Source: Chryseobacterium lathyri (GTDB taxonomy: Bacteria > Bacteroidota > Bacteroidia > Flavobacteriales > Weeksellaceae). Taken from it: a stretch of DNA of 64,000 nt. Positions 1 to 64,000 of the stretch are shown here, in pieces. The DNA lies in contig NZ_QNFY01000008.1 of NCBI RefSeq assembly GCF_003290185.1, forward strand, positions 124,001 to 188,000, given 5' to 3'. The stretch's first letter is position 1, and each line of letters opens with the position of its first letter. A program made the position numbers and the translations under genes. The notes beneath the pieces are model-generated. The model did not search any database. It had not been told where the DNA came from and saw only the letters and a program-made list of their open reading frames with translations.

Positions 1-1
1 A

Positions 2-382
2 TTAGAAATGATGAGCGGAGACTGGAAGGTAAGCAAAATAGAAATTATTTCCGGAAAAGACAATAAAACAGTACTTCAGACAGACACTCCGTCTGACTGT
101 CAAGCTAAAGATATTCTGCACTTCAGAAGTGATTATTATACCAGCTATACGTATTACTCTGCCATCGGGCTTGAATGCCAGATAAGCGGAAAAACCGAAG
201 GAAAGTTTACGTATACAGAAGAATCTAAGCTGATGAGCATTAAAAATGATAATGATACCGAAAGATGGTACAGAGTGGAAGTCCTTACAAGCCAGGATCT
301 GAAACTGGCCCAACTGTTTGGGACCTTTGATCAGAACGGTGACGGTACGGATGATCTCACTTATGTGACCTATAAAAGATAA
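2..382 (+). CDS. Hypothetical lipocalin-like protein, 5' truncated by window edge
   Basis: The frame stays open to the left edge: codons for Leu and Glu precede the first visible Met at 8, so this is probably the C-terminal part of a longer, likely secreted protein. The visible part has an SGDWKVSKIEI segment followed by alternating hydrophobic and polar strands and ends in DQNGDGTDDLTYVTYKR. This resembles the small lipocalin-like beta-barrel domains common in Flavobacteriia lipoproteins (SGxWKl start). No catalytic residues are recognisable. A terminator follows directly. The function is unknown; the lipocalin-like assignment is fold-level guesswork from sequence texture. Confidence 0.5.
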   Translation, partial: LEMMSGDWKVSKIEIISGKDNKTVLQTDTPSDCQAKDILHFRSDYYTSYTYYSAIGLECQISGKTEGKFTYTEESKLMSIKNDNDTERWYRVEVLTSQDLKLAQLFGTFDQNGDGTDDLTYVTYKR

Positions 383-388
383 ACACAG

Positions 389-415
389 ACTCTCGATTTT
401 ATCGGGAGTTTTTTA
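389..415 (+). terminator. Rho-independent terminator
   Basis: ACTCTCGAT and ATCGGGAGT pair over 9 bp with one G-U, a 3-nt loop and a T-rich tail. It lies 7 nt after the stop codon of the truncated first gene. Confidence 0.85.
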
Positions 416-449
416 TTACATTTATCAGATATTTTAAAAATTGATTGCA

Positions 450-1106
450 ATGAAGAAGATTCTTTCAGTATTTCTACTGCTGTATTTTGCCTTGTCCTTC
501 TCACAGGAAAAAAAGCCGATGTTCTGGCAGGACATTCAGAATTTCAAAAAAGCGGACCAGGAAAATCCTCCGCCAAAAGATGCCATCCTTCTGATAGGAA
601 GCTCTTCTTTTACAAAATGGACAGATGTTGCCAGCTATTTTCCTGACAAAACAATTATTAACAGAGGCTTTGGAGGTTCAAGAATGACGGACCTGAATGA
701 TTTTTCCGACGATCTACTGAGCCCTTATCAGCCTAAACAGATCATCATCTACTGCGGTGATAATGATTTTGCAGACAACCATAACCTGAAAGCTAAAGTT
801 GTGGTGAAAAGGTTTAAAACGTTCTATAAAAAGATCCGTGAAAGATTTCCGGATATTGAAGTGGACTATATTTCCATAAAATATTCGCCGAGCCGCGAAA
901 TGTTGTGGCCACAGATGAAAGAAACGAATAAAAAGATTGCCGCTTTCATGAAAAAAGAACCTAATGCAGAATTCATCGATATTACTAAAGCCATGGAAGA
1001 TTCTAATGGAAATGTAAGAAGAGATCTTTTCGTTGAAGACATGCTTCACATCACCCCGGAAGGCTATGAAATCTGGGCGAGGGTGATGAAACCTTATATG
1101 AAATAA
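450..1106 (+). CDS. Secreted SGNH/GDSL-family hydrolase
   Basis: A 218-residue protein starting at the ATG at 450; an in-frame TTG at 441 would only add MIA before the signal peptide. Residues 1-19 form a signal peptide ending LSFSQ. SGNH blocks are visible: IGSSSFTKW near 49-57 (Ser of block I in the GDS position), GFGGS near 73-77 (oxyanion Gly), GDND near 103-106 (block III Asn), and DMLHITPEGY near the C terminus carrying the Asp-x-x-His pair. Families with these blocks hydrolyse ester bonds of lipids, acetylated sugars or peptidoglycan. The substrate cannot be told from the sequence. The gene stands alone between two terminators. Confidence 0.85.
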   Translation: MKKILSVFLLLYFALSFSQEKKPMFWQDIQNFKKADQENPPPKDAILLIGSSSFTKWTDVASYFPDKTIINRGFGGSRMTDLNDFSDDLLSPYQPKQIIIYCGDNDFADNHNLKAKVVVKRFKTFYKKIRERFPDIEVDYISIKYSPSREMLWPQMKETNKKIAAFMKKEPNAEFIDITKAMEDSNGNVRRDLFVEDMLHITPEGYEIWARVMKPYMK

Positions 1107-1120
1107 TACCTGTTATAAAC

Positions 1121-1147
1121 AAAAAAATCCCTTAACGGGATTTTTTT
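1121..1147. terminator. Bidirectional terminator between convergent genes
   Basis: AAAAAAATCCC and GGGATTTTTTT form an 11-bp stem around TTAAC. With A and T tracts on both sides it can stop transcription of both the hydrolase and the convergent helicase. Confidence 0.85.
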
Positions 1148-2508
1148 TATTTCTTTTTCTTGGATTTCGATACAGATATCGATTTCTGCTGGGCTCTGTT
1201 AGCTCCAAATTTCTTCGGCGCTTTCCTTTTGGAAGGTCCTCCCCAGTTTTCTTTTTTGTTTTTATCCTTTTTCTCGTGAAATGCTCCTCCTCCTTCATAC
1301 AGTTTTACCTGCGCAGGATTTTTCATGATGATCACATCTTCTTCGGAAGCAATTTTCTTAGGATTGATTTTCACCTCTGCAGGGAAATCATTGAACTTAA
1401 GATCTTTATCCATTAAGAGCTCAATGTCAAGAACATAAGCTTCTTCTTTTTTAGTCACGAAAGTAATTGCCTTACCGTCTTTATCTGCTCTACCCGTTCT
1501 TCCTATTCTGTGGATATACTGCTCAGGAATTTCAGGTGTTTCAAAGTTGATAACGTGGGTAATATCCGAAATATCCAGACCTCTGGCCATTACATCAGTG
1601 GTAATCAATCCTCTGATCTCTTCGTTTTCAAATCTTTTCATGGCCTTAAGCCTGTAGTTCTGAGATTTGTTTGAGTGGATCACATCAAACTGCTCAGGGA
1701 AAAGTTCATCAATTTTAGCAAACAGAAGATCAGAGTTCTTCTTATTATTAGTGAAAATCAATACCTTGGACATTTCATCTTCATTATTTTTCAGTAAATG
1801 TTCAAGAAGATTGATCTTTGTATTAAAGTTTTCCACTTTGTAACCGGTCTGCTCAATTTTTTCAAGAGGCGTCCCTGATTTGGCCAATGAAATTTCTACC
1901 GGACTGGCAAAATACTGATCCAGCATTTCATCTACCGCTTCCGTCATGGTGGCCGAGAAAAGAATGTTCTGTCTCTTCGGCTTCATCATTTCGAAAATAT
2001 GGGTAAGCTGTGGCCTGAAACCTAAGTTCAGCATCTCATCAAACTCATCAATGATCAGCTTCTGAACTTCTCTCAATGAAATTGCATTGTCAATAGCAAG
2101 GTCCATTACCCTTCCCGGAGTTCCTACTAAAATATCGCATCCGTTATTAAATAAAAGTTTCTGCGTATTGATATTTTTTCCTCCGTATATTCCGATTACC
2201 CTTGCGGTAATATTTTCTGTCAGTTTCTCAACAATTTCAGCTACCTGTACCACCAATTCTCTTGTAGGAACAAGAATCAAAACAGTAGGATTCCCTGTTT
2301 TGTTGTATTTCCATGTTTTAAGAACGGGCAGAAGATAGGCCAATGTTTTCCCGGTTCCGGTCTGTGCGATCCCCATCACATCTCTTCCGGAAAGTATAGG
2401 GCCAATGCTCTTTTCCTGAATAGGTGTAGGTTCGAATAGTTCCAGATCCGCTAAAACATCAAGAATTTTAACCGGCAGGTCAAAATCCGCAAAAGTGAGT
2501 TTTTCCAT
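1147..2508 (-). CDS. DEAD-box-type ATP-dependent RNA helicase (DEFD variant)
   Basis: A 453-residue two-RecA-domain RNA helicase. In order: an F-based Q motif at the N terminus (FADFDL to TPIQ), Walker A AQTGTGKT (48-55), PTRELVVQ, GTPGR, motif II reading DEFD instead of DEAD, SAT, then in domain 2 ARGLDI and HRIGRTGR. The last 50 residues are rich in Lys, Asn and Gly, as in RNA-binding tails of RhlE/CsdA-like helicases. Likely role is RNA remodelling in ribosome assembly or cold adaptation; a cold-shock protein lies 2 kb upstream. The promoter sits only 4 nt before the ATG (see 2513). Family certain, subfamily not. Confidence 0.93.
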   Translation of the reverse strand: MEKLTFADFDLPVKILDVLADLELFEPTPIQEKSIGPILSGRDVMGIAQTGTGKTLAYLLPVLKTWKYNKTGNPTVLILVPTRELVVQVAEIVEKLTENITARVIGIYGGKNINTQKLLFNNGCDILVGTPGRVMDLAIDNAISLREVQKLIIDEFDEMLNLGFRPQLTHIFEMMKPKRQNILFSATMTEAVDEMLDQYFASPVEISLAKSGTPLEKIEQTGYKVENFNTKINLLEHLLKNNEDEMSKVLIFTNNKKNSDLLFAKIDELFPEQFDVIHSNKSQNYRLKAMKRFENEEIRGLITTDVMARGLDISDITHVINFETPEIPEQYIHRIGRTGRADKDGKAITFVTKKEEAYVLDIELLMDKDLKFNDFPAEVKINPKKIASEEDVIIMKNPAQVKLYEGGGAFHEKKDKNKKENWGGPSKRKAPKKFGANRAQQKSISVSKSKKKK

Positions 2509-2512
2509 GGTG

Positions 2513-2520
2513 CAAAGATA
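2513..2520 (-). promoter_or_regulatory. -7 promoter element of the helicase gene
   Basis: On the minus strand TATCTTTG (consensus TAnnTTTG) ends 4 nt before the helicase ATG, so the transcript should start at or next to the start codon. I do not see a clear TTG at the usual -33 distance. Confidence 0.65.
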
Positions 2521-2530
2521 GGTATTTAAA

Positions 2531-2706
2531 TTTAGAGGTTGAGCGTGGGTTGGAGAGTTTGAGGGTAACAGGGTTTGAGGATAGTTTATGGGTGCGGGTT
2601 TCGGGTTCCAGGATAAAGGGTGCAGAGCTTAGGTTAATAAATGATGAATTATAACTTCATCACTAATTTCTAACATGAACCTCAAAACTCGTATCCCGAA
2701 ACCCTG
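2531..2706. repeat. Intergenic element of degenerate short tandem words, inverted halves
   Basis: The spacer between the helicase and the ABC1 kinase holds a G-rich half (about 2531-2634) of words about 7 nt long ending in GG or AG (TTTGAGG, GTTTCGG, ATAAAGG) and a C-rich half (about 2660-2706). GGGTTTCGGG at 2596-2605 is the exact complement of CCCGAAACCC at 2695-2704. No coding sense. It resembles the elements at 32436 and 35183. Confidence 0.55.
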
Positions 2707-2710
2707 TTTC

Positions 2711-4360
2711 TTATTTTCTCGTCACTCTCAGTAAAATCACTAAAACCAATATAACAGAAAAAACAAAGCCTAAAACTGCAACTAAAGACATTTCACCGAT
2801 CCGTGGACCTGATTCTGAAACAAAAACAATAGCTGTGGCAATAATATTGGCCCCCAGAACCATAGCTAAAATTAAATTGACAATACTGGATTTAATTAGT
2901 TGATTGGTTTTTTCAATATTTTTAATTTCGCTGGATACGGTGAATTTATTATCATCGAGCTTCTGAAGCACAGATCTCAGCTCTTTAGGAATTTCATCTA
3001 CATTATCTGTGAAATTCATCATCCGGTCCATCCCGGTTTTTAAAAGATTTTTTGGCTTGATCTTTTTCGTCAGGATTTTTCTGGTATAAGGATGCAAACT
3101 CTTCACAATATCCAGATCGGGATTGATTGTTCTTCCGACACCTTCTATTAAACTAATCCCTTTAAACAGAAGATAAAAATAGTCCGGCATGTAAAGCCTG
3201 TTATCCTTCAGAATATCCTTCATTTTATTGATGATCACCTGAACATTAATATCCTGCAGCGATGAGCTGTGAACAAAATTTAAAATATCTTCTACGTCAT
3301 TTTCAAACCTTCTTTCATCAGGAATTTCGTAGCTGACTGCCATTTTTTTGAGATAGCGGACAATTTTATGTGGATTTTTAGCCACAAAACTTACAATCAG
3401 ACTTTCAAGAATTTCCTTATCATTAGGCTGGATTTTTCCTACTGCACCGAAATCTATAAAAACAATTTTGCCATCCTTTTTTACCAAAATATTACCGGCA
3501 TGCGGATCAGCATGGAAAAATCCGTAATCCAGAATCTGGGAAACAAACAACCTCAAACCTACTTCGGATACTTTTACAGGATCGATATTATGGGCTAAAA
3601 GAGAAGCTTTGTCGGTTACCTTAATCCCGTCAATAAACTCCATGCATAGAATATTGTTGTTGGAATATTCTTCATAGATCTTCGGAACATATGTTTCCTT
3701 ATTATTCTTAAAATTCCGGACAAAATGCAGAATATTTTCTTTTTCGTTGATCAGAGAAACTTCTTCCAGTAAAGATTTCTCAAAAGTAGAGATCGCCTGT
3801 TTCAGATTGAGCTTTTCTCCAATTTCAGAATAAGCAGAAACCAGCTTTTCCAGATCTTTTATGAGAAGCAGATCATCTTCAATAACGGTCTGTACATCAG
3901 CTTTTTTGAGTTTGAGAATCACAGGACTTCCATCCATCAAAACCGCTTTATAAACCTGTGCAATAGATGCTGTGGCTAAAGGTTCTTTCTGGATTTCCTG
4001 AAAATGATCTTTAACAGATATATTGAATTCATTTTCCAGAATTTCCTCTACATCCATATCCACCGTATCCACCTTGTCCTGAAGTCTCTGCAACTCCTGG
4101 ATGAGCTCAGGCGGAAGCAGATCTTCCCTGTTGCTGAAGGTCTGACCAAGCTTTACAAATGTAGGTCCAAGCTCTTCCAGTACCAGTCTGATCCTCTCAT
4201 ATACTGTCCCTTTAGAAATGACCTCATCCGGATCAACAGAAACCGGTTCCTGCTTATTTCCTGTATTCATCCTTGCCAGCATATCTTTAAACCCGTATTT
4301 ACTGAGTACGGAAATAAGCCTGGCTGATCTTTTCAGTTTTCGTTGCTGCTTGTCAAACAT
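2711..4360 (-). CDS. ABC1/UbiB (AarF) family atypical kinase
   Basis: 549 residues. The UbiB-family KxGQ-type motif appears as FVKLGQTFSNREDLLPPE in the N-terminal third, followed by ATASIAQVYKAVL (the Ala-rich nucleotide loop), HADPHAGNILV (catalytic loop) and FIDFGAVG (DFG metal-binding motif). Two C-terminal hydrophobic helices (about 495-520 and 525-545) anchor it in the membrane. In other bacteria this family supports isoprenoid quinone synthesis; Flavobacteriia make menaquinone, so the exact target here is inferred, not shown. It is a single gene flanked by a repeat-filled spacer downstream. Confidence 0.9.
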   Translation of the reverse strand: MFDKQQRKLKRSARLISVLSKYGFKDMLARMNTGNKQEPVSVDPDEVISKGTVYERIRLVLEELGPTFVKLGQTFSNREDLLPPELIQELQRLQDKVDTVDMDVEEILENEFNISVKDHFQEIQKEPLATASIAQVYKAVLMDGSPVILKLKKADVQTVIEDDLLLIKDLEKLVSAYSEIGEKLNLKQAISTFEKSLLEEVSLINEKENILHFVRNFKNNKETYVPKIYEEYSNNNILCMEFIDGIKVTDKASLLAHNIDPVKVSEVGLRLFVSQILDYGFFHADPHAGNILVKKDGKIVFIDFGAVGKIQPNDKEILESLIVSFVAKNPHKIVRYLKKMAVSYEIPDERRFENDVEDILNFVHSSSLQDINVQVIINKMKDILKDNRLYMPDYFYLLFKGISLIEGVGRTINPDLDIVKSLHPYTRKILTKKIKPKNLLKTGMDRMMNFTDNVDEIPKELRSVLQKLDDNKFTVSSEIKNIEKTNQLIKSSIVNLILAMVLGANIIATAIVFVSESGPRIGEMSLVAVLGFVFSVILVLVILLRVTRK

Positions 4361-4542
4361 ATATTTCTAAATAGTTGGTGCAAATTACTCCAAAAATTGT
4401 TCCTATTGCTATTTTAATTTTTATCTGAGCGGCAAATCGTAGGGTTAAACAGATAAACTCTCTTTTAAATTAAGTTACCGTTTAAGCACTGTTCAGCCAA
4501 ATGGCATTTTGCATCGAACAAATTTTTCAAGCCCAAAATCCA

Positions 4543-4570
4543 TAAAAAAAGCCGCCTGAAATGGCAGCTT
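4543..4570 (-). terminator. Terminator of the cold-shock gene
   Basis: AAGCCGCC and GGCAGCTT pair with one C-A mismatch around TGAAAT. On the minus strand the hairpin is followed by seven Ts. Confidence 0.7.
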
Positions 4571-4596
4571 ATTTTAAACAATATCTTAATAAGTGA

Positions 4597-4800
4597 TTAT
4601 CCTACTACTTTAACATTGTCTGCTTCAGGTCCTTTTTTACCTTCTTTAATCTCAAATTCTACTGCCTGTCCTTCTTTTAGAGATCTAAGGCCTGAAGACT
4701 GAATGGCTGAATGATGGCAAAAAATATCGTTTCCGCCTCCGTCTGGTGTAATAAAACCAAAACCTTTTGTTTCGTTAAACCATTTTACTGTTCCTGTCAT
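4597..4800 (-). CDS. Cold-shock protein, CspA family
   Basis: 67 residues, the standard CspA length. A single OB-fold with RNP1 as KGFGFI and RNP2 as DIFCHH, beginning [12 protein letters not shown]. It binds single-stranded RNA or DNA and acts as an RNA chaperone. It is monocistronic, with its own terminator (4543-4570) and a leader of roughly 25 nt after a candidate promoter (TTTG, 20 nt, TATCTTCA) on the minus strand near 4825-4855. A poor match at the last two promoter bases is the only oddity. Confidence 0.96.
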
Positions 4801-4989
4801 TATATTTTATTTAAATTGATCAGTGAAGATAGTAAATTTTAAGAATATCCTCAAAAAAAATATATATTCTTAACTGATTTTTTTCAAATCCCTGGAAATG
4901 CTAAAAGAAAAAAAAATTACATTCCTGGTGTTATTTAATGGATTTTTTTATCTTTATACCTATCAAACTAACCTATAAAATATTAAAAA

Positions 4990-5154
4990 ATGAAAAATTT
5001 ACGTAACAACAAACTTTCAAGGGAGCAATTAAAAGGAATCAATGGAAGCGGTATTATTATCGGAAACTGTTCAAATGAATGTTGTCCTACTGACGGAAGA
5101 CCAAGATGTCCAAGACTGATCTGCCCTGCCGTGGTATGCCCTCAGTATTTGTAA
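4990..5154 (+). CDS. Double-glycine-type leader peptide with six-cysteine core (bacteriocin-like)
   Basis: A 54-residue ORF starting at the ATG at 4990. The N-terminal 21 residues look like a secretion leader: KLSREQLKGINGSG, matching the LSxExLKxIxGG pattern of peptides exported by peptidase-containing ABC transporters. The core is rich in Cys, Pro and Arg with cysteines at 27, 31, 32, 40, 45 and 50. A second gene of the same design lies at 61123-61305. A palindromic terminator follows at 5221. No transporter or modification enzyme is nearby. Candidate roles are bacteriocin, signalling peptide or other secreted small peptide; activity is unknown. Note the leader ends GSG, not a clean GG. Confidence 0.75.
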   Translation: MKNLRNNKLSREQLKGINGSGIIIGNCSNECCPTDGRPRCPRLICPAVVCPQYL

Positions 5155-5176
5155 AAAAAGAATCTATTTTAAGCAT

Positions 5177-5198
5177 AGAGCTGATGAAATTCAGCTCT
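5177..5198 (+). terminator. Hairpin after the Cys-rich peptide gene
   Basis: AGAGCTGA and TCAGCTCT form a perfect 8-bp stem around TGAAAT, 22 nt after the peptide stop. It is followed by TCTTCTT rather than a pure T run, so it may be an RNA-stabilising hairpin ahead of the stronger terminator at 5221. Confidence 0.5.
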
Positions 5199-5220
5199 TC
5201 TTACTTCAATTAATGCTAAT

Positions 5221-5254
5221 AAAATATCCTATTCAATTGAATAGGATATTTTTT
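5221..5254. terminator. Bidirectional terminator, perfect palindrome
   Basis: AAAATATCCTATTCAA is followed directly by its exact complement TTGAATAGGATATTTT and more Ts. It separates the peptide gene from the convergent hydrolase gene. Confidence 0.85.
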
Positions 5255-5271
5255 CTTAAATTATAATTTTC

Positions 5272-6780
5272 TTATTTAAGATAGGTTTCATACAGATCTT
5301 TTCTGCGGTCATTCATTACCTGAACAGAGCCGTTATGATGAAGATCTTTAAGCAGATTCAGATCCACATCTACAATAAGGGTCATTTCTGTATTGGGAGT
5401 TGCTTCCCCTTTTATTGCATTGGAAGGAAAGGCAAAATCTGAAGGGGTAAATACGGCAGCCTGCCCAAACTGGATATCCATATTGTTTACTCCCGGAAGA
5501 TTCCCTACGCAACCGGCGATAGCGACGTAACATTCATTTTCAATAGCTCTTGCTGCTGCACAGTGCCGTACCCTGATATAAGCATTCTGGGTATCGGTAA
5601 GATAAGGTACAAAAAGGATTTTCATGCCCTGATCTGCCAATATTCTCGGCAGCTCGGGAAATTCTACATCATAACAGATGACAAGGCCAATTTTTCCACA
5701 GTCGGTATCGAAAACCCGGATCTCATTTCCGCCTTTCATTCCGTAATATTTTCTTTCATTCGGAGTGATGTGGATCTTCCGGTATTCATCGATCCGGCCG
5801 TCACGGTGAAGCAGATAACTCACGTTATACAAATCGTTATGATCATGATCAAAAACAGGCATACTTCCGGAAATAATATTGACGTTGTAGCTGATGGCCA
5901 GTTCGGAGATTTTATTCTTAATATCCTCACTTAATTTAGCCAGCTCTATCATACTGTCTCTTTCTGAAAGCTTATTGAACGGCGCCAGCAACGGGGTATT
6001 GAACAGTTCCGGGAAAAGAACAAAATCGGATTTATAATCACCCATTACATTGACAAAAAACTCTACCTGCTCATAAAATGCATCGATATTTTTAAAATGC
6101 CTCATCTGCCACTGTACCAGTCCAAGACGGATAATGCTATCCTGCATGGTGTTTGGCTTTTTGCTGTAGTAGATGTTATTCCATTGCAGCAAAACGGCAT
6201 TTTCCAGAGAGGATTCATCTTCGGGAAGGTATTTTTTAAGAATCTTTATCGGAAGGAAATTATTGGAAAGCTGAAAAGACAGTACGGGATCGTAAATTTC
6301 CTTATCTCTTACTCTTCTGATGTATTCTCTCGGGGAGAGCTCGTCGCTGTATTTATGATAGTTCGGGATTCTTCCACCCAAAATGATGGATTTGAGATTA
6401 AGCAGTTCACATAATTCTTTTCTGGCATCATACAATCTTCTTCCCAGACGCAGCTCGCGGAATTCGGGGTCTACAAAAACTTCAATCCCATAGAGTACAT
6501 TTCCTGTGGAAAGATGGGTATTGAAGGTATAATTCCCTGTAATATCGACATAGGTATGATCGTCTCCGAATTCGTCATAATTCACAATAATGGAAAGTGC
6601 TACAGCAGCCAGTTTTCCATCTACTGTGATGCAGATCTGACCTTTGGGGAATATTCTGGTGAGCTTTTCAATGCTCTTTTTAGACCAAATAGATTCAGAC
6701 ATCTGCGGATACGCGCGTTTCATTGTTACTACCAGTTCATCATAATCCTGAAGCGTCAGGGCTCTTGTTTCTATTTGCAT
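5272..6780 (-). CDS. Fusion of GNAT acetyltransferase domain and carbon-nitrogen hydrolase
   Basis: 502 residues. The N-terminal ~210 residues are a GNAT fold: PEFRELRLGRRLYDARKEL near 105-123 is the acetyl-CoA pyrophosphate loop. Residues ~215-502 are a nitrilase-superfamily amidohydrolase with the Glu-Lys-Cys triad visible as FPELFNTP (E258), YRKIHITP (K335) and LVICYDVEFPE (C369). Such fusions occur across Bacteroidetes and proteobacteria with no settled substrate; the hydrolase half suggests an amide or N-acyl substrate and the GNAT half an acyl transfer on the same molecule, which is inference. A monocistronic gene reading away from a small membrane protein gene. Confidence 0.9.
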   Translation of the reverse strand: MQIETRALTLQDYDELVVTMKRAYPQMSESIWSKKSIEKLTRIFPKGQICITVDGKLAAVALSIIVNYDEFGDDHTYVDITGNYTFNTHLSTGNVLYGIEVFVDPEFRELRLGRRLYDARKELCELLNLKSIILGGRIPNYHKYSDELSPREYIRRVRDKEIYDPVLSFQLSNNFLPIKILKKYLPEDESSLENAVLLQWNNIYYSKKPNTMQDSIIRLGLVQWQMRHFKNIDAFYEQVEFFVNVMGDYKSDFVLFPELFNTPLLAPFNKLSERDSMIELAKLSEDIKNKISELAISYNVNIISGSMPVFDHDHNDLYNVSYLLHRDGRIDEYRKIHITPNERKYYGMKGGNEIRVFDTDCGKIGLVICYDVEFPELPRILADQGMKILFVPYLTDTQNAYIRVRHCAAARAIENECYVAIAGCVGNLPGVNNMDIQFGQAAVFTPSDFAFPSNAIKGEATPNTEMTLIVDVDLNLLKDLHHNGSVQVMNDRRKDLYETYLK

Positions 6781-6833
6781 TTGACGTAATTTTACTTAAA
6801 TTTAGGAAAAAAAAGACAAATCAGTCCATTTAA

Positions 6834-7328
6834 ATGATGAAGAAAGGTTTCAAATACTTAATCATAGGTACAATAAGTATATTATTCTTTGTTTATATAT
6901 TTCTACCGTTTGCTTCTAATTATATTGGCTGGTATGGTTATAGTAAATGGAAATATAGACACGGAACAGATAGTATACAAATGTCTAAAAACAGGAATAT
7001 TTTTATAAAACAATTGAATTATAAAATTATAGATTCTGCTGGTTTTAAAAATTTCCGTTTTACACCTTATCTTGAAAAGGGATTTAAATATGGTAAGCAT
7101 TTTTCAGAAGATACCAGAATTATCCAAAACTCTTCCTATCCCTACAATATCTGCTATGAAAGGAATTTAAAAGATTCTATTGTTCTGCGTTTTACTGAGG
7201 ATAGTGTAAAAAAATTAGACAGTTCTGATGTTGTCTGGGGGTATTCAAAAACTCCTTATTTAAAAGATACTCTAATGCTGATTATTGAAGGGCCACGCGA
7301 GCATGCCGGATTAATAAAAATTTGGTAG
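6834..7328 (+). CDS. Hypothetical membrane-anchored protein
   Basis: 164 residues; two adjacent Met codons (6834, 6837) could start it. Residues about 6-28 are strongly hydrophobic (a single N-terminal anchor or uncleaved signal), then a soluble domain rich in Lys, Tyr and Asp without motifs I recognise. It diverges from the GNAT-hydrolase fusion with a 53-nt gap, so both promoters must lie there. The gene is more AT-rich than its neighbours. Function unknown. Confidence 0.6.
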   Translation: MMKKGFKYLIIGTISILFFVYIFLPFASNYIGWYGYSKWKYRHGTDSIQMSKNRNIFIKQLNYKIIDSAGFKNFRFTPYLEKGFKYGKHFSEDTRIIQNSSYPYNICYERNLKDSIVLRFTEDSVKKLDSSDVVWGYSKTPYLKDTLMLIIEGPREHAGLIKIW

Positions 7329-7417
7329 CTGAAATTTTAGGAAAAGATGACAACCTTGCTTATTAATTGCTTTAAATATTTTACTGATCATTTTTTCATT
7401 AAAACAGTTTTAACAAA

Positions 7418-7444
7418 AAATCCCACCCGAAACGGGCAGGATTT
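7418..7444 (-). terminator. Terminator of guaA
   Basis: TCC/GGA and CCCG/CGGG pair across a small internal loop with an AAA loop. On the minus strand it ends in GGATTTTTTG, 24 nt after the guaA stop. Confidence 0.75.
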
Positions 7445-7468
7445 ATATTATTAATTCAAGTCAAAAAA

Positions 7469-8998
7469 TTACTCCCACTCAATGGTTGCAGGTGGTTTGC
7501 TTGAAATATCGTAAGCTACTCTGTTGATTCCTCTTACTTCGTTGATGATTCTACTTGAAACAGTATCTAAGAACTCGTAAGGAAGTCTGCTCCATGTTGC
7601 CGTCATAAAATCGATGGTGTTGGCAGAACGAACTACTGCTGTGTATTCGTACGTTCTTTCGTCTCCCATTACTCCTACTGATTTTACAGGAAGAAGGACT
7701 ACGAAAGCCTGGGATACTTTTTCATAAAGATCGTTTTTATATAATTCCTCAATGAAAATATCATCAGCTTCCTGAAGGATTCTTACTTTATCCGCATCTA
7801 CAGCTCCCAATACTCTGATTCCTAATCCAGGACCCGGGAAAGGATGTCTGTGTACCAAATGATGCGGAATACCTAGCTCCTCACCTACTTTTCTTACTTC
7901 ATCTTTGAAAAGCTCTCTTAACGGCTCCAATAATTCGAATTCCATATCTTCAGGAAGTCCTCCTACATTGTGGTGTGACTTGATTACTGCAGACGGTCCG
8001 TTTACAGACTGGCTTTCGATAACGTCAGGATAAATGGTTCCCTGAGCTAAGAATTTAGCACCTTCAATTTTATGGGATTCTTCATCAAAAACATGAATAA
8101 ACTCGTTTCCGATGATTTTTCTTTTCTGTTCAGGATCATCTACTCCTGCCAGTTTGGTAAGGAATCTTTCTTTAGCATCCACCATTTTAATGTTCATATG
8201 GAAATGTTCTCCATAGTTGTCCATTACTTTCTGGCCCTCGTCTTTTCTCAATAAGCCCGTATCAACAAAGATACAAGTCAGCTGATCTCCAATTGCTTTG
8301 TGAATTAACACTGCAGCTACAGAAGAATCAACCCCTCCTGAAAGTCCAAGGATTACTCTGCTGTCTCCTACTTTTTCGCGGATCTCTTCAACTGTTTTTT
8401 CGATATAATTGGTCAGTTTCCAGTTTTTCTCAGCATTACAAATGGCAAAAACAAAGTTTTCAAGCATTTTTCCGCCTTCTTCTGTGTGAGAAACTTCCGG
8501 ATGGAACTGAACGCAGTAGATTTTTCTGTCTTCATTGGACATAGAAGCCATTACTCCTGATTTTGCATTCAATTCAAAACCGGCAGGCAATGCTCCTACT
8601 TCATCAAAGTGACTCATCCATACGATAGAATTCTGAGTAACTCCTTTGAGTAAAGAACTTTCTTTAATGATATCCAAATGGGCTTTTCCGTACTCTCCTT
8701 TTTCACCTTTGTTTACTTTTCCACCTAAAAGATGTGCTGTAAGCTGCATCCCGTAGCAAATTCCCAAAACAGGAATTCCTTGCTCATACAGTTCTTTTTC
8801 AACCAGGTGGGCATTTTCTGCGTTCACAGAGCTTGGTCCTCCGGAAAGGATAATTCCTTTGGGTTGTTTTGCTAAAATATCCTGTAAAGGTGTGTTAAAA
8901 GGAAGGATTTCAGAATATACACCCATCTCACGGATTCTTCTTCCGATAAGCTGGTTGTACTGTGATCCGAAATCTAATATGATAATACCGTTGTTCAT
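7469..8998 (-). CDS. guaA: GMP synthase (glutamine-hydrolysing)
   Basis: 509 residues, the family's usual length. The N-terminal class I glutamine amidotransferase has its Cys81 in GICYGMQL and the His-x-Glu pair in VQFHPEVSHT. The ATP-pyrophosphatase domain carries the P-loop LSGGVDSSVAAVLI near 218-231. The C-terminal dimerisation domain ends in the signature PPATIEWE. It converts XMP to GMP in the cytoplasm, the last guanine-branch step. It is the most downstream gene of the purM-purN-purH-purD-guaA series. A heptamer repeat sits directly before its ATG (9002-9036). Confidence 0.98.
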   Translation of the reverse strand: MNNGIIILDFGSQYNQLIGRRIREMGVYSEILPFNTPLQDILAKQPKGIILSGGPSSVNAENAHLVEKELYEQGIPVLGICYGMQLTAHLLGGKVNKGEKGEYGKAHLDIIKESSLLKGVTQNSIVWMSHFDEVGALPAGFELNAKSGVMASMSNEDRKIYCVQFHPEVSHTEEGGKMLENFVFAICNAEKNWKLTNYIEKTVEEIREKVGDSRVILGLSGGVDSSVAAVLIHKAIGDQLTCIFVDTGLLRKDEGQKVMDNYGEHFHMNIKMVDAKERFLTKLAGVDDPEQKRKIIGNEFIHVFDEESHKIEGAKFLAQGTIYPDVIESQSVNGPSAVIKSHHNVGGLPEDMEFELLEPLRELFKDEVRKVGEELGIPHHLVHRHPFPGPGLGIRVLGAVDADKVRILQEADDIFIEELYKNDLYEKVSQAFVVLLPVKSVGVMGDERTYEYTAVVRSANTIDFMTATWSRLPYEFLDTVSSRIINEVRGINRVAYDISSKPPATIEWE

Positions 8999-9001
8999 TT
9001 T

Positions 9002-9036
9002 ATAAATGATAATTGATGATTGATAAATGATGATTT
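9002..9036. repeat. Heptamer tandem array at the guaA start
   Basis: Five in-phase heptamers, ATAAATG ATAATTG and then ATGATTG ATAAATG ATGATTT, fill 35 nt ending 3 nt before the guaA start codon. In mRNA sense they read CATCATT, TATCAAT, CATCAAT, TATCATT. The array should therefore lie in the guaA leader or promoter. Confidence 0.65.
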
Positions 9037-9125
9037 AAAAGCTTCAGGCAATAAGCCCGAGGCAGTAAGCTTTTTTTATTATAATAGGTCTAAAGCCTAT
9101 TGCTTACTTAATTGTTTTACAAAAA

Positions 9126-9152
9126 AAGACTTGGAAATGTTCCAAATCTTTT
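9126..9152. terminator. Terminator downstream of purD
   Basis: AAGACTTGGAA and TTCCAAATCTT pair over 11 bp with one G-U wobble around ATG, with A and T runs at both ends. It lies 14 nt after the purD stop, which suggests guaA is also transcribed from its own promoter. Just upstream (9066-9110) a weaker AATAGG/CCTATT hairpin is nested inside GTAAGC/GCTTAC. Confidence 0.75.
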
Positions 9153-9165
9153 TTCGTGATTTATT

Positions 9166-10404
9166 TTAAAACTTTCCGATGTCTTCTCTGTAGAATCCGT
9201 AATCGAAATGAATGTGGGCTGCATCTTCGTACACCTTTTTGCGGGCATCGTCGTAAGTAGCTCCGGTAGCTACCACGTTCAGAACACGTCCGCCGTTGGA
9301 AACCACTTTGTCGCCTTTTCTTATAGCCCCGGCATAGAGAAGCTTAGAATGTTTCATCTTGTCTTCGCCTACAATTTCGTAGCCTGTTTCGATGTTTCTA
9401 GGATAACCTCCTGAACACATCACAAGGCATACTGCTTTTTCGTCTTTAAATTTAAGCTGGATATCTTTTCCTTCCATGCAGTCCTGGATCACATCAAGAA
9501 GATTGTTCTCCATTAATGCCATCAATACCTGAGTTTCAGGATCTCCGAATCTCATGTTGTATTCAAGAAGATACGTTCCGTTCTTAGTAACCATTAATCC
9601 GAAGAAAATGATTCCTTTAAAGCTGAATCCTTCTCCTTTCAGACCGTTAATGGTAGTTTGTAAGATATTTTTTTCAAAATCAGCATAGTGCTCCTGAGTA
9701 AAATCAGGGCTTGGCGCTACAGATCCCATACCACCGGTATTTGGTCCTGTGTCACCGTTTCCTGCTTTTTTGTAATCTTTTGCAGCGATACAAGGGAAAA
9801 TCTTTTCACCGTTTGAGAATGCAATGATTGAAGCTTCAAAACCTTCTAAATATTCTTCAATAACCAGACGGATTCCTGCATCTCCATAAATTCTTCTGAT
9901 CATGAAGTCGTGGATTGTAGCCTCAGCTTCTTCAATGTTGTCGCAAATAACCACACCTTTTCCGCCTGCAAGACCACTCGCCTTAACCACTAAAGGATAC
10001 TGCTGTGTCTGAACATATTCTTTAGCATCATTGTATGAATCAAATACTACAGCTTTAGCTGTTTTGATATCATAGGTCTGCATAAACTTCTTAGAGAAAG
10101 CCTTACTTCCTTCCAGGCTTGCTACTTTTTGGTTGGGACCGAAAACTTTAAGATCGTGCTTTTTGAATTCATCCTTCAGACCTGCTACAAGAGGGGCTTC
10201 CGGACCTACGATGGTAAGATCTATCTTTTCTTTAATGGCGAAATCTCTTAGTTCTTTGATCTCTGATAAATGAACATTTTTCCCTATTACATCGGTGGTA
10301 GCATTACCGTTAGCAAAAAACATTTTAGAAATTCTTGGGTCATTCTGAAGCTTTGCTGCTAAAGCAGATTCTCTACCGCCTTCACCTATGATTAATATTC
10401 TCAT
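9166..10404 (-). CDS. purD: Phosphoribosylamine-glycine ligase (GAR synthetase)
   Basis: 412 residues, close to the usual ~425. An N-terminal Rossmann-like domain begins MRILIIGEGGRESAL, followed by an ATP-grasp domain with ASGLAGGKGVVI near 141-152 and the metal/nucleotide-binding GDPETQVL. The enzyme ligates glycine to 5-phosphoribosylamine, step 2 of IMP synthesis. It is in the same orientation as purH 88 nt upstream and guaA downstream, but followed by its own terminator. Confidence 0.98.
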   Translation of the reverse strand: MRILIIGEGGRESALAAKLQNDPRISKMFFANGNATTDVIGKNVHLSEIKELRDFAIKEKIDLTIVGPEAPLVAGLKDEFKKHDLKVFGPNQKVASLEGSKAFSKKFMQTYDIKTAKAVVFDSYNDAKEYVQTQQYPLVVKASGLAGGKGVVICDNIEEAEATIHDFMIRRIYGDAGIRLVIEEYLEGFEASIIAFSNGEKIFPCIAAKDYKKAGNGDTGPNTGGMGSVAPSPDFTQEHYADFEKNILQTTINGLKGEGFSFKGIIFFGLMVTKNGTYLLEYNMRFGDPETQVLMALMENNLLDVIQDCMEGKDIQLKFKDEKAVCLVMCSGGYPRNIETGYEIVGEDKMKHSKLLYAGAIRKGDKVVSNGGRVLNVVATGATYDDARKKVYEDAAHIHFDYGFYREDIGKF

Positions 10405-10492
10405 ACTTTATTTATTATCTAGTCTATTTTACAAATATATAATTTTGAATGCTATAAATACAATCTCAAATTATTTTTTAATTCTATTTTAA

Positions 10493-12010
10493 TTAATGTA
10501 AAAAGTGTCTAATCCCGGTAAACATCATTGGGATACCGTGCTCATTGGCAGCTTCAATACTGTCCTGATCTTTTACACTTCCGCCTGGCTGGATGATGGC
10601 TTTAATTCCTTCTTTGGCGCAGAAATCTACCACGTCACGGAACGGGAAAAATGCATCAGAAGCCAAAACAAGATCTCCTGTGAATTTTTCTTTGGCTCTT
10701 TCGATGGCCTGTTCAGTAGCCCAGATTCTGTTCACCTGTCCGCCACCAATTCCGAAGGCCTGGATACCATTGGAAACAACAATCGCATTTGATTTTACAT
10801 ACTTCACCACTCTCTGGGAGAAAAGAAGGGCTTTTTTCTGCTCTTCGGAAGGCTGTACCTCAGTTACCACTTTAATATCGTCAGAGAAATGATTGTCATT
10901 ATCCTGAACAAGAATACCACCGTCGATCTTCACCCAGGTCTGTTTGTCAGAAACAGGGTTAACGATTTTTATAATTCTAAGGTTTTTCTTTTTTCTTAAA
11001 ACTTCAAGAGCTTCTTCATCAAATTCCGGAGCCATTACGATCTCAAGGAACGTTTTGTTCAGTTCTTCAGCTGTTGCTGCATCGATTTTGTAGTTCATTG
11101 CAACAATTCCGCCAAAAATAGAAACCGGGTCACATTCGAAAGTCTTTTGGTAAGTTTCTAAAGCTGAAGTTCCGATTGCTACGCCACAAGGTGTAGAATG
11201 CTTCACTGCACAACATGCCATTTCTTCTTTAAACTCCGTAACTACTTTCCAGCAAAGGTCCATATCACGAAGGTTGTTGAAAGAAAGTTCTTTACCACCC
11301 AGCTGTTCGAAATCTTTCATCGCACCGTTCTCAAACGTAGAAACGTAATAAGCAGCAGTTTGATGAGGGTTTTCACCATATCTTAAATCAGATGCTTTTT
11401 TGTATGAAGCATTAAGATAGGTAGGATATTCTTCATCTAAAAGCATTCTTGAAATAGCCCCGTCGTAAGCTGAAGTAAGGTTGAATACTTTTCCTGCAAG
11501 CTTTTTACGTGTTTCGATGTAGGTATCACCGTTCTGTTCCATTTCAAGCCTTACCGTTGCATAGTCTTCCACATCGGTAATTACGGTAACAGAATCAAAG
11601 TTTTTAGCTGCAGAACGAAGCATTGAAGGACCTCCGATGTCGATAAACTCTACTTTCTCATGTAAAGAAATGTCTTTGTTCACATTTTCAAAGAAAGGAT
11701 AAAGGTTTACGATTACCATGTCGATCAGGTCAATTCCATGTTCCTGAACGGTTTTCATATGCTCTTCATTGGAACGAACTGCTAAAAGACCTCCGTGTAC
11801 TTTAGGGTGAAGGGTTTTCACTCTTCCGTCCAGCATTTCAGGGAAATTGGTTACCTCATCGATCTGAATCGGATTTAAACCAGCATCTTTCAAATGTTTG
11901 AACGTTCCTCCTGTAGAAATCAACTCATAATTCCGGGCTTCCAAGAACTGGGCGAACTCGATCAATCCGCTTTTGTCAGAAACACTGATTAAAACTCTCT
12001 TTTTACTCAT
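10493..12010 (-). CDS. purH: Bifunctional AICAR formyltransferase / IMP cyclohydrolase
   Basis: 505 residues, the standard two-domain PurH. The N-terminal MGS-like cyclohydrolase domain starts [20 protein letters not shown] with the ISTGGT phosphate-binding loop. The C-terminal formyltransferase carries the catalytic Lys-His in [15 protein letters not shown] and ends GIRHFLH. It performs the last two steps of IMP synthesis. The 174-nt spacer to purN holds one of the three octamer elements. Confidence 0.98.
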
Positions 12011-12102
12011 TTTACTTTCAATTTTTTACTTTTTACAGCTATTTCAAACTGTAGCCCGGTCTTTCACCCCCGGTCTTACTTTTATTTACTTAGATTTCTT
12101 TT

Positions 12103-12184
12103 AATGTAGCAATGTATCAGTCTAGCAATGTAACAATGAATTCAATTGGTACACTGGTACATTGTTATATTGACACATTATTAT
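12103..12184. repeat. Octamer element, copy A (purN-purH spacer)
   Basis: Reading on the plus strand: AATGTAGC, AATGTATC, AGTCTAGC, AATGTAAC, AATGAATT, then a 10-nt unit CAATTGGTAC, then ACTGGTAC, ATTGTTAT, ATTGACAC, ATTATTAT. Left-half words (AATGTANC) are the rotated complement of right-half words (ATTGNTAC), so the whole can fold into a long imperfect hairpin. It ends exactly at the purN stop codon. Confidence 0.8.
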
Positions 12185-12748
12185 TTAATTTCCTAAAACT
12201 TTATTGATGGCTTTTGGAAATATCTCATATTCAATATGGTGAACTTTCTCTGCTATGGTTTCCGGAGTATCTTCTGCTGTTACTTCAAAAGATTTTTGAA
12301 GAATAGCCTCACCTTCATCAATTCCCGGGGTCACAAAATGTACTGTTGCTCCACTTATTTTTTCTTTGGCTTCAATAACTGCATGGTGAACGTGCATTCC
12401 CCACATTCCTTTTCCTCCGAATTTCGGAAGCAGTGCCGGGTGGATATTAATAATCTTTCCGGTCCAGTTCTCACAGAATTCTGGTTTCAGGATAGATAAG
12501 AATCCTGCCAATACAATCAGATCTGTATCTTTCGGTATCACATTTCCCAATTCACTGCTGAAGTTCTTTCCTCTTGGGATCAGAACATTTTCTATATGAT
12601 GATTTTTCGCTCTTTCAAGTCCGTAACATTCTCTGTCTGCCACCACTAAAGATATTTTTGCATTCTGGATTTCTCCGCTCTCAATGGTATCTATGATTCT
12701 CTGCAGATTGGTCCCTGAGCCTGAAACGAGTATAACGATATTTTTCAT
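12185..12748 (-). CDS. purN: Phosphoribosylglycinamide formyltransferase (folate-dependent)
   Basis: 187 residues, the usual PurN length. The phosphate-binding loop VSGSGTNLQRI is at the N terminus; the catalytic Asn-His pair is in IINIHPALLP and the Asp in PGIDEGEAI. It transfers a formyl group from 10-formyl-THF to GAR, step 3 of IMP synthesis. It has octamer elements on both sides (copies A and B), each close to a coding end. Confidence 0.97.
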   Translation of the reverse strand: MKNIVILVSGSGTNLQRIIDTIESGEIQNAKISLVVADRECYGLERAKNHHIENVLIPRGKNFSSELGNVIPKDTDLIVLAGFLSILKPEFCENWTGKIINIHPALLPKFGGKGMWGMHVHHAVIEAKEKISGATVHFVTPGIDEGEAILQKSFEVTAEDTPETIAEKVHHIEYEIFPKAINKVLGN

Positions 12749-12754
12749 GTTGTT

Positions 12755-12836
12755 AATGTAACAATGTATCAGTCTAACAATGTAACAATGAATTTAATTG
12801 GTACACTGGTACATTGACCAATTGTTATATTGCTAA
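12755..12836. repeat. Octamer element, copy B (purM-purN spacer)
   Basis: AATGTAAC, AATGTATC, AGTCTAAC, AATGTAAC, AATGAATT, TAATTGGTAC, ACTGGTAC, ATTGACCA, ATTGTTAT, ATTGCTAA. It is nearly identical to copy A in its left half. Its right end overlaps the last codons and stop of purM (stop at 12825-12827), so repeat sequence encodes the purM C terminus. Confidence 0.8.
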
Positions 12837-13817
12837 ATTAATCTTCTCGGTTCCTGCTGTAATTTCCCCGATTTCGTACGCATCATCTAAAAGATGCAAT
12901 ATTTTTTCAGCATGGTCTGAATCTGCAACGATAATCATCCCTACACCCATATTGAAGGTTCCGAACATTTCTTCACGGGATACTCCACCTCTTTTTTCCA
13001 ATTCAAGCATCACACTAGGAATTTTGATTTTAGCAGCATCAATAGAAGCACATAATCCTTCAGGAATAATTCTTGGAACATTTTCATAAAGACCACCACC
13101 TGTAATGTGGGCAATACCGGAAACTTTTACTTCTTCCAATACTTTGTGGATATCTTTATAATATAATCTTGTAGGTACTAAAAGAGTCTCGTATAAAGGT
13201 TTTCCTTCAAACTCTTCTTCGAAGTTAGGGAACACTTTTCTTACCAATGAAAATCCGTTGGAGTGGAATCCTGAGCTTGGCAGAGCAATGATCTTGTTTC
13301 CTGCTTTAATAGTAGAACCATCAATGATCTGATCTTTTTCTACAATTCCTACACAGAATCCGGCAACATCATAATCTCCGGGCTGGTACATTCCCGGCAT
13401 TTCAGCAGTTTCACCACCAATCAATGCGCAATTGTTGTCCTTACATGCTTTCACCATTCCAAGAACGATTTCAGCAGCAATTTCTGAATCAAGCTTACCG
13501 CAAGCTAGATAATCTAAGAAAAATAATGGTTTTGCACCGTGGCAAAGGATATCATTGGCACACATGGCGAAGCAGTCGATACCGATAGAGTCATACTGTT
13601 TGGTATCCAAAGCTACTTTCAGCTTGGTCCCCACTCCGTCTGTTCCTGAAACCAGCACAGGGTTTTTATATCCTCCGATCTCATAGAAAGCTCCAAAACT
13701 TCCCAAATGGTTCAATACATTTGAGTTGTGGGTTTCGCCTACCGCTTTTTTGATCTTATCAACCGTTTTGTATCCTTCTTCTTTGTCTACGCCTGCTGAT
13801 TTGTAAGTGTTGCTCAT
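12825..13817 (-). CDS. purM: Phosphoribosylformylglycinamidine cyclo-ligase (AIR synthetase)
   Basis: 330 residues, the usual length. It begins with SAGVDKEEGYKTVDKIKKAV, has the PurM-family SGTDGVGTKLKVA, then GETAEMPGMY and GSTIKAGNKII-ALPSSGFHSNGFSL. It closes FGAM to AIR using ATP, step 5 of IMP synthesis. It is the first gene of the purine series. Its last codons lie inside octamer copy B, copy C lies just before its ATG, and a short ORF with a terminator lies further upstream, so its expression may be controlled in the leader. Confidence 0.98.
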   Translation of the reverse strand: MSNTYKSAGVDKEEGYKTVDKIKKAVGETHNSNVLNHLGSFGAFYEIGGYKNPVLVSGTDGVGTKLKVALDTKQYDSIGIDCFAMCANDILCHGAKPLFFLDYLACGKLDSEIAAEIVLGMVKACKDNNCALIGGETAEMPGMYQPGDYDVAGFCVGIVEKDQIIDGSTIKAGNKIIALPSSGFHSNGFSLVRKVFPNFEEEFEGKPLYETLLVPTRLYYKDIHKVLEEVKVSGIAHITGGGLYENVPRIIPEGLCASIDAAKIKIPSVMLELEKRGGVSREEMFGTFNMGVGMIIVADSDHAEKILHLLDDAYEIGEITAGTEKINLAI

Positions 13818-13834
13818 GTTTAATAATTTTTATT

Positions 13835-13932
13835 AATGTAGCAATGTATCAGTTTAACAATGTAACAATCATCTTGTTGGGAAAACCAAAAAACTGGTAT
13901 ATTGATACATTGGTATATTGGTACATTTTATT
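13835..13932. repeat. Octamer element, copy C (upstream of purM)
   Basis: Left array AATGTAGC, AATGTATC, AGTTTAAC, AATGTAAC (13835-13866), a diverged middle, then right array ACTGGTAT, ATTGATAC, ATTGGTAT, ATTGGTAC, ATTTTATT (13893-13932). The octamer phase is unbroken within each half. It starts 17 nt before the purM start codon, so it lies in the purM leader if transcription starts at 14095. Confidence 0.8.
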
Positions 13933-13960
13933 TCTATAATTACTTTTTATATCGATTTTA

Positions 13961-13998
13961 GAAAATAAAAAAGCCGACAATCTTGGTAGATTATCGGC
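13961..13998 (-). terminator. Strong terminator between short ORF and purM
   Basis: GCCGACAATC and GATTATCGGC pair over 10 bp (one G-U) with a 6-nt loop. On the minus strand it is followed by a T tract (complement of 13961-13972). It lies 7 nt after the stop of a 24-codon ORF and 156 nt before purM, in the position of an attenuator, or may simply end the FMN reductase transcript. Confidence 0.8.
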
Positions 13999-14005
13999 CG
14001 TTATT

Positions 14006-14080
14006 TTATCTCAGAATTTCAGAGTCCACAGTTTTCCCTTTCTCTGAGAAACATTCTTTAAAAGTGGTCTGAATTTTCAT
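14006..14080 (-). CDS. Putative 24-residue leader ORF upstream of purM
   Basis: ATG at 14080 preceded by AAAGAAAAAAG, reading MKIQTTFKECF to VDSEILR and stopping right before the terminator hairpin. A consensus promoter lies 14 nt upstream. It has no homologue I recognise and no run of one amino acid as in classical amino-acid attenuators. Inside the ORF, CTCAGAG can pair with CTCTGA or with TTCTGAG, so competing RNA folds are possible. It could be a leader peptide, a small RNA whose ORF is chance, or a tiny expressed protein. Confidence 0.4.
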   Translation of the reverse strand: MKIQTTFKECFSEKGKTVDSEILR

Positions 14081-14094
14081 CTTTTTTCTTTTTG

Positions 14095-14125
14095 CAAAAA
14101 TAGTAATTTTAAATTAATATTCAAA
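14095..14125 (-). promoter_or_regulatory. Consensus promoter before the short ORF
   Basis: On the minus strand TTTG (complement of 14122-14125), exactly 19 nt, then TATTTTTG (complement of 14095-14102): a full match to the Bacteroidetes -33/-7 pattern. It starts immediately after the stop codon of the FMN reductase gene. Confidence 0.7.
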
Positions 14126-14127
14126 TT

Positions 14128-14679
14128 CTATTTTTCAAGGATGATTTCAATGGCTGCAATCTTCTTTATTTTTTCTTTTAATTCGCTGTCTTTCTCTTCA
14201 TTAGAAATCTTCTGAGCCGCTTTATCAAAGTTGTCATTAAAGAAAGGAAGTGAAAAAGTTTCTACAATATTTCCTCCGTGAAAAGGGAAACGCTTGGATG
14301 CAGCATCTAAAACTCCGGCTCCTCCTCGGCCTCCCGGAGAGGTTGACATTAGTAACATCGGTACTTCATTCCATACGGTTCTGTCTTTGATTCTGGATAC
14401 CCAGTCGAACACATTTTTGAACGCTGTAGAGTAAGTTCCGTTATGTTCAGGTAATGAGACCAAAAGAAGATTAGCTCCATCAATTTTTGATGCAAAATCA
14501 TGGGCTTCCTGGGGAACGCCACCTGCCAATTCTCTTTCGTGCTTATAGATCGGCATTTCGAAAGGATTAAGATCTACTACTTCTACTTCTGCATTTTCAA
14601 AAAGCGATGATGCGTAAGCTACTAACTGTCTGTTCATTGAAGCATCCGAATTGCTTCCTGCTATTGCTAAAACTTTCAT
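14128..14679 (-). CDS. NADPH-dependent FMN reductase
   Basis: 183 residues, flavodoxin-like. The FMN phosphate loop is AGSNSDASMNRQL at the N terminus; LPEHNGTYSTAFKNVFDW near 97-114 and TSPGGRGGAGVLD near 132-144 are the family's FMN-binding loops. It reduces FMN or quinone-like substrates with NADPH. It follows pirin by 33 nt in the same direction and sits near an azoreductase and an HxlR regulator, suggesting a shared redox or electrophile response. Confidence 0.88.
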   Translation of the reverse strand: MKVLAIAGSNSDASMNRQLVAYASSLFENAEVEVVDLNPFEMPIYKHERELAGGVPQEAHDFASKIDGANLLLVSLPEHNGTYSTAFKNVFDWVSRIKDRTVWNEVPMLLMSTSPGGRGGAGVLDAASKRFPFHGGNIVETFSLPFFNDNFDKAAQKISNEEKDSELKEKIKKIAAIEIILEK

Positions 14680-14712
14680 TATTATCTATTTTTATATACT
14701 GTGTTCTATTTG

Positions 14713-15441
14713 TTATTTTAAATAAGCCGGCAATTCCATCGGTACTTCCATTAATAAGATCTCAGCGTCTTCTATTGCTTCAATATTAAAGCTCTGAGTG
14801 TCCCAGATTCCCAATCCGTCTCTTTCATTCAAAATTCTGTCTCCTACTTTAGCGCTTCCTTTTAAAACGAAGGCATATACCCCATTTCCTTTTTTATTGA
14901 GCATATAGTTTTTGCCATTTCCTGCCTTAAAATTAGCCAGATTAAACCATGCATCCTGATGGATCCAAACTCCGTCATCATTTTTATTCGGCGATAAGAT
15001 CTGCTGGAATCCATTGATTTTTTCTCCCTCTTTGATGCTTTTCTGATCATAGCGTGGCTCAACATTCAGTTCTTTAGGAAAAATCCAGATCTGCAGAAAC
15101 TTTACGGCTTCATCTTTGTTTTTATTGTATTCGCTGTGCATTACACCGGTTCCTGCACTCATTACCTGGATCTCTCCTTTTTTGATAACGGCAGTGGTTC
15201 CCATTGAATCTTTATGTTCCAGATCTCCTTCCAAAGGAATCGAAATAATTTCCATATCTCTGTGAGGATGTGTCCCAAATCCCATTCCCTGCGAAACGGT
15301 ATCGTCGTTTAATACTCTCAATGCTCCAAAGTTCATTCTGTCCTTGTTCTGATAATTAGCAAAACTGAATGTATGGTAGCTGTTTAGCCAGCCGTGATCT
15401 GCGTGGCCTCTTGAATCTGCTTTATGATATACTGTTTTCAT
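14713..15441 (-). CDS. Pirin family protein (bicupin, YhhW-like)
   Basis: 242 residues, the YhhW/quercetinase-type pirin length. The metal site is visible: HPHRDMEIIS near 58-67 and the second His/Glu group in GTGVMHSEYNKN near 97-108, matching the His3-Glu site of pirins. E. coli YhhW oxidises quercetin; a substrate here is unknown. Upstream promoter TACATTTG at 15460-15467. It forms a likely two-gene unit with the FMN reductase downstream. Confidence 0.9.
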   Translation of the reverse strand: MKTVYHKADSRGHADHGWLNSYHTFSFANYQNKDRMNFGALRVLNDDTVSQGMGFGTHPHRDMEIISIPLEGDLEHKDSMGTTAVIKKGEIQVMSAGTGVMHSEYNKNKDEAVKFLQIWIFPKELNVEPRYDQKSIKEGEKINGFQQILSPNKNDDGVWIHQDAWFNLANFKAGNGKNYMLNKKGNGVYAFVLKGSAKVGDRILNERDGLGIWDTQSFNIEAIEDAEILLMEVPMELPAYLK

Positions 15442-15459
15442 ACGTGATTATTTATGGTA

Positions 15460-15467
15460 CAAATGTA
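15460..15467 (-). promoter_or_regulatory. -7 element of the pirin-reductase unit
   Basis: TACATTTG on the minus strand, 18 nt before the pirin ATG. Confidence 0.55.
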
Positions 15468-15672
15468 AGGGATGAGAGCCTTTGAAACTGTTGATGTAGG
15501 TTAAGAAAGGATCTGGGCTGTGGCAGAAGTGTTTTTCTGTTAATACAATGGCACAAACTTGAGGCATAAAGATTTTATCCAAGACAAATTGACTGAGGAT
15601 ATAAACTAGTTTTGAAATCTAATATTTGAGCTAAAGCCTTTACTGACATGCTTAATTTAATATTATTAGTAT

Positions 15673-16044
15673 TTATTTCAATTTTTCTGTCTCTACTGGA
15701 GTTCCGAAAATATGTTTGCGGTGATTTTCGCCCCAATCTTTCAGAGATTCCACAACAGGGTGTAGTGTACTGGTATATTGTGTGGGATAGTATTCTATAC
15801 TTACCGGATAGGTATCCTTAACTATTCTTTCAACTAACCCGTTTTGTTCGAGCTCTTTTAGTTCTTTGGCTAAAACTTTTGAGGTCAGTTTCGGAATGCT
15901 TCTTTCAATTTCAGTAAAACGCTTATTTCCTGCATTCAAAGAAATGATAATTTGTAATTTCCATTTCCCATTAATAACATCCAGGGTATCGCGGACAGGT
16001 TTTAACGCCTGCATGCAATCTTTATGATTATGTTGCTTTTCCAT
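15673..16044 (-). CDS. HxlR-family winged-helix regulator
   Basis: 123 residues. The HxlR core is clear: INGKWKLQIIISLNAGNKRFTEIERSIPKLTSKVLAKELKELEQNGLVER, then the wing PVSIEYYPTQYTSTLHPVVESLKDWGENH. A single N-terminal Cys10 (HKDCMQAL) is placed as in the thiol-sensing HxlR proteins YodB and HypR. It is divergent from an azoreductase gene with palindromes in between. By analogy with YodB controlling azoR1 in Bacillus subtilis, it is inferred to repress azoR and itself and to respond to quinones or electrophiles. Confidence 0.92.
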   Translation of the reverse strand: MEKQHNHKDCMQALKPVRDTLDVINGKWKLQIIISLNAGNKRFTEIERSIPKLTSKVLAKELKELEQNGLVERIVKDTYPVSIEYYPTQYTSTLHPVVESLKDWGENHRKHIFGTPVETEKLK

Positions 16045-16072
16045 TTTTTCACTTTCCTTTAGGTAACTGCTA

Positions 16073-16093
16073 TACTTTGGAAAGTAAATTTAC
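16073..16093. promoter_or_regulatory. Candidate HxlR operator between hxlR-type and azoR genes
   Basis: Two overlapping palindromes: TACTTT-GG-AAAGTA (16073-16086) and GTAAATTTAC (16084-16093). They lie 29 nt upstream of the HxlR ATG and upstream of a TAATTTTG element that could serve azoR. Confidence 0.55.
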
Positions 16094-16135
16094 AATAATT
16101 TTGTCATTCATAAAAACGAAAAAATTCAAAACAAA

Positions 16136-16735
16136 ATGGCAAATATTTTAAATATCCAAACGAGCATCAGCGGAGAAAACTCTGTAAGCAATAAGCTTTC
16201 TCAAGCTGTAATTAATCAGTTATTGGATAAAGACCCAAACAGCAAAGTGGTAATCCGTGATCTGGCTTTAAACCCGATTCCCCATCTGGAAATTCATCAT
16301 TTCAGTGCCTCCAGAATTCCGGATGAAGAAAGGAATGATGAACAGAAGGAAGCCTCAAAATATTCTGACGAATCATTAAAAGAAATCCAGGAAGCTGATA
16401 TTATTGTAATTGGTGTTCCTTTTTACAACTTTACTTTTCCATCCACGTTAAAATCATGGATCGACAGCATTGCGGTTGCCGGGAAAACATTTTCGTATGC
16501 AGACGGAACACCAAAAGGTCTTTTACAAAACAAAAAACTGTTTTTAAATTTTGCCATCGGCGGAGTGTATGAAAACGGACTCATTGAGAATATGGAGCAT
16601 TATTTAAGAACTTTATTTGGATTCATCGGGATTACAGATGTAGAAGTTTTCAAATCTCAGGGAATGATGGTTCCTCAATTAAAAGAGGAGAATTTTTCAA
16701 AGGCAGTTGCAGCTATTGAAAGTGCTTTGGCGTAA
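16136..16735 (+). CDS. azoR: FMN-dependent NADH-azoreductase / quinone reductase
   Basis: 199 residues, the usual AzoR length. Flavodoxin-like fold with N-terminal ILNIQTSISGENSVSNKLSQ (FMN phosphate loop), VIGVPFYNFTFPSTLKSWIDSIAVAGKTFSYADGTPKGLL (the conserved P-x-YNF-x-P-S-x-L-K-x-W-x-D block) and FAIGGVYENG near the flavin. It reduces azo dyes and quinones by two electrons, a detoxification role. Divergent from the HxlR regulator gene. Confidence 0.93.
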   Translation: MANILNIQTSISGENSVSNKLSQAVINQLLDKDPNSKVVIRDLALNPIPHLEIHHFSASRIPDEERNDEQKEASKYSDESLKEIQEADIIVIGVPFYNFTFPSTLKSWIDSIAVAGKTFSYADGTPKGLLQNKKLFLNFAIGGVYENGLIENMEHYLRTLFGFIGITDVEVFKSQGMMVPQLKEENFSKAVAAIESALA

Positions 16736-16830
16736 ATCGTGAATTATCATGGTGAATTTTTGCAATTTGTCATTGATAATTTCATTTTTAAACCATTAGC
16801 AAAATTAAATATTTAGATCATTAAATTTTG

Positions 16831-16883
16831 GCTAAAGCCCTTTGGTGATGGCATTAATTGAAAAAGCGGGCTAAAGCCCGCTT
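16831..16883 (-). terminator. Operon terminator made of a GGCTAAAGCC-type repeat
   Basis: AAGCGGGC-TAAA-GCCCGCTT (16864-16883) is a perfect 8-bp hairpin with a T run on the minus strand, about 90 nt after the MFS gene stop, so it likely ends the starch operon. A related word GGCTAAAGCC lies at 16830-16839 and AGCTAAAGCC near 15635, so the hairpin belongs to a small repeat family. Confidence 0.7.
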
Positions 16884-16927
16884 CTATTGAATTGTATTAT
16901 GATTGACTGACATTCGAGGTTTCTGTG

Positions 16928-16968
16928 CTTCCATCATCCAACTTCTTCCTCTAGCTTCTAACTTCTTC
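16928..16968. repeat. Heptamer array downstream of the starch operon
   Basis: CTTCCAT, CATCCAA, CTTCTTC, a 6-nt slip CTCTAG, CTTCTAA, CTTCTTC. The words match those of the array at 35337-35378 and the complement of 35183-35238, 18 kb away. It ends at the MFS gene stop codon. Confidence 0.6.
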
Positions 16969-16970
16969 CT

Positions 16971-18374
16971 TTAAAAATGTACCTGCTGGATTTCCTCTTC
17001 TATTTCCTTAGGGGTTTCATCTTCTGATTTTACAAAAATCATTGTAAGGACAGCTCCGATTAGCATGCAGATACCTCCGACTACAATATAATCTATGGCT
17101 TGCTTTCCAAAGACACTGCTTACAATGGGTCCTCCGAAAATACCATTGATGATTTGCGGGATTACAATGAAGAAATTGAAAATCCCCATATAAACCCCCA
17201 TTTTCTTTTGTGGAATCGAATCAATCAGCATGGCATAAGGCATTGCAAGAATACTTGCCCAGGCAAATCCTAATCCTATCATTGAAATCCAAAGGCTATG
17301 GATATCTTTGATAAAATACATAGAAATAAGACCTAATCCACCACAAGCCAAAGCTAAAGCGTGGGTTTGCTTTTTACCAATAAACTTAGCAATCGGAGTC
17401 AGGGCAAATGCAAAGAAAATCGCATAGAAATTGTAGCTTCCAAATAAACTTCCCGTCAGATCTCCGGCTTTATTAAATTCCACTGAATGGGTATCATCAG
17501 GAGAAAGTCCGAAATGGTGGGTTGCCAGAGCACTGGTTGTGAAAACCCACATGGTAAATAATGCAAACCATGAGAAGAACTGAACAATTCCCAGTTTTTT
17601 CATTTGAGAGGGTGCATTCCTGAAATCTTTAAAAATATCCGAGAATTTGGATTCATTTTTTACAATGGGTTTCCCGCCTTCAAATGATGCGAACTCTTCC
17701 GGAGAATATTCTTTGGTCGTAATAATGGTATATAAAATTGATAGAATTAAAACTGCTGCCCCGATGTAAAAAGAGTAAATCACATTGTCTGCTACAAAAC
17801 CTTTGGGAGCAACATTTGACACTCCTAATTTTGTCAGCCAGTTCGGCAAATCAGAACCTATAACAGCCCCAATTCCTATTAAAATGGTCTGAACAGAAAA
17901 CCCAATGGTTGCCTGGTGTTTCGGAAGCATATCTCCCACCAGGGCACGGAAAGGTTCCATTGCCACATTGATTGATGCATCCATCATAGCCAGGAAAATG
18001 ACCGCCATCAACAAAACATTGGCAGCCAACATTTGTGTGGCAGAAGCCGCATTAGGAAGCATGACCAAACCTATTGCGCATAAAACCGCCCCGATTAAAA
18101 AATAAGGCTTTCTTCTTCCGAGCGGACTCCAGGTATTGTCTCCCATATGCCCAATAATCGGCTGAACAATCAATCCTGTGATTGGTGCAACGAGCCAGAA
18201 CCAGGATAGTTCATGGACATCCGCCCCGAAATTGGCGAGAATTCTGCTTGCATTACCATTTTGTAAACCAAAAGCCATCTGGATTCCCAGAAATCCCATA
18301 CTCATATTGATGATCTGAGCCATGGAAAGATTCGGTTTTATTTTTTTCGTAAAAGTACTGTGCGAAGGGTTCAT
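16971..18374 (-). CDS. MFS sugar transporter (maltose/oligosaccharide, SLC45-like)
   Basis: 467 residues with 12 hydrophobic segments. The loop motif GHMGDNTWSPLGRRKPYFLIGA near 73-94 is the MFS loop 2-3 signature with the R-x-G-RR-x-P form of the sucrose/maltose (SLC45/GPH-like) branch; DASINVAMEPFRALVGDMLP is the matching TM4-5 region. As the last gene of the sus-type operon it should carry maltose or glucose through the inner membrane. Its ATG overlaps the stop of the NTF2-like gene by one base (TAATG), so translation is coupled. Confidence 0.88.
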   Translation of the reverse strand: MNPSHSTFTKKIKPNLSMAQIINMSMGFLGIQMAFGLQNGNASRILANFGADVHELSWFWLVAPITGLIVQPIIGHMGDNTWSPLGRRKPYFLIGAVLCAIGLVMLPNAASATQMLAANVLLMAVIFLAMMDASINVAMEPFRALVGDMLPKHQATIGFSVQTILIGIGAVIGSDLPNWLTKLGVSNVAPKGFVADNVIYSFYIGAAVLILSILYTIITTKEYSPEEFASFEGGKPIVKNESKFSDIFKDFRNAPSQMKKLGIVQFFSWFALFTMWVFTTSALATHHFGLSPDDTHSVEFNKAGDLTGSLFGSYNFYAIFFAFALTPIAKFIGKKQTHALALACGGLGLISMYFIKDIHSLWISMIGLGFAWASILAMPYAMLIDSIPQKKMGVYMGIFNFFIVIPQIINGIFGGPIVSSVFGKQAIDYIVVGGICMLIGAVLTMIFVKSEDETPKEIEEEIQQVHF

Positions 18375-18898
18375 TAGTGTTTTTTTAATTCTTGGATTAA
18401 GGTATTCTCAATGGCTGCCTTCTCTGCAACCACTTTATCAACTACATCATTCGGAACAGTTACAGAAAGTACATACTGTTTTACTTTCCAGCTTCCGTTT
18501 ATTTTTTCTACAACGCCTGAGCCTCTGCAGATTTTCATTTGGGTATCCAGAAGCTCATCAAACCATGCCAGTTTACCATCTTTGCTGAAATAGATGTTTC
18601 TTTTAAGGGAAGTGAAGTTCCAGGTTTTCTTTTTGTCAAAATAAGGTTTAGCCCAAACCATAAAAGCTTTTTTATCCCAAACTTCTGTAGCATCAGTTCC
18701 GATAAACGTGGACTCGTCTGCAAAGTAGTTAAAATAGGCATTGAAATCAGCTTTTGCTGCAGCAGTATTAAAGCCGTCCAGCATAGTTCCTATTTCTGTT
18801 TTGTCTTTTTCAAATTTGGTCCCGTTGGACTGGGCATGTATTCCCATAAAACCAAGTATAAAAAGCGCTAAAGTGTAAACAATTTTTATTTTTTTCAT
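18374..18898 (-). CDS. Secreted NTF2-like (SnoaL/DUF4440) protein in the starch operon
   Basis: 174 residues with an N-terminal signal peptide (to about residue 22, GIHAQ). The rest fits an NTF2-like cone: MLDGFNTAAAKADFNAYFNYFADESTFIGTD, then KDGKLAWFDE and NGSWKVKQYVLSV. No enzyme residues can be assigned. It lies 18 nt after the GH13 gene and overlaps the MFS start, so it is part of the starch operon; a periplasmic binding or accessory role is inference. Confidence 0.8.
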   Translation of the reverse strand: MKKIKIVYTLALFILGFMGIHAQSNGTKFEKDKTEIGTMLDGFNTAAAKADFNAYFNYFADESTFIGTDATEVWDKKAFMVWAKPYFDKKKTWNFTSLKRNIYFSKDGKLAWFDELLDTQMKICRGSGVVEKINGSWKVKQYVLSVTVPNDVVDKVVAEKAAIENTLIQELKKH

Positions 18899-18916
18899 AG
18901 TATCATTGATTTAATC

Positions 18917-20764
18917 TTAGAGTTCGATAATCATTGGAGTTTTTGCAGGTACAGTGAGACTTTTTTCCATAGGAAATTCCTTTCCTGAAATAACGTCTTT
19001 ACCCTTTGTCACACCGTTTAATGATTCTGCAAAACGTTTTAAATCTAATGTCTGATCTTTTTCATTATTGTTGACAACTACCATTACATTGTCCTTGGTA
19101 TCATATCTGAAATAGACAAATACACCATCCTGAGGAACGTAATTTTTAGTTTTCCCCGTATGAATCACTTCTTTTCCTTTTCTCCAGTTTAATAGTTTTT
19201 GGCTAAACTGATAAAATTCTTTCTGATCGGGAGTCTGTGATGAAGGATTGAAAGCATTCTGCGCATCCGATTTCCACCCACCAGGAAAATCCCTGCGGAT
19301 ATCTGCATCGCCTCCCTTAGTTTTATCTCCTCTCATGCCTACTTCTGAGCCGTAATAGATCTGTGGAATCCCTCTGACCGTAGAAATCAGGGTCAATGCC
19401 ATTTTGTAGGCTTTGGGATCGGCATTAAAAATCTCATTCCACCTTTCGGTATCGTGATTTTCAAAGAAGACCAGAAGATTATTAATATCAGGATACAGGA
19501 AGTCGCTGGTAAAAACATTGTAAAGCTTTACCATTCCTGTGTCCCAGCTTTCTTTTTCTTTAATAGCTTTCGGCATATCACCGTACAGCATAAAGTCCAT
19601 AACGGAAGGCAGGTTAGAATTGTATCCCGCAGCTTCCCCGGTTTTGGAGTTTTTCTGCCAGGCAGAAATCTGTCCTGCGGTATTAAGCCATGTTTCCCCT
19701 ACGATATTGAATTTTGGGTATTCGTCGGTAATGGCTTTTGCCCATTTGGCCATGCCTTCTTTATCGTTGTACGGATAGGTATCTACACGCAGCCCACCCA
19801 ATTCGGCATATTCAATCCACCAGATTGCATTTTGGGTAAGGTATTTTAAAACCAATGGATTTTTTTGATTAACATCCGGCATGGTGGTATCAAACCAGCC
19901 ATCCAGTGCATATTTTTTATCAATTTCTGAGGCATTGGTGTCAAACTGGGTCGTTGTTTTGTAATTGGACCGGTAAAAACCATTTTTTCCTTCATCAAAC
20001 CAATGAATCCAGTCTTTTGAAGGCAGGTCTTTGATGATCCAGTGAGAAACTCCCCAATGGTTGGTTACATAATCCATGACCAGCTTCATATTCCGCTTGT
20101 TCAGCTTCTGGGAAAGTTCGCGGTATTCTTCATTAGTCCCGTAGCGGCCATCTATTTTATAAAGATCAGTTTGCGCATATCCGTGATAGGAATATACTTT
20201 TTCATTGTCTTCATTGACAGGTGTAAGCCAGACAGATGTGGCTCCAAGGTTTTGGATATAATCAAGGTTGTTGATAATTCCACGAAGATCTCCGCCATGC
20301 CTTCCGTTCGGTAAGCTACGATCTGCTTTTTCAATAAGGTCAGGTCTGGAGTCATTTTTTTCATCACCGTTAGCAAAACGGTCCGGCATGATAAGATACA
20401 TGACATCTTTTGAAGTAAAAGATTCGCGGTCTGCGGATCCAGGCGCTCTTTGTTTCAGCTCATAAGTATAGGAGCTGATATTTTTCTTTCCTTTCTTGAG
20501 ATTCATTTTAAACTTCGGAACATTGATCTCATTGGTATTGACTGTTACAAAAACATAATTGGGATTTTCAACTTTTTTTAAGTCTTTTATCTGAATACCG
20601 TCGGAAAGTTCAATTTCATTTTGGGCAATATCTTTTCCGTATACCAGGATCTGAAGTTCAGGATTTTTCATTCCTTTCCACCAAAAAGCAGGTTCTACTT
20701 TCTGAATCTGTGAAAAAGCCACAGATGCTGCTGAAAGGGCAAAAATTGTATATATTTTTTTCAT
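18917..20764 (-). CDS. GH13 alpha-amylase / neopullulanase-cyclomaltodextrinase (SusA-like)
   Basis: 615 residues with a signal peptide (to about 19). An N-terminal Ig-like domain (~20-105) of the cyclomaltodextrinase type precedes the (beta/alpha)8 barrel. GH13 regions: DYVTNH (231-236), GLRVDTYP with nucleophile D328, IVGETWL with acid/base E357, and FFENHDTERW with D438. The last ~80 residues form the beta domain. It cleaves alpha-1,4 links of maltodextrins, presumably in the periplasm, providing substrate to the GH97 enzyme and the MFS transporter. Confidence 0.95.
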   Translation of the reverse strand: MKKIYTIFALSAASVAFSQIQKVEPAFWWKGMKNPELQILVYGKDIAQNEIELSDGIQIKDLKKVENPNYVFVTVNTNEINVPKFKMNLKKGKKNISSYTYELKQRAPGSADRESFTSKDVMYLIMPDRFANGDEKNDSRPDLIEKADRSLPNGRHGGDLRGIINNLDYIQNLGATSVWLTPVNEDNEKVYSYHGYAQTDLYKIDGRYGTNEEYRELSQKLNKRNMKLVMDYVTNHWGVSHWIIKDLPSKDWIHWFDEGKNGFYRSNYKTTTQFDTNASEIDKKYALDGWFDTTMPDVNQKNPLVLKYLTQNAIWWIEYAELGGLRVDTYPYNDKEGMAKWAKAITDEYPKFNIVGETWLNTAGQISAWQKNSKTGEAAGYNSNLPSVMDFMLYGDMPKAIKEKESWDTGMVKLYNVFTSDFLYPDINNLLVFFENHDTERWNEIFNADPKAYKMALTLISTVRGIPQIYYGSEVGMRGDKTKGGDADIRRDFPGGWKSDAQNAFNPSSQTPDQKEFYQFSQKLLNWRKGKEVIHTGKTKNYVPQDGVFVYFRYDTKDNVMVVVNNNEKDQTLDLKRFAESLNGVTKGKDVISGKEFPMEKSLTVPAKTPMIIEL

Positions 20765-20803
20765 TTATGATTGTATTTTGATCAATCGTTTTGTTAAAAA
20801 GTA

Positions 20804-20844
20804 ATGCCCCGGCCCATTTTTCCGAATATAATGAACCGGGGCAT
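20804..20844 (-). other. Hairpin inside the starch operon (GH97-GH13 spacer)
   Basis: ATGCCCCGG and CCGGGGCAT are perfect 9-bp arms with a 23-nt loop, followed on the minus strand by TACTTTTTAAC. This is the only sizeable gap inside the operon. It may damp read-through into the GH13 gene or protect the upstream susCDE-GH97 mRNA. Confidence 0.6.
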
Positions 20845-20865
20845 AACAAACTTATGAATTAAATC

Positions 20866-23022
20866 TTAATTGACTGGCTTTACAGAGACAGCAAAACCGC
20901 CGCTTCTCGCCATTTTGAAATTCAATTTAGATTTGCTGGTGATCTGTTTTTTGTAGATGTTATAACTTTGAGGATTATCAATATAATCGGCATCTTTTCC
21001 ATCTTCGTAAACGGTTACCTCATATTTTTTCCCTTTATCCAGGAAAGAGAAATCTACGGTGTATTCACGCTTATTTTCATCAGTAATACCTCCTACAAAC
21101 CAATTGTCAGTACCTTTTGCCTTTCTGGCAGTGATGACATAATCTCCCGGCTCTGCCGATAAAATCTTAGTATCATCCCAGTCTGCAGCAACATCCTTGA
21201 TAAACTGGAATGCATCCATATGCTTTTTATAGTTTTCAGGAAGGTCTGCCGCCATCTGAAGAGGCATATACATCGTTACATACAGGGCAAGCTGTTTGGC
21301 AAGTGTAGTTTTCACAAAACGCTTATCTCCAGGGAAATAATAATCTAATTTAGTCTGGAAAATACCCGGTGTGTAATCCATAGATCCTCCCATCCATCTT
21401 GTAAACGGAAGAACGGTCTGGTGGTCAGGTTTATTTCCTCCGAATGCTTCGTATTCAGTTCCTCTGGCTGCTTCTGCAGAAATATAGTTCGGATAGGTAC
21501 GGCTTTCACCTGTAGGGCGTACAGATTCATGGGAATTGACCATGATTTTATAATCGTTTGCTTTTTCAGCAATTCTGTAAAAATGGTTGATTGTCCATTG
21601 TGAGTAATGGTGTTCTCCTCTTGGGATGATATCTCCCACATAGCCTGTTTTTACGGCATCATAACCGTATTTGTTCATCAGCTGGAAAGCTTTATCCGAC
21701 CATCTTTCATAATTGGTTGCAGAACCTGAAGTTTCATGGTGCATGATAAGCTTAATGCCTTTCGAATGGGCATATTCATTCAGCATTTTGATGTCAAAAT
21801 CCGGATACGGTGTAATGAAATCGAAAACAAATTCTTTGGAATGACCGAACCAGTCTTCCCAACCAATATTCCAGCCTTCAATCAATAATCCCTGGAAACC
21901 GTTTTCAGCAGCAAAGTCGATATATTCTTTAACTTTTGTATTGTTAGCCGCATGTTTTCCGTTTGGCGTCAATTTTGAGAAATCTGTTTTGTCCAGATGT
22001 ACGTTTTCAGCAGTAGAATAAGCCCACTGGGATTTTCCGATGATCATTTCCCACCATACACCCATGTATTTGGTAGGATGAATGTAAGAAGTATCGGTAT
22101 ATTTTGTAGGCTCATTAAGGTTAAAAATCATTTTAGATTCCATCACCTCTTCTGCTTTTGGAGAAACGATAATGGTTCTCCAAGGGGTTACTGAAGGGGT
22201 TTGAATATATCCTTTTGCCCCCTGTCTGTCAGCAGTAAGATGTGTTTTGAATTTAAAATTCCGGGCATCCACTTCAAGATGGGAAGCCGGATAATCTAAA
22301 ACAGCTGCTTCTGCTACATTTACATATAAAGGATCTTTACCTTCTTTTTTAAGCATCAATGGAGACTGAACAGCATTTTTAACGAGAGCCTGAGAGGCAT
22401 TAGCATCGAATGCCTTATCCCATTGGGAAGGAATTTCGGAGATCTTTGTTTCCTGGTATTGATATTCCTGGGAATCATAGTCTGCAACAATCCACCATGC
22501 TTTCATATCTGTAGGGAAATCAATTTCGGAATCTTCTTCTCTGATCACGAAATAATTCAGGTTTTTCTGCTGTGGAAATTCATATCTGAATCCCAATCCA
22601 TCATTAAACAATCTGAACTTTACAACAATACTTCTGCTTGTAGAAGCCTGATCCAAGGTAACGGCAAGTTCGTTGTAATGATTAATATAGTTTTTCTTTT
22701 CGCCCAAAACCGGCTGCCAGGTTTCGTTTTTAGAGTCACGTTTTTCTTGTGTTTTCGTGAACCCGTTGTTCAGGTCAAATTTTGCGTCTTCCGCTTTAGC
22801 TATTTCAGAAGCGAATTTAATAGCTGAGTCTTTAAATAATCTTAATCCTAATTTAGAATCTTCTACCACCACAGCACCATTGTATTTCAGATTATAATAG
22901 GGTACCCCCTGTTTCAGCTGAAAGTTCATTTCAAATTTTCCATCCGGTGATTTCAAAGACTGTGCATTAACACCTGCGAACATCATTGAGAGCAATATCG
23001 CTCCAACTGTAATTTTCTTCAT
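20866..23022 (-). CDS. GH97 alpha-glucosidase (SusB-like)
   Basis: 718 residues, the SusB length. Signal peptide to about 20 (GVNAQ). Then the GH97 N-terminal beta-sandwich (SLKSPDGKFEMNFQL onwards), the central (beta/alpha)8 barrel and a C-terminal beta domain. Conserved blocks are TKYMGVWWEM, GLLIEGWNIGWEDWFG, IMHHETSG and MVNSHESVRPTGESRTYPN; the His-Glu in the last block fits the inverting SusB-type active site. It releases glucose from the non-reducing ends of maltooligosaccharides. Confidence 0.94.
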   Translation of the reverse strand: MKKITVGAILLSMMFAGVNAQSLKSPDGKFEMNFQLKQGVPYYNLKYNGAVVVEDSKLGLRLFKDSAIKFASEIAKAEDAKFDLNNGFTKTQEKRDSKNETWQPVLGEKKNYINHYNELAVTLDQASTSRSIVVKFRLFNDGLGFRYEFPQQKNLNYFVIREEDSEIDFPTDMKAWWIVADYDSQEYQYQETKISEIPSQWDKAFDANASQALVKNAVQSPLMLKKEGKDPLYVNVAEAAVLDYPASHLEVDARNFKFKTHLTADRQGAKGYIQTPSVTPWRTIIVSPKAEEVMESKMIFNLNEPTKYTDTSYIHPTKYMGVWWEMIIGKSQWAYSTAENVHLDKTDFSKLTPNGKHAANNTKVKEYIDFAAENGFQGLLIEGWNIGWEDWFGHSKEFVFDFITPYPDFDIKMLNEYAHSKGIKLIMHHETSGSATNYERWSDKAFQLMNKYGYDAVKTGYVGDIIPRGEHHYSQWTINHFYRIAEKANDYKIMVNSHESVRPTGESRTYPNYISAEAARGTEYEAFGGNKPDHQTVLPFTRWMGGSMDYTPGIFQTKLDYYFPGDKRFVKTTLAKQLALYVTMYMPLQMAADLPENYKKHMDAFQFIKDVAADWDDTKILSAEPGDYVITARKAKGTDNWFVGGITDENKREYTVDFSFLDKGKKYEVTVYEDGKDADYIDNPQSYNIYKKQITSKSKLNFKMARSGGFAVSVKPVN

Positions 23023-23097
23023 AATGATTATTTATAAACTTAAAAATAGATAAAGTGCTGCGGTAAAGCAACACTTTATCAAATTATTTTGGACGTT

Positions 23098-24213
23098 TTA
23101 CAATTTTGTAACAGTTAACTTGTAATAGGCCGAATTATGTAAATCCAGTTCTATTTTATAGTTTCCTGCTTCGGATACTTTATAATTAGGATCACCGTCT
23201 ACTGTATTTTCAGCATTGAAATAAGTTTGTACGGCCTTTCCTGAAACCAGAGTCTGGTCATCTTTCTTAGGCTGGAATTTTAGTGCCCAGTCGTCATTTC
23301 CTCTAAATTTAAATGATCCTGTACTACTCAACATAATTGAATTGATTACGTAAGTCTTTGTAGCCGGATTATAAACAAAATCTGTATCTGAGTTCCATCC
23401 TGTAGGCGTAGCATCTCCGATTATACCAAAGTTTGCCAACACCGATGAATAGGTATTTGCAACCCAATCAACTTTAACATAGTATGTTCCTATTACAGGG
23501 GCTTTTATGTTTGCTCCGTCTCCAACTAATTTTCCGGTATTCGTTCCGTCATCTCCTTTATTTCCCGGCCAATCTTGATTGATCGCAAATTTGTACTGTC
23601 CGTTTTCACCTGTAAGATTACTAATCCAGATGAATCCTCTGTATTTATTATCTTTTTCAGGAGAGAACAGGTTTGGTGAATTGGCAGGATTCCAATTTGC
23701 ATAACCCGCTGCTCCGGCATATCCGCCAGGTACATTAATCTTCGGATATACCAAATCCGGGTTTGGAGTATAAGGTGTTACTTTAAGGGCTATTACATTG
23801 GAATAAAAAGCTGCTGATCCTACAGATGTTTTTAGTCTTGCTTCAATATCATTTACAACATCTGGTGTCGCTCCGATATTGAACATAGCAGCATTCATTG
23901 CAGCATGGGTAACTGAACCTGTCATTAAATCATTGGAAAAATCAACAGTAGCACTTTTTTTAAAATTGTTTCCTTTGATCCCGAATTCTATCTGCTGGCT
24001 GGAAACTACAGCGATATTAAATGTTGGTTTCGTCCATGTGAAATTAATCACAGCATCATTGGCAACGAGTTCATTAAGAACTATTGTACTTTTATCAGAA
24101 GAAAGCTTACCTGCGTTTGTTTCACTAATCACAGCCTGATCTTCATCCTTTTCGCAGGAAATAACCAGAAAACCAATGAGGGCTATGGTTAATAATCTAA
24201 ATATTTGTTTCAT
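23098..24213 (-). CDS. SusE/SusF-type starch-binding outer membrane lipoprotein
   Basis: 371 residues. A lipoprotein signal ends LVISC (Cys20). An Ig-like N-terminal domain (AGKLSSDKSTIVLNE...) is followed by two carbohydrate-binding-like repeats, the second containing FGIIGDATPTGWNSDTDFVYNPATKTYVI and GSFKFRGNDDWA, the typical SusE/F pattern of Trp-rich ligand loops. It would hold starch at the cell surface for SusCD. It sits 16 nt after susD. Confidence 0.9.
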   Translation of the reverse strand: MKQIFRLLTIALIGFLVISCEKDEDQAVISETNAGKLSSDKSTIVLNELVANDAVINFTWTKPTFNIAVVSSQQIEFGIKGNNFKKSATVDFSNDLMTGSVTHAAMNAAMFNIGATPDVVNDIEARLKTSVGSAAFYSNVIALKVTPYTPNPDLVYPKINVPGGYAGAAGYANWNPANSPNLFSPEKDNKYRGFIWISNLTGENGQYKFAINQDWPGNKGDDGTNTGKLVGDGANIKAPVIGTYYVKVDWVANTYSSVLANFGIIGDATPTGWNSDTDFVYNPATKTYVINSIMLSSTGSFKFRGNDDWALKFQPKKDDQTLVSGKAVQTYFNAENTVDGDPNYKVSEAGNYKIELDLHNSAYYKLTVTKL

Positions 24214-24229
24214 TGTATAGTGTTTTTAA

Positions 24230-25831
24230 TTAATATCCAGGATTCTGAATCAGGTTAGGATTGGCTATAATATCTTTATTTGGGATAGGGAAAAGATTTC
24301 TATAGCTTTCAACAGCTTTTCCATCTTTAACATTCCCTTTCCATGGCCATAGATAATCTCCTGTCGTAAATTTGTTGAAACGGACAAGATCTGATCTTCT
24401 AGATGTTTCCCAAGATAATTCTCTTGCTCTTTCATCTAAAATAAAGTTCAGATTTATTGAAGTTACGTTTCCACTTGTATTACCATAAGCACGTTCTCTT
24501 AATTGGTTAACGTAAGTGACTGCAGTTGCCTGACTACCTCCACTTCCTCCTCTAAGAACAGCTTCTGCATACATAAGGTAGATGTCTGCTAAACGATATA
24601 GAGGAATATCAGCCTCCACCCAGTTATCATGTGCCCCTACAGATCCATTGCTTTTAACGTTCTTATACTTGATAAATGCATATCCATCTGTAAAAGAACC
24701 CAGATCGTTAATTTCCAAATTCTGTCCTGCTGTAAAAAACCTTCCTCTTTTATCAGTTCCATTAGTTGGGAATAGGTTTACAAATGCCTTTGTCGTTCTG
24801 ATTCCGCTCCAACCACCATTGATTCCAAAATCAGAAGCTTTCATGCCCCCACCTACTGCTGCATGGACTAAGTAAGTAGTTCCTCCGTTGGTTTGTGTAT
24901 TAATCCCATCAAAATTTACACTTAGTATCTGTTCTGGATTACTGATATTATTATCTGCAAGGAACAGCTCATCATACTTTGGCTTTAAAGAATAACCTGC
25001 TGCAATTACTTTATTACAATAAGTAATACAGTCTGTATTTCTCTGTGTTCCTGTATATACTTCAGCATTTAAATATAATTTTGCCAATAACGCCCAAGCT
25101 GCAGCTTTGTCTGCTCTGCCATATTCATTGGTTTTAGGCTCTTTTAATTCACCTGCTACTGCAACCAATTCAGATTCTATGAAGTTAAATAATGATTTTC
25201 TGTCTATTCTCTGTGGAGGATTTACAGATCCAGGAAGATATGTTTCATCTACAAAAGGTACATTCCCGAACATATCAATTGCATGATAATAGGATTGTGC
25301 TCTTAGGAAACGGGCTTCGGCTCTCATTAATTTTGCCTGAGCAAGGTTGTCTCCGGTAATATTATTTACTGCTAATTTTTCGTCTGTAACATTTCTCAGA
25401 AATTCATTACAAAAAGCAATTTCCGTATATACTCTGTAATACATTGCAGCAATAAATTCATTAGAAGCATCCCATGTCATTTTATGAAGGGTATGAAGAT
25501 TTCCATCATTCCAACCTATTACTGCTTCATCAGTGGTTATTACATTAAGGGTATACAGTAATCTTGTATACTGTGAAAAACCTCCGTTAATTCCATTAAT
25601 ATCACTATCAGGCTGGTCACCATCTCCACTTACCTGTCCTCCCATAGCAAGGCCTCCATAGAGTTTTGCTAAAATATTTTTATAGTTGGAAAAATCTTTA
25701 TAGATACTTGCAGAGGTAACATCTGTTATTGGCTCTCTTTCTAAATCTTTTACACATGACGCTGTAGTCAGTAGAAATGCAGCAGAAAGAGGCAATACTA
25801 TATTTTTAAGTTTGATTTTATTTAGTTTCAT
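24230..25831 (-). CDS. susD: SusD/RagB-family outer membrane nutrient-binding lipoprotein
   Basis: 533 residues. Signal with lipobox LLTTASC near 20-26, then the all-helical TPR-rich SusD fold: RFLRAQSYYHAIDMFGNVPFVDE and WALLAKLYLNAEVYTG are hallmark helices, and RARELSWETSRRSDLVRFNKFTTGDYLWPW near the C terminus is the conserved tail. It caps the SusC barrel and binds the maltodextrin. It starts 12 nt after the susC stop. Confidence 0.95.
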   Translation of the reverse strand: MKLNKIKLKNIVLPLSAAFLLTTASCVKDLEREPITDVTSASIYKDFSNYKNILAKLYGGLAMGGQVSGDGDQPDSDINGINGGFSQYTRLLYTLNVITTDEAVIGWNDGNLHTLHKMTWDASNEFIAAMYYRVYTEIAFCNEFLRNVTDEKLAVNNITGDNLAQAKLMRAEARFLRAQSYYHAIDMFGNVPFVDETYLPGSVNPPQRIDRKSLFNFIESELVAVAGELKEPKTNEYGRADKAAAWALLAKLYLNAEVYTGTQRNTDCITYCNKVIAAGYSLKPKYDELFLADNNISNPEQILSVNFDGINTQTNGGTTYLVHAAVGGGMKASDFGINGGWSGIRTTKAFVNLFPTNGTDKRGRFFTAGQNLEINDLGSFTDGYAFIKYKNVKSNGSVGAHDNWVEADIPLYRLADIYLMYAEAVLRGGSGGSQATAVTYVNQLRERAYGNTSGNVTSINLNFILDERARELSWETSRRSDLVRFNKFTTGDYLWPWKGNVKDGKAVESYRNLFPIPNKDIIANPNLIQNPGY

Positions 25832-25843
25832 CGTAATTATTAT

Positions 25844-28600
25844 TTAAAATTGAAAATTAAAGCCCAATGAATATACTCTAGGCATCTGATAATATCCGTT
25901 GTCTATGTTCCCAAAAACTTCAGGGTCCACCCCTGTATATTTAGTAATTACAAAAACGTTTTGTGCCATACCGTATACTTTCAGATTACTTCCTTTAGAG
26001 AAAACTTCACCGAAATTATAGCCAATATTGATATTATCTAATCTTAAGAATGATGCATTCTCTACATAAATATCCGATTTGTACTGAGGTACAGAGAATT
26101 TATATTCTGGAGCAGTGGAGAATACATTTTGAAGGTATTCGTTTGTAGACGCAGACTGCAATGAACTATTGGATGCCATGTTGTTATAAACATAGTTTCC
26201 TAATACGGCTCTTGCACTAAGCGCAAAATCCCAGTTTTTATGAGATACTTTAGTTGAAAAACCTAAAATAGCATCCGGAGTAGTAGACTTGTAATAGTAC
26301 ATATCTTTTGTATTGATCATGCCATCTGCGTTTCTATCTACATATGCTCCGTCTACAGGTTTTCCATTAGTATCATATACCTGCTGATATACCCAGAATG
26401 AATTTGGAGCATATCCTACAGCATGTGCCTGAATTCTGTTTCCGGCACCTCCCTCAATACCACCGACTTCCATATTGAATGATTCATCTGCTCTGTCTTT
26501 CAATTTAGTTACAATTGGATTGTAATGTGTTGCATTAAAGCTTAATTCCCAAGTAGTCTTTTCATTTTTAACAGGAACTACTGTAATGCTTCCTTCAATA
26601 CCTTCATTCTTCATATCTCCCACATTTTGCCAGCTGGCATTACTTAAGCCTCCTGCTGCTTCATCAGCATATACCAATAGATCCTTAGTGTCTTTTCTGA
26701 AAAGGTCGATAGATCCGGTAATTCTATTTTGAGTAAAACCAAAATCCAATCCTATATTTTTTGTAGTGGTAGTCTCCCATGTAAGATTTGGATTATAATT
26801 GGCAGGTCTGAACATAAAATAATATTCGTTCCCAAATTGATAACTAGCACCTGGATAACTTGGATTATATGCAGCAAATGCAGGGTAATTATTAGGTTTA
26901 TTTCCGTTTAGAGCCGGTAGTTCCTGCTGTCCGGTTTTTCCCCATCCCGCTCTCAATTTTAAAGTACTAATTGCTGAAATATTTTTGATGAAGTTTTCTT
27001 CATTAAGCTTCCAAGCCAAAGAAACTCCAGGAAAGACACCCCATACATTATCTCTTGTCCCGTTAAAGAATCTTGAGGAACCATCTTTACGAACAGATCC
27101 AGAAATAATATACTTATTAGCTACTGTGAAAATAGCTCTTCCATAAAAAGATATTAGTGTATTCTGTGTTTCAAAATCTAGATCCGGTGGTAAAGTAGTA
27201 CCATTTCCTTTATAAGTAATAGCTCCCGGAACAATTGTGCGGAAATCCTGGTAAGCATATCCGGCTGTAATATCTACTCCTGTATTAATTGGAGCTATAT
27301 TTTTAACATAATTAAAATAGGTTTCCAAAAGTTTGTTCTTTTTTTCCATCGAGTAGAAATTAGAACTTCCTTTGTCACCGTAACCAGGTCTGTAGTTTGC
27401 ATCTTTAAATTTGTGTCCTTCACTTTTTGTATAATCATAACCGGCATTCACATTAAAATGCAGGTCAGGAAGAAAGTGAAGTTTGTAATCTAACTGAATA
27501 TTTCCCAATCCTCTGGTCACAGATGATACATCTCGTACGCCATCAATTAACCCAAGAGGGTTGGTATTGGCATTCACATTATATCCTGTTGCTGATCCTG
27601 AATCCAACCATTCATAATATCCTCCATAATTGGAGTTTCCGGAATATACAGGCTGTGTAGGGTCAAAATAAGTAGCTGCTTTGATTACTCCGCCATCTAC
27701 AAATCTGTTATCTGTAAAAGTTCCTTTGGCATTGACATTTACTGATAAATGATTATCTAAGAACTTAGGATTTAAGTTCAAGCCTACCGAGGTTCTACGG
27801 AAAGAATTTGATCTTACAATACCGTTTTGTTCGTTATAACCTAATGATAAACGGTAAGGCAAGCCTTTAATACCTCCTGACAGGGCTATATTATTGTCTG
27901 TTCCCCAAGCTGCCTGGTAAATCTTGTCCTGCCAATTCGTATCTGCATTTCCAAGTTTGGTCTTGTAGTTTGCCGGTGCGTAGGTATTGACAAAATCTCT
28001 AAACTCCTGTGCATTTAACACATCTACATTTCCCATTTTCGTAGAAACCGAAGCTACTGTTGAGAAATTCACTTTAAATTTCCCGGAGCTTCCTTTCTTA
28101 GTTGTAATCAAAATAACACCATTAGAAGCTCTATTACCATAAATAGCAGTAGCAGAAGCATCTTTCAGGATATCAAATGTTTCAATATCATTGGGGTTGA
28201 TGAGAGATAAAGGATCAGAAACACCATTCATTCCCACAAAATCCTGAGGAACTCCATCAATAACAATTAATGGAGAGTTTTCTCCACTTAAAGAAGATGT
28301 TCCCCTGATTCTAATTTTTGTACCCGACCCCGGAGCACCGCTGTTATTCGTAATCTGTACTCCAGGTGTTTTACCCTGGATCAGCTGACCTGCAGAAGTT
28401 GCTCCTCCGTTGAAGTCTTTGGCAGTAACTGAAGTAATAGATCCTGTAAGGTCAGATTTCTTTTGTTTTCCATATCCGATCAATACAACCTCTTCGATTT
28501 TTTTCTCCTTGGTTATAGAGTCTTGTGTCTGTGCATGTATCATTGAACTAGCCAATAAAAAGGCAGGCGCAATTTTTAATACCGTTGTAAAATTTTTCAC
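25844..28600 (-). CDS. susC: SusC/RagA-family TonB-linked outer membrane transporter, short form
   Basis: 918 residues, starting at a GTG (28598-28600) with a good signal peptide (to about 23, MIHAQ). The TonB box region KKIEEVVLIGYGKQKKSDLTG follows within 15 residues of the cleavage site, so the carboxypeptidase-D-like N-terminal domain usual in SusC proteins is absent. The plug (GVQITNNSGAPGSGTKIRIRGTSSL, ASATAIYGNRASNGVILITTKKG) and the 22-strand barrel ending SLGFNFQF are intact. It imports maltooligosaccharides with SusD. First gene of the operon. Confidence 0.95.
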   Translation of the reverse strand: MKNFTTVLKIAPAFLLASSMIHAQTQDSITKEKKIEEVVLIGYGKQKKSDLTGSITSVTAKDFNGGATSAGQLIQGKTPGVQITNNSGAPGSGTKIRIRGTSSLSGENSPLIVIDGVPQDFVGMNGVSDPLSLINPNDIETFDILKDASATAIYGNRASNGVILITTKKGSSGKFKVNFSTVASVSTKMGNVDVLNAQEFRDFVNTYAPANYKTKLGNADTNWQDKIYQAAWGTDNNIALSGGIKGLPYRLSLGYNEQNGIVRSNSFRRTSVGLNLNPKFLDNHLSVNVNAKGTFTDNRFVDGGVIKAATYFDPTQPVYSGNSNYGGYYEWLDSGSATGYNVNANTNPLGLIDGVRDVSSVTRGLGNIQLDYKLHFLPDLHFNVNAGYDYTKSEGHKFKDANYRPGYGDKGSSNFYSMEKKNKLLETYFNYVKNIAPINTGVDITAGYAYQDFRTIVPGAITYKGNGTTLPPDLDFETQNTLISFYGRAIFTVANKYIISGSVRKDGSSRFFNGTRDNVWGVFPGVSLAWKLNEENFIKNISAISTLKLRAGWGKTGQQELPALNGNKPNNYPAFAAYNPSYPGASYQFGNEYYFMFRPANYNPNLTWETTTTKNIGLDFGFTQNRITGSIDLFRKDTKDLLVYADEAAGGLSNASWQNVGDMKNEGIEGSITVVPVKNEKTTWELSFNATHYNPIVTKLKDRADESFNMEVGGIEGGAGNRIQAHAVGYAPNSFWVYQQVYDTNGKPVDGAYVDRNADGMINTKDMYYYKSTTPDAILGFSTKVSHKNWDFALSARAVLGNYVYNNMASNSSLQSASTNEYLQNVFSTAPEYKFSVPQYKSDIYVENASFLRLDNINIGYNFGEVFSKGSNLKVYGMAQNVFVITKYTGVDPEVFGNIDNGYYQMPRVYSLGFNFQF

Positions 28601-28804
28601 AATATCGTTTTTTTTAGTTTCGTTTCTTTAATAATGCTGTACAACCAGCCTTGCAATTTATAAAAAATTTAGAATTATTATAATATTATTGAAAATTTAG
28701 ATAAATTTATGTAAATTGCTTGTCTGTCAAAAAACCAAATATCTGTTTTCCATAACATTACGTTAATATATGCGATGCATAATATATTGATATAATTAAC
28801 AAAA

Positions 28805-28824
28805 AGTTAAACATTTGTTTAACT
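28805..28824. promoter_or_regulatory. Candidate operator palindrome upstream of susC
   Basis: AGTTAAAC-ATTT-GTTTAACT, perfect 8-bp arms with a 4-nt centre, 205 nt upstream of the susC start and 107 nt before metG. It might bind a LacI- or AraC-type sugar regulator encoded elsewhere; no regulator gene adjoins the operon. Confidence 0.4.
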
Positions 28825-28902
28825 AAATGTAATATTTCAGTCTGGCAGACGGGCAAAAAACTTATTATAACCGAATATTAGGCGGTTCTAGGAGATAATT
28901 CT

Positions 28903-28910
28903 TATCTTTG
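28903..28910 (+). promoter_or_regulatory. -7 element of metG
   Basis: TATCTTTG, 20 nt before the metG ATG, giving a short leader. Confidence 0.65.
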
Positions 28911-28930
28911 CAGTTAAAACTTTACGATAA

Positions 28931-30970
28931 ATGTCAAACAGAAAGATGATTACGGCAGCTTTGCCTTATGCAAACGGACCGGTTCATATAGGACATTTGG
29001 CAGGTGTGTATATTCCTGCGGATGTCTACGCAAGATTTCAGAGAAGATTAGGAAAAGATGTAGCATTTATCTGCGGATCGGATGAGCATGGCATTCCTAT
29101 TACCATCAGAGCAAAAAAAGAAGGAGTAACACCTCAGGATATTGTGGATAAATACCATGAGATCATCAAAAAATCTTTTTCAGATCTGGGAATTTCTTTT
29201 GATGAGTATTCCAGAACAACCTCTAAAAAGCATTACGAAACGAGCCAGGATTTCTTTAAGGTCCTTTATGAAAAAGGGAAATTTACGGAAGAGATTTCTG
29301 AGCAGTATTTTGATGAACAGGCCGGAGAATTTTTGGCAGACCGATATATTGTAGGAACATGCCCGAACTGTGGGAATGAAAATGCTTACGGAGACCAGTG
29401 CGAAAAGTGTGGGTCTACCCTATCGCCTTCAGAACTGATCAATCCGAAATCCATGTTAAGCGGAAATGTTCCGATTCTTAAGGAGACCAAAAACTGGTAT
29501 CTTCCCTTAAATGAATATGAAGATTTTCTGAACGAATGGATCATTGAAGGCCATAAAGATGACTGGAAACCAAATGTATACGGACAGGTTAAATCATGGT
29601 TGAATGATGGTTTAAAGCCACGTGCCATGACCAGAGATCTGAACTGGGGAGTTCCTGTACCGCTTCCAAATGCAGAAGGGAAAGTGCTTTACGTTTGGTT
29701 TGATGCCCCTATCGGATATATTTCTTTCACTAAAGAATGGGCAGAGAAAAACGGAAAAAATTGGAAAGATTACTGGCAGAATGAAAACAGTGATCTGGTT
29801 CATTTTATCGGAAAGGATAATATTGTATTCCACTGTATTATCTTCCCTGCAATGATGAAAGCTCACGGTGATTATATCATGCCGAAAAATGTTCCTGCCT
29901 TTGAATTCTTAAACCTTGAGAACGATAAGATCTCAACGTCCAGAAACTGGGCGGTATGGGCACATGAATATGTAGAAGAATTCCCGGGACAACAGGATGT
30001 GTTAAGATATGCGCTTCTTTCGTCTGCTCCGGAAACAAAGGACAATAATTTTACCTGGAAAGATTTCCAGACTAAAAATAATTCTGAGCTGGTAAATATT
30101 TTTGGAAATTTCATAAATCGCGTTGCTGTTTTAATTAATAAATATTTTAATGGTGAAGTTCCTGAAGGAGATATAAATGCTCCTGAGCTTGAACAAATCA
30201 GTAAAAGCGCTATTGAAATAAGAAACTATTTAGATAATTACGAATTCAGAAATGCTTTAACTGCTTTTATGAATTTAGCAAGGTTTGGAAATGGATATCT
30301 TCAAAATGAAGAACCGTGGAAAACTTTTGAAAATGATGTAGAAAAGACTAAAAATACATTATTTATCGGAGCTCAAATTGCAGTTGCATTAGGAAATTTA
30401 GCTGAGCCCTTCCTTCCTTTCACAGCTGAAAAAATCTATGAAATTTTCAATGTTAGCCAATTAGATTGGACTACTATTGAAAATTCAAAAGTTTTAATTG
30501 AAGCAGGACATAAAATTGTCGAAAAAGCTCCTTTAATTTATTCAAAAATTGAAGACAGCGTCATCGAAGCTCAGATTGAAAAACTGGAACAGACCAAACA
30601 AAACAATAAAAAAACAAACCCTAACGCCAACCCTGTGAAAGAAGAGATTTCTTTTGATGATTTTGCTAAAATAGACCTTAGAACAGCTACCATTTTAGAA
30701 GCTGAAAAAGTGGAAAAAGCGGATAAATTATTAAAATTCAAAGTAGATACAGGCGTTGATATCAGAACTGTGGTTTCAGGTGTTGCAGAAAGCTTCACAC
30801 CGGAAGAACTTATCGGGAAACAAGTAATGATCTTATTGAACCTTGCTCCAAGAAAGATCAGAGGAATAGAGTCTCAGGGTATGTTCTTATTAACGACAAA
30901 ACCTGATGGAAAACTGTCTTTCGTAACACCGGATGACAGCAATGTAGAAAATGGTATTGAGATAGGATAA
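28931..30970 (+). CDS. metG: Methionyl-tRNA synthetase
   Basis: 679 residues, the long dimeric form. The HIGH motif is in PYANGPVHIGHLAG (residues 11-24); the KMSKS loop is KISTSRN; a four-Cys zinc knuckle lies in CPNCGNENAYGDQCEKCG near 145-162. The anticodon-binding helical domain is followed by a Lys/Asn-rich linker and a C-terminal OB-fold tRNA-binding domain starting FDDFAKIDLRTATILEAE. It charges tRNA-Met in the cytoplasm. Single gene with its own promoter and terminator. Confidence 0.98.
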   Translation: MSNRKMITAALPYANGPVHIGHLAGVYIPADVYARFQRRLGKDVAFICGSDEHGIPITIRAKKEGVTPQDIVDKYHEIIKKSFSDLGISFDEYSRTTSKKHYETSQDFFKVLYEKGKFTEEISEQYFDEQAGEFLADRYIVGTCPNCGNENAYGDQCEKCGSTLSPSELINPKSMLSGNVPILKETKNWYLPLNEYEDFLNEWIIEGHKDDWKPNVYGQVKSWLNDGLKPRAMTRDLNWGVPVPLPNAEGKVLYVWFDAPIGYISFTKEWAEKNGKNWKDYWQNENSDLVHFIGKDNIVFHCIIFPAMMKAHGDYIMPKNVPAFEFLNLENDKISTSRNWAVWAHEYVEEFPGQQDVLRYALLSSAPETKDNNFTWKDFQTKNNSELVNIFGNFINRVAVLINKYFNGEVPEGDINAPELEQISKSAIEIRNYLDNYEFRNALTAFMNLARFGNGYLQNEEPWKTFENDVEKTKNTLFIGAQIAVALGNLAEPFLPFTAEKIYEIFNVSQLDWTTIENSKVLIEAGHKIVEKAPLIYSKIEDSVIEAQIEKLEQTKQNNKKTNPNANPVKEEISFDDFAKIDLRTATILEAEKVEKADKLLKFKVDTGVDIRTVVSGVAESFTPEELIGKQVMILLNLAPRKIRGIESQGMFLLTTKPDGKLSFVTPDDSNVENGIEIG

Positions 30971-30992
30971 TTTCAAACAAACAATTATACAA

Positions 30993-31025
30993 AATGGGCA
31001 TTTTTTATGCCCATTTTATTTTTTT
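30993..31025 (+). terminator. Terminator of metG
   Basis: AAAATGGGCAT and ATGCCCATTTT pair perfectly over 11 bp around five Ts; a T run follows at 31021. Confidence 0.85.
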
Positions 31026-31030
31026 AAACT

Positions 31031-31693
31031 ATGGTTAAAAAGAGTGTTCTAAAAAAACTTTCCCATCTGGAATTAGAAAATTATTTAAAAGAAGGAAACC
31101 GCTTTACTCCGGAAGCTGTGCAAATGGCTTTTGAAATACTAGAAGAAAGAGGACGAACTTTCAGTGAAGAGGAAAAGATACAGATCCAAAACATCATTCA
31201 GCATAAAAAGGACCGGGAAGAATTAGAATTTCAGGAAGAGCAGGAAATGTGGAAAGATCATATTACAGAAGATCCAAGTGCCATACAATTATTTCCAAGG
31301 GATGTCATTTTAATAATCAGTTTTATTTTGGGAACCATTCCGGGATCAATATTATTGGGAATAAATTTTATTAAATTAAAAAAATACGCACCAGCCGTTT
31401 TTACTTTTATTTTTGGATTTCTCTATCTGCCTGTTCAGCATTTCTTAGTTTCTTTTTTGTATAAAATCGGGACTCAAAATACCTCTAGACTTACAAGAAA
31501 TCCTGAGCTTTCTGTAGGTGGAATCGGAATGTTAATTTTGCTTATATTATCGGTATCATTTACACCGAAAAAGCTGCCCTACAGAGCAGCTTCCTATATT
31601 TTCCCAATTCTTATTTCCGTTGTAATGATTGTAATAATCTATACTTTTCAGGATATATTCTCAAGCTACTTCTTAGTCAGTTTTGCCAGATAG
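31031..31693 (+). CDS. Hypothetical membrane protein with charged N-terminal helix
   Basis: 220 residues. The first ~90 are hydrophilic and Glu/Lys-rich (LEERGRTFSEEEKIQIQNIIQHKKDREELEFQEEQEMW), probably helical, in a layout seen in small Flavobacteriia membrane proteins. About four hydrophobic segments follow (from about 95 to 215). It starts right after the metG terminator, and its 3' end overlaps the convergent methyltransferase gene by 28 nt. Function unknown. Confidence 0.65.
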   Translation: MVKKSVLKKLSHLELENYLKEGNRFTPEAVQMAFEILEERGRTFSEEEKIQIQNIIQHKKDREELEFQEEQEMWKDHITEDPSAIQLFPRDVILIISFILGTIPGSILLGINFIKLKKYAPAVFTFIFGFLYLPVQHFLVSFLYKIGTQNTSRLTRNPELSVGGIGMLILLILSVSFTPKKLPYRAASYIFPILISVVMIVIIYTFQDIFSSYFLVSFAR

Positions 31694-32370
31694 GAATCTT
31701 CATCCTGCATTATTTTTTCTACCTTAAAGCCGTTATTTTCTGCGGCATTTTTCAAAGTTGTAAAATCAAGGTAGAGCCATTTGATAGGATCTTCAGATTC
31801 TCCTTTATAATGAACCACATAATCCAATTCACCATAATAGCCACCTGCCGGAATATAAACTCCCCCATCTTCATCACGGTCGAACATATACAGAATATCC
31901 GTACTGTCGATCAGGATCTGTCCGTTATCATTAATTAAAGTGTACAGCTTCTGAAGATAAATATCAATTTTTTCCAGACTTTCAAAAATTCCGGTTCCAT
32001 TCATCAAAAGCAGGATGGTATCAAAGGTTTCACCGGAAAAATCAAGCATATTTTCGCATACCGCTTTTTTAATTCCCCTAAGCTTACAGACTTCAACAGA
32101 TTTTGGTGAAATATCCAGTGCCAACACATCAAGATTTCTTTCGTTCTGAAGATACAAAGCATGAGAACCGGCACCGGCACCAATGTCCAGAACTTTCCCC
32201 TGAGCCAGCTCAAGTGCTTTCTGCTCAATATCGTTCATCTCCTCAAAATCTCTGAAAAGATACGCTACCGGAAGCTCATCCAGTTCCGATATTGATGTTT
32301 CTGTTTGCAGATCCTCAGGGTTTTCATTGCGAAAATAATCCCAGACTGCTTTACCCATTAAATCTTTCAT
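31666..32370 (-). CDS. Class I SAM-dependent methyltransferase
   Basis: 234 residues when started at the ATG at 32370 (MKDLMGKAVWDYF). A longer frame to 32418 would have to include the promoter TATCTTTG, so the shorter start is chosen. SAM motif I is VLDIGAGAGSHALYLQ, followed by LDVLALDISPKSVEVCK and FDTILLLMNGTGIF. The acceptor substrate is unknown. Its 3' end overlaps the convergent membrane protein gene by 28 nt. Confidence 0.85.
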   Translation of the reverse strand: MKDLMGKAVWDYFRNENPEDLQTETSISELDELPVAYLFRDFEEMNDIEQKALELAQGKVLDIGAGAGSHALYLQNERNLDVLALDISPKSVEVCKLRGIKKAVCENMLDFSGETFDTILLLMNGTGIFESLEKIDIYLQKLYTLINDNGQILIDSTDILYMFDRDEDGGVYIPAGGYYGELDYVVHYKGESEDPIKWLYLDFTTLKNAAENNGFKVEKIMQDEDSYLAKLTKK

Positions 32371-32387
32371 TGCTGTATTTAAGGGTG

Positions 32388-32395
32388 CAAAGATA
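32388..32395 (-). promoter_or_regulatory. -7 element of the methyltransferase gene
   Basis: TATCTTTG on the minus strand, 17 nt before the ATG at 32370; it decides the start codon. Confidence 0.65.
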
Positions 32396-32435
32396 AGAGT
32401 TTCGGGTTCGGATTGCAAGTTTGTCTGCGGTGAGG

Positions 32436-32595
32436 ATTGAGAGTTTGAGGGTTTGAGAGTAAATGAGTTTGAAAGTGATTTTGGTTGCTGGTTTGTTCGT
32501 TGCTGGTTACTGCGTAATTATTATGTTAATGAATTATTGTCTGGTATGGGATGTCTTGATTCTTGATTCTTGGTTCTTGGCTCTCGGCTCTTAAA
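32436..32595. repeat. Octamer array and heptamer array in one spacer
   Basis: Octamers ATTGAGAG, TTTGAGGG, TTTGAGAG, TAAATGAG, TTTGAAAG run in phase over 32436-32475. Then GTTGCTG-type words follow, and heptamers TCTTGAT, TCTTGAT, TCTTGGT, TCTTGGC, TCTCGGC, TCTTAAA run in phase over 32554-32595. They fill the spacer between the methyltransferase promoter and the siderophore-interacting protein stop, together with a module reading CAAAATTCACCATTGACC (32623-32640). Confidence 0.65.
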
Positions 32596-32648
32596 CCTGC
32601 CATTCACTATTCACTTGCAAAGCAAAATTCACCATTGACCTAATAATC

Positions 32649-33461
32649 CTACCCCATCGAATCCTTCTCCTTATGCCTATCCTTTTCCGATTCATTCTCT
32701 GCAACGCCGGCTTTCCAATAAGAATAGGCATTAAGCTCCTGTGATGTCCAGTTTTTTTCTTTTCTAAGGTAGTTGCGGATCTCCTTTACACTTGAAAATT
32801 CTGCCGCAACATATCCGAATTTAGACATTTCCGGAATAGCAATATCTTTTACAGTATCTGCCATTTTACTACTGATTTGCGGTGTGGGATTATGAAGCCA
32901 TTTAAATGCAATATCAGCCTTAGTTTTAAGGATCTGTTCGTCTTCTTTTCCGTGAACTTCGATGATGCAGACTCCTTTCGCTGTTTCCGGTAAAGTTTCC
33001 AGCATCGCACTCAGAACAGGAATGGCAGTTGCATCTCCTATAAACAGGTACCATTCAGCATCCGGATACATTTCTTTAGCTTCGGTTCGCATCATGATGC
33101 CCAGTTTGGATCCGGCTTCAGATTCCCGGGCCCATTTTGATGCGGGACCGCCATCACCATGGTCTACAAAATCAATGATCAGCTCATTTTTGTCCAGATC
33201 AATCCCTCTGTGGGTATAGGTTCTTATGGCAGGAGCTACTTCTTTTGGAGGATAAACCCATTGGCGGTTTTCATCCAACGTCGGAAAATGAATTTCATCC
33301 AAACCTACAGGAGGAACAGCGATCTTATTATTATCACCAATGGTGGTATTTTTAAACAAATGAGCTTCGGGAGAATACAGATAGACTCTGATGTAATGAT
33401 CTGTGATATATTCTTTTCTTGTCAGTTCTGCAACAATCCGCCCTGTTTGAATTCTTGACAT
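32649..33461 (-). CDS. Siderophore-interacting protein (FAD-binding ferric-siderophore reductase)
   Basis: 270 residues, the usual SIP length. The FAD-binding motif RTYTHRGID (R-x-Y-T/S form) is near 79-87, HGDGGPASKWARESEAGSKLGIMM is the second FAD/phosphate block, and EWYLFIGDATAIPVLSAMLETLP is the NAD(P)H-binding start. It reduces Fe(III)-siderophore in the cytoplasm to release iron. A 9-5-9 palindrome overlaps its promoter region, so iron control is likely but inferred. Confidence 0.92.
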   Translation of the reverse strand: MSRIQTGRIVAELTRKEYITDHYIRVYLYSPEAHLFKNTTIGDNNKIAVPPVGLDEIHFPTLDENRQWVYPPKEVAPAIRTYTHRGIDLDKNELIIDFVDHGDGGPASKWARESEAGSKLGIMMRTEAKEMYPDAEWYLFIGDATAIPVLSAMLETLPETAKGVCIIEVHGKEDEQILKTKADIAFKWLHNPTPQISSKMADTVKDIAIPEMSKFGYVAAEFSSVKEIRNYLRKEKNWTSQELNAYSYWKAGVAENESEKDRHKEKDSMG

Positions 33462-33481
33462 ATCTTTAAATTTTATTGATA

Positions 33482-33512
33482 CAAATTTAATTTTATTTTG
33501 TCTAAATAAAAT
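33482..33512 (-). promoter_or_regulatory. Promoter and candidate iron-responsive operator of the SIP gene
   Basis: TAAATTTG (minus strand, 33482-33489) lies 20 nt before the ATG. Directly upstream is a perfect inverted repeat ATTTTATTT-TGTCT-AAATAAAAT (33490-33512). The position over the -33 region fits a repressor site such as Fur or a DtxR-like protein. Confidence 0.55.
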
Positions 33513-33585
33513 TAATTAATTCAAAAAAAGTAAAGCCCCACTAAAAAATTATAGCAGAGCTTTACTCGTGAAAAACAAGGTATCT

Positions 33586-35178
33586 TTAAACCGCAGGCCC
33601 GGCTGCGTCTTTTATTTCTTCTAATAATTGTTTCCGTTCACGGAGTCTTCTTCTGGCAATTACAGATTTACCGCCGAGAACTCTGATGAATCTCAAATAC
33701 CGGAATCTTTCCCTTCCAAAATGATGTGTCATGACGTACAGCAACACTCCAAAACCTACCAAAATAATATATCCGAAGATCTTTTTGCCGGCCACAATAA
33801 TGGCATTCAGCTGAAGCGTCTTCATATTCGCGGCTAAAGTCTGAGGACTCACCGTCATTCCGTCAATATATACCGCAAGATCACCTACTGCCGTTATCTG
33901 GAAACGGTACTGAAACCATGAATACAATGCTGAGAAAAAGCCCACAGCCAGAAAAGTTCTCCACACAAGCACTAATCCGATGGCGGCCAGCATATCATCC
34001 ATTTCAAGTTTATCCAGGGTATAGAACCACACTGAAATGAACAATGAACACATCCCGTATCCTTTTAACAACATCGGCAGGTACCAGTTCTCATAATTGA
34101 ATTCTAAAACCATCGAAAAGTACATAATCAATGCATACCCCATCATTGCTGAAAACCCTGAGAAGATGTACATTTTCAATGGTATTTCTTTTTTAAACCA
34201 AAATACAGCAATTGTTCCTGCCAGGATAATTCCGGGAATCATGAGTAGATTCAGCCCTGCGTTCGTTTGCTGATCATATCCGAGAACTCCTACTGCAAAG
34301 GTATTCTGCAGTGCAGTCGTTCCTAAGAACATTCCCAGAAACAACAGCATAAACAGACCATGCTGCACATTATTTTTTTTGAATATCGTGAATGATAAAT
34401 AAGGCCTTTTTAAAGTAAACTGACGAACCACCAGCAAAGCAAAGCTTACGAAAGCAGCCATACTCGCATTCATAATATGTTTTGAATTCCACCAATCCTG
34501 TTGCTTTCCGAAAGAAAAAACATAGGCGGAAAACATAAACGTAGAAACGAATAGCATGATACTCATCCAGTCAATATAATGTAACGGAACTTTTAAGGCA
34601 AAGTATTTATCATGCATAAATATCCAGTGGATCAGGGCAAGAATGAAACACAATACCGCTGCAATGATGTAGAAATGCTGCCAGTTGTAATGAATGGAAA
34701 CGACCACTGAATAATAAGCTGCCACCTGGTTCATCACTAAAACAAAGGTGTAAAACAGTCCGTAAAACATCCCTCTGTTACCAATCATTGTCATTAACGG
34801 AAGGAATAATTCAATAGTCACCATCATCTTTAAAAACCCGATAAACAATGCCGTAAACACAAATACCATTGGCTGCATCGTTGTTCCATTGATGTAGCTC
34901 AATACTCCTAAAAGTACGAGCAGCACTGTCATTTTATCTCTCACCTTAAATCTCATCTTCATTCTGAGAACGATCGGCATACAGGCGCCCATTCCTATTG
35001 TGGTGGCATAATTGGCCCACATAAAATATTCTGTCATCGCACCGGTACCGCTCACCAGATAACTGATGTTTCCGGTATACACCCCGCCAAGCGGCATTAC
35101 TACTGCCAATAGCAGTACGATGAGCAGCAGCTGTACGGGTTTGGGTACCCAGTCGTTGTATAGTCCTTTGTTGTACAT
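33586..35178 (-). CDS. MFS efflux transporter, EmrB/DHA2-like (14 segments)
   Basis: 530 residues with about 14 hydrophobic segments, the DHA2 layout, and a basic C-terminal tail (RRRLRERKQLLEE). It follows a HlyD-type adaptor and a TolC-type channel in one direction, making a complete tripartite pump. Typical substrates of EmrAB-TolC systems are hydrophobic toxins; none can be assigned. A 227-nt repeat-filled spacer separates it from the adaptor gene, unusual for partners that must be made together. Confidence 0.88.
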   Translation of the reverse strand: MYNKGLYNDWVPKPVQLLLIVLLLAVVMPLGGVYTGNISYLVSGTGAMTEYFMWANYATTIGMGACMPIVLRMKMRFKVRDKMTVLLVLLGVLSYINGTTMQPMVFVFTALFIGFLKMMVTIELFLPLMTMIGNRGMFYGLFYTFVLVMNQVAAYYSVVVSIHYNWQHFYIIAAVLCFILALIHWIFMHDKYFALKVPLHYIDWMSIMLFVSTFMFSAYVFSFGKQQDWWNSKHIMNASMAAFVSFALLVVRQFTLKRPYLSFTIFKKNNVQHGLFMLLFLGMFLGTTALQNTFAVGVLGYDQQTNAGLNLLMIPGIILAGTIAVFWFKKEIPLKMYIFSGFSAMMGYALIMYFSMVLEFNYENWYLPMLLKGYGMCSLFISVWFYTLDKLEMDDMLAAIGLVLVWRTFLAVGFFSALYSWFQYRFQITAVGDLAVYIDGMTVSPQTLAANMKTLQLNAIIVAGKKIFGYIILVGFGVLLYVMTHHFGRERFRYLRFIRVLGGKSVIARRRLRERKQLLEEIKDAAGPAV

Positions 35179-35182
35179 GAAT

Positions 35183-35378
35183 TTAGAAATTAGAGGTTAG
35201 AAGTTAGAGGATGGAAGCAGGAAGATGGGAGATGGAAGTTTCTTTTGTCATCATACTTCTGCTTTCCAAATAAATTCTGTTTAAAAAAAATTAAAAAATA
35301 AGAAAGGGACCGGAAGTTATGATTCGTCTGCATCAACTTCCCTCTTCTGACTTCCGGCTTCCCTTCTAAAATCTTTCA
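35183..35378. repeat. Pair of opposed heptamer arrays in the emrA-emrB type spacer
   Basis: Eight in-phase heptamers at 35183-35238 (TTAGAAA, TTAGAGG, TTAGAAG, TTAGAGG, ATGGAAG, CAGGAAG, ATGGGAG, ATGGAAG) start 4 nt before the transporter ATG. About 100 nt further on, CTTCCCT, CTTCTGA, CTTCCGG, CTTCCCT, TCTAAAA, TCTTTCA run at 35337-35378. The second array is close to the complement of the first, so the mRNA spacer could form a long imperfect hairpin. Confidence 0.75.
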
Positions 35379-35405
35379 ATCATTAAATGCTTAAATCTTT
35401 CAATC

Positions 35406-36518
35406 CTAATTAATATTTACATTCATATTCATTCCTGCGCTCAGTTTTTCCAGATCTTCCTTTTTATTAGAGTTGCTGAATTCTATTCTTACTGGAATTC
35501 TCTGCTGCACCTTGATAAAGTTACCTGTAGAATTGTCGGTAGGAACACTGGAATATCTTGAACCTGTCGCTGCTGAAATAGCAGTGACAACCCCTTCAAA
35601 TTGTTTTCCTCCCAAAGCATCAGCGGTCATTGTCATCTTTTCACCGATCTTAATATTAGGCATCTGGCTTTCAAGAAAATTAGCTGTTACCCATTTCTGG
35701 CCATTCAGAACGATGGTAGCGACCTGCTGACCCGGCTGAATCAATTGTCCTTCAGAGATCATTCTGCGTCCCATGATTCCATCGTAAGGTGCGGTGATGA
35801 CAGTATAAGAAAGATTGATCTTTGCCATATCCAGTGCTGCCTTTGTTCTTTTGATCTCTGCATCATTAATTCCTAATTTGCTTTTTACCTCAGTTGTGGA
35901 AAGGTTAGCCGACTGTTTCTGGTTGACTAAGGTTTCATATGCTGCTTTCTGAGCATCATATTCTGTTTTGATCTGGTCGTACTGTTGTCTGGTCACTGCT
36001 TCTGCGGCAAGAAGGTTTTTATACCGGTTTAAATTCTGCTCGGCGTTCCATAATCTTGCTTTGGCACCGGCAATATTAGATTCCATGACACTTACGTTAT
36101 TGGAAACTGTATTTACGGATGAACTTGTTGCTGATCTCTGGGCAATTGCATTCTGATACGCAGCTTCTGCCTGGCCTAACTGGGTTAATAGTTCATTCTT
36201 ATCCAGGATGACCAGGGTATCTCCTTTTTTAACCTTCTGGTGCTCTATAAATTTTATATCTTTAATATAAGCCGAAACCCTTGTATTGATTGGGTTAATG
36301 AATTCTTCTACCTGAGCAGCTTCCGTATACGTTTTGTCTCCTATGTGAAAATATTCGCGGACCAGCCAGAAAAGTCCGAATCCTATAACCAGGAATACAA
36401 CCGTATTAGAAATGATCGCTCTGATTTTATTTTTTTTGTTCTGTTTCTTTTTAACGGCTGCTCCCGACTGTACCGGTGCGGCCTGGGTATTTTGAGTATT
36501 TTGTTCCTTGTTTTCCAT
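35406..36518 (-). CDS. HlyD/EmrA-family membrane fusion protein
   Basis: 370 residues. A Lys/Gln-rich N terminus is followed by one membrane helix near 33-52 (SNTVVFLVIGFGLFWLV), then the first half-lipoyl domain (INTRVSAYIKDIKFIEHQKVKKGDTLVILD), a long alpha-hairpin (about 110-225), the second half-lipoyl (ITAPYDGIMGRRMISEGQLIQPGQQVATIV) and a beta-barrel domain. It links the MFS pump to the TolC channel through the periplasm. Confidence 0.93.
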   Translation of the reverse strand: MENKEQNTQNTQAAPVQSGAAVKKKQNKKNKIRAIISNTVVFLVIGFGLFWLVREYFHIGDKTYTEAAQVEEFINPINTRVSAYIKDIKFIEHQKVKKGDTLVILDKNELLTQLGQAEAAYQNAIAQRSATSSSVNTVSNNVSVMESNIAGAKARLWNAEQNLNRYKNLLAAEAVTRQQYDQIKTEYDAQKAAYETLVNQKQSANLSTTEVKSKLGINDAEIKRTKAALDMAKINLSYTVITAPYDGIMGRRMISEGQLIQPGQQVATIVLNGQKWVTANFLESQMPNIKIGEKMTMTADALGGKQFEGVVTAISAATGSRYSSVPTDNSTGNFIKVQQRIPVRIEFSNSNKKEDLEKLSAGMNMNVNIN

Positions 36519-36541
36519 TATCTTGATTTTCAGTTTTAAAA

Positions 36542-37852
36542 TTAAAGCGTTCCTGCAGCCTTCAGCAGGTTATAATATTGATACAATACATTGATCTCCG
36601 CATTGGCATAGTCCAGTTCCGACTGAAGTTTCTGGTTCTGCGCATCAATCATTTCAGCCTGTACTGCTAACTGGTTTAAATATTTGGCTTCAGTGATCTT
36701 GTAGTTTTCTTCAGCCAGTCTTTTGGAATCATTCAGGATATCAGCCTGTTGAATAGATTCCTGGTATTTTACATAAGCTGCATTCACTGTCATATCTACA
36801 TTCTGCTGAACGAGTATCACTGCATCACCGGCTTGTGTTTTCTGCAGTTCACCAAGCTTAACTTTTTCTTTTGTCTTATATAAATTATCAATATTGTAGC
36901 TCAATGAAACACCAGCCTGCCATCCTCCGGAATACATATCCAAAACAGGATTTCTATTCGTAATCGGACGTTGTAAAGTATAGCCTCCGAATCCGGAAAG
37001 CGTTGGCATTTGATCCGTTTTTATTATTTCAATATTTTTATCAGCAACATCAATATTTTTCTTTGCGGATTTCAGCTGAGGATTACTGTCGTGGGCAAGA
37101 TCCATATAATAATCGATGCCAATCCCGGATTCTTTATCCGTTAAACTTTCAACAGGAACAATTTCTGTATCGGCAGGAAGACCTAACGCGATATTTAAAT
37201 TGTAATTAAGGATCTTTTTGTTATTCGTAAGGGTAAGAATTCCCTGATCCAGATTTTTGATGGCCAACTCTCCACGGATAACCTCATTACGGGTCACCAT
37301 ACCCTGCTGATAAAACTTCTGGATATTTTTCAGACGTTCCTGAGCCAGTTTTTTGTTATTCTGAAAAACGGTTTCCTGGTTCAATATTTTATAGATATCC
37401 AGATAATTGGAGATCACGAGAAATTTCACATCAAGCTTATTTTTTTCCAAATCCAGTTCTGAAAGCTGCTCACGTAGACCTGCCATCTCAATGGACTTAT
37501 TCACCAAACCTCCTTTAAAGATCAGCTGGGTAGCCTGTACAGCATATGAGCTTCCGTAATGAGGCATCGGAATATCGGTTGAGTTCGAAAAATCTTTGTC
37601 TATTGCTACCGCATCGCCTAAATAGAACTGGCTTGTAGAAGCTGTAATATTAGGGAGCTTTTGAAGTTTTGCAACATTTGTACTCTGTTTTGCAATGTCA
37701 ATATTCTGCGCAGCCACTTTTAACTGCTGGTGGTTTTTCACAGCCATATCGGCTGCCTCACCTGCAGTCATCTGTTTGATCTGTTGAGAAAAAAACAGCG
37801 CAGGGAATAGAGCTATCACGAATGATAGTGCTGTTTTTACATTATTTGTCAT
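36542..37852 (-). CDS. TolC-family outer membrane efflux channel
   Basis: 436 residues with a signal peptide (to about 22, LFFSQ). Two repeats of long coiled-coil helices typical of outer membrane factors: AADMAVKNHQQLKVAAQNIDIAKQ in the first half and DLAHDSNPQLKSAKKNIDVADKNIEI in the second. It is the first gene of the tripartite pump unit, 23 nt before the adaptor, and has a good promoter of its own. Confidence 0.92.
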   Translation of the reverse strand: MTNNVKTALSFVIALFPALFFSQQIKQMTAGEAADMAVKNHQQLKVAAQNIDIAKQSTNVAKLQKLPNITASTSQFYLGDAVAIDKDFSNSTDIPMPHYGSSYAVQATQLIFKGGLVNKSIEMAGLREQLSELDLEKNKLDVKFLVISNYLDIYKILNQETVFQNNKKLAQERLKNIQKFYQQGMVTRNEVIRGELAIKNLDQGILTLTNNKKILNYNLNIALGLPADTEIVPVESLTDKESGIGIDYYMDLAHDSNPQLKSAKKNIDVADKNIEIIKTDQMPTLSGFGGYTLQRPITNRNPVLDMYSGGWQAGVSLSYNIDNLYKTKEKVKLGELQKTQAGDAVILVQQNVDMTVNAAYVKYQESIQQADILNDSKRLAEENYKITEAKYLNQLAVQAEMIDAQNQKLQSELDYANAEINVLYQYYNLLKAAGTL

Positions 37853-37872
37853 TTTACCTTGTTTTACGAAGG

Positions 37873-37912
37873 CAAAGTTACGGTGGCTACAAATTCAATC
37901 AAATGTTTGAAT
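37873..37912 (-). promoter_or_regulatory. Promoter of the efflux operon with overlapping palindrome
   Basis: Minus strand: TTTG (complement of 37900-37903), exactly 19 nt, TAACTTTG (complement of 37873-37880). An inverted repeat ATTCAA-N8-TTGAAT (37893-37912) covers the -33 box and is a candidate binding site for the adjacent AraC-type regulator. Confidence 0.65.
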
Positions 37913-37941
37913 TTTGGAAAAAGATGTTTAAATGTAAGATT

Positions 37942-38787
37942 TCAACTTTCAAACTGATGTCTGTACTGTCGTGGGCTTACTTCGAGATGCTTTTTAAAAA
38001 AGTGAGAAAATGCATATTGATCGCTGAAACCGAGGATTGAAGAAATCTCTGAAACAGGTTTATTGGAGGAGTTTAAAAGCACTTTGGCTTCATTCATTAC
38101 AATTAAGGCAATGATCTGGCTGGCAGATTTTCCGGTAATGGATTTCACGACTGAGGAAAGATGTCTGGTTGTAATCGACTGCCTTTCGGCATAAAACTCA
38201 ACGGTTCTTTCTGTAAGATGATGTTCTGCGAGATCTGTCAGGAATACAAAAACAATCTCTTCCTGTCTGGACATCTGATTCATGGAATTGTTATCTTCCT
38301 TGGAAATAATTCCCGCCATCTGATAACAGAAAACGGAGAAAAGATGTTCCACCATCTCTTTTTTGTAGAGCATTTCGGTATCTGAATCTAAAATATATTT
38401 AAGAAAGTTGACACTTTTCCAGACCACTTCCATTTCATTTTCAGGAAAAGGAACCCCCTTATTCATCTGCTGACGGAAATAACGATAGGTGATCAGCCTG
38501 TTGAATTTCAATGACAGTGCAGAGATAAAATCTCTTTTGTAAGAAACCATTCTCGACTGAAAATCGCCACTTACGGAAACCATTTCATAAATCGTCTGAG
38601 GGTCGGTTACCATAAACATATTGGCAGAAAGCTCCAGATCACTGAAATGCTGACGAAGCTTTATCGTCCCTGATTTAATAAAAATAAAGGCAGGGTTTTC
38701 CGGACGGAAAGGTTTATCCGCAGAAATTCTCTCGAAAATATTATGCTGAGTGAAAATTTCAACACCAAATTTTTCTAAAGCTGACAT
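37942..38787 (-). CDS. AraC-family transcriptional regulator of the efflux operon
   Basis: 281 residues. The N-terminal ~170 residues form a sensor domain in the cupin-like style; the C-terminal ~100 hold two helix-turn-helix motifs, RHLSSVVKSITGKSASQIIA and PVSEISSILGFSDQYAFSHFFKKHLEVSPRQYR, the AraC signature. It lies just upstream of tolC in the same direction with a separate promoter for the pump, so it probably activates the pump in response to a toxin. Confidence 0.9.
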   Translation of the reverse strand: MSALEKFGVEIFTQHNIFERISADKPFRPENPAFIFIKSGTIKLRQHFSDLELSANMFMVTDPQTIYEMVSVSGDFQSRMVSYKRDFISALSLKFNRLITYRYFRQQMNKGVPFPENEMEVVWKSVNFLKYILDSDTEMLYKKEMVEHLFSVFCYQMAGIISKEDNNSMNQMSRQEEIVFVFLTDLAEHHLTERTVEFYAERQSITTRHLSSVVKSITGKSASQIIALIVMNEAKVLLNSSNKPVSEISSILGFSDQYAFSHFFKKHLEVSPRQYRHQFES

Positions 38788-38791
38788 GGCA

Positions 38792-38822
38792 CAAATGTAG
38801 CCAATATAATTTTCGCTTACAA
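38792..38822 (-). promoter_or_regulatory. Promoter of the AraC gene
   Basis: Minus strand: TTG (complement of 38820-38822), 20 nt, TACATTTG (complement of 38792-38799). The -7 element ends 4 nt before the ATG, implying a leaderless or near-leaderless transcript. Confidence 0.6.
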
Positions 38823-38825
38823 CCT

Positions 38826-39893
38826 TTAATCTTCCAGAGAATAAACCGCAAAGCTCGCCAACCAGTGGTCTCCGCCATAATTCCCCTGAAACAATAAAGG
38901 AAGTCCTTTGGCTAAAAATACATCTGCCGTTTTCTTAAAATCTTTCTTCAATGGATGCCCCTCTGGAAGAGCCTTTGATATCCCTTTCATGCACCATGCT
39001 TTAGAAAAAGAAAGTCCAACCAGATGCACGGTCTGATAATCGCTCAGGTCACTGACAACAGGGATTTTCTCAATATTCTCCAAACTTCTCTTCTCATAAA
39101 AATTGTTCAGCCACAGGACAAATTCTTTTTGTGGCAGTACTCTTCTCATGAGGTCTGCAATTTCAAGGCTTGGCGAGAAGAAGTCAGATCCGTCTGGTTC
39201 CAAATAAGCAGGTGTTTTCTGGTCTTTTCCGTAAAAATATTTTGCTTTTTCCTTTAATTGATTCTCAAATTCCTTGTCATGATTGGCTATAGCCCAATCG
39301 ATTGCGAAAGCAAGACCAAAGGCTGTATTTGGGTGAACTCCAGTTCTGTTCGGATAAGTTTGTTTGGGAAGATAGGCTTTCCATGATTTTAAAATCTGAT
39401 CTGTGAGAGGTTTTAAATTTTCATGCCAGATTTTAGCTTTTGGATGATTCCAAGTGGTCAGTTCTTCGTCAAGCTTCAGCAGCCAGGCCCAGCCATAGGT
39501 TCTTTCAAAAGTAGTGGTCAATTCATATTTTGTGAAATAATCGCCTTCAGCCTGCAAGTTTTCTTTGGCTAACGAATTGTCAAGGATTTTTTCAATGTCT
39601 TTTGCATTGGCCAGATTGGGTTTCGTCTTCAGCAATCTCACAAGCATCCAGTGTCCGTGCACGGAACTGTGCCAGTCGAAACAGCCGTAAAAACTTGGGT
39701 GAAGATCTTTGGGAGTCAAAATAACCTCACCGGCATTATTGATAATGTGTGCCGTCTTATTTGGATATTCCTGATTGATACAGTGAAGGGGTTTTTCAAG
39801 TAATTTACCTGCCATTTCATCGGTAAGTTTCGGAACTTCCTGAGCGAACATTAAAAATGGAGAAAATGCGAATGCTAAAAGACTTTTTTTCAT
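38826..39893 (-). CDS. Exported DUF2891 family protein
   Basis: 355 residues with a short signal peptide (to about 18, LMFAQ). The DUF2891 signature SFYGCFDWHSSVHGHWMLVRLL is near 67-88; later AWLLKLDEEL and HPNTAFGLAFAIDWA indicate an alpha/alpha-toroid helical fold like that of some glycosidases or epimerases. No function is established for the family. Single gene. Confidence 0.85.
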   Translation of the reverse strand: MKKSLLAFAFSPFLMFAQEVPKLTDEMAGKLLEKPLHCINQEYPNKTAHIINNAGEVILTPKDLHPSFYGCFDWHSSVHGHWMLVRLLKTKPNLANAKDIEKILDNSLAKENLQAEGDYFTKYELTTTFERTYGWAWLLKLDEELTTWNHPKAKIWHENLKPLTDQILKSWKAYLPKQTYPNRTGVHPNTAFGLAFAIDWAIANHDKEFENQLKEKAKYFYGKDQKTPAYLEPDGSDFFSPSLEIADLMRRVLPQKEFVLWLNNFYEKRSLENIEKIPVVSDLSDYQTVHLVGLSFSKAWCMKGISKALPEGHPLKKDFKKTADVFLAKGLPLLFQGNYGGDHWLASFAVYSLED

Positions 39894-40042
39894 TCCCTAA
39901 AAATAGAAAATAATTTAGATTTCAGATTGTTTTCAAAACTATTAAAATAATGAATCTTAATAAATTTTATAAAAATATTGTGAATTTGAAACAAAATAAA
40001 GATTTAAGCATAATTCTTGATAAGGTTCAATAAAAAATATTC

Positions 40043-40957
40043 ATGAGAAAATTATTTTTACCTTTATGTATACTGCTTTTGATGAGCGGGTGCAAGAAAT
40101 CCGAACTGGACGTTGCCAATTCCTCTCCGGCAGTAGCAGCTGATAAAGCAGTAGCAGTCGCTGAGTATGAAGTGGAGGCTCCTCCAGCGCCAAAAGAAGT
40201 TTATCAAATGGCTCCTGCTAGCTCTATTTCTGAAAAATCAGAACCCGTTAATAAATCTGCGCAACCTTCTATAGCCCCGAAAAAGCTGGACACTATTGCC
40301 AAAAAGATCATTAAAAACGGCAATATGAAAATCCAGGTGGGAGATATTAAAAAAGCCCAGAATCAGGTAGAAGATATTCTGAAAAAAAATAATGCTTATA
40401 TTCAAACTGAACAGTTTCAAAATACTGACCTAGATGACAATCTAGACCTTGTTATCCGTGTCCCGCATAAAAATTTCGATGCGCTCATTAATTCATTTTC
40501 TGACGGAGTGGGTTCTGTTTTATCCAAAAATATCTCATCTGATGACGTCACTGAAGAATATACCGATGTCTCTATCAAACTGGCCAATAAAAAGATCTAT
40601 CTCGAGAAATACCGCGATATGCTTAGAAGCGCTTCTACTACAAAAGACATGATCGAAATCCAGGAGACCATCCGCGAACTGGAAGATGAAATTGATGTAG
40701 CGGAAGGCAGGCTCCGATTCATTGACGACCGGGTGAATTACAGCACACTCAATCTGAGTTTATATAAGGAGAAAGTAAGAAGTTCTGCCACTTCAAAAAT
40801 TGGTTTCGGAAGCCGCTTTGCAGATTCTGTTACTGAAGGATGGAACAGCTTTATGAGTTTTCTTTTGGGAATTATTTCTTTATGGCCGTTTCTGCTCCTT
40901 ATTCCCATTATTATCTTCTTATGGAGAAAATGGAAGTCAGGAAGAAGTACAAAATAA
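40043..40957 (+). CDS. DUF4349 membrane lipoprotein
   Basis: 304 residues. Lipobox LLMSGCKK (Cys17), then an Ala/Pro-rich linker to ~90, the DUF4349 domain (IIKNGNMKIQVGDIKKAQNQVEDILKKNNAYIQTEQ), a coiled coil (DMIEIQETIRELEDEIDVAEGRLRFIDD) and a C-terminal membrane helix (FLLGIISLWPFLLLIPIIIFLW). Anchored at both ends, it may span the periplasm side of the inner membrane. Function unknown. Confidence 0.88.
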   Translation: MRKLFLPLCILLLMSGCKKSELDVANSSPAVAADKAVAVAEYEVEAPPAPKEVYQMAPASSISEKSEPVNKSAQPSIAPKKLDTIAKKIIKNGNMKIQVGDIKKAQNQVEDILKKNNAYIQTEQFQNTDLDDNLDLVIRVPHKNFDALINSFSDGVGSVLSKNISSDDVTEEYTDVSIKLANKKIYLEKYRDMLRSASTTKDMIEIQETIRELEDEIDVAEGRLRFIDDRVNYSTLNLSLYKEKVRSSATSKIGFGSRFADSVTEGWNSFMSFLLGIISLWPFLLLIPIIIFLWRKWKSGRSTK

Positions 40958-40973
40958 CGTTTTCTGTATAAAT

Positions 40974-41009
40974 AAAAATCCGGATGTCGTTGCCGACATC
41001 CGGATTTTT
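40974..41009. terminator. Bidirectional terminator
   Basis: ATCCGGATGTCG and CGACATCCGGAT form a perfect 12-bp stem around TTGC, with A and T runs outside. It is shared by the convergent DUF4349 and 41027 genes. Confidence 0.9.
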
Positions 41010-41026
41010 ACTGCATGATCAATGAT

Positions 41027-41404
41027 TTAAGCATTGAAAAAATCTTTAACGGTTTCGAGCACCTGCTCATCTGACATTTTTTGTGCTGTATCTAATGTTA
41101 TTGTTAAATTCTTAAATTGAGCCGTATCATGAAGATACTTTTTAAGCTCCTCCTGAATGGTTCCAGGACCTGTAATATAAACTTCCTGGGAATTGGTCAG
41201 AAGATGCTCTACTTCTTTAAAAAACTTTATCCGGTTAGTACGTTCAGCATTATTGGCTGCATTTTCACTTGAATTTCCATGCTGTATTTCTGCTTTTACA
41301 GGACTGCAAAGGAAAAATTTGAATGCATTCTGTGCATCGTGATTCTTTACAACAATTGCTTTTTCAGTATCTATCCAAAGTCCTGCTAATTTCTTATCTG
41401 ACAT
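41027..41404 (-). CDS. Small cytosolic protein, possibly of the eRF1-like (baeRF) fold
   Basis: 125 residues. LAGLWIDTEKAIVVK at the N terminus and VYITGPGTIQEELKKYLHD near 75-93 resemble the Rossmann-like nuclease-type domain of bacterial eRF1-related and host-attachment proteins (a beta strand then GP-x-E/Q-x-K). The likeness is by eye only. No catalytic residues can be named. Single gene with a terminator downstream. Confidence 0.55.
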   Translation of the reverse strand: MSDKKLAGLWIDTEKAIVVKNHDAQNAFKFFLCSPVKAEIQHGNSSENAANNAERTNRIKFFKEVEHLLTNSQEVYITGPGTIQEELKKYLHDTAQFKNLTITLDTAQKMSDEQVLETVKDFFNA

Positions 41405-41675
41405 AATTTATTTTTTTGGTGTTATAAGCTGTACAGAACAAGAATGGTGCAAAGGGCATGTTAAGGGCTGTTAAATGTTTATTTATAGGTAAGATGGTAA
41501 ATGAAACAGCTTCAAACTGATGAATGATTCTATATCTCTCACAGATTTAGCCCATCATTCAAATTAAGAATACTCACAAAAAAGATCTGCCCGATCTGCT
41601 AAATCTGCGAGAGAAATAATAGACAAATTACTGTAGAGATTGCTTCACTTTCAATTCGCAATGACGTTGTGAGTA
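41405..41675. repeat. Intergenic stretch built of degenerate repeats
   Basis: TCTCTCACAGATTTAGC (41535-41551) and GCTAAATCTGCGAGAGA (41598-41614) are a 17-bp inverted pair with one mismatch. Next to it, GATTGCTTCACTTTCAATTC and CGCAATGACG (about 41639-41667) look like a second dispersed repeat type. Nothing coding is visible in this 271-nt spacer. Confidence 0.6.
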
Positions 41676-42374
41676 CTATTTCCCTAAGACAAATACCGCA
41701 GGAATTTTGTGGAGTTCCGGCTTTGCTTTTTTCCAGTCGTTAATGGTTTTTGTCTGGATGAATTCATGCTCCGGATCGTTAATATTTGCTGCGATGCAGA
41801 GCTTTGTATTCGGAGATAAAAATTTGGTAAGATCTTCAAAAAGCGGATTATTTCTATAGGGAGTTTCCATAAAGATTTGAGAATATCCTGTCTGCTGCAC
41901 TAAACTTTCCAGGCGTTGAATCTGCTTTTTCTTTTCTCCTTTATCTATCGGAAGGTATCCATGAAAAGTAAATTCCTGCCCATTGAATCCACTGGAAATT
42001 AAAGCCAAAATAATGGATGATGGTCCAGAAACAGGAATCACCCTGATATTTTTTTCATGACACCATTTCACAATCAGGTTTCCGGGATCCGCAATACATG
42101 GAAGCCCGGCCTCAGAAAGGAGCCCAAAGTCCTGTCCCTGCAGCATGAGCGTTTGAGCTTCTTTGATATCAGCATTTTCCGTGTACTTGTCAAGCAGAAA
42201 CAGCTTCAAATCAGACTGCTTCTTTTCGGGAGCAAAGAATTTAATAACCTTTCTGGCTGTTTTTTCATTTTCCACAAAGAAATAATCCGTCTGCATAATA
42301 TAATCTTTCAGTACGGGTGAAAAGTGAGTAATAGAAGTATTTTCTGATAAATAGGCTGGGAGTAAAAAAAGCAT
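41676..42374 (-). CDS. RsmI-like SAM-dependent methylase (tetrapyrrole methylase fold)
   Basis: 232 residues, shorter than RsmI (~280). TP-methylase features: DYFFVENEKTARKVIKFF near 29-46, GLLSEAGLPCIADPGNLIV near 88-106 and IPVSGPSSIILALISSGFNG near 117-136, which match RsmI's ISDAGTPxxSDPG and PGPSAxxxALxxSG blocks. RsmI 2'-O-methylates C1402 of 16S rRNA; this shorter protein could be a paralogue with another target. It lies 1 nt from the NTF2-like gene upstream. Confidence 0.8.
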   Translation of the reverse strand: MLFLLPAYLSENTSITHFSPVLKDYIMQTDYFFVENEKTARKVIKFFAPEKKQSDLKLFLLDKYTENADIKEAQTLMLQGQDFGLLSEAGLPCIADPGNLIVKWCHEKNIRVIPVSGPSSIILALISSGFNGQEFTFHGYLPIDKGEKKKQIQRLESLVQQTGYSQIFMETPYRNNPLFEDLTKFLSPNTKLCIAANINDPEHEFIQTKTINDWKKAKPELHKIPAVFVLGK

Positions 42375-42375
42375 T

Positions 42376-42879
42376 TTATTGTTTTTTAGTTCTTTCTTTT
42401 AGTGAAGGTTGAGGGAAATATTCCGTAAGATCCATAGAAAAGGTAACTGAAGTAATTTTCCATATTCCGTGGATCTTCATCAAAGTCCAGATTTCTTTAC
42501 CCCAATTTTCCATTTTCCCGTCATACCAGAAACTGTAGTCAAAATTAGCAGAAGCTACAGCTCCGTCTTCAATGATTTTGATATTGTCGAATTTTTCCTC
42601 AGATTTATTATCCTTAAAGCCTCTGATAAAGGCTTTATAATCATCCGTAAAATAGTATTCCGCTTTTGGATTTTTTTCCAGACGTTTAGCCTGGGTTCTG
42701 TCATTATAAATTCCGGTCCAAAGCACTGGATCCTGAAATAAAGATGCAAACTTGGCTTCATCCCTGGTTTTGATACACTGCATAAATTCTTCCATTACTT
42801 TCCGTATTTCAGTTTCGTCCTGGGTTTGGGCAAAAGAAAAACTAAAGCTTAGGAGAAGTGTGAGAATTAATGTTTTCAT
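42376..42879 (-). CDS. Secreted NTF2-like (DUF4440) protein
   Basis: 167 residues from the ATG at 42879. The frame is open 66 nt further, but that start would lack the signal peptide, which is clear from 42879 (MKTLILTLLLSFSFSFAQ). The body MEEFMQCIKTRDEAKFASLFQDPVLW and IHGIWKITSVTFSM fit a SnoaL/NTF2 cone. It sits 1 nt after the phosphatase stop and 1 nt before the methylase start, so the three genes form an operon. Function unknown. Confidence 0.78.
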   Translation of the reverse strand: MKTLILTLLLSFSFSFAQTQDETEIRKVMEEFMQCIKTRDEAKFASLFQDPVLWTGIYNDRTQAKRLEKNPKAEYYFTDDYKAFIRGFKDNKSEEKFDNIKIIEDGAVASANFDYSFWYDGKMENWGKEIWTLMKIHGIWKITSVTFSMDLTEYFPQPSLKERTKKQ

Positions 42880-42880
42880 A

Positions 42881-43330
42881 TTATGATAGAATTTGGTTTT
42901 TAATAGCGTCACATCCTTTGTCCAACAATTGGAAAACGTCTTCAAAATCCTTCATATTTCCCCAGTAAGGATCAGGAACCTCTGCATTTTTATGATCTCC
43001 CAGTGCAGACATAAATAATAATATTTTCTGGCGCTGTTCTTCATTCTGTGCTTTTGAAACCACATCTTCATATACATCAATGTCCATACAGTAAATCTTA
43101 TCAAAAGTATCAAAATCAGTTTTGGTAATAGGTCTGGACCTTTGTTGCGAAATATCAATATGATGGTTTGCGGCTGTTTTTACAGCTCTTTTATCCGGAG
43201 TTTCCCCTTCGTGCAGAGAGATTGTTCCTGCTGAGTCTATAAAAAAGTTTTCAGGGACTTTTGTCTTCATAATACCTTCTGCTAAAGGACTTCTGCAGAT
43301 ATTCCCGAGGCACACCATCAATATTTTCAT
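42881..43330 (-). CDS. Low-molecular-weight protein-tyrosine phosphatase
   Basis: 149 residues. The P-loop CLGNICRSP starts at Cys7 (C-x5-R-S) and the general acid is in VPDPYWG near 124-130. It hydrolyses phosphotyrosine or small phosphate esters in the cytoplasm. First gene of a tight three-gene unit with the NTF2-like protein and the methylase, 144 nt downstream of dnaA. Confidence 0.94.
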   Translation of the reverse strand: MKILMVCLGNICRSPLAEGIMKTKVPENFFIDSAGTISLHEGETPDKRAVKTAANHHIDISQQRSRPITKTDFDTFDKIYCMDIDVYEDVVSKAQNEEQRQKILLFMSALGDHKNAEVPDPYWGNMKDFEDVFQLLDKGCDAIKNQILS

Positions 43331-43474
43331 ATCATTCTATTAATTGAAAGATTAAATGATTTATTCTATTAAGACAACTAAAAATGTAAAATCATTACTT
43401 CCAGCAGCAAAACTAAATAAAAAATGAAGAATAAAACTATTCTCCATTTCAATTTATTCAGATTAAATTATTTT

Positions 43475-44929
43475 CTATTTTTTGATTCTTTCAGCAAGAT
43501 CTTTAACGTACTTTTTTACTTCTTTATCAATTTTTGATACATCTTTAATGGTATCGCAGGCGTACATTACTGTTGAATGGTCTTTTCCGCCCATCTCTTC
43601 ACCTATCTTTGTAAAAGTAGCATTAGTCAGCTCTTTTGAAAAATACATCGCCAATTGTCTCGGAAGTGCAATTTCTCTTTTTCTTGTTTTAGAAAGAAGC
43701 TGTTCTTTTTTGATTCCGAAATAATCGCATACCACCTCCTGAATATATGGAATATTGATCACTTTCTTCTGGTTGGCTGCAATCTTATTGATTGTATCTT
43801 TTAGTAATTCAAGGCTTAAGTCTGTTTTATAAACCGTAGAATAAGCAATCACAGAATTAATGACTCCGATAAGTTCTCTTACATTGGTCTTGGCTTCAGC
43901 GGCAAGGAAATCCAGCATATCGCCTGGAAGAACAATTCCATCTCTGCTCAGTTTATCTACTATGATCTGTCTTCTTGTAGAAAGATCCGGTGATTTAATT
44001 TCAGCAGAAAGTCCCCATTTGAAACGGGAAACAATTCTTTCCTGAATGTCCATGATATCTGCAGGCGCTTTATCTGATGTAAGGATGATCTGTTTTCCGT
44101 TCTGATGAAGATGATCAAAAATATGGAAGAAACTATCCTGTGTCGCAGATTTACCTGAAAGAAACTGAATATCATCAATGATCAAAACATCAACCATCTG
44201 ATAGAAATTGGCAAACTCAGTCTGCTTATGGGCTTTCGCAGCAGAAATAAACTGCTGGATAAATTTTTCTGAAGACAGATAAAGTACGACTTTATCCGGA
44301 AACTGATTTTTTACCTCAAGACCTACAGCCTGTCCCAGGTGTGTCTTTCCAACCCCATATCCTCCGTGAAGAAATAATGGATTGAAAGCTGTTGCGCCTG
44401 GTCTTTTCGCAATAGATCTGGCTACCGTGGCAGCAAATTTATTACTCTCTCCTTCTATATAATTATCAAAAGAATAGTCAGACTTCAGGTTCGAATCTAT
44501 ATTTACTTTTCTTATTCCCGGAAGTACAAAAGGGTTTACAATATTCGCAGAGAATCCCTGTGGCATTGTCTCCTGCATTTTTGGGGTAGGAACGCTTTTT
44601 CCCTTCATATTCATAGTCACTGGCTTCTCCTCTCCGGTAGGCCTGTTTTCCATGACAGAATACCATAATTTGACACCTTTTCCAAGATTTTTCTTCAGGG
44701 CAGCAGAAAGCAGGGATAGGTAATTATCCTCAATATATTCCTTGTAAAAATCGCTCGGCACTATAAGCGTAAGGTTATTAGCAACCAACGAAAGTGGCTG
44801 TACCTTATCGAATAGCATGTCGAAGGATTTTTCAAGCTTCTTAAGATCAGAATTATCCTCAGCTGCATTCAAATTATCACGCATGAACTGAAGACATTTC
44901 TGCCATATCATCATTAAATTTTCATCCAT
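43475..44929 (-). CDS. dnaA: Chromosomal replication initiator DnaA
   Basis: 484 residues. Domain I (MIWQKCLQFMRDNL...), a linker to about 150, the AAA+ domain with Walker A GGYGVGKTHLG and Walker B LIIDDIQFL, and the C-terminal DNA-binding domain with REIALPRQLAMYFSKEL and the DnaA signature GGKDHSTVMYACDTI. It binds DnaA boxes and opens the origin. No cluster of TTATCCACA-like boxes is visible beside it and dnaN/gyrB are absent, so the origin is elsewhere. Confidence 0.98.
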   Translation of the reverse strand: MDENLMMIWQKCLQFMRDNLNAAEDNSDLKKLEKSFDMLFDKVQPLSLVANNLTLIVPSDFYKEYIEDNYLSLLSAALKKNLGKGVKLWYSVMENRPTGEEKPVTMNMKGKSVPTPKMQETMPQGFSANIVNPFVLPGIRKVNIDSNLKSDYSFDNYIEGESNKFAATVARSIAKRPGATAFNPLFLHGGYGVGKTHLGQAVGLEVKNQFPDKVVLYLSSEKFIQQFISAAKAHKQTEFANFYQMVDVLIIDDIQFLSGKSATQDSFFHIFDHLHQNGKQIILTSDKAPADIMDIQERIVSRFKWGLSAEIKSPDLSTRRQIIVDKLSRDGIVLPGDMLDFLAAEAKTNVRELIGVINSVIAYSTVYKTDLSLELLKDTINKIAANQKKVINIPYIQEVVCDYFGIKKEQLLSKTRKREIALPRQLAMYFSKELTNATFTKIGEEMGGKDHSTVMYACDTIKDVSKIDKEVKKYVKDLAERIKK

Positions 44930-45011
44930 ATTTATGCCCCGATTAAATCTTTGTTAGTACTTTTTGTAGAAGGAAGACAAAGGTCCAATTTTTTCTTTTC
45001 AAAAAAAAATA

Positions 45012-45043
45012 TTGCAGGTATTGATTATTTAAAAATATATTTG
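45012..45043 (+). promoter_or_regulatory. Promoter of the thioesterase gene
   Basis: TTG (45012-45014), 21 nt, TATATTTG (45036-45043), 22 nt before the ATG at 45066. Confidence 0.55.
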
Positions 45044-45065
45044 TATGTGTAAATAAGGACTAAAA

Positions 45066-45476
45066 ATGATACATACAACTCACTCAATACGAGTACGTTA
45101 CGTAGAAACAGACCCTATGAAATATGTATACTATGGCAACTATGCAGAGTATCTTGAAATTGGCAGAGTGGAACTCTTCCGAAGCATAGGAATGTCATAC
45201 GATGAAATTGAGAACCAAGGAATTTGGCTTCCTGTTTCAGATTATAAAATTAAATACATCCGCCCAGCGCTTTACGATCAAAAATTAGAAATTCATACCT
45301 ATGTCAAAAAAATTCCAGGGGTAAGAATTGAATTTGAATATGAAATTTTCAATGAAGAAGGGATAAAGATCACGGAAGCATCCACTACCCTGTTCTTTCT
45401 GGATGCAAAAACCAGCAAAATCATAAGGTGTCCGGATTTTCTGATAAAGCTTATTGAAGAGAATTGGAACAGGTAG
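45066..45476 (+). CDS. Hotdog-fold acyl-CoA thioesterase, YbgC/FadM type
   Basis: 136 residues. The 4HBT motif RYVETDPMKYVYYGNYAEYLEIGRVELFRSIG near 10-41 holds the catalytic Asp in the TDPM position and the tyrosine/asparagine pair. Hydrolyses acyl-CoA in the cytoplasm; the substrate is not predictable. Divergent from dnaA and upstream of pheA by 127 nt. Confidence 0.9.
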   Translation: MIHTTHSIRVRYVETDPMKYVYYGNYAEYLEIGRVELFRSIGMSYDEIENQGIWLPVSDYKIKYIRPALYDQKLEIHTYVKKIPGVRIEFEYEIFNEEGIKITEASTTLFFLDAKTSKIIRCPDFLIKLIEENWNR

Positions 45477-45603
45477 CAGATCTTAGGTAAAGGTTGCAGC
45501 GAGAAGAAAGATATCATTAACGAAAGATACAATTGTTTTTAAACTAATTTGCATCTTTGCACTTCAATCAGAATTCTAAATATAATAACATTGATATAAA
45601 CGT

Positions 45604-46452
45604 ATGAAGATCGCATTTCTGGGACCCCACGCCAGTTTCACACAGTTGGCAGCCACGCAGCTTTTTCCGGGGGAAGAACTTTTACCGCAGGCCAATATTC
45701 TGGACTGTTTTAATGCTGTTAATAGTGGACAAGCGGACAAAGCTGTTGTTCCTTTGGAAAATTCTATTGAAGGGACTGTTTCTATGACCCTGGATTATTT
45801 ATACAAAACACCTTCCATCAAAATTGAAGCAGAGGGAGTGATGCCTATTGCCCATCATCTGATGATTCATCCTGAGAACAATTTGGAAGAAATAGAAAAA
45901 ATATATTCGCATCCGCAAGCTCTGGCTCAAAGCTTCCATTTTCTGGATACACATCATAAGGATATTGTGAGACAGGATTTTTCTTCTACAGCAGCAGCAG
46001 CAAAATATGTTTCTGAAAATAAAGATTTGAAAATAGCTGCCGTCGCCAATCAGTTTGCCGCCAATCTGTACGGATTAAAAATCGTTCACCGGAATATTCA
46101 GGATTTTGAACAGAATCATACCCGTTTTATAGTCATTACCAAACAGCAGCCGGCTTACCATAACACCAGCCTTGAGGTACTGGGAGAGAAATCCGGTATG
46201 CTGATCAACCTTCCTGAGGATCATGCGGGTGGACTTCATCAGGTCCTGTCTGTTTTTGCCTGGCGAAAGATGAACCTCAGCAAAATTGAATCCCGAACAC
46301 TGAAAACAGGCCTCGGTAATTACTTTTTCTTTATTAATGTAGTTGGAAAGTGGGAAGAAGTACTTCATGGAAATGCTCTTTTGGAGCTTCAGTCAATTAA
46401 TGCGGAGGTTGACTTTCTGGGTAATTATAAGGAATTCCTCCTCGAAAGCTAA
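45604..46452 (+). CDS. pheA: Prephenate dehydratase
   Basis: 282 residues: a PDT domain (1-~180) beginning MKIAFLGPHASFTQLAA, with VPLENSIEGTVSMTLDYL and the catalytic Thr-Arg-Phe in NHTRFIVI, then an ACT regulatory domain (EDHAGGLHQVLSVFAWRKMNLSKIESRTLK). There is no chorismate mutase domain. It converts prephenate to phenylpyruvate; Phe should inhibit through the ACT domain, whose ESR motif is intact. Confidence 0.97.
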   Translation: MKIAFLGPHASFTQLAATQLFPGEELLPQANILDCFNAVNSGQADKAVVPLENSIEGTVSMTLDYLYKTPSIKIEAEGVMPIAHHLMIHPENNLEEIEKIYSHPQALAQSFHFLDTHHKDIVRQDFSSTAAAAKYVSENKDLKIAAVANQFAANLYGLKIVHRNIQDFEQNHTRFIVITKQQPAYHNTSLEVLGEKSGMLINLPEDHAGGLHQVLSVFAWRKMNLSKIESRTLKTGLGNYFFFINVVGKWEEVLHGNALLELQSINAEVDFLGNYKEFLLES

Positions 46453-46479
46453 AATTATACAGATAATATAGCTCAACTA

Positions 46480-46506
46480 ACACTGCTCTTATGGCAGTGT
46501 TTTTTT
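46480..46506 (+). terminator. Terminator of pheA
   Basis: ACACTGC and GCAGTGT form a 7-bp stem with a TCTTATG loop and six Ts. Confidence 0.85.
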
Positions 46507-46821
46507 GTTTTGACATGTCTTCTCGCCGTGATTATATGACAAACACTGCCACCATTATAATTAAGTGTCACAAAACATGACAAAATTTAAAAATATTTAA
46601 TTCATAAAATGAGGAAATATTAAAATAAAATATCTATTTTTACTCCAGAATTTATTTTAAAAAATATTAACACATAAGCATATTACGAAGAAATATAAAT
46701 CACAAAATAAACATTTGTTTGAATTATCAATACAATAACATGTAAATAATTAAAAAAAACATAATGCAAGGCATGGTTTTTGCATTCAATAATTCTAAAA
46801 ACTAATTGAAAAGCTTACACA
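46507..46821. other. 315-nt AT-rich intergenic region
   Basis: No ORF or RNA gene is seen. Near the 3' end ATGCAA and TTGCAT (about 46762-46785) are inverted around GGCATGG-type sequence, and AAACATTTGTTTGAAT lies near 46711. It must contain the promoter of the exported protein that follows, but no convincing TAnnTTTG is present. Confidence 0.5.
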
Positions 46822-47541
46822 ATGAAAACTAAAATTTACAATTTGCTCTTTGCTCTAATTGCAATTCCAGCATTTTCCCAAGTGGGGATCAACACAGCTA
46901 ATCCGTCCGCTACATTGGATGTGAATGGAACTTTGAAAGTAAGGGATACTCAAATGATACCTGCTTTACCTGGATATACTATTATGGTGGTCAATGACGG
47001 GACCTTTCAAGTTGCCAAAGTAGACCCTCAGATCATTATTGATGCTGCTACAACGGCATCCGGTACTAATGCTTCTGTGTATGCAGCCAAAAAAACTACA
47101 GGAATAAGCTTATTAAGTTTAGGATTATTCCCTTCAGGATTCAGAGCAGTCAACTTCCTTGCTACTGAAAGATCAATAGGAAATGCAGCCTTATTCTCAG
47201 ACACCGATAATACATACACCATTCCATCTGCAGGAATATATGCAATCGGATTTACCTTTAAATACGGTACCGGACTACAGGCCTCTCTCCTTGCCAACTC
47301 ACCCGGCGTGGGAATTTTAAGAACAAGAGCCGGTGTAGCAACAATAATAGACAACCGCCCATTCAGTGGAGCTAACCTTATTTTATTGAGTTTAACAATT
47401 TCTGAAACCAGCCTTAACTCAATTTATACTTTCCAGGCTGGAGATAAAATTAACTTTGGACTTACAGGTTCAACAGCTTTAGATGTAAGCTTACTTGGGG
47501 CGAGTGTGGCCTCATTTTACATCTATAAAGTATCTAACTAG
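46822..47541 (+). CDS. Exported protein with VGINTANPSATLDVNGTLK repeat motif
   Basis: 239 residues. Signal peptide to about 20 (IPAFSQ). Next is VGINTANPSATLDVNG, a motif found in many Flavobacteriia surface proteins and related to tail-fibre-like stem repeats. The C-terminal ~150 residues are beta-rich (AGIYAIGFTFKYG, YTFQAGDKINFGLTG, SFYIYKV), consistent with a C1q/TNF-like trimer head. Probably a surface-exposed trimeric protein; the role is unknown. Flanked by terminators, so monocistronic. Confidence 0.75.
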   Translation: MKTKIYNLLFALIAIPAFSQVGINTANPSATLDVNGTLKVRDTQMIPALPGYTIMVVNDGTFQVAKVDPQIIIDAATTASGTNASVYAAKKTTGISLLSLGLFPSGFRAVNFLATERSIGNAALFSDTDNTYTIPSAGIYAIGFTFKYGTGLQASLLANSPGVGILRTRAGVATIIDNRPFSGANLILLSLTISETSLNSIYTFQAGDKINFGLTGSTALDVSLLGASVASFYIYKVSN

Positions 47542-47569
47542 ATTCATATAATTTAATCACTCTGCACAG

Positions 47570-47606
47570 TTAATCCATCACATATTCTGTGATGGATTAA
47601 TTTTTT
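47570..47606 (+). terminator. Terminator after the exported protein gene
   Basis: TTAATCCATCACA and TGTGATGGATTAA form a perfect 13-bp stem with a TATTC loop and six Ts. Confidence 0.92.
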
Positions 47607-47645
47607 ATCCTGTTACATTTATTTATATTTGATAAAAACTAAAGA

Positions 47646-49859
47646 ATGAGTGGGTTTCTTGCAGTCATATTAATCATTGTGATCATCTTTTTTATCTTCA
47701 ACAATCTTAATCATAAGATCAGGAAGCTTGAGAAAGAAGTTTCTGATCTACAGGTAAAAATCAATCAGGCTCAACAAAATACAAATACCTTACGAGACCC
47801 GTCAGCCAACGAAAAAAATCCTTTATCCCATCAGGTACAGGAGATCATAGTGCCTGAAGAAAACATTTCTGGTGAAGTTTCCAGAAAACCTCAAAAGGAC
47901 TGGCTGGAACCTGTTTTTGAATTCTTAAAACAAAATATTCTGACCATCATCGGTATTTTCACCCTTGTTCTTGGAATTGGCTACTTTGTAAAATATGCTA
48001 TAGATAAAAACTGGATCGGAGAAACGGCAAGAGCAGGAATAGGCCTGGCTGTCGGAGCGGGAATTATGCTGGCAGGACATTTTCTGAGAAAAAATTATGC
48101 TGTTTTCGCATCCATTATCACCGGAGGTGGAATTGCGGTACTCTATTTTACCACCACCATTGCTTTCCGGGAATATCACCTGTTTACCCAAAATACAGCT
48201 TTCTTTATTACTACTATCGTAACCATCATTTCTATTGCCCTCGCCTATTACTATAAAAGTGAAGTATTGATTATTTTTGCAATGCTGGGAGGTTTTTCAG
48301 CGCCTCTGATGATCAGTACAGGGCAGAGTAATTATCTTTTTCTTTTCACTTACCTGACCTTGCTGAATATTGGTATGCTCACCACTTCATTTTTGAAAAA
48401 CTGGAAAAGTGTGGGATGGACCTCTTATATTTTTACATGTGCTTATCTCTTCTTCTGGACTGTAAAACATCCTGAGCTGCTCAGTATTGTTTTTTATATC
48501 ATCAATTATATTATTTTCTACATTTTCGCACTTCAGGATCATATCAAAAAAGATATGCTTTCACCATGGGACACTTTAATGCTGGTATTAATTAATTTTT
48601 CCAGTATTATCGGCCTGATTTATATATTCCATACATTAAACTATGAGCCTGTAATTATTTTCCCGCTTCTTTTTGCCGGTGTTAATGCTGTACTGCTTTT
48701 AAGAGAATATGGAAAAAAGAGTTTTGGCTTCAGCTATTCTATTTTTGCAGCTCTTACCATCAGCCTTATCACAATAGCGGTCGCCATTCAGTTCAGAAGC
48801 CATCTTATTACCAGTGTTTGGGCTGTAGAAACGACTCTTCTTCTTTATATCTGGAAAAAAAGTTCGCACAACATCTTTAAAACTTGTTTTTATGTACTTT
48901 TCCCGCTCGTCATCATTGCACAGATCATGACCTGGTCGGAATATCTGAACAAAGACAATATGGCTGTTGTGTTTAATCCGGTCTTTTTAACGAGTCTTGT
49001 GACCATTACTACAACAATCGTGAATCTCTTTTTATTGAAAAAAATCAACGAATCACAGAAACAGAAGGATCATTTTTTTGAAAATGTTTTTGCCGTTGTA
49101 AGTTATAGCGTTATATATATTGCCCTACTGTTAGAAATCAGCTATCATATTTCGGATATGCCCTGGCCAGCTGTAGTAAGTATTGGTCTGATATTCAGCA
49201 TTTATTATATTTTTGCCCTTATGATACTCAGGAAAAAGCTGGGTATTGAAAGCATTATCCAGACTGGACTTATTTACTTGCTATTTATTCTTATTGTTTT
49301 AAATGCGTCATTTGCCGCATCAGCAGTTGTTACAGCAGTTTTACAGAAAAAACTCACATTCGGTTTTTATATGATCCATCTTCTTCACTGGATTCCTTTT
49401 GCATATATATTGTTGGGCGTGGCTTCCAGTACTGGTTTTTATAAAACAAAGCTTTCCTACTGGATAGTTTCAGCAACACTTGTTATTGCAGTGAGCTGTG
49501 GATTTTATCACACTTACATCCTAAGCTCCGTAAATGACATTTCGCTGGTCTATAAAACGAAAGAACATTTTAATATTCTCTATCTTCCGATCATCTGGAC
49601 TGTTCTTGCTAGTATTTTTATTTATATCAGCTTAAAAAAGGATATTCCTGAATACAGCAGGATTGGATTTGTACTTATAGGAATTATGGTATTGAAACTT
49701 TACAGCTATGATGTCTGGCAGATGGATAATATCTCAAGAATTACTGCTTTTATACTGTTAGGAGTTATTTTATTATTGAGTTCTTTCACTTTCCAAAGAC
49801 TGAAAAACATTATCAGAAATATGGTGGATACAAAGAAGGAAGAAAAGGAGGAGGAATAG
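47646..49859 (+). CDS. Large multi-spanning DUF2339 membrane protein
   Basis: 737 residues. An N-terminal helix, a coiled coil (LNHKIRKLEKEVSDLQVKINQAQQ), then DWLEPVFEFLKQNILTIIGIFTLVLGIGYFVKYAIDKNWIGETARAGIGLAVGAGIML, the DUF2339 signature, followed by about 20 further membrane helices to the C terminus. The family function is unknown; its integral membrane nature is certain. Single gene. Confidence 0.88.
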   Translation: MSGFLAVILIIVIIFFIFNNLNHKIRKLEKEVSDLQVKINQAQQNTNTLRDPSANEKNPLSHQVQEIIVPEENISGEVSRKPQKDWLEPVFEFLKQNILTIIGIFTLVLGIGYFVKYAIDKNWIGETARAGIGLAVGAGIMLAGHFLRKNYAVFASIITGGGIAVLYFTTTIAFREYHLFTQNTAFFITTIVTIISIALAYYYKSEVLIIFAMLGGFSAPLMISTGQSNYLFLFTYLTLLNIGMLTTSFLKNWKSVGWTSYIFTCAYLFFWTVKHPELLSIVFYIINYIIFYIFALQDHIKKDMLSPWDTLMLVLINFSSIIGLIYIFHTLNYEPVIIFPLLFAGVNAVLLLREYGKKSFGFSYSIFAALTISLITIAVAIQFRSHLITSVWAVETTLLLYIWKKSSHNIFKTCFYVLFPLVIIAQIMTWSEYLNKDNMAVVFNPVFLTSLVTITTTIVNLFLLKKINESQKQKDHFFENVFAVVSYSVIYIALLLEISYHISDMPWPAVVSIGLIFSIYYIFALMILRKKLGIESIIQTGLIYLLFILIVLNASFAASAVVTAVLQKKLTFGFYMIHLLHWIPFAYILLGVASSTGFYKTKLSYWIVSATLVIAVSCGFYHTYILSSVNDISLVYKTKEHFNILYLPIIWTVLASIFIYISLKKDIPEYSRIGFVLIGIMVLKLYSYDVWQMDNISRITAFILLGVILLLSSFTFQRLKNIIRNMVDTKKEEKEEE

Positions 49860-50010
49860 ATAACCGTTAAATACTTGTTTTTAAAAATCAAAAATCCTTA
49901 ACAAAAGTTTTAATTTCTAAACAATATTTAAAATATCACAAAAATTCATTCACATTTTGTAAAATTTAATTATATTTATCCAGTTTTTAACAGTTATACA
50001 TATTCTGGTT

Positions 50011-50451
50011 ATGAAAAAAATACTCTATTCTTTTTTAATATTATCATCTGTAGCATTATCTGCCCAGAAAAATCCTTCTGTAAAGTTTGCTGTTGCCAAT
50101 GACGTGGTCGGAACAGTAGGCATGTTCAACGCAAGAAAAGCCATTGTTCAGAGCTCTAATGTCTATAAAGCTCCTTCTGCGCTACCACAGGGTTTAAAAA
50201 AATACAGCTTCATTGCGGAAAAAGGTTTAACGGAATATAAAATCAAAAACGGCTATGAAGATTTAGACAGAATATCTTTAGCTCAACTGAATTCACAATA
50301 CGGAGTGCCTGAAAATACACCGGTTTTTATTGAAGGTTATGAGTTTTCTGACAGCAATATGAGCATTTATGGTGACATCATGGGCAATGTAGAAGTTAAG
50401 GACTATAACGGAAAGAAAACCGTTTTCCTAAGCACAAGTGCTTTAAAATAA
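50011..50451 (+). CDS. Small secreted protein of unknown function
   Basis: 146 residues with a signal peptide (to about 18, ALSAQ). The mature part contains KGLTEYKIKNGYEDLDRISLAQLNSQYGVPENTPVFIEGYEF and an end YNGKKTVFLSTSALK, suggesting a compact alpha/beta domain. No motif or family is recognised. Monocistronic with its own terminator. Confidence 0.7.
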   Translation: MKKILYSFLILSSVALSAQKNPSVKFAVANDVVGTVGMFNARKAIVQSSNVYKAPSALPQGLKKYSFIAEKGLTEYKIKNGYEDLDRISLAQLNSQYGVPENTPVFIEGYEFSDSNMSIYGDIMGNVEVKDYNGKKTVFLSTSALK

Positions 50452-50476
50452 CGACACGTAAGATAAATTATATAAT

Positions 50477-50505
50477 AAAGGATACTTTTCAAAGTATCCT
50501 TTTTG
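50477..50505. terminator. Bidirectional terminator
   Basis: AAAGGATACTTT and AAAGTATCCTTT are exact complements; T run on the plus strand, A run opposite. It lies between the secreted protein and convergent rarA, 2 nt from the rarA stop. Confidence 0.85.
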
Positions 50506-50507
50506 CT

Positions 50508-51785
50508 TTAATATCTGTTATTCCATTTTTTCTTAAGCTCTTCATAGATCTTTTTTTCTGTAGCGTTATTTCCCGGCTGGTAAAGCTTCACATTTTTAAT
50601 TTCCTCAGGCAGGAAATCCTGTTCTACAAAATTGCCTTCGTATGAATGAGCATATTTATATTCTTTACCATAATCAAGGTCTTTCATCAGCTTGGTGGGT
50701 GCATTTCTCAGATGTAAAGGCACCGGTAGATTTCCAGTCTGTTTTACAAGAGCTAATGCTTCATTAATAGCCATATAAGTTGAATTGCTTTTAGGGGAAA
50801 CAGCCAAATAAACTGCTGTTTCACTTAAAATGATCCTTGATTCCGGATTTCCTATAACATTAATGGCCTGAAAGCAGTTGTTGGCGATCACCAAAGCGTT
50901 GGGATTTGCCAGCCCAATATCTTCAGCCGCAAGAATAAGCATTCTACGGGCAATAAATTTGACATCCTCACCTCCTGCAATCATTCTTGCCAGCCAGTAA
51001 ACAGCACCGTTCGGGTCACCTCCCCGCATGGATTTTATAAAAGCAGAGATAATATCATAATGCTGTTCCCCGTTTTTGTCATAGAGTGCCATGGTTTCCT
51101 GAAGAATATCCAGGACATCTGAGTTATTGATTTCTTCTTTATCTGAATTCACATATTGATTAAGAACAAGTTCAACAGAATTGATCAGTTTGCGGGCATC
51201 CCCTCCTGAATACTGAATAAATGCTCCTTTTTCAGCAATCTTAAAAGAGGTTCCTTCATCCTTATTAAACCGCTGGGTAGCAGTATCAACTAATTCTTCA
51301 AGCTTTTCATAGCTTAAGGCTTTTAGAATATAAACCTGGCTTCTAGATAAAAGAGCAGATACCACTTCAAAGCTTGGGTTTTCTGTGGTGGCACCAATCA
51401 GTACAATCCATCCTTTCTCAACAGCGTGCAATAATGAATCCTGCTGGGATTTATTGAACCTATGAATCTCATCTATGAATAAAATGGGAGATTTTCCTGA
51501 AAACAGGTTTTGTTTTTTAGCATCCTCAATCACATCCCGTACATCTTTTACTCCTGAAGAAACTGCAGAGAGCTTATAGAATTTCCTGCCTGATTTTTCG
51601 GAAATAATTTCAGCCAGGGTTGTTTTTCCGGTACCCGGAGGCCCCCAGAGAATCAGCGAATTCAGTGCATTATTTTCGATCATCTTCCTGATCGTACCTT
51701 TTTCACCGGTAAGATGCTCCTGCCCCAGAACTTCGTCCAGGGTTTTGGGTCTTAACTTTTCGGCTAATGGAATATTTTGGCTCAA
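50508..51785 (-). CDS. rarA: Replication-associated recombination protein A (RarA/MgsA)
   Basis: 425 residues. NIPLAEKLRPKTLDEVLGQEHL is the RarA opening; Walker A WGPPGTGKTTLAE, Walker B ILFIDEIHRFNKSQQD, sensor GATTENPSFEV, and the C-terminal MgsA tetramerisation region (LARMIAGGEDVKFIARRM, HLRNAPTKLMKDLDYGKEYKYAH). An AAA+ ATPase acting at stalled forks. A TTG start (51783-51785) is used because an in-frame TAA lies three codons upstream and no ATG fits. Confidence 0.95.
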   Translation of the reverse strand: MSQNIPLAEKLRPKTLDEVLGQEHLTGEKGTIRKMIENNALNSLILWGPPGTGKTTLAEIISEKSGRKFYKLSAVSSGVKDVRDVIEDAKKQNLFSGKSPILFIDEIHRFNKSQQDSLLHAVEKGWIVLIGATTENPSFEVVSALLSRSQVYILKALSYEKLEELVDTATQRFNKDEGTSFKIAEKGAFIQYSGGDARKLINSVELVLNQYVNSDKEEINNSDVLDILQETMALYDKNGEQHYDIISAFIKSMRGGDPNGAVYWLARMIAGGEDVKFIARRMLILAAEDIGLANPNALVIANNCFQAINVIGNPESRIILSETAVYLAVSPKSNSTYMAINEALALVKQTGNLPVPLHLRNAPTKLMKDLDYGKEYKYAHSYEGNFVEQDFLPEEIKNVKLYQPGNNATEKKIYEELKKKWNNRY

Positions 51786-51872
51786 GATAATTTATTTTTA
51801 GGATAAACAGATTCAGGTTTTTTGGTCTCTGAAACTTATAACAAAATTAAACTAATTTTAATTTTTTTACCC

Positions 51873-51880
51873 TATTTTTG
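51873..51880 (+). promoter_or_regulatory. -7 element of yidD-lgt
   Basis: TATTTTTG, 7 nt before the TTG start at 51888; any start further upstream in the yidD frame would precede transcription. Confidence 0.55.
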
Positions 51881-51887
51881 CATTGTT

Positions 51888-52139
51888 TTGAAACTTACAT
51901 TCAATAAAATCATCAGTTTTCCTTTGGTAATTTTGATAAAATTTTACCAGTGGTTTATTTCGCCCCTACTTCCCAAAAACTGTCGCTATGAACCTACCTG
52001 CTCTCATTATATGGTAGAGTCCCTTCAGGTACATGGTATTTTCAAAGGGCTTTGGCTGGGTATCAAAAGAATTTCAAAATGCCATCCGTGGGGAGGCAGT
52101 GGCTATGATCCTGTTCCTCCGAAAAAATTAAATCAATAA
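51888..52139 (+). CDS. yidD: Membrane protein insertion efficiency factor YidD
   Basis: 83 residues from a TTG at 51888; the frame has no ATG before the conserved region. The YidD signature is plain: [61 protein letters not shown], with the conserved cysteines and the CHP-GG-GYDPVP end. An inner-membrane-associated helper of YidC insertion. Together with lgt (21 nt downstream) it forms a membrane-protein biogenesis unit. Confidence 0.9.
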
Positions 52140-52160
52140 CAAACTATTAAATTAATAGAA

Positions 52161-53429
52161 ATGAGTAATCTATTTTTCAGAATTTACCTCATCGTATTTG
52201 CATTCATTACACAATCTGCGTTTGCCCAGCAATATCCCGGAGGATTATCTGACGGAACTCTGAAAGTAAACGAAGGCAGCGTTCCGGTAAAGATTTATTC
52301 CACTACCGAAATAGGTGATCTTAATGCTTTCCCGGAAAAAGCTACAGACAGCAATATCCTGGTTATTCTGAATGAATCCAATTTTGAACCTGCTTACTTT
52401 AATTACAGTGCTACCACTTTAGAAAAGTACAAGAGCTTACATTATCAGCTTTTCGATAAAGATTTTAAACTAATTGACGGTCCTGCCACACAGGACAACA
52501 TCACCAAATTCAAATATGCTGTAAAAACAGCTAAGCCAATTAACGGAACCGACAGTATAGCTTTGGAGACTCCTTTCAAAATATGGGACCCCTCAAAAGG
52601 TATTCAGTTGGGGCCGGTTACCCTTCATTTCTACAGCTTAATGTTCGTTTTTGCCTTTGGCTTTGGATATATTCTAATGTTAAGAATCTTCAAAATCGAC
52701 AATGTTAACCAGAAATATCTGGAACCGCTTTTCACATGGACGCTGATCGGAACTATTTTAGGAGCCAGATTAGGACATGTCATTTTCTATCAGCCGGAAC
52801 TGTTCAAAGAAGATTTCTGGAGCGTATTTTTACCGATAAGCACTAAAAACGGGTTGAAGTTTACAGGATTCTCCGGGCTCGCAAGTCATGGGGCAACAAT
52901 AGCTTTGATCTTCACTACATTATATTATTCATTTAAGATTATCAAGAAAAATCCATTCTGGGTATATGACAGAATTGGAATTGTGGTTGCTTTGGGAGGT
53001 GCATTTGTAAGAATAGGAAATTTTTTCAATTCGGAGATCGTAGGAAAAGCAGTTGATCCCAATTCTCCTCTTGCTATTCTTTTCCCACAGCAAAGCAGTG
53101 AATATGGCCCAACAGTTCCCCGCTATCCGGGCCAGCTTCTTGAAGCTGTAGGATATTTCCTGCTGTTTATATTGTTATGGATATTATACAGAAAGACAAA
53201 CAAAAAATATCAGCAGGGATGGCTATTCGGACTGTTCTTTATTATCCTTTGGGCTGTAAGATTCTTTGTGGAATTCCTGAAGGAGCCTCAGGGAGACGAA
53301 TTCATCCAGATTGGAGGGCTGAATACGGGACAGGTACTTTCCATTCCATTTATGATTGCCGGGGTTGTTATCATGATTATTTCTAAAAAATTCAAAATCA
53401 CTCAGGCAGAAAACGAGAAACCGGAGTAA
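52161..53429 (+). CDS. lgt: Prolipoprotein diacylglyceryl transferase with extra N-terminal domain
   Basis: 422 residues against ~280 for a typical Lgt. Residues 1-22 are a signal peptide (SAFAQ), 23-~145 a beta-rich extracytoplasmic domain of unknown type (VPVKIYSTTEIGDLNAF..., FEPAYFNYSATTLEKYKSLHYQLFD), and the Lgt core starts near 150 (LGPVTLHFYSLMFVFAFGFGYILM). Core marks: GARLGHVIFY, LASHGATIALI and GGAFVRIGNFFNSEIVG (the RxGNFxNxE signature). It adds diacylglycerol to lipobox cysteines of the many lipoproteins encoded here. Confidence 0.93.
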   Translation: MSNLFFRIYLIVFAFITQSAFAQQYPGGLSDGTLKVNEGSVPVKIYSTTEIGDLNAFPEKATDSNILVILNESNFEPAYFNYSATTLEKYKSLHYQLFDKDFKLIDGPATQDNITKFKYAVKTAKPINGTDSIALETPFKIWDPSKGIQLGPVTLHFYSLMFVFAFGFGYILMLRIFKIDNVNQKYLEPLFTWTLIGTILGARLGHVIFYQPELFKEDFWSVFLPISTKNGLKFTGFSGLASHGATIALIFTTLYYSFKIIKKNPFWVYDRIGIVVALGGAFVRIGNFFNSEIVGKAVDPNSPLAILFPQQSSEYGPTVPRYPGQLLEAVGYFLLFILLWILYRKTNKKYQQGWLFGLFFIILWAVRFFVEFLKEPQGDEFIQIGGLNTGQVLSIPFMIAGVVIMIISKKFKITQAENEKPE

Positions 53430-53444
53430 TGATAAAATATGAAG

Positions 53445-53480
53445 GGCAAATTTGCAGATAAGCGAATTTGCCTTTTTTTT
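53445..53480 (+). terminator. Terminator of yidD-lgt
   Basis: GGCAAATT and AATTTGCC pair over 8 bp; eight Ts follow. Confidence 0.8.
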
Positions 53481-53543
53481 AAAATTTTAAGTAACTGATT
53501 TACGCAATTTAGAAGACTCTAAAGTAAAACCGTCCCTAATTTA

Positions 53544-55061
53544 TTATAGTCTAATCCTGTTTACCCTGTTCAATTCCTCGAAAACATCTCCGAATGTATT
53601 GATCACGTCTGTAGGTAACATAGATTCTTTGGAATATTTTTCAGCAGCCAAGTCGGCGGCTCTTCCATGAAGCCAGACTCCTAAAATGCATGCATCTTCC
53701 CCGGAATATCCCTGAGCAAGCAGTGAAGCCAGAATACCGGTAAGAATATCCCCGCTACCACCTTTGGCAAGTCCTGCATTACCGTTGATATTATAGAAAA
53801 CATTTCCTTGGGGAGTAACAACTTGGGTATGATGATCTTTCAATACAATATAAATATTGAGTTCTTTAGCTTTTTCACGGGCAAGTTTCAGTCTTTCAAA
53901 AGAGTTTTGTGTGCTCCCGAATAACCTTTCAAATTCTTTTGGATGTGGCGTTATGAGAGATTTTTGAGGGATCAGCTTCAGGTTTTTATAATCTTTTGAA
54001 ATAACGTTCAGTGCGTCTGCATCTAAAACCAAAGATTCATTATATCCTTTTAAAAATTTCAGCAGGCCTTTTTCCGTCTTTTCATGTGTTCCCAGGCCAG
54101 GCCCGATTGCATAAACGGTATCATTTTCATGTTTGAAATCTTCTATCTGCTCATTCCCGCCTTCAATAAACATGGCTTCAGGACATGAGACCTGCAGAAT
54201 TTCGTATCCGCATTTTGGCGCAAGGGTAAAGGTAAGTCCGGCCCCGGTCTTTAGGGCAGATCTTGTGGCCAGCACTGCAGCGCCTATTTTTCCGTAACTC
54301 CCCCCTACAATTGTTACTTTTCCATAAGTTCCTTTATGGGAAAAATCTTCTCTGGGTTCAAACATTCTATTGATAAGCTTTTCATCAATAACAAGATCTT
54401 CAGCAACTTCTGATTCTGAATATTCCGGATGCAATCCTATATCCAAAATGATTACTTTTCCTGCATACTTACCTGTTTCAGGATGAAGAAAGCTTTTTTT
54501 CCAGCATTGGAAACTTAACGTATAGTCAGCTTTAAATATAACCACATCTTTTTCACAAATACGATCAGTGGGCAGTCCTGAAGGAATATCAACGGAAATC
54601 TTGATACAGTCTTTCTGGTTTAGCATCTCAACTGTCTCCTTGCTCATCCCCTCCAAAGGCCGCGATAATCCTGTACCAAACAAGGCATCAATAATAACAG
54701 TTCTGTCATCGAAGTTATATTGAACAATTTCTTTGAATTCCCTGACGGAGATTCCGGAAAAGTCCCTCAGCCTTTTTAGATTCACCGAAGCATCATCAGA
54801 AAATTTTCCTTTAGGATTTTGTACGAAAACATCTGCATCAAAGCCTTTCATATAGAGTATTCTTGCCAGTGCCAGTCCATCGCCTCCGTTATTGCCATTG
54901 CCACAGAATATGGCCATTTTTTTGTGATTTTTACAGTTTTCAGAGATCCAGCCGGCTAATGCTTCAGCAGCTCTTTCCATAAGCTGTATGGATGAAACAG
55001 GTTCATTCAAAATCGTAAACCGGTCCCATTGACGTATTTGTTCTGCAGTAAAAACTTTCAT
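53544..55061 (-). CDS. nnr: Bifunctional NAD(P)H-hydrate epimerase / ADP-dependent dehydratase
   Basis: 505 residues from the ATG at 55061 (MKVFTAEQIRQWD); 8 more codons upstream look like leader. The N-terminal epimerase domain (NAXE) has FCGNGNNGGDGLALARIL and DALFGTGLSRPLEG; the C-terminal ribokinase-like dehydratase (NAXD) has VYAIGPGLGT, LVLDADALNVI, TPHPKEFERL and NAGLAKGGSGDILTG. It repairs hydrated NAD(P)H in the cytoplasm. Single gene. Confidence 0.95.
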   Translation of the reverse strand: MKVFTAEQIRQWDRFTILNEPVSSIQLMERAAEALAGWISENCKNHKKMAIFCGNGNNGGDGLALARILYMKGFDADVFVQNPKGKFSDDASVNLKRLRDFSGISVREFKEIVQYNFDDRTVIIDALFGTGLSRPLEGMSKETVEMLNQKDCIKISVDIPSGLPTDRICEKDVVIFKADYTLSFQCWKKSFLHPETGKYAGKVIILDIGLHPEYSESEVAEDLVIDEKLINRMFEPREDFSHKGTYGKVTIVGGSYGKIGAAVLATRSALKTGAGLTFTLAPKCGYEILQVSCPEAMFIEGGNEQIEDFKHENDTVYAIGPGLGTHEKTEKGLLKFLKGYNESLVLDADALNVISKDYKNLKLIPQKSLITPHPKEFERLFGSTQNSFERLKLAREKAKELNIYIVLKDHHTQVVTPQGNVFYNINGNAGLAKGGSGDILTGILASLLAQGYSGEDACILGVWLHGRAADLAAEKYSKESMLPTDVINTFGDVFEELNRVNRIRL

Positions 55062-55246
55062 AAGATGGTGCAAAATTTTAACCAAATTACAAAAGATTTC
55101 TTTTACAGTTTACAGTAATTACTACAAAATAAAAATATTAATCAAAATAACGAATTCACTAAAAAAGTCAATTAATCCTAGTCCGTAATTCAATAATTAT
55201 GGCGCAAAAAACTATAAAAAGTACTGTTTTTTACGTTTTTTAATTC

Positions 55247-55254
55247 TATTTTTG
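55247..55254 (+). promoter_or_regulatory. -7 element of mscL
   Basis: TATTTTTG, 29 nt before the ATG. Confidence 0.55.
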
Positions 55255-55283
55255 TGTGTATACTAATTAAAAAAATATAAATT

Positions 55284-55724
55284 ATGGGATTTGTTAAAGA
55301 ATTTAAAGAGTTTGCCATTAAGGGCAATGCTTTTGATCTGGCTGTTGGGGTAATCATTGGAGGGGCATTCGGAAAAATTGTAACGAGTGTTGTGGATGAC
55401 CTTATTATGCCTTTGGTAGGAGCAGTAATAGGTAAGCCGGATTTCAGCAGCTTATACCTTGTGCTTTCTGATCCTAATAATGGTGTAAAGCCAGGTATGG
55501 TATTAGAGAATGCAAAAAAAGTAGACGGAGCGAGTATTTTTGCCTATGGAAATTTCCTGACAGTAGGTATTAATTTCTTACTTCTTGCCCTGGTTGTTTT
55601 CATTATGGTAAGAATGATTAACAAAATGAAAAAGACTGAAGCTGAAGCTCCTGCCGCACCTACTGCAGATCAACAATTACTGACCGAAATCAGAGACCTT
55701 TTAAAAAGCAAAAACAATATATAA
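55284..55724 (+). CDS. mscL: Large-conductance mechanosensitive channel MscL
   Basis: 146 residues. KEFKEFAIKGNAFDLAVGVIIGGAFGKIVTSVVDDLIMPLVGAVIG is the diagnostic N-terminal helix plus TM1; TM2 is FLTVGINFLLLALVVFIMVRMINKM; a charged C-terminal helix ends the chain after an Ala/Pro linker. It opens under membrane tension during osmotic downshock. Slightly longer periplasmic loop than E. coli MscL. Single gene with promoter and terminator. Confidence 0.97.
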   Translation: MGFVKEFKEFAIKGNAFDLAVGVIIGGAFGKIVTSVVDDLIMPLVGAVIGKPDFSSLYLVLSDPNNGVKPGMVLENAKKVDGASIFAYGNFLTVGINFLLLALVVFIMVRMINKMKKTEAEAPAAPTADQQLLTEIRDLLKSKNNI

Positions 55725-55729
55725 AGAAC

Positions 55730-55756
55730 AAAAGCACCTCAAACCGAGGTGCTTTT
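55730..55756. terminator. Bidirectional terminator between mscL and the dehydrogenase
   Basis: AAAAGCACCTC and GAGGTGCTTTT are perfect 11-bp arms around AAACC. Confidence 0.9.
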
Positions 55757-55776
55757 CATTTTATTAGGTTCACATA

Positions 55777-56736
55777 TTACTGAATCTGTAAAATGCTTGA
55801 AATCTGTTCCGCCAGAGAAAGCCCGATCCTGTCCTGAGCTTCCAAAGTAGAAGCACCGGTGTGTGGAGTCAGAGAGATTTTCGAATGGTTCAGTATTTCT
55901 TTAGATGGTGTAGGTTCATTGATGAAAACATCCAACCCTGCAAATTTTACTTTCCCCGAATCCAATGCAGCAATTAAAGCCGATTCGTCAATAACACCGC
56001 CTCTTGAGCAATTTACAATGGCAACACCGTTTTTCATAATATCAAACTCATTTTTTCCGATCATGTATCCCTCTTTCTGAGCCGGTACGTGCAAGGTAAT
56101 GAAGTCTGAATGTTTCAGAACATCCTGAAGCGGTTCAGTTTCTATATCTACATTAATGAACTGGTTGTTGTAGAATTTCACTTTTATGCTTGCTTTTCCT
56201 ACATTGTTATCTGCTGCAATCACTCTCATGCCAAGTCCCAGGGCAATTCTGGCAACCTCCTGTCCTATTCTTCCCATTCCAATGATCCCGATGGTCTTTC
56301 CTCTTAATTCGATACCTGCAGTATATGCTTTTTTAAGACTTGCAAATTCTGTATCTCCTACTAAAGGCATTTTTCTGTTGGAATCCTGAAGGAACCTCGC
56401 TCCGGAAAATAAATGGGCAAAAACAAGCTCAGCAACCGATTCTGAAGAAGCAGAAGGGGTATTGATTACATGAATTCCTTTTTCTCTTGCATAATCCACA
56501 TCGATATTATCCATTCCTACACCGCCTCTACCGATAATCTCAATAGATGGGCATCCGTCAATAATATCTTTTCTTACCTGTGTGGCACTCCTTACCAACA
56601 GGGCACGGATCTTATGCTCATTAATGTAATCCACCAAAAACTCCTGCGGGACTTTTGCAGTGATCACTTCAAAACCTTTCTCAGCCAGAGCATCAATTCC
56701 AGATTGATCCAGACCGTCGTTTGCTAAAACTTTCAT
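55777..56736 (-). CDS. D-2-hydroxyacid dehydrogenase, phosphoglycerate dehydrogenase-like
   Basis: 319 residues, the short SerA form without an ACT domain. LLVRSATQVRKDIIDGCPSIEIIGRGGVGMDNIDVDYAREKGIHVINTP is typical of 3-phosphoglycerate dehydrogenases; the NAD loop is GIIGMGRIGQEVARIA; catalytic Arg is in NCSRGGVIDE and the His in TPHTGAST. It probably opens serine synthesis, but a serC partner is not in the window, so another 2-hydroxyacid cannot be excluded. Confidence 0.88.
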   Translation of the reverse strand: MKVLANDGLDQSGIDALAEKGFEVITAKVPQEFLVDYINEHKIRALLVRSATQVRKDIIDGCPSIEIIGRGGVGMDNIDVDYAREKGIHVINTPSASSESVAELVFAHLFSGARFLQDSNRKMPLVGDTEFASLKKAYTAGIELRGKTIGIIGMGRIGQEVARIALGLGMRVIAADNNVGKASIKVKFYNNQFINVDIETEPLQDVLKHSDFITLHVPAQKEGYMIGKNEFDIMKNGVAIVNCSRGGVIDESALIAALDSGKVKFAGLDVFINEPTPSKEILNHSKISLTPHTGASTLEAQDRIGLSLAEQISSILQIQ

Positions 56737-56760
56737 AAATACAATTGATATTAAAAGTGA

Positions 56761-56823
56761 AGAGATTTAAAAATTAAAGAATTTCAGTGTGTACACTTTT
56801 TATCATTCAATTTTTAAATCTCT
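56761..56823. repeat. Nested inverted repeats between the dehydrogenase and HAD genes
   Basis: AGAGATTTAAAAATT (56761-56775) and AATTTTTAAATCTCT (56809-56823) are perfect 15-bp arms. Inside lies AGTGT-GT-ACACT (56786-56797). It is between two codirectional genes, 13 nt after the HAD stop and 24 nt before the dehydrogenase ATG, so it may be a terminator-like or cruciform element. Confidence 0.65.
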
Positions 56824-56835
56824 GTATATGTTTTC

Positions 56836-57243
56836 TTAATCTTCTTTGAAAACTTCAATGGTAACCTGCTTTTCTACAAGGTCTGTGAATCTGCCTTTGT
56901 ATCTTGTAGCTCTTACCAGATGGTTATCTATCCAGTGGTAATTTCCTCCTCTTGGTTTTCCACAGAGTACACTGTGGTACTTGAAGCCATTCTTATCCAG
57001 CCAGTCGATGGTGATCTGTTTCAGGTTTTCCGTTCTTGAAGTGAAAAAACAAATCTGATGTCCCTCGTCATACCATTTGTTGATGGTTTCAAGTGCATCA
57101 GGATAAGGTTCGCAGGTAACCATTCTTTCAGGTTCTTCATTCGGGACATCATCTGTAATGGTACCGTCGATATCTATTAAGTAATTTTTTACCCCGTCCT
57201 TCAAAATAGGACTTATATGCTCTTTATATTCTAACTCCATCAT
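56836..57243 (-). CDS. Small HAD-superfamily phosphatase-like protein
   Basis: 135 residues. Motif I YLIDIDGTITDD near 21-32 (nucleophile Asp in DIDGT), motif II CFFTSRTE near 59-66 (Ser/Thr), and a Lys in GKPRGGNYHWIDNH near 94-107 followed by acidic residues are consistent with a minimal HAD without a cap. Similar Flavobacteriia proteins are often named phosphoheptose isomerase without evidence, which this sequence does not support. Substrate unknown. Confidence 0.75.
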   Translation of the reverse strand: MMELEYKEHISPILKDGVKNYLIDIDGTITDDVPNEEPERMVTCEPYPDALETINKWYDEGHQICFFTSRTENLKQITIDWLDKNGFKYHSVLCGKPRGGNYHWIDNHLVRATRYKGRFTDLVEKQVTIEVFKED

Positions 57244-57257
57244 TAAAATTTGAAATG

Positions 57258-57265
57258 CAAAGTTA
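57258..57265 (-). promoter_or_regulatory. -7 element of the HAD gene
   Basis: TAACTTTG on the minus strand, 14 nt before the ATG. Confidence 0.6.
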
Positions 57266-57431
57266 CGGCTTTTACCTCGAAGCTCAATATCAAATTTGGT
57301 ATATATTGAAAATACACTGTAAAAAATGTTATTTAATGAATAAAATTAACAATACTTTGTCATTAATCTAGCTATAGTTAATTTTATTCTGTTTTTAATG
57401 TTAAGATAACCTGAAATAAAAAATGACATGC

Positions 57432-57848
57432 TTAAAACTTATCTCCCAGACTAATCCGCAAACGGTTCAAAGCGTTCATTAAGGAAATGCTGGAAGTGAG
57501 TTCTACAATCTCTTTTTCTGAGAACTCTTTTTTTAATTCTTCAAGTAAGACCTCCATGTCTTCGGTCAGGCCTGTCACAGCATCCGCCCATCTTAGTACC
57601 AAAACCTGCTTCGGACTAAATGAAACAGAGTGTTTGTACCCCGGTATTTTATCTATTAAAGATAATTCCATTCCCATTTCTCTTAATTCATTAGCATGAA
57701 AACTGCAGCAATAGGAACATCCGTTCAACTGGGATATTCTTAATTCAGCCAAGGCAATGAGTGTATTGTCCATTTCTGAAGTTCTAATGCTTGAGTGAGC
57801 CTGATACAGATAGCCTACCGTTTTTTTTGAAATCTCTTTATAATCCAT
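57432..57848 (-). CDS. Carboxymuconolactone decarboxylase / AhpD-family protein
   Basis: 138 residues from the ATG at 57848; a longer frame to 57962 would include the promoter at 57861 and a spurious hydrophobic stretch. AhpD-like core: ALAELRISQLNGCSYCCSFHANELREMG with the redox C-x-x-C-x-x-x-H motif. It is likely a small thiol peroxidase partner or disulfide reductase. Divergent from an AraC-type regulator gene, which is the usual layout for such pairs. Confidence 0.88.
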   Translation of the reverse strand: MDYKEISKKTVGYLYQAHSSIRTSEMDNTLIALAELRISQLNGCSYCCSFHANELREMGMELSLIDKIPGYKHSVSFSPKQVLVLRWADAVTGLTEDMEVLLEELKKEFSEKEIVELTSSISLMNALNRLRISLGDKF

Positions 57849-57860
57849 TTCTTTTTTTGA

Positions 57861-57868
57861 CAAAGTTA
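57861..57868 (-). promoter_or_regulatory. -7 element of the AhpD-family gene
   Basis: TAACTTTG on the minus strand, 12 nt before the ATG at 57848; it supports the short start. Confidence 0.6.
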
Positions 57869-57929
57869 GAAGTAACAGCTGCTTCTGAAAGAGTATAAAA
57901 ATTGGATAAATAAGTAAAAATAAAAGATC

Positions 57930-57937
57930 TAATTTTG
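57930..57937 (+). promoter_or_regulatory. -7 element of the second AraC gene
   Basis: TAATTTTG on the plus strand, 23 nt before the ATG at 57961. It lies about 60 nt from the divergent TAACTTTG, so one regulator could cover both. Confidence 0.5.
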
Positions 57938-57960
57938 CCGTATCAAGCCTGGCAGAAAGC

Positions 57961-58806
57961 ATGGACCATATTCAAGAACTTATTGAAATCGAAACAGCCG
58001 AACTTACTGAATGGAAAGACAGATTCCGCAAAAACAGTTTTTTCGAACTGGTATTTATCCTGGAGGGGAAAGGAACTCAAAGTATAGAATACCAAACTAA
58101 AGCCTATGAAAAAAATGATTTTTTCCTTTTGCCCCACTCTAAATGCCATGCTTACAAAATTTCGGAGCCTACTACTTTTTTCTTTATCCGGTTTACGGAA
58201 CATTATTTCAAAAACCTTAAAAACACCTCTATAGATTATTTACAATGGTACAGTAAGCTTAATTATATTATTGGATTTTATGATTTCAATACGGGTCTCT
58301 ATTTCAATGACGAAAAAGACAAACGCCAGGTAAAGAGGTTATTTGAAATCATACAGCTCGAAAAAGAACAGAGATCGGAGTATTCGGAAACCTTAATTGC
58401 CAATACATTAGTATCCATATTAACCATAATAAGTTCAAAATTAACGGTATCCCATCATGTATACAAAAAAAGTGATGATAAATTTGCAGACATCATTCAG
58501 CATATCAATCAGAATATTATTGATGAAAAAAAATTATCGGTTGTCTATCTTTCAGAGAAGTTTAACATTTCTAAAAAGTATTTCAGCGAATATTTTAAAA
58601 GAAATGCCCATGAACCATTAAAGGAATATATTCAGAAAACAAAGCTTCAGATAGCGGTCAACAGAATACAATATACGGAGGCACCTTTCCAGGAAATTGC
58701 ATGGAGCCTTGGGTTTACGGACAGCAGTCATTTAAACAAATCTCTGAAAAAACATTTTGGGGTTACTTCATCTGTTTTAAGAAAAGAAAAAAATTTAATA
58801 AGATAA
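57961..58806 (+). CDS. AraC-family transcriptional regulator
   Basis: 281 residues. The N-terminal half is cupin-like (FFELVFILEGKGTQSIEYQTKAYEKNDFFLLPHSKCHAYKI). The C-terminal ~100 residues hold the two AraC helix-turn-helix units: SVVYLSEKFNISKKYFSEYFKRNAHEPLKEYIQ and EAPFQEIAWSLGFTDSSHLNKSLKKHFGVTSSVLRKE. It is divergent from the AhpD-family gene and probably its regulator; the ligand is unknown. Confidence 0.9.
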   Translation: MDHIQELIEIETAELTEWKDRFRKNSFFELVFILEGKGTQSIEYQTKAYEKNDFFLLPHSKCHAYKISEPTTFFFIRFTEHYFKNLKNTSIDYLQWYSKLNYIIGFYDFNTGLYFNDEKDKRQVKRLFEIIQLEKEQRSEYSETLIANTLVSILTIISSKLTVSHHVYKKSDDKFADIIQHINQNIIDEKKLSVVYLSEKFNISKKYFSEYFKRNAHEPLKEYIQKTKLQIAVNRIQYTEAPFQEIAWSLGFTDSSHLNKSLKKHFGVTSSVLRKEKNLIR

Positions 58807-58981
58807 GAAAGCCAGCGACAATTATTGAAATCTGAGAAAACAACTTCCTCCCGCTCTCTCTTTCAGAGCAATTCTTCATTATTTTTAGACCGAAATCAGG
58901 TTGTGGATATTCTCACCTTTGCTCCTCGCCGCATATCATATGATGTTTCTCCAAAAATTTTCAAAATACATTTATTAGGCT

Positions 58982-58989
58982 TACATTTG
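58982..58989 (+). promoter_or_regulatory. -7 element of idi
   Basis: TACATTTG ends 5 nt before the idi ATG, so the transcript is probably leaderless. Confidence 0.55.
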
Positions 58990-58994
58990 TAGAA

Positions 58995-59504
58995 ATGGAA
59001 GAATTTGTAGTTTTAGTAAATCCCGAAGATGAAGTTCTGGGCCTTATGGAAAAGCAGCAGGCTCACATCAACGGTCTTCTGCACCGTGCATTTTCTGTGT
59101 TTTTGTTCAACAGCAAAGGCGAAATGCTCCTTCAAAAAAGGGCACCGGGAAAATACCATTCTCCCAAACAGTGGACTAATGCAGTATGCTCTCATCCAAG
59201 AGAAAATGAAACCTATCTTGAAGCTGCCAAACGCAGATTAAAAGAAGAACTCGGAATCGAAACGGAGCTTTCGGAAAAATTCAATTTTATCTATAAAGCA
59301 GATGTAGGAGGCGGACTTTGGGAACATGAACTAGACCATGTATTTGTAGGAAATTATGAAGCTGATTTCAATTTAAATCAGGACGAAGTGGAAGCAGTAA
59401 GATTTATTTCCATGGAAAACCTTGATAAAGAAATAATGAAAGCTCCTGAAAATTTCACAGAATGGTTCAAAATCATCCTTGAAGAATATAAACACCATTT
59501 TTAA
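58995..59504 (+). CDS. idi: Isopentenyl-diphosphate delta-isomerase, type 1
   Basis: 169 residues. Nudix-like fold with HRAFSVFLFNSKGEMLLQKRAPGKYHSPKQWTNAVCSHPREN (active-site Cys in NAVCSHP) and AAKRRLKEELGIE; the catalytic Glu pair is in WEHELDHVF. It interconverts IPP and DMAPP for isoprenoid, hence menaquinone and carotenoid, synthesis. It is 3 nt from the next gene, so it heads a unit with 59508 and gcvT. Confidence 0.97.
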   Translation: MEEFVVLVNPEDEVLGLMEKQQAHINGLLHRAFSVFLFNSKGEMLLQKRAPGKYHSPKQWTNAVCSHPRENETYLEAAKRRLKEELGIETELSEKFNFIYKADVGGGLWEHELDHVFVGNYEADFNLNQDEVEAVRFISMENLDKEIMKAPENFTEWFKIILEEYKHHF

Positions 59505-59507
59505 CTG

Positions 59508-59978
59508 ATGAAAAAAATAGCACTCGTATCCGCTTTTTTATCGGCAAGTCTGTTTTTTGCCCAAAAAGCAAAAGTGTATGACAGTCCCGGCTATACGATT
59601 AATGTTCCTGAAGGCTGGAAATCTATCAATGACAACGATATTGTCAATATTTTCCCTGACAATGAGATCGGAGCCATTACCATTTCAGAATACCACGACC
59701 TGAATCTTCCGAAAGCAGAAATGAAAAAATTCATCCTGGCTCTTTATAAATCTGAAGATCCGGAAAGCAAAATAAAGGAAAACAAAGGCAGAAAAGGATA
59801 CACAGAATATTCTTACGAGTATTTTGACGAAAAAGACAAACTTTTCTGGATCACCAGGGCTTTCCAGAAGGAAAAAAATCTGTACCTGGTTTCCATCAAC
59901 TGTGGCCAGAAATTCTGGAACGGAAATTATATGAACCTTTTTAACGAAACTTTCAACAGCTTTAAAATAAAGAAATAA
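59508..59978 (+). CDS. Small secreted protein, PsbP-like pattern
   Basis: 156 residues with a signal peptide (to about 18, LFFAQ). The start of the mature chain, KVYDSPGYTINVPEGWKSINDNDIVNIFPDNEIGAITISEY, follows the pattern of PsbP/DUF1795-type domains (a Y-x-I-x-x-P-x-G-W opening). LYLVSINCGQKFW near the end. No function known. Placed between idi (3 nt) and gcvT (9 nt), so co-transcribed. Confidence 0.72.
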   Translation: MKKIALVSAFLSASLFFAQKAKVYDSPGYTINVPEGWKSINDNDIVNIFPDNEIGAITISEYHDLNLPKAEMKKFILALYKSEDPESKIKENKGRKGYTEYSYEYFDEKDKLFWITRAFQKEKNLYLVSINCGQKFWNGNYMNLFNETFNSFKIKK

Positions 59979-59987
59979 AAATTAAAC

Positions 59988-61064
59988 ATGAAGAAAACAG
60001 CCTTATACGATAAACACGTTTCTTTGGGCGCTAAAATCGTACCTTTTGCAGGTTTTGAAATGCCTGTACAATATTCTGGTGTAACGGAAGAACATTTTGC
60101 CGTAAGAGAAAAAGCAGGATTGTTTGACGTTTCACACATGGGACAGTTTTTTATTGAGGGACCTGGATCTAAAGACCTTTTACAGTTTGTTACGACAAAC
60201 AATGTAAATGCCCTGGAAAACGGAAAAGCTCAATATTCTTGCCTTCCTAATGAAAATGGAGGAATCGTGGACGATCTTATTGTTTACAAAATGGAAGACG
60301 ACAAATATTTTGTGGTGGTAAATGCGTCGAATATTGAGAAGGACTGGAATCATATATCAAAATACAACACTTTTGGGGCTAAAATGACTAATGCATCTGA
60401 TGAGATGTCATTATTAGCTGTTCAGGGTCCTAGAGCTACGGAAATCTTACAGAAGCTTACAGAAACCAATCTTTCTGAGATCCCTTACTACAGCTTTACA
60501 GTAGGAAGCGTTGACGGAGTAAGCAATGTGATCATTTCAAACACGGGATATACAGGAAGCGGAGGTTTTGAGATCTACTTCAACAATGAAAATGCTGAAC
60601 AGCTTTGGGATGCGATCATCAATGCAGGTGAAGCGGAAGGTATTATTCCTGCCGGACTTGCTGCAAGAGATACTTTAAGACTGGAAAAAGGGTTCTGCCT
60701 TTACGGAAATGATATTGATGATACTACTTCTCCTATTGAAGCAGGATTAGGATGGATCACAAAATTCGATAAGGATTTTGTTTCTAAAGATACATTTGCA
60801 AAACAAAAGGAAGAAGGTGTTACAAGGAAATTAGTAGGTTTTGAGCTTCAGGATAAAGGGGTTCCAAGACATGATTACCCTGTAGTAGATGCTGAAGGAA
60901 ACGTGATTGGAAAAGTAACATCAGGAACACAGTCACCAATGAAAAAAATCGGTCTGGGTCTGGCTTATGTAGACAAGCCTCACTTCAAACTGGGTTCTGA
61001 GATCTTTATCCAGGTAAGAAATAAGAACATTCCTGCAAAAGTAGTGAAAGCTCCTTTTGTATAA
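59988..61064 (+). CDS. gcvT: Glycine cleavage system aminomethyltransferase (T protein)
   Basis: 358 residues, the usual size. [52 protein letters not shown] is the classic opening; the folate-site Asp/Asn region is [15 protein letters not shown], then [14 protein letters not shown] and [22 protein letters not shown]. It moves the methylene group from the H-protein-bound aminomethyl to THF. gcvH and gcvP are not in the window. Terminator 19 nt downstream. Confidence 0.97.
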
Positions 61065-61082
61065 TTGTTCGAAAAAACATAT

Positions 61083-61118
61083 AAAAAGAGGCTGTAAGTG
61101 AATTACAGCCTCTTTTTT
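61083..61118. terminator. Bidirectional terminator between gcvT and the Cys-rich peptide
   Basis: AGAGGCTGTAA and TTACAGCCTCT are perfect 11-bp arms around GTGAA with A and T runs outside. Confidence 0.9.
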
Positions 61119-61122
61119 GTAC

Positions 61123-61305
61123 TTAGTAGCAGATACAGCAGAGTATTCTGTCCGGAGTACAGGCATCACCTACTCCCGGTGTATTGGAGATAACACCACC
61201 AGCCGGTCCACACAACGTATAACAGTTGACAATAGGCCTGATTCCTCCGTTAATTTTTTTTAATGCTGATCTGTTAAGATTCTTTGTTTGTAAAAAGTTT
61301 TTCAT
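61123..61305 (-). CDS. Double-glycine leader peptide with six-cysteine core (bacteriocin-like)
   Basis: 60 residues. The leader LNRSALKKINGG (residues 10-21) matches the L-S/N-R-x-x-L-K-x-I-N-G-G pattern of the gene at 4990 and ends in a clean Gly-Gly, the cleavage site for peptidase-containing ABC exporters. The core (22-60) has cysteines at 28, 32, 49, 56, 57 and 59 and Gly/Pro-rich middle residues; the spacing differs from the first peptide. Candidate promoter TATATTTA about 25 nt upstream. No maturation or immunity gene nearby. Secreted peptide; activity unknown. Confidence 0.8.
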   Translation of the reverse strand: MKNFLQTKNLNRSALKKINGGIRPIVNCYTLCGPAGGVISNTPGVGDACTPDRILCCICY

Positions 61306-61397
61306 GATACTATTTTTTGGTTAATATAAATATAAGTATTTAATAATTAAACCATTGTAAATAAATCACAAAATATAGATAAAAGAATTTAAAATAA

Positions 61398-61479
61398 AAT
61401 GCTTTGACTCCGCTCAGCATGACATTTCGAATACTATCTGTTTTTTTCACATTGTCATGCTGAGCGGAGTCGAAGCATT
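61398..61479. repeat. Long inverted repeat with TTCGACTCCGCTCAGCATGA-type arms
   Basis: The left arm 61398-61424 and right arm 61453-61479 are 27 nt each with a single T/C difference. The core words CTCCGCTCAGCATGACA and TGTCATGCTGAGCGGAG are exact complements. The loop is 28 nt. GC-rich compared with its surroundings. This word is familiar from dispersed repeats in Chryseobacterium genomes (recalled, not searched). Confidence 0.75.
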
Positions 61480-61513
61480 TTTGATCTTAAAAACCGTATT
61501 TTAATCAAAAAAA

Positions 61514-61870
61514 TTATTCCTCAACACCAAAGAATTCTCTTAAAGCCTCAACATTTTTCTTGTCATTTCCTACAAAAATTTCATTGTCGGTAAGAAAAAC
61601 GGGACGCTTCAAAAATGTATAATGGTCAAGCAATAAGTCTTTGAAGTCTTTTTCTTCGAGAGATTTTGCATCCAGACCTCTTAGTTTGATCTGTGTGGAT
61701 TTCTTACTGAACAAGGCTTCGTAAGATTTTGTTTTTTTATACATAGCAGCCAGTTCTTCTTTGGTAACCGGTTCTTTTTTGATTTCACGGAGTTCCCAGT
61801 CTTTAAGATCGAACTGTGCTAAAATTTTTCTGCATGTATCACATGTATTGAGATAAAATACTTTCTTCAT
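61514..61870 (-). CDS. ArsC/Spx-family thioredoxin-fold protein
   Basis: 118 residues. The N-terminal redox motif CDTCRKIL places Cys10 and Cys13; DWELREIKKEPVTKEELAAMYKKTKSYEALFSKKS and FLKRPVFLTDNEIFVGND follow the ArsC/YffB/Spx pattern (a RP in the RPV block). It could be a glutaredoxin-coupled reductase; the arsenate-binding Arg set is not complete enough to claim arsenate reductase. Single gene. Confidence 0.82.
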   Translation of the reverse strand: MKKVFYLNTCDTCRKILAQFDLKDWELREIKKEPVTKEELAAMYKKTKSYEALFSKKSTQIKLRGLDAKSLEEKDFKDLLLDHYTFLKRPVFLTDNEIFVGNDKKNVEALREFFGVEE

Positions 61871-61991
61871 TGTTACTTTTAAATCTGTTATGGGTTAAAT
61901 TTCCTTCTTCATTGAAGTTTTACCTTCCAAAAGTAGGATTTAATCTAAAATTCTGGAAATTATTAAATAACTTTATTCAAATTTTATAAAG

Positions 61992-62459
61992 ATGCAGAAC
62001 AAGCCTATTACTTTTCAGTTTATTTCAGAACCTTCGGATGTGAATTATGGAGGAAATGTACATGGAGGAAGCGTTATGAAATGGATTGATCAGGCAGGTT
62101 ATGCCTGCGCCACGACATGGAGCGGAAATTACTCCGTAACGGTTTATGTGGGCGGGATCCGTTTCTATGAGCCTATCAAGATCGGGGAAGTGGTCAAAGT
62201 TGACGCACAGGTTATTTATACCGGAAAATCGAGCATGCATATTTCCATCAATGTTTTTTCAAGGAACTTAAAGCAGCCTACGTTTGATAAGAAGACGCAC
62301 TGTATTATTGTTTTTGTGGCAGTAGATGAAAACGGTAAAAAGCTTCCTGTCCCGGCATGGGTTCCTGAAACGGAAGAGGAAAAACAGCAGGAAGAGTATG
62401 CAAAACGCCTGATGAACCTTAGAACTCAGATTGAGGATGAAATGAAACCTTTTTTATAA
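61992..62459 (+). CDS. Hotdog acyl-CoA thioesterase, YciA/ACOT type
   Basis: 155 residues. YGGNVHGGSVMKWIDQAGYACATTWSG near 18-44 is the HGG-x-x-M-x-x-D block of YciA/BACH thioesterases (catalytic Asp), with GEVVKVDAQVIYTGKSSMHISINV forming the long hotdog strands and a Glu-rich C-terminal tail. Cleaves acyl-CoA in the cytoplasm. The next gene starts 4 nt later, so they are co-transcribed. Confidence 0.9.
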   Translation: MQNKPITFQFISEPSDVNYGGNVHGGSVMKWIDQAGYACATTWSGNYSVTVYVGGIRFYEPIKIGEVVKVDAQVIYTGKSSMHISINVFSRNLKQPTFDKKTHCIIVFVAVDENGKKLPVPAWVPETEEEKQQEEYAKRLMNLRTQIEDEMKPFL

Positions 62460-62462
62460 CCT

Positions 62463-63326
62463 ATGCAAAGAAAAGATTTCATTACACTTTCGTCATTAGG
62501 GTTTCTGGGCTTATATTCCTGTGGAGTTTCCAAAATTAACCGTAAAAAACCGTTAGCTATTCAGCTTTATACCATCCGGGACGCTGTTTCGGATAATCTT
62601 GAAAAAGCATTGGAAAAACTTGTTGCTTTAGGTTTTACAGAACTGGAAATTTATGGATACAATGGTACATTCTTTGGAAAAAGCAGAACTGAGTTTCAGA
62701 CTATTCTTAAACAAACCGGCTTAAAAGTCATCAGTTCTCACCATACTACTGGAATTATCCATAAAGACGGGGGAACCTTATTGTACAGCTGGGAGAAAGC
62801 TGTGGAGGATCTGCATTTTATTGGTGCCGAATATATGGTATGCTCTTATCTCTTCCCCGAAGAAAGAACTGTTGAAAACTATAAAAAGCTTCCTGAGTTA
62901 TTTGAAAAATGTGGTGAAGCAACCCAAAAAGCAGGAATTCAGTTTGCTTATCATAACCATGATTTTGAATTTGAAAAACTGGAAGGTGATAAAAGTGTGT
63001 ATGATTTTATTCTGGAAAACACTTCTTCAGACCTGGTTAAAATGGAAATGGATTTATACTGGATTTCAAAGGCCGGACTTGATCCGCTGGTTTATTTTGA
63101 AAAATATCCCGGTCGTTTTCCCCTATGGCATGTGAAAGACATGAAAGCCGGTACAAAAGATTTTACAGAAATCGGAAACGGGCTTATTGATTTCAAAAAG
63201 ATTTTCAGTGCGAAAGAAAAAGCAGGCTTGAAACATTGGTTCCTTGAACAGGATTCCAGCGACAAAGATATTTTCGAAAGCATCCGGATAAGCAAAAAGT
63301 ATATTCTTGAAAATAACTTTTTTTGA
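62463..63326 (+). CDS. Sugar phosphate isomerase/epimerase-like lipoprotein
   Basis: 287 residues. MQRKDFITLSSLGFLGLYSCG is a short export signal with a lipobox-like Cys20; the arginine-lysine pair suggests a Tat-type signal, as in many oxidoreductase-type sugar proteins. The TIM-barrel (AP endonuclease 2 fold) shows AIQLYTIRDAV, ISSHHTTG, FAYHNHDFEFEKL (metal His), VKMEMDLYW and WHVKDM. It may isomerise or epimerise a free sugar in the periplasm; the substrate is unknown. Confidence 0.86.
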   Translation: MQRKDFITLSSLGFLGLYSCGVSKINRKKPLAIQLYTIRDAVSDNLEKALEKLVALGFTELEIYGYNGTFFGKSRTEFQTILKQTGLKVISSHHTTGIIHKDGGTLLYSWEKAVEDLHFIGAEYMVCSYLFPEERTVENYKKLPELFEKCGEATQKAGIQFAYHNHDFEFEKLEGDKSVYDFILENTSSDLVKMEMDLYWISKAGLDPLVYFEKYPGRFPLWHVKDMKAGTKDFTEIGNGLIDFKKIFSAKEKAGLKHWFLEQDSSDKDIFESIRISKKYILENNFF

Positions 63327-63335
63327 AATAATACT

Positions 63336-63343
63336 TATATTTG
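63336..63343 (+). promoter_or_regulatory. -7 element of the CLC gene
   Basis: TATATTTG, 10 nt upstream of the riboswitch start, so the aptamer lies at the very 5' end of the transcript. Confidence 0.6.
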
Positions 63344-63353
63344 CATAACAAAA

Positions 63354-63405
63354 GGAAATGGTGCTCTTCCTTACCCAACCGCTTTACAGAAGCTGATGAC
63401 GCCTG
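63354..63405 (+). promoter_or_regulatory. Fluoride riboswitch (crcB motif)
   Basis: All aptamer parts are present: P1 GGAA (63354-63357) with TTCC (63367-63370) around ATGGTGCTC; the joining segment ends AACC; P2 GCTT (63381-63384) with AAGC (63390-63393); then TGATGACGCCTGA. The pseudoknot GGTG (63360-63363) to CGCC (63400-63403) is intact. The 3' part AACCGC...GCTGATGACGCCT is the strict consensus. Downstream, CCTGAT (63402-63407) is complementary to ATCAGG (63432-63437), which overlaps AGGA 5 nt before the ATG. In the ligand-free state that pairing could hide the ribosome-binding site, so fluoride would switch translation on. Confidence 0.93.
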
Positions 63406-63443
63406 ATTAAGAGATTATTAACCAATAACTGATCAGGATAATT

Positions 63444-64000
63444 ATGTCAAAATCACAAACAAAACTACATAGAAAAGTAATTTTTAATATTCAATACTTT
63501 TTCAGACGGTATCCTGCCTTGCCCTATATTTCAAAATGGCTTTGCATCAGTATTATTATTGGTGCTTTAGTGGGAACAGCTTCTGCTGGATTTTTGCAGT
63601 CTCTGGAATGGGCAACCAACTTCAGGGAAAATCACATCTGGCTCATTGCCCTGCTTCCAGTTGCCGGTCTTCTTATTGGCCTCCTTTATTATTACTACGG
63701 CAAGGATGTAGAAGCAGGAAACAATTTGCTGATTGGCAATATTCATGATCCGAAAGAGATTATTCCGGTTAAAATGGCTCCTTTTGTATATCTGGGAACC
63801 ATGGTTACGCATTTCTTCGGGGGTTCTGCCGGCCGGGAAGGAACTGCCCTTCAGATGGCGGGAGCTATGGCAGACCAGCTCAGTAAACCTTTTAAGCTTG
63901 ACAAAAGTGAACGAAAAATTCTTCTCATTGCCGCAATTGCAGCAGGTTTCGGGTCTATTTTCGGAACCCCTTTGGCTGGTGCAGTTTTCGGGCTTGAAGT
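63444..64000 (+). CDS. CLC-family anion transporter, probably fluoride-specific (CLC-F), truncated by window edge
   Basis: The first 185 codons, starting at the ATG at 63444, cut off by the window end. Helices begin near 32 (WLCISIIIGALVGTASAGFL) and 66 (WLIALLPVAGLLIGLLYYYYG). The CLC motif GGSAGREGTALQMAGAMADQL carries the gating Glu in GREGT (canonical CLCs have GREGP), and the first anion-binding loop reads EAGNN rather than GSGIP. Both differences fit the fluoride/proton antiporter branch, as does the riboswitch. It would expel fluoride from the cytoplasm. Confidence 0.88.
   Translation, partial: MSKSQTKLHRKVIFNIQYFFRRYPALPYISKWLCISIIIGALVGTASAGFLQSLEWATNFRENHIWLIALLPVAGLLIGLLYYYYGKDVEAGNNLLIGNIHDPKEIIPVKMAPFVYLGTMVTHFFGGSAGREGTALQMAGAMADQLSKPFKLDKSERKILLIAAIAAGFGSIFGTPLAGAVFGLE

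What the first reader, a model, noticed from the sequence alone, without database searches (positions are those of the whole stretch)
4990..5154. Orphan 54-residue GG-type leader peptide with six cysteines
The leader matches peptides exported by bacteriocin-processing ABC transporters, and the core is short and dense in Cys, Pro and Arg. The gene has hairpins after it but no modifying enzyme, exporter or immunity gene nearby. It could be an antimicrobial or a signalling peptide whose export machinery is elsewhere.
Basis: partly seen in the sequence, partly recalled or inferred. Interest (0 to 1): 0.72.

Follow-up and report, generated by a model that had tools for sequence, protein, structure and literature searches.

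The report
Conserved exported six-cysteine peptide of Chryseobacterium
A tiny gene makes a six-cysteine peptide with an export tag; it is one of about forty such peptides in this Chryseobacterium genome, most likely sent out by one shared pump, and its active part is unusually well conserved across the genus.

Summary
The ORF is real and as described, but it is not an orphan. Its leader belongs to a multi-copy family: 29 own-genome hits over the curated cut-off, 49 at E up to 10 (weakest partly chance). Of 42 peptides read, 40 have core cysteines and 38 of those an even number. The full peptide occurs in 139 of 173 genus genomes. Its core (dN/dS about 0.06) is more conserved than its leader (about 0.36), unlike an arms-race bacteriocin. 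In 48 of 60 loci examined an ABC1-kinase gene lies upstream, and a nitrilase gene downstream in 46. In one clade (18 loci) it lies beside a disulfide oxidase, with a C39-peptidase ABC exporter on the stretch in 14. The window's genome has that oxidase-exporter operon on another contig, with other leader peptides in it. The oxidase models as a Cys-less C39-like domain fused to VKOR and DsbA-like domains, suggesting it captures the leader. Best reading: a secreted three-disulfide peptide, probably cut after Ser20 (34 aa), handled by one shared system. Killing or signalling is open. Closest known: bacteroidetocins. New variant of a known kind.

The parts
4949..4956 (+). Bacteroidetes-type -7 promoter element candidate (TATCTTTA), 41 nt before the ATG
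   Evidence: TAnnTTT[ACG] lies 30-70 nt upstream in 78 of 103 copies versus 8 of 103 at 100-140 nt and shuffle mean 21.3, maximum 31; no -33 TTG support (7 of 103). The consensus TAnnTTTG is recalled.
4990..5154 (+). Whole precursor gene, 54 aa
   Evidence: homologues in 139 of 173 genus genomes
4990..5049 (+). Leader, residues 1-20, cleavage predicted after Ser20
   Evidence: register with leader_Chryseo; double-Gly motif GG/GA/GS and L(-12)/L(-7) in PMC6363468; the Glu(-8) given there is Gln here
5050..5151 (+). Predicted mature peptide, 34 aa, six cysteines
   Evidence: six-Cys spacing kept in the best copy of 90 of 90 loci; calculated [M+H]+ 3654.69 with three disulfides
5177..5198 (+). 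Terminator-like hairpin
5221..5252 (.). Perfect palindrome with flanking T/A runs, probably a shared terminator between convergent genes
   Evidence: read from sequence
2711..4360 (-). ABC1-type kinase gene, usual left neighbour
   Evidence: Pfam ABC1; upstream of the peptide in 48 of 60 loci examined, 158-1,855 nt away
4597..4800 (-). Cold-shock protein gene, optional neighbour
   Evidence: Pfam CSD; found in 9 of the 48 loci of this arrangement
5272..6780 (-). Nitrilase-family gene, usual right neighbour
   Evidence: Pfam CN_hydrolase; downstream in 46 of those 48 loci, the other two ending at a contig edge; 41-3,939 nt away, median 87
61123..61305 (-). Second leader peptide in the window, 60 aa, six Cys, a different core
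   Evidence: in 68 of 173 genus genomes

Best explanation
The gene encodes the precursor of a secreted, disulfide-stabilised peptide. It appears to be transcribed alone from its own promoter. Its N-terminal leader is recognised in trans by the C39 machinery on contig C7: a C39-peptidase ABC transporter (PCAT) with an HlyD adaptor, and a VKOR-DsbA oxidase whose Cys-less C39-like domain would hold the leader. The PCAT cuts after Ser20 and exports the 34-residue peptide, whose six conserved cysteines pair into three disulfides. It is a conserved member of a repertoire of about forty leader peptides sharing that system. Shown: gene, leader family, conservation, even cysteine counts, operon linkage in another clade of the genus, existence of the operon here. 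Inferred: export, cleavage site, disulfides, leader capture by the oxidase. Role: I lean slightly to antibacterial action on neighbours outside its own kin (about 0.4) over a conserved signal (about 0.3) or an envelope or metal-related role (about 0.2).
For: Leader family hit; 29 own-genome leader hits over the cut-off. 40 of 42 leader peptides read have core Cys; 38 even, 2 odd, binomial 7e-10. Twelve of the 60 wide loci are not at the ABC1-nitrilase site; all 12 have the VKOR-Trx gene close by, as do six loci fetched later, five of which I chose because hit coordinates already showed it; PCAT appears on the stretch in 14 of the 18, partial in 3. The own-genome operon VKOR-Trx / leader peptide / PCAT / HlyD is at C7. 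P0002 model: residues 1-108 match PCAT1 peptidase (9azl Z 10.4, rmsd 2.7, 105 aligned) and LahT with leader (6mpz Z 10.2, rmsd 3.1, 108 aligned); 139-279 VKOR (4nv5 Z 14.0); 333-497 DsbA-like (7jve Z 13.8); no Cys before 175. All 12 genomes without P0002 at E 1e-40 also lack the peptide and have few leaders (0 in 10, 1 and 4 in two; median 12.5 in 36 genomes with it). Core dN/dS 0.06 versus leader 0.36.
Against: P0001 itself is 0.3 bits under the leader family cut-off. Residue 20, the predicted -1 position, is Asn in 16 of 94 sequences, which is not a standard GG/GA/GS end, and Gly21 is nearly constant (91 of 95), so a cut after 21 is possible. Position -8 is Gln, not Glu. The genomes without the oxidase are nearly one clade (3 changes on a nitrilase tree), so that co-occurrence is few independent events. 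22 genomes have the oxidase but no P0001. A sequence-only profile comparison of the oxidase N-terminus with C39 domains found nothing; the model is of middling confidence (pLDDT 64, block means 43-78 in that part), and an unrelated membrane bundle (connexin, Z 10.5) scores as high against another part. Four of the 18 loci show no PCAT in the stretch fetched. Other strong C39 transporters exist in the genome, so the partner is inferred. The peptide model is poor (pLDDT 57), so disulfide pairing is unknown. No transcript or product was seen.
Confidence: 0.62

Rival explanations
1. Conserved signalling peptide: a secreted pheromone-like ligand read by a receptor common to the genus, exported by the same system.
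For: Core more conserved than leader, usual locus kept in 48 of 60, 139 of 173 genomes, no recognisable immunity gene beside it, co-conserved with two other peptides: 103 of the 104 genomes with both have P0001 too.
Against: I saw no receptor or regulator recurring beside it in either genomic context (not searched systematically). Six cysteines in 34 residues is more than usual for known peptide pheromones (recalled). The same machinery would serve about forty different cores.
Confidence: 0.3
2. Classical narrow-spectrum class II bacteriocin with an immunity partner elsewhere.
For: Leader and PCAT export, thiol oxidase as in bacteroidetocins, for which no immunity protein was found either (PMC6671954); NCBI names the leader family bacteriocin-like.
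Against: Similar cores across species (60-100% identity of the best copy in 90 loci), strong purifying selection, no recognisable linked immunity gene; killing close kin would kill carriers.
Confidence: 0.25
3. Enzyme-modified RiPP: cysteines or backbone modified by an unlinked enzyme such as the single MNIO-family protein.
For: One MbnB/TglH/ChrH-family protein exists at C1:98427; Cys-rich precursors are typical substrates of that family (recalled).
Against: The nearest leader hit on that contig is about 32 kb away; the linked enzyme in the operon clade is a disulfide oxidase; even Cys counts fit disulfides.
Confidence: 0.07
4. Metal-binding or envelope microprotein that only resembles a leader peptide.
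For: CC and CP motifs, genus-wide conservation.
Against: Leader register with dozens of peptides, operon linkage to the exporter in one clade.
Confidence: 0.08

Closest known systems
Bacteroidetocins (Bacteroidales class II bacteriocins)
   Same: GG-type leader, Cys in the core, C39-type ABC transporter plus a dedicated thiol oxidoreductase, no immunity protein found (PMC6671954: section 7 read, other passages seen).
   Different: Bacteroidetocins A and B have 4 Cys, 42-aa cores and a four-gene region with a 5-TM protein; here 6 Cys, a predicted 34 aa, an unlinked gene, a C39-like/VKOR/DsbA fusion, HlyD, and about forty candidate substrates. No sequence test against their cores was run.
NCBIfam NF047798 leader_Chryseo, 'bacteriocin-like protein'
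   Same: Same 18-residue leader; residues 1-19 match.
   Different: A leader model only; it does not describe this core. P0001 is just under the cut-off.
Many-substrate double-Gly RiPP systems (Prochlorococcus MIT9313, 30 substrates, a passage of PMC6363468)
   Same: Many leader-tagged substrates with diverse cores for one type of exporter.
   Different: Those are enzyme-modified RiPPs (the lanthipeptide class is recalled); here the linked enzyme in the operon is a disulfide oxidase.
C39-like domains (CLD) of toxin exporters
   Same: Degenerate C39 fold thought to recruit substrate (PMC6363468 abstract).
   Different: Here fused to a VKOR-DsbA oxidase instead of a transporter (model).

Membership tests
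leader_Chryseo (NF047798) | Score over the curated 23.5-bit cut-off | tested here: not met
   23.2 bits; same-locus orthologues in G109 (40.2), G172 (38.4) and G051 (38.1) exceed it
PCAT substrate with double-Gly leader | L(-12), L(-7) and G-[GAS] at -2/-1 | tested here: met
   L9, L14, G19-S20; motif from PMC6363468. In 16 of 94 relatives position 20 is Asn
PCAT substrate with double-Gly leader | Glu(-8) of the ComA-type consensus | tested here: not met
   Gln13 here; Glu in 22 of 95 relatives; consensus from PMC6363468
PCAT substrate with double-Gly leader | Cleavage and export by a C39 transporter | not testable with these tools
   genetic linkage in 14 of 18 loci of one clade only
Bacteroidetocin family | Peptide beside thiol oxidoreductase and PCAT | tested here: inconclusive
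   not at this locus; seen in the operon clade, with HlyD; a 5-TM gene was not looked for
Bacteroidetocin family | Sequence similarity of the mature peptide | not tested
   their sequences were not fetched
Bacteroidetocin family | Killing of Bacteroidetes through BamA | not testable with these tools
   no assay
Class II bacteriocin | Antibacterial activity, linked immunity | tested here: inconclusive
   no recognisable immunity gene linked; activity not testable
Disulfide peptide | Even, conserved cysteines | tested here: met
   six-Cys spacing kept in 90 of 90 best copies; 38 of 40 own-genome peptides with Cys have an even number. Disulfides themselves not testable here
C39-like domain in the oxidase P0002 | C39 fold without catalytic Cys | tested here: inconclusive
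   for: Z 10.2-10.4 over 105-108 residues, no Cys before 175; against: sequence profile comparison negative, middling model
MNIO-modified RiPP | MNIO gene beside the precursor | tested here: not met
   the one MNIO hit is on contig C1, the precursor on C8

The most novel reading that the evidence does not exclude
Chryseobacterium runs a genus-wide peptide-secretion apparatus in which a pseudo-protease-tethered oxidase (C39-like/VKOR/DsbA) hands about forty unlinked leader-tagged disulfide peptides to one PCAT; P0001 and its two companions (the CSQACCPPPG and GGQLCL types) form a conserved core trio that acts as a shared signal or public good across species, while the rest of the repertoire turns over.
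Probability: 0.3. Interest if true: 0.82.

Novelty: new variant of a known kind. Interest (0 to 1): 0.6.

Why it matters
It turns an apparent orphan into the most widespread of the four leader peptides whose spread I checked, within a large candidate repertoire of secreted peptides in a common environmental genus, and gives a testable partner system. A leader-binding pseudo-protease fused to a disulfide oxidase would be a new way to couple export and oxidation. The strong conservation of the core makes its target or receptor a tractable question.

Tried and rejected
Orphan gene: rejected by the own-genome leader hits; note that at E up to 10 the same model also rings in 8 of 14 control genomes, over the cut-off in none, so the weak tail of the 49 is partly chance; at E 0.01 it rings in 0 of 14. 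Mobile element: no match in 72,556 plasmid records. Known solved relative of the peptide: only a chance hit, E 8.9, and a poor model that I did not search with. PADLOC: nothing for P0001, P0002, P0004. Rfam around the gene: nothing. A -33 promoter element: not supported. Sequence-only proof of the C39-like domain: failed. Empty-site test: of 34 peptide-negative genomes 31 had the nitrilase; 30 loci were read; ABC1 lay in the flank in 7, gap 19-391 nt in six and 1,350 in one; in 23 no ABC1 was found in the roughly 1.5 kb fetched; none of the 30 showed a leader peptide by my pattern. In the literature searches (open-licence papers only; listings and abstract starts seen; one search listed 12 of 171) I saw no description of this peptide or of a C39/VKOR fusion. 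Of PMC10352776 and PMC10734526 I saw passages only.

Rows dropped before counts: 7 of 49 leader hits for which no DNA was fetched; 16 of 120 P2 genomes and 4 of 109 P3 genomes as weak, with thresholds chosen after seeing the lists (15 of those 16 P2 hits seem to lie on P0001-type copies). The 95 unique sequences were gathered with a pattern that favours a CC..DG motif, so the constancy of those columns is partly built in; without that pattern the six-Cys spacing still holds in 90 of 90 best copies and CCPxDG in 89, while four other loci of the operon clade have CCPPPG instead. Genomes for one search were 34 peptide-negative plus 14 peptide-positive ones that I picked. The nitrilase tree lacks the operon clade.

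Full report
OBSERVATION. The ORF at 4990-5154 (+) is as described: 54 aa, six cysteines. Two of 123 ORFs of 40-80 aa in the window match the leader pattern; both also have at least six Cys, and no other ORF does; 20 block shuffles gave 0 of 2,343 with the leader pattern. NCBIfam leader_Chryseo ('bacteriocin-like protein') matches residues 1-19 at 23.2 bits, cut-off 23.5; Pfam has nothing. In the register of that leader the cleavage motif is Gly19-Ser20, an accepted double-Gly variant (PMC6363468, passages). Against this exact site: residue 20 is Asn in 16 of 94 relatives and Gly21 is nearly constant.

NOT AN ORPHAN. The window's genome (4.86 Mb, 56 contigs) has 29 hits over the leader model's cut-off and 49 at E up to 10; at that loose limit 8 of 14 control genomes also ring, none over the cut-off. 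I could read 42 of the 49: 40 have core Cys, 38 with an even number (4, 6 or 8), 2 odd, 2 without Cys (binomial for 2 or fewer odd of 40 is 7e-10). This parity points to disulfides across the set.

CONSERVATION. P0001 is found in 139 of 173 genus genomes at E 1e-8. In 90 loci, all chosen for a hit, the best copy keeps the six-Cys spacing in 90 and CCPxDG in 89, at 60-100% identity. A pattern-based collection holds 103 copies, 95 unique, with Arg11, Gly19, Val48 and Pro51 also constant. Pairwise dN/dS is about 0.06 in the core, 0.13 in the core without the Cys positions, and 0.36 in the leader (89 sequences, 3,826 pairs; synonymous sites partly saturated, pairs not independent). In the family search matches fall in two of 33 genera: 126 of 296 genomes, four of them in the second genus; a few of the 122 in the first are matches to a paralogue only. 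Named relatives are Chryseobacterium, with C. oranimense DSM 19055 identical, plus one Weeksellaceae MAG, among 80 loci kept of 83. For comparison the second leader peptide of the window is in 68 of 173.

PLACE. In 60 loci fetched with wide flanks, 48 have the ABC1 kinase gene upstream, and 46 of these have the nitrilase downstream; the other two end at a contig edge. The cold-shock gene is there in 9 of 48. Distances vary: 158-1,855 nt to ABC1, 41-3,939 nt to the nitrilase (median 87). The other 12 sit elsewhere, beside a VKOR-thioredoxin gene; in eight of them looked at gene by gene it is shared by all eight, with a C39 ABC transporter and HlyD in most. Six more loci were fetched later, five because hit coordinates already showed the linkage. 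Of these 18, all have the VKOR-Trx gene within about 1.5 kb; PCAT appears in the stretch in 14, partial in 3. In 14 of the 18 two further peptides (CSQACCPPPG type, P2, and GGQLCL type, P3) stand beside it (with L299 completed). P2 and P3 have strong orthologues in 104 and 105 of 173 genomes, both in 104, and 103 of those 104 also have P0001. P3 lay within 1.5 kb of P2 in 25 of 30 loci by pattern.

THE SYSTEM IN THIS GENOME. Contig C7 carries the same operon: P0002 (VKOR 146-272, Thioredoxin_4 345-492), leader peptide P0004 (31.4 bits), P0005 (C39, ABC membrane, ABC ATPase), P0003 (HlyD). Other C39 hits: a C2 transporter beside what reads as a radical-SAM gene, C14:57489 beside precursors with a different leader, and two weaker ones. 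No leader_Chryseo hit lies in the stretches fetched around these four, so C7 is the likely partner. P0002 is in 161 of 173 genomes at E 1e-40; the 12 without it all lack P0001, but they fall almost in one clade, and 22 genomes have P0002 without P0001. The 12 have 0 leader hits in 10, and 1 and 4 in two; 36 genomes with P0002 have a median of 12.5.

THE OXIDASE. The model of P0002 (pLDDT 64) matches C39 peptidase domains over residues 1-108 (Z 10.2-10.4), VKOR over 139-279 (best Z 14.0) and DsbA-like proteins over about 333-502 (best Z 13.8). There is no cysteine before 175, so it should not be a C39 protease. A sequence-only comparison failed, and an unrelated connexin row reaches Z 10.5 on the membrane part. 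I infer a leader-binding domain, as proposed for C39-like domains in toxin exporters (PMC6363468 abstract).

HOW IT MOST LIKELY WORKS. Own promoter (a TAnnTTT element 30-70 nt upstream in 78 of 103 copies), leader capture in trans, oxidation, cleavage after Ser20, export by PCAT-HlyD. The last four steps are inferred. The role is open: the machinery resembles that of bacteroidetocins, for which no immunity protein was found (PMC6671954, section 7) and which hit BamA (PMC8546649, abstract and passages); but the conservation of the core speaks against kin-directed warfare.

VERDICT. Observation right; 'orphan' wrong; interpretation partly right. New variant of a known kind.

Noticed in passing
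window 61123-61305 (-): A second leader peptide, 60 aa with six Cys in the core, in 68 of 173 genus genomes.
   Followed up: partly
L136, G000:C1:66184-66496: Two adjacent leader peptides, orthologues of those standing next to P0001-type genes in the operon clade; one is a paralogue of P0001 (59% identity).
   Followed up: yes
L131 (G000:C7:272000-291900): The C7 operon holds a further leader with a nine-residue tail without Cys (C7:283064), perhaps decayed, and another leader peptide upstream of the oxidase.
   Followed up: no
L133 (G000:C14:49000-67000): Another PCAT cluster with two acidic precursors of a different leader, what reads as a nucleotidyltransferase-like gene, and what reads as HlyD: a separate peptide system.
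   Followed up: no
L295-L298: Another genus of the family has a relative with a longer leader, nearly identical in four genomes, with no match to the C7 oxidase, PCAT or HlyD in the 14 kb fetched around each.
   Followed up: partly
L121, L299, L302: Operon-clade loci carry eight to ten leader peptides by my pattern, mostly with different cores, around one exporter.
   Followed up: no
L299:6455-6613: The P0001-type copy of this genome reads Ile where the start Met is expected; a different start codon or a decayed start.
   Followed up: no
L046, L062, L090: Tandem second and third copies of the peptide with diverged cores, among them CPDVxCP variants.
   Followed up: partly
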